32,172 nucleotides of DNA from Deltaproteobacteria bacterium (GTDB taxonomy: Bacteria > Desulfobacterota > Desulfuromonadia > Desulfuromonadales > Geopsychrobacteraceae): the NCBI GenBank assembly GCA_013152145.1, contig JAADGW010000025.1, forward strand, positions 1 to 32,172, given 5' to 3'. The notes beneath the pieces were generated by a model. It made no database searches. It was not told the DNA's origin and was given only the letters and a program-made list of their open reading frames with translations. This document shows, in pieces, positions 1 through 32,172 of the stretch. A program made the position numbers and the translations under genes. Each line of letters begins with the position of its first letter. Position 1 is the first letter of the stretch.

Positions 1-991
1 CCCTGGTTTGCGGCAGATCGGTCACATCAAACATGATCCAATCCATGCAGACCCGACCGATCAGCGGAACCATCTGCCCGTGCAGAATCCCCTTTCCGCA
101 GTTGGAGAACAGACGGTTGTAACCATCGGCATAACCGATCGGCAATACGGCAACGCGGGTTTCACGGCTCGCGTGAAAATTGTGACCGTAGGAGACACCG
201 CTGCCGGTCGGCAGGGTGCGGAGCTGGGCAATACAGCTGCGCAGGTGCATGACCGGCCGCAAATCGAGGCGCGTAGCAAAATCGGCTCCGGGCAGCCCCC
301 CGTAAAGCATGATCCCCGGCCGGGCCAGCGTTGCCTCGGGAACCTCCCAACCGGACAGACCGGCACTGTTGCTGATATGGATGTCATCCGGCACGATGCC
401 CGCGTCTTTCAGCAGCTGCTGCACCCCTCGAAATTGCTCGAGCTGCTGCACCGTCACTGCCGAATCGAGCTCATCGGCACAGGCAAAGTGCGACATCAGC
501 CCGACAACCTTCAGCCCTGACAGTCGCTGCAACTGAGGTAAAAACTCCCGCAACTGCCCGGGCAGAAAGCCGACCCGCCCCATGCCGCTATCAACTTTCA
601 GGTGGACGGCAATCCGGCGGTTGTGCCGCAAGGCAACCTCATTTAAACGGACTGCGGTTTGCGAGTCGAGCAGCACCGGCAGCAGCCGATAATCGATAAA
701 TGCCTGTTCCTGCCCGGGAAAGCAACCGCCGAGCACCAGCAGGCGATCATCAATTCCGGCGTCGCGCAGCTCCAGCGCCTCTTCGAGGGTCGCAACGGCA
801 AAATCGCTGACCCCGGCCCGGCGGAAACAATGTGTCACCGGCACCGCGCCATGTCCGTAAGCGTCAGCCTTGACAACGGTCAGCAGCCGCTGATGAGGCC
901 GACAAAAGTGCCGGGCCTGCTGCAGGTTATGTTCGAGGGCGGCCAGGTCAATTTCAGCCCAGGTCGGGCGGGATGAAAAGCTCTCGTTCAC
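1..991 (-). CDS. alr: Alanine racemase, C-terminus truncated by window edge
   Basis: Reverse-strand translation from GTG at 991 gives VNESFSSRPTWAEIDLAALEHNLQQARHFCRPHQRLLTVVKADAYGHG..., containing the PLP-lysine motif VVKADAYGHG, and continues open through ...PLIGRVCMDWIMFDVTDLP. RBS AGGAG lies upstream. Absent from the ORF track because it has no stop in the window. Confidence 0.95.
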   Translation of the reverse strand, partial: MNESFSSRPTWAEIDLAALEHNLQQARHFCRPHQRLLTVVKADAYGHGAVPVTHCFRRAGVSDFAVATLEEALELRDAGIDDRLLVLGGCFPGQEQAFIDYRLLPVLLDSQTAVRLNEVALRHNRRIAVHLKVDSGMGRVGFLPGQLREFLPQLQRLSGLKVVGLMSHFACADELDSAVTVQQLEQFRGVQQLLKDAGIVPDDIHISNSAGLSGWEVPEATLARPGIMLYGGLPGADFATRLDLRPVMHLRSCIAQLRTLPTGSGVSYGHNFHASRETRVAVLPIGYADGYNRLFSNCGKGILHGQMVPLIGRVCMDWIMFDVTDLPQTR

Positions 992-1099
992 GGAATCGCT
1001 CCTGATAAGTGGTCGACGCGGATAATCGGTCAGCACGAGACTCTATACATAATACTCCTGCAACACTCCTGTAAAGTGGCAAACCGACTGTAAAGTTAA

Positions 1100-1129
1100 T
1101 TGACACCAAGGTCTCGAGACTGTTAGGAT
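1100..1129 (+). promoter_or_regulatory. Candidate sigma70 promoter (TTGACA, 18 bp, TAGGAT) with palindrome GTCTCGAGAC (1111-1120) in the spacer
   Basis: TTGACA at 1100-1105, TAGGAT at 1124-1129, perfect 10-bp palindrome between them; oriented toward thiED. Confidence 0.45.
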
Positions 1130-1380
1130 TTTCTGTCATCTTTTACTGACAGCAGAGGTCCTCCCGTGTGCCCTGATTACGACCGGCTCAAGCGGATCAA
1201 CACGGAGCAGAAAGCCGACCGGGATGACACCCGCAACGGTTCGTGATCTGGAAAAACACACTGAAAAACCGATCGATTTCTTCTTGCAGAACCAGCCACC
1301 GGGTCGATCATGTGAGTAAAATCGACCGGTTGAATCAGCGCATCAATCCCGCCTGATTCATGAGCCTGTCTCCAGTTTTT

Positions 1381-1511
1381 GTGATGGCCTCGGGGTGCCC
1401 ACTTCAAGGGTGTCTGTCGCCTGGATGGCGACAGTCAAGCCCCATGGATGGGTTCATGCGGCCCTTGGAGTGGACAGCGCGAGGCCATCCATCGCGCTGC
1501 TGAGTAGTTAC
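1381..1511 (-). mobile_element. MITE copy B (131 bp), left terminus carries a 13-nt deletion; reverse orientation relative to copy A
   Basis: Near-identical to the reverse complement of 7739-7881. Flanked by direct repeats CAGTTTTT at 1373-1380 and 1512-1519. Right end is GCTGAGTAGTTAC. Confidence 0.85.
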
Positions 1512-1548
1512 CAGTTTTTTTTACTTCCTTTTGCATGGGGGATTGCCG

Positions 1549-2979
1549 ATGCTCTCCGGACTTTACCTGATCACCGACGACAACCAGGACGGAAAATTGC
1601 TGCAGAAAGTCGAAGCAGCACTGACCGGTGGTACCCGGGTCGTCCAGTACCGGGCGAAAAACAGCCGACCGGATGAACGCCGCAAAATGGCGCAGGATTT
1701 ACGTGATCTCTGCAGTCGCCACGCCGCCTTGCTGATCATCAACGATCTGCCGGAGCTGGCCCGCGATATTGATGCCGACGGCGTTCATCTGGGGCAGGGC
1801 GATATGCCGGCGGTGCAGGCCCGGCAACTGCTCGGCGGCGGTAAAATCATCGGTATTTCCACCCACAGCGTTGAAGAAGCCCTCAAGGCGGAAGCGCAGG
1901 GTGCCGATTATATCGCCATCGGCAGTATTTTCGCGACGGACAGCAAAGAGGACACCACCCAGGTCGGCATCGACACCCTGCGCAACGTACGTAAAGCGGT
2001 ACGGGTCCCGCTGGTGGCGATCGGCGGCATCACCCCGGAAGGCGCCTATGAGACTCTGGACGCCGGGGCCGACGCGGTCGCCGTACTCTCCGGGATCATG
2101 GCGGATGCCGACCCGGCCCGGGCAGCCAAAGAATATTCGCTGCTGTTCAACCGCAACAAACCGAACCCGAACGGTCGGGTGCTGACCATCGCCGGTTCCG
2201 ATTCCGGTGGTGGCGCCGGAATTCAGGCCGACATCAAAACCATCAGCCTGCTCGGCAGCTATGCCAGCAGCACCCTGACCGCCCTGACCGCCCAGAACAC
2301 TCTCGGGGTCACGGAAACCTACCAGGTGCACACCGATTTCGTGCTCAAACAACTCAACACCATCCTTGATGATATCGGCACCGACACGGTCAAAACCGGC
2401 ATGCTCAGCTGGGGCGGCATCGTCACCCGGGTCGCCAAAGTCATCGCCGACCGTTCCCTGCTGGCGGTTGTTGATCCGGTCATGATCGCCAAGGGCGGCG
2501 AGTCGCTGCTGGACAAAGAAGCCCATGAAAGCCTGATTTCCCGCCTGTTGCCGGAATCTTACTTACTGACTCCCAACCTGCCGGAAGTCGCGGCGCTGAC
2601 CGGAATCGAACCGCGTTCGGTCGAAGAAATGGTCGATGCCGGTCGCAGCCTGCAGGAACTGGGCGCCCGTAACCTGCTCATCAAGGGGGGACACCTCGCC
2701 GGCGACGCAACCGACATTCTGCTGCTCGGCAGCGCGGAATACCGTTTCAGCTCGCCCCGTTTTGACACCGTCAACACCCACGGTACCGGTTGTACCCTGT
2801 CTGCCGCCATCGCCACTTTCCTGGCGCAGGGCTACCCGCTGCGCTACGCCGTGGAACGAGCCAAACGCTTTGTCAGCCTGGCGATCGAACATTCTGTTCA
2901 GCTCGGTCGCGGCCATGGCCCGGTCAATCATTTCCAGGCGGCAATGCAGCTCTTGCATGAAGGGGCCCCGGTAGACTAA
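1549..2979 (+). CDS. thiED: Bifunctional thiamine-phosphate synthase / hydroxymethylpyrimidine (phosphate) kinase (ThiE-ThiD fusion)
   Basis: N-terminal half MLSGLYLITDDNQDG...VQYRAKN...GVHLGQGDMP...VAIGGI is ThiE-like; after linker NRNKPNPNG the C-terminal half VLTIAGSDSGGGAGIQADIKT...NTHGTGCTLSAAIA is ThiD-like. ATG at 1549 is preferred over 1531 because it starts the ThiE homology. Confidence 0.95.
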   Translation: MLSGLYLITDDNQDGKLLQKVEAALTGGTRVVQYRAKNSRPDERRKMAQDLRDLCSRHAALLIINDLPELARDIDADGVHLGQGDMPAVQARQLLGGGKIIGISTHSVEEALKAEAQGADYIAIGSIFATDSKEDTTQVGIDTLRNVRKAVRVPLVAIGGITPEGAYETLDAGADAVAVLSGIMADADPARAAKEYSLLFNRNKPNPNGRVLTIAGSDSGGGAGIQADIKTISLLGSYASSTLTALTAQNTLGVTETYQVHTDFVLKQLNTILDDIGTDTVKTGMLSWGGIVTRVAKVIADRSLLAVVDPVMIAKGGESLLDKEAHESLISRLLPESYLLTPNLPEVAALTGIEPRSVEEMVDAGRSLQELGARNLLIKGGHLAGDATDILLLGSAEYRFSSPRFDTVNTHGTGCTLSAAIATFLAQGYPLRYAVERAKRFVSLAIEHSVQLGRGHGPVNHFQAAMQLLHEGAPVD

Positions 2980-3012
2980 ACTAGCCGCAACTCTCGTAGA
3001 CAACGTTCACCC

Positions 3013-3050
3013 GCAGCGCTGCCACCGCCAAGTGGCAAGCGCTGCTTTTC
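3013..3050 (+). terminator. Strong intercistronic hairpin followed by T-rich tract (terminator/attenuator-like) between thiED and thiC
   Basis: GCAGCGCTGCCAC-CGCCAA-GTGGC-A-AGCGCTGC followed by TTTTCACTTTT. Confidence 0.55.
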
Positions 3051-3069
3051 ACTTTTGAGGATATTCAGA

Positions 3070-4374
3070 ATGACCCAGTTGGAGATGGCCCGTCAGGGAC
3101 AAATCAGTGATCTGGTACAGCAGGCAGCCGCTGCGGAAAATATCGACGCAGACATTCTGCGGCAGAAAATCGCCGCAGGAACAGCTGTTATCTGCCGCAA
3201 TACCAAACATACCAATGCCCCGCCGCTGGCGGTCGGCGAAGGTCTGCGGACGAAAACCAACGCCAATCTCGGCACCAGCTCGGATGATACCAGTATCGAC
3301 AAAGAGCTGGAAAAAGCCCAGGTCGCCATCGCGGCCGGCGCCGATGCGATCATGGATCTGTCGACCGGCGGCCCGATCGATGAAATACGCGCCACCATCG
3401 CCTCACAGACCAATATCTGCCTCGGCAGCGTCCCCCTTTATCAGGCCGCCTGTGATGCCGTGCTGAAGCAGGGCAAGCCGATCGTCGACATGACGGTCGA
3501 AGATATCTTCGCCGGGGTCAAAAAACACCTCGAAGACGGTGTCGATTTCATCACCGTCCACTGCGGGGTGACCCTCGAAACCGTCGAGCGGATGGAAAAA
3601 GAGGGTCGGATCATGGAAGTAGTCTCGCGCGGCGGTTCCTTTACCGTCGAGTGGATGCTCTACAACAAGGCCCAGAACCCGCTCTACGAATTCTATGACC
3701 GATTGCTGGAGATCGTCCGCCCCTACGATGCGGTGCTCTCCCTCGGTGACGGCTTCCGCCCCGGCTGCCTGGCCGACGCCACCGACCGGGCTCAGATTCA
3801 TGAACTGCTGCTGCTCGGTGAACTGACCCAGCGTGCCCAGGATGCCGGTATCCAGGTGATGATCGAAGGCCCCGGCCATGTCCCGCTGAACCAGATCGAA
3901 GCCAACATCAAACTGCAGAAGCGGCTCTGCCATGGCGCGCCCTTCTACGTCCTCGGTCCGCTGGTGACCGACATCGCTCCCGGCTATGATCACATCACCT
4001 CGGCCATCGGCGGGACAGTTGCTGCGGCTGCCGGGGCCGACTTCCTCTGTTACGTGACTCCCAGTGAGCATTTACGGCTACCGACGGTTGAAGATGTCCA
4101 CGAGGGCGTGATGGCGGTACGGATCGCGGCCCATGCTGCCGACATCGTCAAAGGTGTGCCCGGGGCCATCGAAAAAGACAACGCCATGGCCCGCTGCCGC
4201 AAAAATCTCGATTGGGAAGGTCAGTTCGAGCTGGCGATCGATCCGGCAAAAGCCCGCCGCCTGCGGGCCGAATCGGGTGTCGACGAGGAGCATGGTGCCT
4301 GCACCATGTGTGGTGCCCTCTGTGCCTATAAAGTCATGAATGAACGGGGCGATAAAAAAGCAGTTGTCGGCTAA
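3070..4374 (+). CDS. thiC: Phosphomethylpyrimidine synthase ThiC, short form
   Basis: MTQLEMARQGQISDLVQQAAAAENIDADILRQKIAAGTAVICRNTKHTN...IMDLSTGGPIDEIR...MIEGPGHVPLNQIEANI...C-terminal CTMCGALCAYK cysteine cluster; directly follows thiED. Confidence 0.9.
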   Translation: MTQLEMARQGQISDLVQQAAAAENIDADILRQKIAAGTAVICRNTKHTNAPPLAVGEGLRTKTNANLGTSSDDTSIDKELEKAQVAIAAGADAIMDLSTGGPIDEIRATIASQTNICLGSVPLYQAACDAVLKQGKPIVDMTVEDIFAGVKKHLEDGVDFITVHCGVTLETVERMEKEGRIMEVVSRGGSFTVEWMLYNKAQNPLYEFYDRLLEIVRPYDAVLSLGDGFRPGCLADATDRAQIHELLLLGELTQRAQDAGIQVMIEGPGHVPLNQIEANIKLQKRLCHGAPFYVLGPLVTDIAPGYDHITSAIGGTVAAAAGADFLCYVTPSEHLRLPTVEDVHEGVMAVRIAAHAADIVKGVPGAIEKDNAMARCRKNLDWEGQFELAIDPAKARRLRAESGVDEEHGACTMCGALCAYKVMNERGDKKAVVG

Positions 4375-4392
4375 TTCAAACAACCCTATAAT
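4364..4392 (+). promoter_or_regulatory. Candidate sigma70 promoter of speD
   Basis: TTGTCG (4364-4369), 17-bp spacer, TATAAT (4387-4392); the -35 overlaps the end of thiC. Confidence 0.5.
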
Positions 4393-4425
4393 CGGCCGTT
4401 TTCTTCTGTCTGAAAATCAATGCCA

Positions 4426-4451
4426 TCGGTACCGGGACTGCCCGGTACCGA
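4426..4451 (+). promoter_or_regulatory. Perfect hairpin in the speD 5' leader
   Basis: TCGGTACCGGG-ACTG-CCCGGTACCGA, 11-bp arms and 4-nt loop, just upstream of RBS AGGAG and the speD ATG (4471). Confidence 0.7.
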
Positions 4452-4470
4452 ACTCAGGAGATCGCTGCCA

Positions 4471-5259
4471 ATGTGTGCCAGAAAACTTACCCGCCCCCGG
4501 CGCAGACCCAAAATCAAGTTGCGCGGTTTCAACAATCTGACCAAAAGTCTGTCCTTCAATATCTACGACATCTGTTACGCTAAACGGCCTGAAGCACGTA
4601 AGGAGTATCTGGAATATATCGACGAAGAATATAATGCCGATCGGCTGACCCGGATTCTCACTGAAGTCACCGAGCTGATCGGCGCTAATATCCTCAATAT
4701 TTCCAGCCAGGATTATGATCCGATGGGTGCCTCGGTGACTATTCTGATCGCAGAAGAGCCCATCGAAGCGAAACCGGAGCAAGTTCTTGCCCACCTTGAC
4801 AAGAGCCATCTCTGCATCCACACTTACCCGGAAACCGATAATAAATCGGGGATCTCCACCTTCCGGGTTGATGTTGACATCGCCACCTGTGGTAAAATCA
4901 GTCCACTGAAAACGCTCAACCATCTGATCGACTCGTTTGAGTCGGACATCGTCCTGCTCGATTACAAGGTGCGGGGCTTCACCCGCGACATCAGAGGGGA
5001 AAAGCATTACATCGACCACCGGATTCACAGTATCCAGCAGTACATCCGCAAAAGTATTCGTGAACTGTACCAGTGTGTCGATATCAACATCTTTCAGGAG
5101 AACCTGTTCCACACGAAAATGTTGCTGAAAGATTTCAAGCTCAAAAACTACCTGTTTTCAACAACCTTTGAAGACCTTGCGGCGAGCGAGCGGGACATTA
5201 TCAAGAGAAAGCTCAAGCAGGAAATGACCGAAATCTTCTATTCGAAAAATATTTACTGA
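4471..5259 (+). CDS. speD: S-adenosylmethionine decarboxylase proenzyme
   Basis: [37 protein letters not shown]...[77 protein letters not shown] matches the enterobacterial-type SpeD pattern (KSH pyruvoyl site). Confidence 0.95.
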
Positions 5260-5275
5260 TGTATAAGGGGATTCG

Positions 5276-6499
5276 ATGCACAAACAACTCTTCGCGCTGC
5301 TGGCGCTGCTGTTCCTGATGACCGCCTGTGCCCCCGGAAATAAATACCTCGGCAACCCGGAAGCCCCCTACCCGCCGGCACATGAACCGCGAGTCGGTGA
5401 TATCCTGCATCTGCCGACCGGTATCTACGTTGATCAACAGACCCTGTTCGACCAGGCCAGTCGCGTGCAGGCCGTTTTTGTCGGTGAAACCCACGACAAC
5501 CCGGCCTCACATCGACTGCAACTCGATATTTTACGGGCTCTCGTTCAACGCAATCCGGGTAAAGTCACCTTGGCAATGGAGATGTTCACCCCCGCGCAGC
5601 AGCCGGTGCTGGACCTCTGGGTTGCCGGAAAACTGAGCGAAAAAGAGTTTCTCAAAAAGGTCGGCTGGTTCAAAAACTGGCGAATGAATTTCGCCCTCTA
5701 CCGTGACTTGCTGACCTTCTGCCGCGACCACAAGGTCCCGGTCCTGGCGCTGAACGCCGACAAAGCACTGGAAAAGAAAGTCGGCCGGATGCCGTTTGCG
5801 AAACTGAGTGCTGAAGATCAGGCGCAACTTCCGGAGATGGATCTCAACGACCCCTACCAGCGAGCGATGGTCAAGGCGGTCTTCAGCGGTCACAAAATGG
5901 GCAAAGCGGTACTCGACGGTTTTCAGCGGGTGCAGACGTTGTGGGATGAAACCATGGCGCAGAACCTCGCTGATTATCTGCGCAGCGTCGACAAAAAGCA
6001 TCAAGTGGTGGTGGTCGCTGGCGGCAATCATGTCCGTTACGGCTTCGGCATCCCGCGCCGGGTTTTCCGCCGGATTCCGGTCAGCTACCTGCTGATCGGC
6101 TCACAGGAGCTGGAGATCGGCCCCGACAAACAGGATCGGCTGATGAATATCAGCAAGCCGGACTACCCGATGCCGCCGTATCATTTCGTGACCTACACCA
6201 AATATGAAGACCTGCCGAATCCGGGCGTCAAACTCGGCATCATGCTTGATGAGGGGGACGGTGGGCTGGTGGTCAAAGGCGTTGTTCCGGAATCGGTGGC
6301 CGAAAAAGCGGGAATTCGCAAAGATGATCTGCTGACGCGAATGGATGATATCGAGCTGCGTGAGCCGTTCGATCTGATCTACGAGCTCAACAAGTTGTCT
6401 GTCGGGGCAAAGATCACCCTGACCCTGAACCGTGACGGGAAAATCCTGACGCTGCCGGTCGAATTCAGCGAAGCCAAACCGCAACACCGAAAACAATAG
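5276..6499 (+). CDS. ChaN/DUF399-family lipoprotein with C-terminal PDZ domain
   Basis: Lipobox LFLMTAC; VFVGETHDNPASHRLQLDILRAL and VVVVAGGNHVRYGFGIPRR typical of the ChaN/Tiki-like family; PDZ-like GLVVKGVVPESVAEKAGIRKDDLLTRMDDIEL. Confidence 0.85.
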   Translation: MHKQLFALLALLFLMTACAPGNKYLGNPEAPYPPAHEPRVGDILHLPTGIYVDQQTLFDQASRVQAVFVGETHDNPASHRLQLDILRALVQRNPGKVTLAMEMFTPAQQPVLDLWVAGKLSEKEFLKKVGWFKNWRMNFALYRDLLTFCRDHKVPVLALNADKALEKKVGRMPFAKLSAEDQAQLPEMDLNDPYQRAMVKAVFSGHKMGKAVLDGFQRVQTLWDETMAQNLADYLRSVDKKHQVVVVAGGNHVRYGFGIPRRVFRRIPVSYLLIGSQELEIGPDKQDRLMNISKPDYPMPPYHFVTYTKYEDLPNPGVKLGIMLDEGDGGLVVKGVVPESVAEKAGIRKDDLLTRMDDIELREPFDLIYELNKLSVGAKITLTLNRDGKILTLPVEFSEAKPQHRKQ

Positions 6500-6531
6500 A
6501 AACGAACCGGGACATCACCGGTCAACGGAAT

Positions 6532-6582
6532 CTGACAGAAAAGGGCCACGGCGATTATTGCCGTGGCCCCCTTTTCTGTCAG
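6532..6582. terminator. Bidirectional rho-independent terminator between ChaN-like gene and fba
   Basis: CTGACAGAAAAGGGCCACGGC-GATTATT-GCCGTGGCCCCCTTTTCTGTCAG between convergent genes. Confidence 0.9.
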
Positions 6583-6597
6583 ATATGCAACCTTCGG

Positions 6598-7578
6598 CTA
6601 CGCTTTTCCGGCGCTGCCGAGAACCGCCTCGTTCTTATGCTTGACCAGACGGATCAGTTCTTTGCGGGCCTCTCCGAGGTATTTACGCGGGTCGAACTCG
6701 CCTGGATTAGTCGCCAGATATTCGCGAACTTTAGCGGTCACCGCCAGCCGCCCGTCGGAATCGATATTGATTTTACAGACCGCGCTGGCCGCCGCCTTGC
6801 GCAGTTGATCTTCCGGGACACCGACGGCGCCATCCATTTTGCCGCCGTATTGATTGATCAGCGCGACATATTCGGGGATGACGCTGGACGCGCCGTGCAG
6901 GACAATCGGGAAACCGGGGATCCGTTTTTGACATTCTTCGAGAATATCAAACCGTAGCGGCGGCACCGACTCTCCCTCTTTCAGTTTGAACTTGTAAGCG
7001 CCGTGGCTGGTACCGATGGAAATCGCCAGGGAATCCACGCCGGTTTTTTTGACGAAATCCTCAACCTCATCCGGTTGAGTGTAGGTCGATTTTTCTGCCG
7101 ACACCTCATCCTCGATCCCGGCCAGCACGCCGAGTTCACCCTCAACCGTCACGTCGTGGGCGTGAGCATATTCGACCACCTGCCGGGTCAGGGCAATATT
7201 TTCGTCATAAGGCAGGTGTGAGCCGTCGATCATGACCGACGAAAATCCGGAATCGATACAACTTTTACAGAGTTCGAAAGAGTCGCCGTGGTCCAGGTGC
7301 AGAACCACCGGGATAGCAGAATCCATCTCCCGGGCCATGGCCACCGCCCCCATTGCCATGTAGCGCAGCATGGTTTCATTGGCGTAACTGCGCGCGCCTT
7401 TACTGACCTGAATGATCACCGGCGAAGCCGTTTCGGCACACGCCATGATAATTGCTTGTAACTGTTCAAGATTATTAAAATTGTAAGCAGGAATAGCGTA
7501 GCCACCATCGACTGCTTTGCGGAACAGTTCCCGCGAATTCACCAGGCCCAGATCCTTGTAACTGACAGTATCGCCCAT
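6598..7578 (-). CDS. fba: Class II fructose-1,6-bisphosphate aldolase
   Basis: MGDTVSYKDLGLVNSRELFRKAVDGGYAIPAYNFNNLEQLQAII...VVLHLDHGDSFELCKSCIDSGFSSVMIDGSHLPYDENI...VEGELGVLAGIEDEV...VLHGASSVIPEY. Confidence 0.95.
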   Translation of the reverse strand: MGDTVSYKDLGLVNSRELFRKAVDGGYAIPAYNFNNLEQLQAIIMACAETASPVIIQVSKGARSYANETMLRYMAMGAVAMAREMDSAIPVVLHLDHGDSFELCKSCIDSGFSSVMIDGSHLPYDENIALTRQVVEYAHAHDVTVEGELGVLAGIEDEVSAEKSTYTQPDEVEDFVKKTGVDSLAISIGTSHGAYKFKLKEGESVPPLRFDILEECQKRIPGFPIVLHGASSVIPEYVALINQYGGKMDGAVGVPEDQLRKAAASAVCKINIDSDGRLAVTAKVREYLATNPGEFDPRKYLGEARKELIRLVKHKNEAVLGSAGKA

Positions 7579-7738
7579 CGGCTTGAAACCTCCTCAGAAG
7601 TGTGGATGAAATCGATTTAAAAATGACTCTGCGGCGGCTCAATCAAACCACCTGGGCTATTATTACAACCGATCAACCGATTGTCCAGCCACAGAGGGAG
7701 ATGTCACTCATTTTCTTCCTCCGATCCCTTATAGAGAG

Positions 7739-7881
7739 GTAACTATTCAGCAGCGCGATGGATGACCTCGCGCTACCCACTCCAAGGGCCGCATGAACCC
7801 ATCCATGGGGCTTGACTGTCGCCATCCAGGCGACAGCACCCTTGAAGTGGGCACCCCGAGGCCATCCGGCTGAATAGTTAC
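7739..7881 (+). mobile_element. MITE copy A (143 bp, intact reference copy)
   Basis: Perfect 13-bp termini GTAACTATTCAGC/GCTGAATAGTTAC, flanked by perfect 8-bp direct repeats ATAGAGAG at 7731-7738 and 7882-7889. Internal hairpin CTGTCGCC-ATCCA-GGCGACAG. No ORF that could encode a transposase. Confidence 0.9.
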
Positions 7882-7889
7882 ATAGAGAG

Positions 7890-7918
7890 TTGCATTAGCC
7901 CGTAACTTCGATTAGAAT
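7890..7918 (+). promoter_or_regulatory. Candidate sigma70 promoter of the GAPDH gene
   Basis: TTGCAT (7890-7895), 17-bp spacer, TAGAAT (7913-7918), directly adjacent to the right target-site repeat of MITE copy A. Confidence 0.55.
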
Positions 7919-7988
7919 TTGCGCGCTTTTTAGATGGGGCACATCGCCTCCTGGATTTTTTAACTCTGCAGCGAAAGGTTCGGCTGAC

Positions 7989-9431
7989 ATGGTTGACCAA
8001 AAAACCGAAGAGTATTTCAAGGACTGGAAAAGCCGCGAGGCGATCGCTGAGGCGATGATTCCGCTGATCGGCCATCTTTACCGTGACCGGGAAGTTATCT
8101 GCACCATTTTTGACCGTACCCTGGTCAACCAATCGACCATCGACATCCTTCGCGTTCATCGCTTTGCCCGACAGATTATCAGCCGTGAAATCTGGGTCAA
8201 GGACACCTTCCCGATCCTGCAGGCCATGAGCAAACTGGATCTGGCTCCCGGCCGGGTTGATCTGGCCAAGCTGGTGCTGCACCATCAGGAACAGGGCTGC
8301 AGTGATGTCGAAGCCTTTGTGACCGAACAGCTCAAACAGCTGAGCACCGGCAAAGCACGTCAGCTCAGTGAACCGCGCGATGTAGTCCTCTACGGTTTCG
8401 GCCGGATCGGTCGCCTGCTGGCCCGCATTCTGATCGACCAGGCCGGTGGCGGCAATAAGCTGCGCCTGCGCGCTGCCGTGGTTCGCAAGGGAGGCCCTGA
8501 CGATCTGATCAAACGCGCCAGCCTGCTGCGGCGTGACTCGGTCCACGGCCACTACGAAGGGACCATCCGCGTCGATGAAAAAGAGAATGCGATCATCGCC
8601 AACGGCAACATGATCCGGATTATCTACGCCGATGCCCCGGAGGAGGTCGATTACAGCCAGTTCGGCATCAACAATGCGATCGTCATCGACAACACCGGCA
8701 AATGGCGTGATCGCGAGGGTCTCGGTCAACATCTCAAAGCCAAGGGAGCCTCGCAGGTCGTGCTGACCGCTCCCGGCAAGGGCGATATCCCCAACGTCGT
8801 TTACGGCGTCAACAACGAACTGCTCGATTCCGCGGAGACGATCCTCTCAGCGGCCAGTTGTACCACCAACGCCATCGTTCCGATTCTCAAAGCAGTGAAC
8901 GACAGATTCGGCATCGTCAACGGTCATGTCGAGACCTGCCACAGCTATACCAACGACCAGAACCTGATCGACAACTACCACAAAAAGGAACGCCGCGGTC
9001 GCAGTGCCCCGCTGAACATGGTCATCACCGAGACCGGCGCCGCCAAAGCGGTCGCCAAGGCCCTGCCGGAGCTGGCCGGCAAGCTGACCGGCAACGCGAT
9101 CCGCGTGCCGACCCCGAACGTCTCACTGGCGATCCTCAACCTGAGCCTGGATAAAGCAACCAGTGTCGACGAGCTGAACAGCTATCTGCGCGAGATGTCG
9201 CTCGACTCCCCGTTGCAGGATCAGATCGACTTTACCAACTCCCCGGAAGCGGTCTCCACCGATATGGTCGGCTCCCGCTACGCCGGGGTGGTTGATTCCC
9301 TGGCCACCATCGTCCAGGACAACCGCTGCGTCCTCTACGTCTGGTATGATAACGAGTACGGCTACAGCTACCAGGTGGTCCGGATCGTCGAACAGATCTC
9401 CGGAATGAAACTGGAACACTGGCCGAAGTAA
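7989..9431 (+). CDS. Glyceraldehyde-3-phosphate dehydrogenase, long form with ~120-aa N-terminal extension
   Basis: VVLYGFGRIGRLLARILI Rossmann motif begins near residue 130; catalytic ILSAASCTTNAIVPILK; ...WYDNEYGYSYQVVRIVEQI. Confidence 0.92.
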   Translation: MVDQKTEEYFKDWKSREAIAEAMIPLIGHLYRDREVICTIFDRTLVNQSTIDILRVHRFARQIISREIWVKDTFPILQAMSKLDLAPGRVDLAKLVLHHQEQGCSDVEAFVTEQLKQLSTGKARQLSEPRDVVLYGFGRIGRLLARILIDQAGGGNKLRLRAAVVRKGGPDDLIKRASLLRRDSVHGHYEGTIRVDEKENAIIANGNMIRIIYADAPEEVDYSQFGINNAIVIDNTGKWRDREGLGQHLKAKGASQVVLTAPGKGDIPNVVYGVNNELLDSAETILSAASCTTNAIVPILKAVNDRFGIVNGHVETCHSYTNDQNLIDNYHKKERRGRSAPLNMVITETGAAKAVAKALPELAGKLTGNAIRVPTPNVSLAILNLSLDKATSVDELNSYLREMSLDSPLQDQIDFTNSPEAVSTDMVGSRYAGVVDSLATIVQDNRCVLYVWYDNEYGYSYQVVRIVEQISGMKLEHWPK

Positions 9432-9463
9432 GCTGGATAGCAGTCGAATAAAAAAACGGCAGT

Positions 9464-9487
9464 GGGCCGGCTCAATTGAGCCGGCCC
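9464..9487 (+). terminator. Terminator-like perfect hairpin downstream of GAPDH gene
   Basis: GGGCCGGCTCAATTGAGCCGGCCC, preceded by an A-run and followed by a pyrimidine-rich tract. Confidence 0.7.
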
Positions 9488-9513
9488 GCTTTCTGTGATT
9501 GTCCGGCAGCGAC

Positions 9514-9548
9514 AAAAAAGCCGCCCCGGAGTCGGGAGCGGCTTTTTT
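9514..9548 (-). terminator. Rho-independent terminator of rpsU (possibly bidirectional)
   Basis: AAAAAAGCCGCCCCGGAGTCGGGAGCGGCTTTTTT hairpin with flanking A/T runs. Confidence 0.85.
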
Positions 9549-9572
9549 TATGACAATTTTTTTTCAAGCGAC

Positions 9573-9776
9573 TTAACTGAAGCGCTTCATGGCACGCATC
9601 TTCTTACGCAGACGGCGCTGTGCCTCTTTCTCTTTACGCTTTTTCTTAACGCTCGGCTTCTCGTAAAACTTGCGCTGCTTCATTTCACGGAAGAGACCTT
9701 CTTGCTGCAGCTTACGCTTGAGAACTTTAATCGCTTTTTCGACGTTACCGTCGATAACAGTGATTTCCACGAACAA
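9573..9776 (-). CDS. rpsU: 30S ribosomal protein S21
   Basis: MFVEITVIDGNVEKAIKVLKRKLQQEGLFREMKQRKFYEKPSVKKKRKEKEAQRRLRKKMRAMKRFS, 67 aa, characteristic basic S21 sequence. Confidence 0.97.
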   Translation of the reverse strand: MFVEITVIDGNVEKAIKVLKRKLQQEGLFREMKQRKFYEKPSVKKKRKEKEAQRRLRKKMRAMKRFS

Positions 9777-9883
9777 TCACCCCACTTTCTTCGCTGTCTT
9801 TGCGGCACGTGGCCACAAGAGTTTGAACTTATAACCGCAGCGGCAGACCAAGTCAAGCAGTTTTCCACCGACAATCGCGCGGT

Positions 9884-10993
9884 TCAGGGCTTTTGCAGCA
9901 GGGCAACGCGAATTCCGCCATTGGAAAACCGCAAACGGGACTCGAAAGGGATCCCCGTCGCTCGCACCAGTTCCGAATCGGGGCAGATGATGGCCCCCTG
10001 CCAGGCAGAAAAGACGGCGGCATAAATCCGCCCCAGATCACGGTAAAGGGCCAGCAGCGCAGCGGTCCGGCCGATCCGCTCACCATAGGGAGGATTGCAG
10101 ATCAGTAAACCGGATGGCTGGCGGGACTGCAATTGCTGCATCGGCCGGCAATCAAGCTGCACCTGCTCTGCCAAACCGGCCGTCATCAGGTTCTGCCGGG
10201 CGGCGGCGATTGCTCGAGGATTATTGTCCAGCGCCAGAATCGGCGCAGCAAGAGCAGTTTTTTCCGCACGTTGCGCCTGCTGCAGCAACTGTTGCCAGAG
10301 CCCGGGGCGGTATTTCGGCCAAGCCATAAAGGCAAACTGACGCCCGGCCCCCGGAGCCCGATTGAGAGCCATCAAGGCTGCTTCGATAGCAAAGGTTCCC
10401 GAACCGGTCATGGCATCGATCAGCGGTCTGGAGCCATCATAACCGAGCGCCAACAGACAACCGGCAGCCAGGTTTTCTCGTAACGGTGCGGCAACATTGG
10501 CCATGCGGTAACCACGGCGATGGAGTAATTCTCCGGAGCTGTCGATGGAAACCTGACAGCGATCCGCCTCCAGACGCAAAAAAACGCTGACCGGTGCTGC
10601 CGAGTCTTCAGCCACATCCCCTAACGCTTTGGCAATCGCCGCCAGGCAGGTCTCTGCCACCCGACCGGAATGGGACAAGCGGGAGCGATGGCAGGTGACG
10701 CGAATTTTACAGCTGCTGCCGGGCTTGACAAAACGGCCCCACGGCAAACGCAACAGACGCTTGAACAGGGTCGGGAAATCCCGCGCCGTCACCTCCCCGA
10801 CCCGCACCAGAACCCGCGAAGCTGACCGTAACCAGAGGTTGGCAAGATAGAGCTCGCGCAGATCGCCGCTGAACTCGACACCGCCGCAAAGGGGTTCCGG
10901 TTCGGCAATCCCCAGGGCAACCAGTTCAGCGGCACATATCGCTTCAAAACCGGGAGTGGTCATGGCAAAATAACGGTTCTGCGGTTTGGACAT
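9884..10993 (-). CDS. THUMP-domain class I SAM-dependent RNA methyltransferase (RlmL N-terminal-domain-like)
   Basis: MSKPQNRYFAMTTPGFEAICAAELVALGI...; LIDAMTGSGTFAIEAALMALNRAPG; LLICNPPYGERIG (NPPY motif). Start placed at the ATG at 10993 rather than 11104. Confidence 0.88.
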   Translation of the reverse strand: MSKPQNRYFAMTTPGFEAICAAELVALGIAEPEPLCGGVEFSGDLRELYLANLWLRSASRVLVRVGEVTARDFPTLFKRLLRLPWGRFVKPGSSCKIRVTCHRSRLSHSGRVAETCLAAIAKALGDVAEDSAAPVSVFLRLEADRCQVSIDSSGELLHRRGYRMANVAAPLRENLAAGCLLALGYDGSRPLIDAMTGSGTFAIEAALMALNRAPGAGRQFAFMAWPKYRPGLWQQLLQQAQRAEKTALAAPILALDNNPRAIAAARQNLMTAGLAEQVQLDCRPMQQLQSRQPSGLLICNPPYGERIGRTAALLALYRDLGRIYAAVFSAWQGAIICPDSELVRATGIPFESRLRFSNGGIRVALLQKP

Positions 10994-11123
10994 CGACAAC
11001 CTCCGAAAAACGCAACATAGCAGAGAAAAAACCGGACGGTTAAGAAATTTCCTCGTTTTGCGTTGGTTCCCGACTATTTTTCTGCAATAATGGAGATTAA
11101 ACATTTCTCAGAAGAGGCATAAC

Positions 11124-11429
11124 ATGTCGAAATATTTAATACTCATCGGCCTGATACTGCTGCCGACAGTGGTTTCCGCACGCTGGATCAAGGATATTGT
11201 TACAATTAATAATGATGCTGTCGGCAGCGTTGCCTTCAGCCACTACCAGCACCTCGACGCGCTGGGCAAAAACTGCGTCCTGTGCCACAACCGGATCTTT
11301 CAGATCAATCCGAAAAAAAACCGCCCGGTCAGCATGGCCGAAATGGAACAGGGTAAATCCTGTGGGGCCTGCCACAATGGCGAAACGGCTTTTTCCGTCA
11401 AAGAAAACTGTGAAAGCTGCCATGAATAG
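11124..11429 (+). CDS. Small periplasmic triheme c-type cytochrome
   Basis: Signal peptide MSKYLILIGLILLPTVVSA; three CXXCH motifs (CVLCH, CGACH, CESCH) and FSHYQHL. Confidence 0.9.
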   Translation: MSKYLILIGLILLPTVVSARWIKDIVTINNDAVGSVAFSHYQHLDALGKNCVLCHNRIFQINPKKNRPVSMAEMEQGKSCGACHNGETAFSVKENCESCHE

Positions 11430-11470
11430 GGAGTCACCCCCCGATCAGGTTCGTCGCTCGCAAGAAAGTC

Positions 11471-12193
11471 ATGGGGGGAAACGGAAAGACCGAAATGATC
11501 TATCAGCGTTACCTTAAAACAGGTAAATCAGTTCTACTTAAATCACTTGAACAGAATAATGATGGCCGCACCGAACTGTTGAGCGCCACCATCGACGGGG
11601 GCGACGAAGACACGCTCATCATTTCCCTCCCCTACAGTGAAGATGCCGTCGAGCAGTATCCCTTTGCGGCCGGAATGGCATTTGAGATCAGCTCCGAAGC
11701 AATGGGCCTGGGCATCCGGGTCACCGGGCAGTTTGAGAAAAAGATCGACGGCAAGAGGCTTGCCCTGAAACTCAACAGTGACTTGCAGATGTTCCAACGC
11801 CGCAACCGGCCACGCCTCGACTGTAAAATCGGCATCCGTTTCACCCGCGGTCAGGGCACCTTGAAAGCACTGCGCAATACCTGGGAAAAAAATATCCAGC
11901 TGCTGCACGGCCCGGAGGCGCCGCTGATTTTTGAGGGTTTCAACCCCTGTCAGGTCAATCTCAGTTCCGGTGGCATCCGCTTCAACCTGCGCCCACCGGC
12001 AAGCCGGGCAGAACTCTGCCTGATTCTGATCAATCTGGATGACGGTAAAGTCCCGATCTGTGCGCTGGCAGAAATTGTCTGGGTCCGGCCGGAGAACAAC
12101 GAAACCATCATCGTCGCCGGAATGCGCTTCATCAATATTCTGGAGCAGGACCAACAACGGATCGATGATTACATCAAACATGGAACGAGGTGA
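11471..12193 (+). CDS. PilZ-domain protein (putative c-di-GMP binding)
   Basis: QRRNRPRLDCKIGIRF followed by NLSSGGIRF matches the RxxxR ... (D/N)xSxxG PilZ signature; preceded by a YcgR_N-like beta-rich domain. Start could also be the ATG of MIYQRYLK. Confidence 0.82.
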   Translation: MGGNGKTEMIYQRYLKTGKSVLLKSLEQNNDGRTELLSATIDGGDEDTLIISLPYSEDAVEQYPFAAGMAFEISSEAMGLGIRVTGQFEKKIDGKRLALKLNSDLQMFQRRNRPRLDCKIGIRFTRGQGTLKALRNTWEKNIQLLHGPEAPLIFEGFNPCQVNLSSGGIRFNLRPPASRAELCLILINLDDGKVPICALAEIVWVRPENNETIIVAGMRFINILEQDQQRIDDYIKHGTR

Positions 12194-12308
12194 CATCGCC
12201 CTCCGGGCAGCGGTTAGCGCTTGTCTCTGAAACCGTTCTGCGTTATAAAAAACCGAGTCAAACCCGGCCGGTCATTCGACCGTTTTCAGGATCAGGATTT
12301 TTCCTTTT

Positions 12309-13082
12309 ATGTCACAGATTACCGAAGCCGAGGTCTTTCGTGCCTGCCGCACCCTGTTCGGGCCGGAGCTCTCTTTAAACCATGATTTTCTGCATTACCT
12401 GCAACCGTCCGGGGTCCGTTCGGCCTATCGTAAAAAAGCCAAAGCAACCCATCCGGACCGGTTTGCCATCTCAGCAGTCGGGACCCGCGAAAAACAGCAC
12501 CGTCTTTTCCAGGATCTGAACCAGGCGCATGAAATAGTCCTGAAATTTCTCAAACAACGCGAACGACTGTCGATCAGCAGCTATTTCAGAAATCGCAACA
12601 CTGCCGGCTACAGCCACACCAAACGGCGGCGACAGGATCCGCCTTGCAGCAAATTCTATCGCGGGAGGCTTCCCTCCCGGCCGCTCCAGTTCGGCCTGTT
12701 TCTCTATTATCTGGGGCTCATTCCCTTCAACGCCGTTATCTCGGCGATCACCTGGCAGCGTCGGCAACGCCCGGTCCTCGGAGAAATCGCCAAGCGCTGG
12801 GGGTGGCTGAACGACAGTCAGATAAAACAGATCCTCAACTATCGGAGCGGTATGCACAAGTTCGGCGAACGTGCCGAGCAGCTGGGACTGCTCACCTCCC
12901 TGCAGGTCCGTGCGATGCTGATCCATCAGCGTAACCGGCAAAAGCAGATGGGGCTTTATTTTATCGATCAGGGAGTCTTCGACGAAGAAACCCTCAACCA
13001 GCTGCTCCTCCAACTGGCCGAGCATAACCGGACCTACCGTCAGGGCTTCGGTGGACATTATTATTTTTATCACCGCCAGTGA
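12309..13082 (+). CDS. J-domain (DnaJ-like) protein with C-terminal uncharacterised domain
   Basis: VRSAYRKKAKATHPDRFA...LFQDLNQAHEIVLKFL, with the HPD motif. Confidence 0.82.
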   Translation: MSQITEAEVFRACRTLFGPELSLNHDFLHYLQPSGVRSAYRKKAKATHPDRFAISAVGTREKQHRLFQDLNQAHEIVLKFLKQRERLSISSYFRNRNTAGYSHTKRRRQDPPCSKFYRGRLPSRPLQFGLFLYYLGLIPFNAVISAITWQRRQRPVLGEIAKRWGWLNDSQIKQILNYRSGMHKFGERAEQLGLLTSLQVRAMLIHQRNRQKQMGLYFIDQGVFDEETLNQLLLQLAEHNRTYRQGFGGHYYFYHRQ

Positions 13083-13154
13083 GCGCGTTCGCCAGCGACT
13101 GCACGCCGGAACAACAACCGACTTTTCCACTTTTACTTTCAAGGAGTAAACATT

Positions 13155-14321
13155 ATGGGTTTTCTGGCCGCATCTGCCAGTGTCTGTTATTTTCAGGTTC
13201 TCGGCCTCGTCAATCTGGAAGAAAAACTGCCGGAGATTCAACGCCAGCTGGCGGCTGAAGGATTCCGCTCGATCGAACAGTCGGCCGAGGAACTGGCCAC
13301 CGGCTGGGTGCAACTGGATGATTATGAAAACAGCGGTTTTGAAAACACCCAGCTGTTCCGCCGTGACCAGCACCTCTGCTTTACTTTTCGGCAGGATCGG
13401 CGACGACTCCCTGCGGCACTGTTGAAGCGCCAGGTCATACAGCTGAGCGACAAATTTCTTGCCGAAAATCCAACCCTCAACCGAGTCCCGAAAGGGGCAA
13501 TCGAACAGATTCGCGATACCGCTCGCAGCCTGTTACTGGCCCGCACCTTGCCGACGCCGTCCTGTTACGACATTATCTGGGACACGGATCGGCAACTGCT
13601 GCGCCTCTGCTCGCTCAGTCAGAAAGTGATCGACAGCTTTCAAGGCCTGTTTCATCAGACCTTTCCCGACCTGCGCCTGCAGCTGTTGCACCCCATGGCC
13701 CGCGCCGAGCAGATCCTCCCGGAGGCACTGCAAGAGCCGCTGCAGCAAGCCAACCAGGCACAGACCGACAGCATCCTGGAACAGATCGAGTCAAACCGCT
13801 GGCTGGGCACCGAGTTTCTGCAGTGGCTTCTCTATCGAACCCTCAACTCCGACTCGAGCTATCAGATCAGCTGCACCGGTCCCTTGCTTGAGAAGCAACC
13901 CTTCAACGCATTTCTCGATAACCGTCTGGTCCTGGTCGGCGGCGGGCAGGAAGGGATACAGAAGGTTGTGGTCGGCGGGCCGCAGGATCACTACTCGGAA
14001 GTCCGCGCCGCGCTGGCCCGGGGCAAACAGATCGAAGAAGCCACCCTGCATCTGCGTCTGGATGAAGAGGATGGCTGGAAACTGACCCTCAAAGGGGAAC
14101 GTTTTCAATTCGGCGGCTTTCGGACCCCGATGGTGCGACCCGAAAAAGATCCCGCCGATGATCCTCACGCAGAAGCGGAAGCGGCTTTCTACACCAAACT
14201 TGGTGCCGTTGAGGAAGGGGAACAGATGTTCGACAGCTTGTTGAACTGTTTTCTTGAACTGCGTCTCAGCAAGGACTGGCAGGCCGAATGCGCCGTTATC
14301 AACAACTGGCTTGCGGAATAA
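13155..14321 (+). CDS. rdgC: RdgC-family recombination-associated protein
   Basis: MGFLAASASVCYFQVLG start, FRQDRRRLPAALLKRQVIQLSDKFLAENPTLNRVPKGAIEQIRDTARSLLLARTLPTPSCYDIIWDTDRQLLRLCSLSQKVIDSFQGLFHQTF, the RdgC core architecture. RBS AAGGAG. Confidence 0.8.
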   Translation: MGFLAASASVCYFQVLGLVNLEEKLPEIQRQLAAEGFRSIEQSAEELATGWVQLDDYENSGFENTQLFRRDQHLCFTFRQDRRRLPAALLKRQVIQLSDKFLAENPTLNRVPKGAIEQIRDTARSLLLARTLPTPSCYDIIWDTDRQLLRLCSLSQKVIDSFQGLFHQTFPDLRLQLLHPMARAEQILPEALQEPLQQANQAQTDSILEQIESNRWLGTEFLQWLLYRTLNSDSSYQISCTGPLLEKQPFNAFLDNRLVLVGGGQEGIQKVVVGGPQDHYSEVRAALARGKQIEEATLHLRLDEEDGWKLTLKGERFQFGGFRTPMVRPEKDPADDPHAEAEAAFYTKLGAVEEGEQMFDSLLNCFLELRLSKDWQAECAVINNWLAE

Positions 14322-14369
14322 CCGAGCGAAGCTGATTAAAAACCGGTCGCTCCGAGGTAAAAAGCTATT

Positions 14370-14396
14370 TTGACTGTCATATAACAATGCTATAAT
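14370..14396 (+). promoter_or_regulatory. Candidate promoter with extended -10 upstream of the Cache protein
   Basis: TTGACT (14370-14375), 15-bp spacer, TGC-TATAAT (-10 at 14391-14396). Confidence 0.45.
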
Positions 14397-14497
14397 TACC
14401 CCCAAGACAAGGGGGATTTAATCAGAACCTACGTATAAGCTGCAGTACAATTCGAAAAGAGGCGGGCTTTTCGGTAGAGGCGTATTAAAACAACCTG

Positions 14498-14552
14498 GTA
14501 ACTATTCAGCGGCGCGATGTGGCACCCCGAGGTCATCCTGCTGAAGAGTTAC
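14498..14552 (+). mobile_element. MITE copy C (55 bp, internal-deletion derivative)
   Basis: GTAACTATTCAGCGGCGCGATG|TGGCACCCCGAGGTCATCCTGCTGAAGAGTTAC. Flanks ACAACCTG (14490-14497) and GCAACCTG (14553-14560), 7/8 identical. Confidence 0.8.
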
Positions 14553-14596
14553 GCAACCTGTTTAATCACCAAATGACAGTTACAAAGGAGCCATCA

Positions 14597-15073
14597 ATGA
14601 AAAAAATTCTGGCGTTATTTCTGGCCTCATTCATCCTGTTCGCCTTCTGTGGGCCAAGCTTTGCCTCCAAGGAAAAGGCGACGGTTGCCGAATGTATCGC
14701 AATGAGCAAAAAGGCTGCCGCAATGATCCTTAAAGATAAAGATGCCGCCTTGGCGGAAATTTCAAAAAGAAATGGAAAATTCGTCTGGAAAGATTCCTAC
14801 GTTTTTGTCATGAATTTAAAAGGTAAAATGCTCGCGCACCCGATGATGCCCGGCCTGATGAAGATGGAGAGCCTGCTGAGTACCCCGGATAAAAACCCCA
14901 AAAAACCGAAGATGCTGTTTGTCGACTTTGTTGTCACCGCAGGAACTAAAGGTGAAGGCTGGGTTGAATACATGTGGCCGAAACCGGGCCAGACCGAACC
15001 CTCCATTAAAGAAACTTATATCTACCGCATCCCCGGCACGTCGATGTTTACCGGCGCGGGGATCTATCGTTAA
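14597..15073 (+). CDS. Secreted single Cache-domain protein
   Basis: Signal peptide MKKILALFLASFILFAFCGPSFA; KFVWKDSYVFVMNLKGKMLAHPMMPGLM...GWVEYMWPKPGQTEPSIKETYIYRIPGTSMFTGAGIY typical of a Cache sensor fold. RBS AAAGGAG. Confidence 0.82.
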   Translation: MKKILALFLASFILFAFCGPSFASKEKATVAECIAMSKKAAAMILKDKDAALAEISKRNGKFVWKDSYVFVMNLKGKMLAHPMMPGLMKMESLLSTPDKNPKKPKMLFVDFVVTAGTKGEGWVEYMWPKPGQTEPSIKETYIYRIPGTSMFTGAGIYR

Positions 15074-15090
15074 CCTCACCGCCAAATCAT

Positions 15091-15192
15091 GCAGTGACAC
15101 AAGAAGTGGGCATTTAAATTTGTAAACTGTTCAGGCAGATGGCCTCGGGGTGCTGAATAGTTACTTAAGTTTTTCACTTTTTGTGTCACTGC
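15091..15192. terminator. Bidirectional terminator-like inverted repeat interrupted by MITE copy D
   Basis: Arms GCAGTGACACAAGAAGTG (15091-15108) and CACTTTTTGTGTCACTGC (15175-15192), 17/18 complementary, between convergent genes; copy D lies between the arms. Confidence 0.75.
15122..15164 (-). mobile_element. MITE copy D (43 bp, most reduced derivative)
   Basis: GTAAACTGTTCAGGCAGATGGCCTCGGGG|TGCTGAATAGTTAC. Flanks TTAAATTT (15114-15121) and TTAAGTTT (15165-15172), 7/8 identical. Confidence 0.78.
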
Positions 15193-15198
15193 GAAAAC

Positions 15199-15903
15199 TT
15201 ATCCGAACAGATCCCCGCGCGTAAAACGACTCACCAGCGGCCCGTATGGTGGCACTTCAGCAACCCGTAACTGCCCTTTGAACGCGGTACGCGAAATCTC
15301 TTCCGCCCCCAGGCTGAAGAGGTGATCGGTTGACTGTTGACAATCGAGCAGAACAAATCCCAGCTGTTCCAGCCGCTTCATCAGATAAATCAACACCAGC
15401 TTCGAGGCATTGTCACGGCGGCTGAACATCGACTCGCCAAAAAAGCAGCGTCCCAGGCAGACCCCGTAGATGCCGCCGACCAAGTCCTCTCCGTCCCAAC
15501 ATTCCACGGAATGGGCAAAGCCGAGTTCGTGCAGGTGGATATAGGCCTGTTGCATTTCCGGCGTAATCCAGGTTCCACTGCCATCTGAATTTTTCCGCAA
15601 TCGGCGGCACCAGTAAATAACCCCGGCGAAATTTTCGTCGATACTGACACGGAAAGTTTGCTTGCGCAGGAAACGCCGCATCGAATGAGAGATATGCAGT
15701 TTTGCCGGGAACAGAACGCAACGCGGATCAGGCGACCACCAGAGGATTGGCTCGCCGGGGTTGTACCAGGGGAAAATTCCGAGGCTGTATGCCAGCAGTA
15801 ACCGTTCGGCAGACAAATCACCGCCGACCGCCAGCAGGCCATAATCCTCAGCTGCCTCGATCGGCGGGAACCAGAGTTCCTCATCAAGTTGATAGCAGGG
15901 CAT
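15199..15903 (-). CDS. aat: Leucyl/phenylalanyl-tRNA--protein transferase
   Basis: MPCYQLDEELWFPPIEAAEDYGLLAVGGDLSAERLLLAYSLGIFPWYNPGEPILWWSPDPRCVLFP...HSVECWDGEDLVGGIYGVCLGRCFFGESMFS. ATG overlaps the clpA stop (TGATG). Confidence 0.95.
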   Translation of the reverse strand: MPCYQLDEELWFPPIEAAEDYGLLAVGGDLSAERLLLAYSLGIFPWYNPGEPILWWSPDPRCVLFPAKLHISHSMRRFLRKQTFRVSIDENFAGVIYWCRRLRKNSDGSGTWITPEMQQAYIHLHELGFAHSVECWDGEDLVGGIYGVCLGRCFFGESMFSRRDNASKLVLIYLMKRLEQLGFVLLDCQQSTDHLFSLGAEEISRTAFKGQLRVAEVPPYGPLVSRFTRGDLFG

Positions 15904-18164
15904 CAGTCCCGGATAAATTTGAAGGTCAATTTGCCGGCTTGGCAACCGACCCGGACCCCACCACCATCACGAAGCTCACCGAAGAGGATTTTTTCCGCCA
16001 ACGGATCATTTATTTCACGCTGGATCAGACGTCCCAGCGGCCGCGCTCCGAAATGGGGGTCATAGCCGCGTCGGGCCAGGTCACGTCGCGCCGCCGGTGA
16101 AACCTTCATGCTGACATCCCGATCTGCCAATTGATTGGCCAGCTCGCCGATGAATTTATCGACCACCTGCAGCATAACCTTTTCATTGAGCGGAGAAAAA
16201 TGGATCGTTGCATCGAGCCGATTGCGGAATTCCGGCGAGAAGACCTTGTCAACAGCATTTTTCGGTGCCGCTGCAGTCCGCTCACCGAAACCGATCGGCA
16301 CCGTGTTCATTTCCCGGCCACCGATATTGCTGGTCATAATCAGAATAACATTGCGGAAGTCAATTTCCTTGCCGTTGTTGTCGGTCAGGGTGCCGTGATC
16401 CATCACCTGTAACAGAATATTGAACAGGTCGGGATGAGCTTTTTCGATTTCGTCGAGCAGTAATACCGACCAGGGATTTTTATTGACCTCCTCGGTTAAC
16501 AGCCCACCCTGATCAAAGCCGACGTAGCCCGGAGGAGCACCGATCAAACGCGCCACCGAATGCTTCTCCATGTACTCGCTCATGTCAAAACGCAGAAACT
16601 TGACCCCGAGCTGCAACGCCAGCTGCCGCGCAGCTTCCGTTTTACCCACCCCGGTCGGGCCGGTAAACAGCAGTGAACCGACCGGTTTATCGGGATGTCC
16701 CAGCCCGGCCCGGGAACGGTGAATCGATTTGACCAGACTCTCGATGGCCGGATTCTGGCCGAACACCACCCGCTTGAGATCCCGCTCCAGATAACGCAGG
16801 CGCTGCCGATCGCTGCCGGAAACCGTGCGGATCGGCACCCGCGCCATCCGTGCCACCACCCGCTCAATTTCATCGAGCCCGATCAGCTTGTGCAGTTTCT
16901 CGTCAAGCCGCTGCTGTGCTCCAGCCTCGTCGATCACGTCGATCGCCTTATCCGGCAGATGTCGCTGAGACAGATGTTTGACCGACAGCTGTACAGCAGA
17001 CTCCAGCGCCTCCGGCGCATATTTAACGTTGTGATGCTCCTCGTAGCGTGAGCTGAGTCCCTTAATAATTTCCAGCGTCTCTTCAGCACTCGGCTCGTGC
17101 AGGTCGATTTTCTGGAAGCGACGCGACAGGGCGCGATCCTTATCGAACAGGTTGCGATATTCCTCGTAGGTGGTCGAGCCGATACAGCGCAGTTCACCGG
17201 AACCGAGTGCCGGTTTGAGGATGTTTGATGCATCGAGAGAACCACCGCTGGTTGCGCCGGCCCCGACGATGGTGTGAATCTCGTCGATAAACAGGATCGC
17301 CTGCTCACGCTTCTGCAGGGCGGAGATCACCGCTTTGAGTCGTTCCTCGAAATCACCGCGGAATTTGGTTCCGGCCAGCAGGGCTCCCATATCCAGGGTG
17401 AACAGCTCACTGCCCTTGAGCAACTCCGGAACCTTCCCCTCGGCAACCCGTAGCGCCAATCCTTCCGCCATAGCGGTTTTGCCGACACCCGGCTCACCAA
17501 CAAAAATCGGGTTATTTTTACGCCGTCGACAGAGCACCAGAATGGCCCGTTCCAGCTCCTGCTCGCGCCCGATCAAAGGATCTATCTTCCCTTCTCTGGC
17601 CCGCGCGATCAGGTCGATGGTGTAAGACTTCAGGGGATCGGCCGGCTGTGGTTTCGGCTTGCTGCGTTCTCCCGGAGCCGGATCTGCTGCCGGTCGTTCA
17701 TCAGGCTCTTCTGATGAACTGCCGCCCGACCCGTGTGAGATATAGTCAAGCAGATCGACCCGTTCAATCCCCTGGCTCTGCAGGAAAAAACAGGCGTGGG
17801 AATTCTCTTCTTCGAGGATTGCGGCCAGCAGATCACCGACCCCGACTTCTCGTTGGTTGGAGGCCTGCATGTGCAACACGGTCCGTTGCAGCATCCGTTG
17901 CAGCGCCAGAGTCTGTCGCGGGACCTCTTCATCATCAACCCCCTCGGGGAGATGCTCCAGGTGCAGATCGAAGAAGTTTTCCAGCAGTTTTTTCAACCCG
18001 GCGATATCGCCGCCACAAGCCGACAGAATCTGTTGTCCGGCACCTTCGGACAACAGCGCATAAAGGATGTGCTCAGTGGTCAGGTATTCATGCCGCCGGC
18101 GCTGTGCTTCACGAACCGCCAGGGTAAAAGCTATTTGAACATCATGGTTAAACATTTCAGCCAC
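15903..18164 (-). CDS. clpA: ATP-dependent Clp protease ATP-binding subunit ClpA
   Basis: MFNHDVQIAFTLAVREAQRRRHEYLTTEHILYALL Clp_N repeat; two Walker A motifs (GEPGVGKTAMAEG, GPTGVGKTEAARQ). GTG at 18164 or ATG at 18155 as start. Confidence 0.96.
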   Translation of the reverse strand: MAEMFNHDVQIAFTLAVREAQRRRHEYLTTEHILYALLSEGAGQQILSACGGDIAGLKKLLENFFDLHLEHLPEGVDDEEVPRQTLALQRMLQRTVLHMQASNQREVGVGDLLAAILEEENSHACFFLQSQGIERVDLLDYISHGSGGSSSEEPDERPAADPAPGERSKPKPQPADPLKSYTIDLIARAREGKIDPLIGREQELERAILVLCRRRKNNPIFVGEPGVGKTAMAEGLALRVAEGKVPELLKGSELFTLDMGALLAGTKFRGDFEERLKAVISALQKREQAILFIDEIHTIVGAGATSGGSLDASNILKPALGSGELRCIGSTTYEEYRNLFDKDRALSRRFQKIDLHEPSAEETLEIIKGLSSRYEEHHNVKYAPEALESAVQLSVKHLSQRHLPDKAIDVIDEAGAQQRLDEKLHKLIGLDEIERVVARMARVPIRTVSGSDRQRLRYLERDLKRVVFGQNPAIESLVKSIHRSRAGLGHPDKPVGSLLFTGPTGVGKTEAARQLALQLGVKFLRFDMSEYMEKHSVARLIGAPPGYVGFDQGGLLTEEVNKNPWSVLLLDEIEKAHPDLFNILLQVMDHGTLTDNNGKEIDFRNVILIMTSNIGGREMNTVPIGFGERTAAAPKNAVDKVFSPEFRNRLDATIHFSPLNEKVMLQVVDKFIGELANQLADRDVSMKVSPAARRDLARRGYDPHFGARPLGRLIQREINDPLAEKILFGELRDGGGVRVGCQAGKLTFKFIRD

Positions 18165-18170
18165 CGTTCT

Positions 18171-18479
18171 TTATGCCTCCTCAAGGGAACACCGTAATGG
18201 GAAACCGGCCTTTCGAGCCTGCCGGCGAACCTGATCCGCCTTGGTTTCGGCAATTGCGTAGGGAAAGGTTCCGCAATGACCAAACCCTTGAAAATGAATG
18301 GTCAGCATAATCTTCTCGGCTTCGGCCGTCGATTTATGAAAAATACTCTGCAAGACCTCGATGACGAACTCCATCGTGGTATAATCATCGTTGTGCATCA
18401 GCACCTTGAAAAGCGAGGGGGTTGAAACCTGCTTCTCGGTTTTGACCACAGTTCTTGTTTTTCCGGTGTTACTTGCCAT
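18171..18479 (-). CDS. clpS: ATP-dependent Clp protease adaptor ClpS
   Basis: SLFKVLMHNDDYTTMEFVIEVLQSIFHKSTAEAEKIMLTIHFQGFGHCGTFPYAIAETKADQV. Confidence 0.96.
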   Translation of the reverse strand: MASNTGKTRTVVKTEKQVSTPSLFKVLMHNDDYTTMEFVIEVLQSIFHKSTAEAEKIMLTIHFQGFGHCGTFPYAIAETKADQVRRQARKAGFPLRCSLEEA

Positions 18480-18568
18480 AATTCAATTTTACCTTAAATG
18501 CTGAAGATTTTTCCCGCTATCTTAGCACATAATTTGATCGAATCGTTAGCCTGTCCGAAAGATACGGA

Positions 18569-18931
18569 ATGAGAAAATACCCTGAACGACGAAAAGCCAA
18601 GGATCCACTGCTGATAATTCTGACCTGGACCAACGCCATTGCTGCTATCGGTCTATTTGTCGCAATCTGCGTTATGGCCGCGGCCAAGCCTGAAGAAGTC
18701 ACCTTTTTCGACCGTTTTTACAAAGTCAATGTTTATCGCCGGCCATACTGGGACATGGTGCTGGTCGACTACATTGCCTTGTTGCTGCTGTTCAGCGCTG
18801 TGACCAGCACAATCGGGCTGATTGTCAATATCCGGCGGCTGAAACGCAAAGGGGACTACATCCACAGCACCCTGGTTGTCTGCCTGCTGCTTTCACTGGC
18901 CGGACTGGGCCTCTACCTCGGCTATACCTGA
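18569..18931 (+). CDS. Small hypothetical membrane protein (about three TM segments)
   Basis: Hydrophobic stretches IILTWTNAIAAIGLFVAICVMAA, YIALLLLFSAVTSTIGLIVNI, LVVCLLLSLAGLGLYLGY. Confidence 0.65.
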   Translation: MRKYPERRKAKDPLLIILTWTNAIAAIGLFVAICVMAAAKPEEVTFFDRFYKVNVYRRPYWDMVLVDYIALLLLFSAVTSTIGLIVNIRRLKRKGDYIHSTLVVCLLLSLAGLGLYLGYT

Positions 18932-18948
18932 CCCGTACCGGCCCGCCG

Positions 18949-19638
18949 CTAAAAAAGATCCCGCCAAGCCAGTCGCCGACCGGCAAGCAGCTCGTTTTCA
19001 ACTCCGGGATGACGCAACAGGTAACGGACCAGCCCCGTCAACTGGCAGCTGCGACCGTCGACTCCGGCCGCCTCCAGACCCTCGGCGAAACCGGTGAATA
19101 AGGTTTCAAATAACTGCTGCTGAAACTGATGCATCAACACCGGCTTTTCGTCCCCAAAAACCTTCGCGGTCAGAGCATCTCGACAACTTTCGGCATCGGT
19201 CGAAGAAATACTGCGACAGAGCAGCGGCCGGACCGGGTAGATACTGCAACAGCCGGTTTCATCCAGAAAGGCGCAGCGACGCCGCATAAACAGTCGGTCC
19301 TCGTCATCCAGACCACGTACCTCCCGCCAGAGAGTTTCCAGCCGGGCAGACAGTTGCTGCACCTGCTCCGGCTCCTGCCGGCGGATGAAGCGGGTGATGG
19401 CGATCCCCTCAGGGAAGAGGGTCGAGACATTCACCACACAACAGTCACTGCAGCCGGGACCGCAGTCGATCAGGGAACGATCCCCGGCCATGAACTGATC
19501 AATATATCCGTCAGCTTCACCGGCAAGCTGCTGCAATCGGCCCAGTAACCGATCGAGCGAAACGCCGCCGGAAAAAGATCGGCCGACAGCCGCGCGGACC
19601 CGCCCTTGATATTGAGCGAAATCGAAGGTCTCCATCAA
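18949..19638 (-). CDS. YkgJ-type cysteine cluster protein
   Basis: DCGPGCSDCCVVNVSTLFPEGIAI...CAFLDETGCCSIYPVRPLLCRSISSTD, zinc/iron-chelating cysteine pattern. Start may be the ATG at 19635. Confidence 0.82.
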   Translation of the reverse strand: MMETFDFAQYQGRVRAAVGRSFSGGVSLDRLLGRLQQLAGEADGYIDQFMAGDRSLIDCGPGCSDCCVVNVSTLFPEGIAITRFIRRQEPEQVQQLSARLETLWREVRGLDDEDRLFMRRRCAFLDETGCCSIYPVRPLLCRSISSTDAESCRDALTAKVFGDEKPVLMHQFQQQLFETLFTGFAEGLEAAGVDGRSCQLTGLVRYLLRHPGVENELLAGRRLAWRDLF

Positions 19639-19649
19639 CGTCCTCCCTG

Positions 19650-19693
19650 CGCACAGCTGCCCCGCCGACCCGGTTCAACGGGTCGCTGTGCGC
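19650..19693. other. Bulged intergenic hairpin
   Basis: GCGCACAGC ... GACCCG-GTTCAA-CGGGTC-GCTGTGCGC: 9-bp plus 6-bp stems separated by a one-sided 8-nt bulge. Confidence 0.45.
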
Positions 19694-19733
19694 GAGCAAA
19701 CCGGCCCTTGTCGGGACAACATCAGTCTGTTAT

Positions 19734-19916
19734 CGTGGCAGCTGTCAAACCTTTCCCGATCTGGCCAGAATCACTCTCGAAGCATACCAGAATCAGGCTA
19801 CGGGCGAGCTGGATAATCGTCAGCAGGCGATCCCGCAGCGGGTTAAACCGCTGAAAACCGAAACCATCGCTCAGATCGACAAGACTCCCCGACCACCCCA
19901 GTTGCCTAAATCCTGA
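19734..19916 (+). pseudogene. Possible gene remnant (open frame without an obvious start)
   Basis: In-frame RGSCQTFPDLARITLEAYQNQATGELDNRQQAIPQRVKPLKTETIAQIDKTPRPPQLPKS* with protein-like composition but no good start codon; not in the ORF track. Confidence 0.3.
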
Positions 19917-19939
19917 ACGGATAGACAGAGAACCTGGCA

Positions 19940-22753
19940 ATGAGAAAAAAACCCGGCTTCATAAAACTGATCAAAATATGGGGGATTATTATTCTGCTGA
20001 CCCTCAGCGGCAGTATCGTTGCCCTCGATATTATCGGCTCCTATCGGGACTTCAATACCCAGGCAGCTCAACTGCGAACCAATTATATCGCCCGACAAAA
20101 GCAGATGGTCAAACGTGAAGTCGCCCGGGTCGTCGATATCATTCGTTACGAAAAGGCACAAAGTGAGCAGCTGACCAGAACGAAAATCAAGGCGCGTGTT
20201 TATGAAGCGTACGCTATCGCGCAAAACATTTATCGACAGAACAAAAACCGCAAAAGCAAAGCCGAAGTTCAAAAATTGATCCTGGAAGCTTTGGGGCCGA
20301 TCTGGTTCGAACAGGGGCATGGCTATTATTTTGTGACACGTCTTGATGGAGTCGGGGTGCTGTTTGCCGACAAACCGGAGTTGGAAGGGGCCGATCTTTC
20401 CGGGGTCTCGGATATCAACGGGAAACATGTCGTGAAGGATATGATCGCCATTGTCAGGCAATCCGGAGAAGGCTTTTACGAATATCACTGGACAAAACCT
20501 GAGTCTGCAGGCAAAGACAACAAAAAAATCTCCTATATCAAGCGCTTTGAACCCTACGATTGGTTCATCGGAACCGGTTTGTATGTCGATGATATTGAAA
20601 AACAGATTGAGACCCGCCTGCTGTCAACCATCAGCAGAATCCGCTTCGGCAAAGAAGGCTATATTTTTATCGACGGCTTCAATGGCGATGCTCTGATTGC
20701 CAATGGAAAGTTCTTTTCGAAACCCAAAAAACTCTGGGAAGTTTTTAATAAAAACCCCGAAAAATCAAAAGATCTCTTCAGAAAAGAACTCCGTGCAGCG
20801 ACAAAGCCCAATGGGGACTTCATTCGCTATTCGATAGTGAAATTAACGGATCCGAATAAAGAATCGCCGAAGATCTCTTTTATTTATGGCATTCCGGAGC
20901 TGCAATGGCTGGTCGGTGCAGGAATTTATCTCGATGATGTAGAAACCGAAATCGCCGCCATGCATGCCGATCTGAACAACCGGATCCAGACGAAGATCTT
21001 CTATTTCACGCTGATCGTTGCCGGGATCCTGGTTCTGTTTCTGATTTTATTCAATGCCCTGACCCGCAGGCTTAAACATGATTTCAACCTGTTTATTTCA
21101 TTTTTCAACCGGGCAAGCCGGTCGGATGAACAGATCGACCGGGATCTGATTCAGTTTAAGGAACTTGATCGGATGGCGGAAGATGCCAACAAGATGCTGG
21201 CGGGTCGCAGACAGGCCGAAGAAGCGCTGCAGCAAAACGAAGCAAAGTTCAGGAGACTTATTGAGTCTTCCAGCGACTGGATCTGGGAAGTCAACAAAGA
21301 CGGGGTTTTCACCTATGCCAGTCCGCAGATTGAAACCATCCTGGGATACAAACCGGAGGAGGTTATCGGCAGGACTCCGTTCGAGCTGATGCCGGAGGAC
21401 GAGGCGGAACAAACCACAAAAATCTTCACCGAGCTGATTGAAACCGGCAGACCGATTGTCATGCTGGAAAACGTCTGTCTGCACAAAGATGGCCGTCTCA
21501 TTCTCCTTGAAACCAGCGGTGTCCCGGTTTTTGATGCAGCCGGGGAGGTCTCCGGCTACAGCGGGATAGACCGGGATATCACCGAGCGCAAGAAGGTCGA
21601 AGAATCGCTGCAGAAAATGGAGAAGCTTGAAAGTATCGGTACCCTGGCAGGTGGCATTGCCCACGATTTCAACAATATTCTCATGGGCCTGTTCGGTAAC
21701 ATATCCATGGCCAAAAGAGATTTACCCGACGACCATCCGGTTCTGAAACGCCTTGCCGAAGCGGAAAACTCCATGAACCGGGCAACTCGTCTGACCAAGC
21801 AGTTGCTGACCTTTGCCAAGGGCGGTGCACCGGTCAGAGAGAATGTCTGTATCGCCCAACTTGCAGAGGAGGTGGTCCGCTTTGATCTTTCCGGGAGCAA
21901 TGTAAAGCTGGTTTTCAACCAGGCCGACGATCTGTGGTCGGCAGAGGTCGACAAAGGACAAATCCAACAGGTCTTTTCCAATCTTTCAATTAACGCCAAC
22001 CAGGCGATGCCCGATGGTGGGCACCTGTATTTGACGCTTGAAAACCTGGATAATTCCGCGGGCTCGGTGCCATCCCTCAAGAAAGGAAAATATATCAAAG
22101 TCAGCGTGCGCGATGAAGGGACAGGTATCGCCGAGAAGCATTTTGAGCGAATATTTGATCCCTACTTCAGCACCAAGCAGAGCGGCAGTGGCCTGGGGCT
22201 CGCGACCGTCCACTCCATCATACACAAACATGGCGGCGACATCAGTGTCGCCTCGGAATCTGGCAAAGGTACGGTCTTTACCTTCTATCTGCCCGCGGCC
22301 GAAGCACCGCAGCAGTCACCGGTGGAACAGCCAGCAAGCCACACCCCGGCAGAGGGACAAAAGGGCAGAATACTGGTCATGGATGATGAAGTCATGGTCT
22401 GTGATCTGGCGGTGCAGATGCTGGAGACATCAGGCTTCGCCGTTGCAACGGCCGCCGACGGCCAACGGGCGATCGATATGTACAAACAGTCCATGGAAGA
22501 TGGAGAAACTTTTGCTGCCGTCATAATGGACCTGACAATTCCCGGCGGGATCGGCGGCAAGGAAGCGATCAAGGAGATCATCGCTATCGACCCTGAAGCC
22601 CGAGTTATCGTCTCCAGCGGTTATGCCGATGATCCGGTGATGGCAAATTATTCGGCCTACGGCTTTCAGGGAATTATCGCCAAGCCGTACACCCTGGACA
22701 ACCTGCAGGACGTACTGGGCCGGATTTTAGCAGAAAAGCAGCTTTCTAATTAA
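19940..22753 (+). CDS. Hybrid sensor histidine kinase: periplasmic double Cache, PAS, HisKA, HATPase, receiver domain
   Basis: TM near N-terminus; GHGYYFVTRLDGVGVLFADKPELEG...YDWFIGTGLYVDDIEKQI and KEGYIFIDGFNGDALIANGK...LQWLVGAGIYLDDVETEI; PAS WIWEVNKDGVFTYASPQIETILGYKPEEVIG; H-box GGIAHDFNNILMG; G-box DEGTGIAEKHFERIFDPYFSTKQSGSGLGLATV; REC ILVMDDEVMVCDLA...VIMDLTIPGG. Confidence 0.95.
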   Translation: MRKKPGFIKLIKIWGIIILLTLSGSIVALDIIGSYRDFNTQAAQLRTNYIARQKQMVKREVARVVDIIRYEKAQSEQLTRTKIKARVYEAYAIAQNIYRQNKNRKSKAEVQKLILEALGPIWFEQGHGYYFVTRLDGVGVLFADKPELEGADLSGVSDINGKHVVKDMIAIVRQSGEGFYEYHWTKPESAGKDNKKISYIKRFEPYDWFIGTGLYVDDIEKQIETRLLSTISRIRFGKEGYIFIDGFNGDALIANGKFFSKPKKLWEVFNKNPEKSKDLFRKELRAATKPNGDFIRYSIVKLTDPNKESPKISFIYGIPELQWLVGAGIYLDDVETEIAAMHADLNNRIQTKIFYFTLIVAGILVLFLILFNALTRRLKHDFNLFISFFNRASRSDEQIDRDLIQFKELDRMAEDANKMLAGRRQAEEALQQNEAKFRRLIESSSDWIWEVNKDGVFTYASPQIETILGYKPEEVIGRTPFELMPEDEAEQTTKIFTELIETGRPIVMLENVCLHKDGRLILLETSGVPVFDAAGEVSGYSGIDRDITERKKVEESLQKMEKLESIGTLAGGIAHDFNNILMGLFGNISMAKRDLPDDHPVLKRLAEAENSMNRATRLTKQLLTFAKGGAPVRENVCIAQLAEEVVRFDLSGSNVKLVFNQADDLWSAEVDKGQIQQVFSNLSINANQAMPDGGHLYLTLENLDNSAGSVPSLKKGKYIKVSVRDEGTGIAEKHFERIFDPYFSTKQSGSGLGLATVHSIIHKHGGDISVASESGKGTVFTFYLPAAEAPQQSPVEQPASHTPAEGQKGRILVMDDEVMVCDLAVQMLETSGFAVATAADGQRAIDMYKQSMEDGETFAAVIMDLTIPGGIGGKEAIKEIIAIDPEARVIVSSGYADDPVMANYSAYGFQGIIAKPYTLDNLQDVLGRILAEKQLSN

Positions 22754-22833
22754 ATCCTCTCCCCGGCCAAAACATTCTTCTGATATACTGAGTGACTCAA
22801 ACAACTCTGACAGTATTTTCCCGGAGGAACAAA

Positions 22834-23415
22834 ATGAAGATCCGTACGTTACTCATTCTACTTTGCAGTACTCTATTTCTGAGCAGCTGCGGCTACAACA
22901 CGATTCAGCAGAACGAAGAAGCGGTGTTTGCCGCCTGGGCTAACGTCGAAGCGACCTATCAGCGCCGTGCCGACCTGATCCCCAACCTGGTGGAAACCGT
23001 CAAGGCCTACGCGGCCCACGAAAAAGACACCCTGACCGAAGTCACCAACGCCCGGGCCAAGGTCGGACAGGTGAGCATTTCGACCGACAAACTCAGTGAT
23101 GCGGCCGCAATGCAGAAGTTCCAGCAAGCCCAGGGCAAACTCTCCGGAGCCCTGTCACGCCTGCTGGTGGTCGCAGAACGCTATCCCGACCTGAAAGCCA
23201 GCCAGAACTTCCGCGATCTGCAGAACCAGCTGGAAGGGACTGAAAACCGGATCAATGTCGCCCGCCAGCGCTACAATAAAGCGGTACAGATCTTCAACAG
23301 TTCGATCCGGACCTTCCCGAACAACCTGACCAACAATTTCCTGCTTAACCTGGAGCGCAAAGAACCGTTCAAGGCAGATGCCGGAGCCGCCCAGGCACCG
23401 AAAGTTAAATTCTGA
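22834..23415 (+). CDS. LemA family protein
   Basis: [78 protein letters not shown]; lipobox; RBS GGAGG. Confidence 0.95.
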
Positions 23416-24134
23416 TGAAGAAACTGCTGCTCAGTCTCCTCCTCCTCTTGCTGCTCGCACTGCCGGCAACGGCACTCGAAGTACCGAAAGCGACCGGTTA
23501 CGTCACCGACCTGGCCGGGATGCTCTCACCGACCACCAAACAGAAGCTGGAACAGTTTCTGCGCGACTTTGAAAAAAGCGACTCGACCCAGATTACCGTC
23601 CTGACGATTCCGACTCTCGACGGTGAAACGCTTGCCGGCTACGCGCTGAAGGTTCTCGACACCTGGAAAGTCGGTCAGAAAGGGCTGGATAACGGAGCCC
23701 TGTTGCTGATCGTTAAAGCCGAACGTAAAATCCGCATCGAAGTCGGCTACGGTCTCGAAGGACGGCTGACCGATCTGCTCACCGGCCGGATTATCGCCAA
23801 CGAAATATCCCCCCGCTTTAAACAGGGGGATATCGATGGCGGAGTCATCAGTGGTGTCGTCGCCATGGCCAAGGCGGTTCGCGGTGAGTACAAAGGAACC
23901 GGAAAAACTGCCGGTAAAAAGAAACGCAGCAACCCCTTCGGATTGGTCTTCCTGCTGCTGTTCCTCGGCCCCCTGCTCGGTCGCTTCGGTGGTCGGCGAC
24001 ACGGCCGTCGGCACAGCGGAATCTTTTTCGGCGGCCCCTTCATCGGCGGTGGTGGTGGTGGATTTGGCGGTGGTGGCGGTTTCTCCGGCGGCGGCGGTGG
24101 CGGTGGCGGCGGTGGTGCCTCCGGCGGCTGGTAA
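23415..24134 (+). CDS. TPM-domain (YgcG-like) protein with glycine-rich C-terminus
   Basis: YVTDLAGMLSPTTKQKLEQFLRDFEKSDSTQITVLTIPTLDGETLAGYALKVLDTWKVGQKGLDNGALLLIVKAERKIRIEVGYGLEG; tail GGGGGFGGGGGFSGGGGGGGGGGASGGW. Starts by TGATG overlap with lemA. Confidence 0.93.
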   Translation: MKKLLLSLLLLLLLALPATALEVPKATGYVTDLAGMLSPTTKQKLEQFLRDFEKSDSTQITVLTIPTLDGETLAGYALKVLDTWKVGQKGLDNGALLLIVKAERKIRIEVGYGLEGRLTDLLTGRIIANEISPRFKQGDIDGGVISGVVAMAKAVRGEYKGTGKTAGKKKRSNPFGLVFLLLFLGPLLGRFGGRRHGRRHSGIFFGGPFIGGGGGGFGGGGGFSGGGGGGGGGGASGGW

Positions 24135-24223
24135 GCAGGAGCTTCTAGTCACAGAGGTGCGAAGAAACCCCAACAATAATTTTCCTCTGCGGCGCCCAGC
24201 CCAGGGGTAAAAATGAGGTTCAA

Positions 24224-24862
24224 ATGAAATCTGCAAGTGAGTTCTTCAGCAAAGAGGAACAGCAAGAGATTGAAGCTGCCGTCAAAGCCGCCGAAACCAG
24301 AACCAGCGGCGAAATCGTGCCGATGGTGGTCGATGCCAGTTACGAATATCCCCGTGCCGAACTGATCGGTGGCGGAACCTTGGCACTGGCGACCGGGCTG
24401 TTGGTCAGCTGGGCAGTCGGCGGCGAATCGATCTGGTGGTTTCTGCCGGTCTTCATCGTCAGCTTCTTTGTTTTTCAGCAGCTGATCCGCAACCTGCCCG
24501 ACCTGAAGCGCAAACTGATCCACCCGGGTGAATTCGATGTCGAAGTTCGGGAAAAAGCCCTGGTCAGCTTTGTCGAACAAGGGCTGCATGAAACCCGTGA
24601 TAAAACCGGCGTGCTGATTCTGATTTCCCTGTTTGAGCGCCGCGTGCAGGTACTGGCCGACAGCGGCATCAACGCCAAAGTGCCCCAAAATACCTGGGAT
24701 GAAATTGTTGAAATGATTGTTTCCGGACTGAAATCAGGTGATGCCTGCAATGCTGTCTGTAAGGCAGTGACCCGGTGCGGGGAATTGCTGCAGGAGCATT
24801 TCCCGATCAAGGATGATGACACCAACGAATTGCCGAACCTGATTATCGAAGAGAAAAGCTGA
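24224..24862 (+). CDS. Second TPM-domain membrane protein
   Basis: FFSKEEQQEIEAAVKAAETRTSGEIVPMVVDASYEYPRAEL...DKTGVLILISLFERRVQVLADSGINAKVPQNTWDEIV, TPM phosphatase-like fold plus two TM segments. Confidence 0.85.
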   Translation: MKSASEFFSKEEQQEIEAAVKAAETRTSGEIVPMVVDASYEYPRAELIGGGTLALATGLLVSWAVGGESIWWFLPVFIVSFFVFQQLIRNLPDLKRKLIHPGEFDVEVREKALVSFVEQGLHETRDKTGVLILISLFERRVQVLADSGINAKVPQNTWDEIVEMIVSGLKSGDACNAVCKAVTRCGELLQEHFPIKDDDTNELPNLIIEEKS

Positions 24863-24867
24863 CCGCA

Positions 24868-24896
24868 AACGGGAGCCGCATCAACCGGCTCCCGTT
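24868..24896. terminator. Bidirectional terminator-like hairpin overlapping the 3' end of tmcAL
   Basis: AACGGGAGCCG-CATCAAC-CGGCTCCCGTT between convergent genes; the tmcAL stop (24881-24883) lies in the loop. Confidence 0.75.
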
Positions 24897-26137
24897 CTCA
24901 CCTCTACAAAAAAATCCCGATTGCGCATCCCACCCGGCCAGTTTTTCAGCAGCAGCGTGTAGAGCTTGGTTGCCCGCAGTTCCAGATCAAGCTGCTGTAA
25001 CGACAGTCGATGTTCTTCCGACCCGGTGCCGTAAAACCGCTTCAACTGGGCATGTACGCGCGAGAAATTCTGCACCAGCGGCAGGCTGCGCTGTTTGCGG
25101 CTGCGGGCAAGAAACTGCGCCCCCTTTTCACTCAGGCCAAGCAGGTGCAGATACTGCGGCCCTGCGGCGAGCAGTTCTGCCGCCTGCGGTTTTTTAATCC
25201 CGAGCAGAACCGCCACCAGCAGCCGCTGAATTCGGGTGCGGGTCAGCTGCCGGGTTTTGATCCCGCTGATCAGCCCTTCCAGGTCAACGGCCTGGTCGGC
25301 GACCGCCAGCAAGCGATTTTCGATGCCGTTATCGACCAGCCAGCAGGCGGGCAGGCCATCAGGATCCCGCAGAATCAGTGCGAGCAATAAATCAGTATAA
25401 CGCTCAACCGAGAAGCACTGTCCCTTGTCCAACGCCGCCTGCAACCTTTTCATCGCAGCAACCGGGATCAACCTATCGACCGACTGCATTGCGGAGAGCA
25501 TTTTGCGGATGCCGGTAGCACTGGCGATATTCTGCACGCCGATGCCGGTGTCGTGATAACCGGCGCCGATCCGCTGAATGGTCAGCGGCTTGATGCTGCT
25601 GCCCGTCTGCAGCAGCGCCTGCAGATATTCGAGGCCGAGGATGTTGTTCGGTGCTGCCAGCGCTTTGGCATCCAAACGTTCAGGCAGAGATTCCGCCAAC
25701 AGTTTCGCACGAGCCTGCGGGTAGTTAAGCCCGTCACGCAACAGTCGCGACGTTTGCCGGGTTATTTCGTCAGCCTGCGTCACAAGCGTTTCGGCACACT
25801 GCTGCAACGGGCTCAATTCACCCGTCTCGCTGCCGAAGCAGAGGCCAGCAATTTCGCCGAGAGCCTCCAGCGCCTGTACCCCGCCGCGGGCAAAATCGGG
25901 TGCACTGCTACAAGCCCAGGGCAACGGCAATTCGACCACCAGATCGACTCCTGCCGCCAGCGCCATCTCGGCCCGCCGCCATTTATCGACCAGCGCCGGT
26001 TCGCCCCGCTGCAGAAAATGCCCGCTCATCACCGCCACCGAAACCTCGGCATCGGCCATTTTGAGACTTTCACGCAGATGATACAGATGACCATTGTGAA
26101 AGGGATTGTACTCGGTAATCAATCCAACACTGCGCAT
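24881..26137 (-). CDS. tmcAL: tRNA(Met) cytidine acetate ligase (TmcAL/YlbM family)
   Basis: MRSVGLITEYNPFHNGHLYHLRESLKMADAEVSVAVMSGHFLQRGEPALVDKWRRAEMALAAGVDLVVELP. Confidence 0.93.
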   Translation of the reverse strand: MRSVGLITEYNPFHNGHLYHLRESLKMADAEVSVAVMSGHFLQRGEPALVDKWRRAEMALAAGVDLVVELPLPWACSSAPDFARGGVQALEALGEIAGLCFGSETGELSPLQQCAETLVTQADEITRQTSRLLRDGLNYPQARAKLLAESLPERLDAKALAAPNNILGLEYLQALLQTGSSIKPLTIQRIGAGYHDTGIGVQNIASATGIRKMLSAMQSVDRLIPVAAMKRLQAALDKGQCFSVERYTDLLLALILRDPDGLPACWLVDNGIENRLLAVADQAVDLEGLISGIKTRQLTRTRIQRLLVAVLLGIKKPQAAELLAAGPQYLHLLGLSEKGAQFLARSRKQRSLPLVQNFSRVHAQLKRFYGTGSEEHRLSLQQLDLELRATKLYTLLLKNWPGGMRNRDFFVEVRTGAG

Positions 26138-26140
26138 AAG

Positions 26141-26833
26141 CTACAACACCACCGGAATCTGCTGCTGCACCCGGTTTTCGTCCGAGGTCACCAGCGTTTG
26201 GTAAGCCAACGCCTCCACCCCGCCGGCAACCACTTCACGCAGCAGCCGACCATACTCGGGGTCGATGTTGTCGGCCGGGGAAAACTCGGTCGCTTCACCG
26301 CGCTGAACGAGGAAAAAGATCACCGCACGATAGCCCTGTTGCTTCGCCGCCAGCAGCTCCCGCAGATGCTTCTGCCCACGGATGGTAACGGCGTCAGGAA
26401 AACAGGCGGTCGATTCTCCTTTGATCAGAGTGACGTTCTTCACTTCGAGCAGCACTTGTTCGTCAGCTTTTTTCAGCAGAAAATCGATACGACTGGCGCC
26501 GAATCTGAATTCGGGGGTCACCGCATAACCGGTCAGTCCCGCAATCCAGCCCTTGCGTAGCGCCTCTTCCACCAGTCGGTTGGTCCGCTGAGTGTGCGTA
26601 TCGACCCAGTCGTCACCGACACGGATCAACTCCAGGGTATATTTCAGTTTACGCTGCGGATCGTCCGCTCTGGAGATCAGCACCCGGTACCCGGGTACGG
26701 CGCACTGTTGCATACTGCCGGTATTCGGCGTGTGGGCGGTGACAACCGTCGCGTCGGGCAGTTCAACATCGACGAAAAAACGCTTGTAGCGTCGCAGCAG
26801 AACCCCTTCGAGCAAGGGAGATGGCAGTTTCAT
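26141..26833 (-). CDS. sfsA: SfsA family (sugar fermentation stimulation) protein
   Basis: LLRRYKRFFVDVELPDATVVTAHTPNTGSMQQCAVPGYRVLISRADDPQRKLKYTLELIRVGDDWVDTHTQRTNRLVEEAL...LLEVKNVTLI...FPDAVTIRGQKHLREL. Confidence 0.95.
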   Translation of the reverse strand: MKLPSPLLEGVLLRRYKRFFVDVELPDATVVTAHTPNTGSMQQCAVPGYRVLISRADDPQRKLKYTLELIRVGDDWVDTHTQRTNRLVEEALRKGWIAGLTGYAVTPEFRFGASRIDFLLKKADEQVLLEVKNVTLIKGESTACFPDAVTIRGQKHLRELLAAKQQGYRAVIFFLVQRGEATEFSPADNIDPEYGRLLREVVAGGVEALAYQTLVTSDENRVQQQIPVVL

Positions 26834-26995
26834 GACGTCCTCCGGAAAGGTGAGGCACTATTCTACCCTGTAGGGATCCGCCTCGACAAGCAACTCCCCT
26901 CGCAACTCCTCTTGCCATTGCCCGAGCCGCCCCGTATAGTTCTGTTTTCATCAACCCGCCGCTTCAAGACAGTAAACGGTCGAAAGGAGTCTCGC

Positions 26996-28636
26996 ATGTC
27001 CGACAACCTGATTCAACGTACCATGTCTGCCTACACTTATCCGCTGCTGATCAAAAACCTGTTGCAGGCTCCGGTGGTTGATGAACCGCAGCAACAGATC
27101 GTCTACCGCGACCAGATGCGTTTCACCTACGCCGAATTTCGTCAGCGGGTTCAGAAGCTGGCCAACACATTAACTGAAATCGGCGTCAAACCGGGCGACA
27201 CCGTGGCGGTGATGGACTGGGACAGCCATCGCTACCTGGAATGTTTCTACGCGGTACCGATGCTCGGCGCGGTGCTGCACACGGTCAACATCCGCCTGTC
27301 GCCGGAGCAGATCCTTTACACCATCGACCACGCCGAAGACGACTACATTCTGGTCAACGAGGAATTTCTGCCGATCCTCGAGCAGATCAAGGGCCGGATC
27401 GACACGGTCAAAGGCTACGTGCTGCTGCAGGATGGCCAACAGCAACCGGAAACCTCGCTGACCTTTGAAGGAGAATACGAGGCGCTGCTCGATGCCGCCG
27501 ACGATCATTTCGAGTTCGTCGATTTAGACGAAAACACCCGCGCCACCACCTTCTACACCACCGGCACCACCGGCCTGCCGAAGGGCGTTTATTTCAGCCA
27601 CCGACAACTGGTACTGCACACCCTCGGCGTGCTGGCGGCGATGGGGACCCCGGCCGGACAGGGACGTTTCCATCAAAAAGATGTCTACATGCCGATCACA
27701 CCGATGTTTCACGTCCACGCCTGGGGCTTTCCCTATGTGGCGACGGCCCTCGGTATCAAGCAGGTCTACCCCGGCAAGTACGCCCCGGAGCTGTTGCTCA
27801 ATCTGCTCGAAAAGGAACAGGTCACCCTCTCCCACTGTGTGCCGACCATCCTGCATCTGCTGATCAGCCACCCGCGCTGGGCCGAAATTGATCTGTCCAA
27901 CTGGAAGGTGCTGATCGGCGGCGCGGCCCTGCCGAAAGCAATGTGTCGGGCGGCGCTGGAAAAAGGGATCGATATTTTCAGCGGCTACGGCATGTCGGAG
28001 ACCTGCCCGGTGCTGACCATCGCCCACTTCAGCGAAGAAGATCTGGCCGAGGATGAAGAGCTGGAGATCCGCTGCAAAACCGGCCGACCGATGCCGCTGG
28101 TCGACCTGCGGGTAGCCGATGAGCAATTGGCGGAAGTCCCACGTGACGGCGAGAGCGTCGGTGAAATCGTCGTCCGTGCTCCCTGGCTGACACAGGGCTA
28201 CCTGAAGGATCAGCGCAATTCCGAAAACCTCTGGCGCGGCGGCTACCTGCACACCGGTGATGTCGCCCATCGCAACAAGCAGAACTACGTCAAGATCACC
28301 GACCGGATCAAGGATGTCATCAAAATCGGCGGCGAGTGGGTTTCTTCGCTGGAACTGGAAGACCTGCTCTGCACCCATCCGGCGATCGGCGAAACGGCGG
28401 TCATCGGCCTGCCGGACGACAAGTGGGGCGAAAAACCGCTGGCGCTGGTAGTGAAGAAAGCCGCTGCCGAGGTCAGTGAAAAAGAGCTGTTGCAACATAT
28501 TCGCGGCTTCGTCGACAAAGGCATCATCTCCAAACAGGTGGTGCTGCTGAAAGTGCAGTTCGTCGAGGCGATCGACAAAACCAGCGTCGGCAAAATCAAC
28601 AAACGGCTCCTGCGGGAAAAATATCAGCGGAGATAA
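26996..28636 (+). CDS. AMP-forming fatty-acid/acyl-CoA ligase
   Basis: [48 protein letters not shown]...[19 protein letters not shown]...[11 protein letters not shown]...[41 protein letters not shown]. Start moved from 26594 because the N-terminal part of that ORF is antisense to sfsA. RBS AAGGAG. Confidence 0.95.
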
Positions 28637-28764
28637 TTGCCGATAGAGCTGGGGCACTGAGAGTCTCCGATTTGCCAGGTTCGGGCTTCGGAGAAACGGT
28701 CGGTCAAAGCATTTAACTCGTCATTACTTACGAGACAATCAATGAAAATCAAATAACATGACAA

Positions 28765-28822
28765 ATATGACGACTTGACTATAAAAAGTGTTACTGCTAT
28801 AAATCTTCACATGTGACGAATT
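28765..28822 (+). promoter_or_regulatory. hipBA promoter flanked by direct repeats (candidate operators)
   Basis: TTGACT (28775-28780), 17 bp, TATAAA (28798-28803); repeats ATATGACGACTT (28765-28776) and ATGTGACGAATT (28811-28822), 10/12 identical; palindrome TCACATGTGA at 28807-28816. Confidence 0.55.
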
Positions 28823-28862
28823 ATTCCCTTTTCAGGCCCGTTAATCGTTATTACTGGCGACT

Positions 28863-29213
28863 ATGAAGATATCCGAACTTCTCACCGATGATGCCATTCT
28901 TGCCGAAATCGGTGAGCGGCTGACGCGACATCGACTTGACCTGCAATTGACCCAGGCCGAGGTGGCGGAACAGGCCGGGGTGGCCAAGCGAACGCTGGAG
29001 CGGATCGAAGCCGGGCACTCGGCACAGATGTCGAGCATGATCCGTATTTTTCGGGTGCTCGATCTGCTGCCCGGGCTGGAGCTGCTGCTGCCTGAAACTG
29101 CACCGGGACCGATTGATCTGCTCAAACGCAAAGGCAAGCGCAGACAACGGGCCACGAAACGGCGTCATCCAGAGTCGGCTGACCACCCCTGGAGCTGGAG
29201 TGAAGACTCATGA
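28863..29213 (+). CDS. hipB: HipB-like HTH (XRE) antitoxin/transcriptional regulator
   Basis: IGERLTRHRLDLQLTQAEVAEQAGVAKRTLERIEAGHSAQMSSMIRIFRVLDLL HTH; 4-nt overlap (ATGA) with hipA. Confidence 0.88.
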   Translation: MKISELLTDDAILAEIGERLTRHRLDLQLTQAEVAEQAGVAKRTLERIEAGHSAQMSSMIRIFRVLDLLPGLELLLPETAPGPIDLLKRKGKRRQRATKRRHPESADHPWSWSEDS

Positions 29214-30514
29214 CCACGCTGGCCGAGGTCAGACTCTGGGGACGGACCATCGGCGCGGTCTCACTGGCCGACGGCGACGAGGTGGCGGCGTTCGAGTACG
29301 ATCCGGCCTTTGCGCAAAGCGGTATCGAACTTTCTCCGCTGGTCATGCCGCTGGCGACACACATCTATCGCTTCCCCGAATTATCCCGACAGACCTTTCA
29401 CGGTCTGCCCGGATTACTGGCGGACTCCCTGCCGGACAGATTCGGCAACGCCCTGATCAACACCTGGCTGGCCACCCGGGGACGACAGCCGGACTCGTTC
29501 AACGCGGTTGAACGGCTGTGCTATACGGGCGAAAGAGGCATGGGCGCGCTGGAATTCGTCCCCGCAATCGGGCCGAAAGCCCGCAAAGCCAACCGGATCC
29601 AGATTGATCAGCTGGTCGAGCTGGCCTCGGAGCTGCTGTTGCAACGTAACGGCCTGCAGGTTTCATTCACCGTCGGCAGCAAAGAACGGGCACTCAACGA
29701 TATTCTGCGGGTCGGCACATCGGCCGGCGGCGCCCGCGCCAAGGCGGTGATCGCCTGGAATCCGACAACCAACGAGGTGCGTTCCGGCCAGATCGCGGCC
29801 GATGAAGGTTTTGAATACTGGCTGCTTAAATTTGACGGGGTCAGGGGAAACCGCGACAAGGAACTCGAAGATCCGCAAGGCTACGGCGTGATCGAGTACG
29901 CCTATTATCGTATGGCAAAGGACTGCGGGATCGCTATCAGCGACTGCCGTCTGTTTGAGGAAAACGGCCGACGGCATTTCATGGCCCGGCGCTTTGACCG
30001 GCTCGCGGGCGGCAGAAAACTGCACATGCAGTCCCTTGGTGCGCTGGCCCATTACGATTTCAATCTGGCCGGTGCCTACAGCTATGAACAAGCTTTGCTG
30101 GTCATACGCCAGCTGGGTTTACCGATGAGTGCCGTCGAGGAGCAGTTTCGCCGCATGGTGTTCAACGTCGTTGCCCGCAATCAGGATGACCATGTCAAAA
30201 ACATCGCTTTTCTGATGGATAAATCGGGCCGCTGGTCGCTGTCGCCGGCATTCGATATAACCTACAGCTACAACCCGGCAGGCAGCTGGACGAACAGCCA
30301 TCAGATGACCATCAACAGCAAACGGACCAACTTTACGCTGGACGATTTTAAAGCCTGTGCCCGGGCGGCTGCGCTGAAACGGGGCCGGGCGGAGAAAATC
30401 ATTGCCGAGGTTAAACAGGTCGTCGCAAACTGGAAGCACTATGCAGACGCTGCCGGTGTCGACCCCTTACAACGTGATCAGATCGCAGCTACGCTGCGGC
30501 TGGATGATTTCTAG
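29210..30514 (+). CDS. hipA: HipA-family serine/threonine kinase toxin
   Basis: GTSAGGARAKAVIAW, FMARRFDR, VVARNQDDHVKNIAFLMD and LSPAFDITYS catalytic/metal-binding motifs. Confidence 0.93.
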   Translation: MTTLAEVRLWGRTIGAVSLADGDEVAAFEYDPAFAQSGIELSPLVMPLATHIYRFPELSRQTFHGLPGLLADSLPDRFGNALINTWLATRGRQPDSFNAVERLCYTGERGMGALEFVPAIGPKARKANRIQIDQLVELASELLLQRNGLQVSFTVGSKERALNDILRVGTSAGGARAKAVIAWNPTTNEVRSGQIAADEGFEYWLLKFDGVRGNRDKELEDPQGYGVIEYAYYRMAKDCGIAISDCRLFEENGRRHFMARRFDRLAGGRKLHMQSLGALAHYDFNLAGAYSYEQALLVIRQLGLPMSAVEEQFRRMVFNVVARNQDDHVKNIAFLMDKSGRWSLSPAFDITYSYNPAGSWTNSHQMTINSKRTNFTLDDFKACARAAALKRGRAEKIIAEVKQVVANWKHYADAAGVDPLQRDQIAATLRLDDF

Positions 30515-30560
30515 CAGGTTGTCCCAGCAAGGATGACATCAAATAACCAACAGGATAATC

Positions 30561-31403
30561 ATGAAATTTACTGGAACCGATTCTTATGTGGCAACCGATG
30601 ATCTGAACCTGGCGGTGAATGCCGCTATCACTCTGGGCCGACCGCTGCTGATCAAGGGTGAACCAGGCACCGGCAAAACCATGCTCGCTGAAGAGGTGGC
30701 AAAAAGCCTGAACATGCCGCTGTTTCAGTGGCATATCAAGTCGACCACCAAGGCCAATCAGGGCCTGTACGAATATGATGCGGTCTCGCGGCTGCGCGAT
30801 TCACAGCTTGGCGATGAACGCGTCCACGACATCGGCAACTACATCGTCAAGGGTAAACTGTGGGAGGCGTTCGAGTCGGAGCAGCGGGCCGTGCTGCTGA
30901 TCGACGAGATTGACAAGGCTGATATTGAGTTCCCCAACGATCTGCTGCAGGAACTCGACCGCATGGAGTTTTACGTCTATGAAACCCGGCAGTTGATCAA
31001 GGCCCAAAACCGGCCGGTGATCATCATCACCAGCAACAACGAAAAGGAGCTGCCCGACGCCTTTTTACGGCGCTGTTTCTTCCACTACATTCGCTTTCCC
31101 GAAGCCGAAACCATGGAGCAGATTGTCGAGGTTCACTATCCGGGGATCAAAAAAAACCTGCTTAAAAGTGCCCTCGAAACCTTCTTCGGCATGCGCGAAG
31201 TCCCCGGTCTGAAGAAGAAACCCTCCACCTCCGAACTGCTCGACTGGCTCAAACTGCTGGTCGCCGAGGATATCCCGGCTGAGGTTCTGCAGAGCAAACA
31301 GGCCGCCAAAGTGATTCCACCGCTGCACGGTGCGCTGCTGAAAAATGAGCAGGATCTGGGTCTGTTCGAACGGCTGGTCGGCATGACCCGGCGCGGACGT
31401 TGA
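30561..31403 (+). CDS. MoxR-family AAA ATPase
   Basis: Walker A IKGEPGTGKTMLAEEVAKSL, Walker B AVLLIDEIDKAD, sensor PVIIITSNNEKELPDAFLRRCFFHYIRFP. Confidence 0.93.
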   Translation: MKFTGTDSYVATDDLNLAVNAAITLGRPLLIKGEPGTGKTMLAEEVAKSLNMPLFQWHIKSTTKANQGLYEYDAVSRLRDSQLGDERVHDIGNYIVKGKLWEAFESEQRAVLLIDEIDKADIEFPNDLLQELDRMEFYVYETRQLIKAQNRPVIIITSNNEKELPDAFLRRCFFHYIRFPEAETMEQIVEVHYPGIKKNLLKSALETFFGMREVPGLKKKPSTSELLDWLKLLVAEDIPAEVLQSKQAAKVIPPLHGALLKNEQDLGLFERLVGMTRRGR

Positions 31404-31417
31404 CAACCAAACCTTTA

Positions 31418-31598
31418 GCCACCAAGGCGCCAAGAAAGGCAAAGGCTTTTTAACGCAGAGGTGGAGAGAGGGAGAGAACGCAGAGAAATTCTGAGGGCTC
31501 TTTGCCCAAAGCTTAAAACCAAAATTAATGGTTTTTCTCTCCGTCTCAGCTTCTTCGCGTCTCTCCGTTAAACTTGTTTTTCTTGGCGCCTTGGTGGC
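31418..31598. repeat. Long palindromic intergenic repeat element
   Basis: Perfect 20-bp arms GCCACCAAGGCGCCAAGAAA (31418-31437) and TTTCTTGGCGCCTTGGTGGC (31579-31598); inner imperfect pairing TTTAACGCAGAG with CTCTCCGTTAAA; flanks AAACCTT at 31409-31415 and 31599-31605. Confidence 0.82.
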
Positions 31599-31628
31599 AA
31601 ACCTTAAGTTTCTGAAAGCTTCAATATT

Positions 31629-32172
31629 ATGCTGGTCGATTTTTTTCTGCAGTTGAAACAGGCCAAAGTCCCGGTCACTATTCGCGAGTATCTGAGCCTG
31701 CTCGAAGCCCTCGATCAGCAGGTTGTCTGGGGCAGTGTTGAGGATTTTTACTATCTGGCGCGCCTCTGTCTGGTTAAGGACGAGGCACACTTCGACAAAT
31801 TCGACCGGGTTTTTGCCCGGTATTTTGACGGCATCACCGATCTCGGAGCAGAGATCGAGGCCCATATCCCTGAAGAATGGCTCCGCAAACTCTCCGAGCT
31901 GGTCCTCTCCGAAGAAGAGAAGGCCCGGATCGAAGCCCTCGGCGGTTTTGAAAAGCTGATGGAAACCCTGAAGAAAAGACTGGCCGAGCAGAAGGAACGC
32001 CATCAGGGCGGCAGCAAGTGGATCGGCACCGGCGGCCGTTCCCCGTTCGGGGCCTACGGCTACAACCCCGAAGGCATCCGCATCGGCCAGGAGGAGTCCC
32101 GCCACCGCCGGGCGGTCAAGGTCTGGGACCGGCGTGAGTTCAAAAACCTCGATGGTTCCGTCGAATTGGGAA
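31629..32172 (+). CDS. CoxE/VWA-domain-containing protein, truncated by window end
   Basis: MLVDFFLQLKQAKVPVTIREYLSLLEALDQQVVWGSVEDFYYLARLCLVKDEAHFDKFDRVFARYF...GTGGRSPFGAYGYNPEGIRIGQEESRHRRAVKVWDRREFKNLDGSVELG; follows moxR. Frame still open at 32172. Confidence 0.88.
   Translation, partial: MLVDFFLQLKQAKVPVTIREYLSLLEALDQQVVWGSVEDFYYLARLCLVKDEAHFDKFDRVFARYFDGITDLGAEIEAHIPEEWLRKLSELVLSEEEKARIEALGGFEKLMETLKKRLAEQKERHQGGSKWIGTGGRSPFGAYGYNPEGIRIGQEESRHRRAVKVWDRREFKNLDGSVELG

What the first reader, a model, noticed from the sequence alone, without database searches (positions are those of the whole stretch)
15091..15192. MITE inserted into the loop of a bidirectional terminator
Arms GCAGTGACACAAGAAGTG and CACTTTTTGTGTCACTGC (17/18 complementary, mismatch is G/T) flank copy D and its target repeats TTAAATTT/TTAAGTTT. 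Removing the 43-bp element and one 8-mer restores a compact terminator-like hairpin between the convergent Cache and aat genes. The self-complementary element may preserve or extend the terminator stem. Similar targeting of hairpins by small IS elements is known.
Basis: partly seen in the sequence, partly recalled or inferred. Interest (0 to 1): 0.62.

Follow-up and report, generated by a model that had tools for sequence, protein, structure and literature searches.

The report
Orphan IS66 mini-transposon in terminator loop
A very small, gene-less jumping element, one of roughly 170-215 copies in this genome, happened to land in the A+T-rich loop of the hairpin that probably ends transcription of two genes facing each other; the hairpin can still fold, and the other copies show no liking for hairpins, so the arrangement is real but ordinary.

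Summary
Observation confirmed. Arms 15091-15108/15175-15192 pair 17/18 plus one G·T (21 pairs with G·T once extended). They enclose a 43-bp element (15122-15164) with flanking 8-mers TTAAATTT/TTAAGTTT. The element belongs to a MITE family with ends GTAACTATTCAG. End counts imply about 170-215 copies in this 2.7-Mb Desulfuromonadales MAG. Of 112 elements paired in a ~1-Mb sample, 87 have 8-bp flanks matching at 6-8 of 8 positions, so the target duplication is real. Six IS66 (ISBst12-type) transposase genes in relatives carry the same ends, two with perfect 8-bp duplications; this MAG has no IS66 hit.

The terminator reading is supported. Both relatives that keep Cache><aat have a canonical bidirectional terminator in the same alignment columns, without the element. 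All 11 other Cache orthologues are followed by a predicted terminator. Long hairpins with buried A/T tracts are typical of convergent gene pairs here.

The wider claim fails: 86 other insertion sites are less hairpin-prone than random intergenic points (0/86 versus 45/1500 strong), so one such hit is compatible with chance. The preference is for A+T-rich targets. Shuffled inserts let the arms fold about as well. Verdict: a MITE in a terminator loop, by chance. Termination itself is inferred.

The parts
14597..15073 (+). Cache-domain gene (dCache_2/sCache_2), converges on aat
   Evidence: Pfam; ORF; 11 other Cache orthologues in family genomes
15199..15945 (-). aat, leucyl/phenylalanyl-tRNA-protein transferase, convergent partner
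   Evidence: Pfam PF03588; orthologues
   Evidence: aligned with terminator arms of relatives
15114..15121 (+). target-site duplication, left copy TTAAATTT
   Evidence: 8-bp duplication is the family rule: 87 elements with at least 6/8 matching flanks, null 2 of 435 shifted comparisons
15122..15164 (.). MITE copy D, 43 bp, ends GTAAACTGTTCAG / CTGAATAGTTAC
   Evidence: family size; same ends on IS66 elements
15165..15172 (+). target-site duplication, right copy TTAAGTTT (7/8)
15173..15193 (+). right arm of the presumed terminator hairpin, contains the T-run CTTTTTG
   Evidence: T-run in the same alignment columns as terminator T-tracts of G002 and G003
1381..1510 (.). family copy A (long form, left terminal repeat mostly lost; flanks CAGTTTTT on both sides; coordinates approximate)
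7739..7881 (.). family copy B, 143-bp long form, target duplication ATAGAGAG 8/8
14498..14552 (.). family copy C, 55-bp form, flanks ACAACCTG/GCAACCTG 7/8, upstream of the Cache gene

Best explanation
Copy D is a non-autonomous IS66-family (ISBst12-type) MITE. It transposed, with 8-bp target duplication, into the A+T-rich loop of a pre-existing hairpin that terminates transcription from both sides between the convergent genes Cache and aat. It landed there because it prefers short A+T-rich targets, is found only between genes, and is very numerous; it did not recognise the hairpin. The outer arms still pair around the insert, so the hairpin now has a 43-bp larger, itself foldable, head, and termination is probably kept to some degree. 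Shown: arms, target duplication, family, IS66 link, the relatives' terminators at the same place, no hairpin preference. Inferred: that this hairpin terminates transcription, before or after the insertion.
For: Family and target duplication: 344 end matches at no more than 1 mismatch versus 0 control matches in this genome; 87 elements with at least 6/8 matching 8-bp flanks versus 2 of 435 shifted comparisons. IS66 link: all six close IS66 transposase loci (G009, two in G129, G104, G111, G098) are flanked by GTAACTATTCAG-type ends, two with perfect 8-bp duplications; the published ISBst12-group element ISDge4 has ends GTGACTACTCAGCA / GTAACTGCTCAGCA and an 8-bp repeat (PMC12898284). Terminator: orthologous Cache><aat gaps in G002 and G003 hold canonical bidirectional terminators in the same columns, without the MITE; 11/11 other Cache orthologues have a predicted terminator after the stop codon; convergent gene pairs here carry long hairpins (median 13 bp, 36% at least 16 bp, against 8 bp and 2% for tandem pairs), several with the A/T tract buried in an extended stem exactly as here, e.g. 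window 6530-6584. Chance: controls reach D's class of hairpin (score at least 40) in 4/1500 points, so about 0.23 such sites are expected among 87 insertions. Outer arms still pair with probability 0.98 on the plus strand and 0.84 on the minus strand with D in place.
Against: No T-run follows either outer arm, and my own scanner for canonical terminators (hairpins up to 60 nt) finds none at the site with D removed and only a weak one with D. The upper stem that is GC-rich in the relatives is mostly G·U or unpaired here (core hairpin -4.4 kcal/mol without D), so the terminator may have decayed before or after the insertion. D's terminal repeat and duplication carry mutations, so the event is not recent and the original target cannot be read exactly. 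No relative closer than about 80% protein identity was available.
Confidence: 0.8

Rival explanations
1. The element family actively targets hairpins or terminators (as some REP-targeting IS and group IIC introns do), and D is one instance.
For: D itself sits in the centre of a very strong hairpin. IS elements that insert specifically into palindromic REP sequences are known (PMC1525189).
Against: 86 other reconstructed target sites score below random intergenic controls (mean 13.6 vs 15.0; 0/86 vs 45/1500 at score 25 or more; weaker folding energy) and convergent gaps are not preferred (13 of 79 copies with gene context vs 14% of intergenic bases).
Confidence: 0.03
2. The outer arms are not a terminator but the inverted ends of another mobile element into which D inserted (nested insertion).
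For: Long arms; unrelated long inverted-repeat families exist in this genome.
Against: The arms have no further copies: a 15-nt arm pattern at up to 2 mismatches gives 9 matches, no more than its reversed control (14), and only the two at this site are exact. The arms align column for column with the relatives' terminators.
Confidence: 0.05
3. D rescued a decayed terminator: the ancestral GC-rich upper stem was lost and the palindromic MITE now supplies the upper stem in front of the T-run, so the MITE was kept by selection.
For: Core hairpin next to the T-run goes from -4.4 to -19.7 kcal/mol on the plus strand and from -2.1 to -10.4 on the minus strand when D is present.
Against: Shuffled inserts of the same composition do nearly as well for the whole hairpin (62/300 equal or better); the order of decay and insertion is unknown; no sign of selection could be measured.
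Confidence: 0.1
4. The hairpin is an mRNA 3'-end stabiliser or a DNA cruciform with no terminating role.
For: No T-run outside the arms; no Rfam match; the T-run is base-paired in the full stem.
Against: Position, T-run columns and class match terminators of convergent genes here and in relatives.
Confidence: 0.12

Closest known systems
IS66 family, ISBst12 group (e.g. ISDge4 of Deinococcus geothermalis, PMC12898284)
   Same: End sequence (GTAACTGCTCAGCA against GTAACTATTCAGCA), 8-bp target duplication, single transposase ORF in the relatives' full-length elements
   Different: The window elements are mostly 35-147 bp, carry no transposase, and no IS66 transposase was found in this (86.6% complete) genome
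High-copy bacterial MITEs derived from IS elements (e.g. MITECca01 of Cardinium, 169 copies, PMC9769881)
   Same: Gene-less, mostly intergenic, on the order of 200 copies, ends shared with a parental IS
   Different: Parental family here is IS66 rather than IS982; several size forms (about 42, 54, 69, 144 bp); no intact parent seen in the same genome
IS elements that insert into REP palindromes (ISPpu9/10, ISPsy8 and others, PMC1525189) and group IIC introns that insert after terminator stem-loops (the latter from general knowledge)
   Same: A mobile element found inside or beside a hairpin
   Different: Those recognise the hairpin; this family does not prefer hairpins
Intrinsic bidirectional terminators between convergent genes
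   Same: Position, A-run/T-run symmetry, shared columns with relatives' terminators
   Different: T-run buried in an extended stem and upper stem degenerate; loop now holds a MITE

Membership tests
MITE (non-autonomous IS derivative) | Short, no coding capacity, terminal inverted repeats | tested here: met
   Mostly 35-147 bp, 12-nt ends, too short for a transposase
MITE (non-autonomous IS derivative) | Fixed-length target-site duplication | tested here: met
   8 bp; 87 elements with at least 6/8 match versus 2/435 in shifted control; D itself 7/8
MITE (non-autonomous IS derivative) | Multiple dispersed copies | tested here: met
   about 170-215 copies estimated from end counts
IS66 / ISBst12-group derivative | Ends shared with an element that encodes an IS66 transposase | tested here: met
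   Six of six P0001-like transposase loci flanked by the same ends; P0001 hits PF03050 above its cut-off
IS66 / ISBst12-group derivative | 8-bp target duplication of the full-length element | tested here: met
   L208 CTTGTTTT and L210 AATAAAAG perfect; L207 6/8; L209, L211 and L212 not recognisable
IS66 / ISBst12-group derivative | Mobilised in this host by that transposase | not testable with these tools
   No PF03050 hit in this MAG; assembly is incomplete
Intrinsic bidirectional terminator | GC-rich stem between convergent genes | tested here: inconclusive
   Strong stem, -30 kcal/mol without D, but its upper part is G·U or A+T-rich
Intrinsic bidirectional terminator | T-run immediately after the stem on both strands | tested here: not met
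   T-run lies within the right arm, none after either outer arm; the same buried layout occurs in other convergent gaps of this genome
Intrinsic bidirectional terminator | Causes termination | not testable with these tools
   No transcript data
Hairpin-targeting mobile element | Insertion sites enriched in hairpins | tested here: not met
   86 other sites below controls

The most novel reading that the evidence does not exclude
The palindromic MITE has become the working upper stem of the terminator, replacing a decayed GC-rich stem, so that a mobile element is now a functional module of a bidirectional terminator.
Probability: 0.1. Interest if true: 0.45.

Novelty: new member of a known kind. 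Interest (0 to 1): 0.28.

Why it matters
It gives a clean example, anchored by aligned relatives, of a mini-element landing in a terminator without abolishing its fold, and it names the transposase family behind an unusually dense MITE population in Desulfuromonadales. The hairpin-targeting idea, which would have been the surprising part, is tested on 86 other sites and does not hold.

Tried and rejected
Arms as ends of a second repeat family: no other copies. Rfam: no match. The built-in terminator scan does not see the site because its loop limit is 8 nt. Hairpin targeting: tested twice (47 sites; 87 sites) and rejected. Convergent-gap preference: none. Special role of D's palindrome: not distinguishable from shuffled inserts. 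The IS66 hits L204 and L205 do not have the family ends around the transposase; only L206/L207 and its homologues do. My gene calls are a simple codon-usage caller, adequate for gene/intergenic context only. Literature searches found no description of this MITE family, but most subscription papers are not in the library.

Full report
OBSERVATION. The enclosed element is 15122-15164, flanked by TTAAATTT (15114-15121) and TTAAGTTT (15165-15172). All of it lies between the stop codons of a Cache-domain gene (ends 15073) and aat (ends 15199, minus strand). The spanning hairpin with the element removed is at the 99.8th percentile of random intergenic positions of this genome. One detail differs from a textbook terminator: no T-run follows either outer arm; CTTTTTG is inside the right arm.

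THE ELEMENT. D belongs to a large family with ends GTAACTATTCAG...CTGAATAGTTAC. In the 2.7-Mb, 86.6%-complete MAG the end motif occurs 344 times at no more than 1 mismatch (control 0) and 464 times at no more than 2 (control 31), i.e. about 170-215 copies. In about 1 Mb of sampled contigs I paired 112 elements; 87 have 8-bp flanks identical at 6 or more positions, against 2 of 435 shifted comparisons. Size classes peak near 42, 54, 69 and 144 bp. In the 638-kb subset with gene calls, all 62 copies with two neighbouring genes lie between genes, although 85% of the sequence is coding. Target sites are A+T-rich (8-mer GC 32%) with A-rich left and T-rich right halves, which fits the TTTAAATTTTT loop.

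PARENT TRANSPOSON. No IS66 transposase is seen in this MAG, but the congeneric genome G009 has one flanked by exactly these ends, and all its close homologues in the order are too: six loci, 1.70-1.73 kb between outer ends, with perfect 8-bp duplications in L208 and L210. The single-ORF layout, ends and 8-bp repeat match the ISBst12 group of IS66, for instance ISDge4 (GTGACTACTCAGCA / GTAACTGCTCAGCA; PMC12898284). So D is an IS66-derived MITE in a genome where the parent appears to be lost or unassembled.

THE HAIRPIN. Of the family genomes, G002 and G003 keep Cache and aat convergent. Their gaps have no MITE and hold AAAAAGCGGAGGCC-ATCA-GGCCTCCGCTTTTT and AAGAAGCGGGAGCC-TTCA-AGGCTCCCGCTTTT, predicted terminators on both strands. 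Aligned to the window with D and one 8-mer removed, the arms, loop and T-run fall in the same columns. All 11 other Cache orthologues are followed by a predicted terminator. In this genome convergent gaps typically hold long hairpins (median 13 bp, 36% at least 16 bp; tandem gaps 8 bp, 2%), several with the A/T tract buried in a longer stem as here, e.g. window 6530-6584 and L193 6705-6759. I therefore accept 'bidirectional terminator' as the likely ancestral and probably present role, while noting that the upper stem is weak here (core -4.4 kcal/mol on the plus strand without D) and that my own canonical scanner (hairpins up to 60 nt) does not call it.

TARGETING. For 87 insertions with a clear duplication I rebuilt the target and scored the best hairpin spanning it. 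Without D the 86 others average 13.6 against 15.0 for 1500 random intergenic points; none of 86 reaches 25 while 45 of 1500 controls do, and none reaches D's class. From the controls about 0.23 D-like hits are expected in 87 insertions, so seeing one is unremarkable. Copies by gap type (tandem 47, divergent 19, convergent 13) follow available intergenic bases. The family does not target hairpins.

EFFECT OF THE INSERT. With D present the outer arms still pair (probability 0.98 plus strand, 0.84 minus strand) and the whole hairpin goes from -30.3 to -45.6 kcal/mol on the plus strand; but shuffled inserts average -43.3 and 62 of 300 are as good. So the fold survives because the arms are strong, not because D is palindromic. 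D could make the short hairpin just before the T-run more stable (-4.4 to -19.7 plus strand), which is the only route to a functional role that I can see, and it is untested.

VERDICT. The anatomy is right and the terminator reading is reasonable; the general hairpin-targeting idea and a special role for self-complementarity are not supported. This is a new member of a known kind.

Noticed in passing
G000 (own genome), e.g. window 7739-7881, L175 6995-7138: A MITE family with about 170-215 copies in a 2.7-Mb genome with no visible IS66 parent; several other genomes of the taxonomic family (G012, G021, G028, G014, G001, G008, G009) carry many copies of similar ends while G002, G003 and G006 have almost none.
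   Followed up: partly
window 6530-6584; L193 6705-6759; L198 4324-4381; L173 10020-10068; L176 293-336: Hairpins of 16-27 bp between convergent genes in which the A-tract/T-tract is buried inside an extended stem that continues below it, a layout shared with the Cache/aat hairpin.
   Followed up: partly
window 15054-15065 and 15209-15220: A perfect 12-nt inverted repeat GCGCGGGGATCT/AGATCCCCGCGC in the last codons of the two convergent genes, outside the hairpin and roughly concentric with it; in the closest relatives the sequence differs, so probably chance.
   Followed up: partly
L195 12678-12756; L197 3064-3136; L199 1148-1224; L169 5685-5731: A second intergenic inverted-repeat family built on GCCACCAAG..CCAAGA(G)CACC-like units.
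   Followed up: no
L199 3567-3613; L194 4363-4411; L192 4101-4141: A third palindromic intergenic family of the form (A)AATCCCCCTCG..CGAGGGGGATT(T).
   Followed up: no
L044 and L046 (G001, G008), just downstream of aat: In two congeneric genomes without a Cache neighbour a long-form copy of the same MITE family sits just downstream of aat, an independent insertion.
   Followed up: no
window about 1373-1518 (copy A): Copy A has intact 8-bp flanks CAGTTTTT but has lost most of its left terminal repeat (GT joined to GATGGCC), so the deletion probably came after insertion.
   Followed up: no
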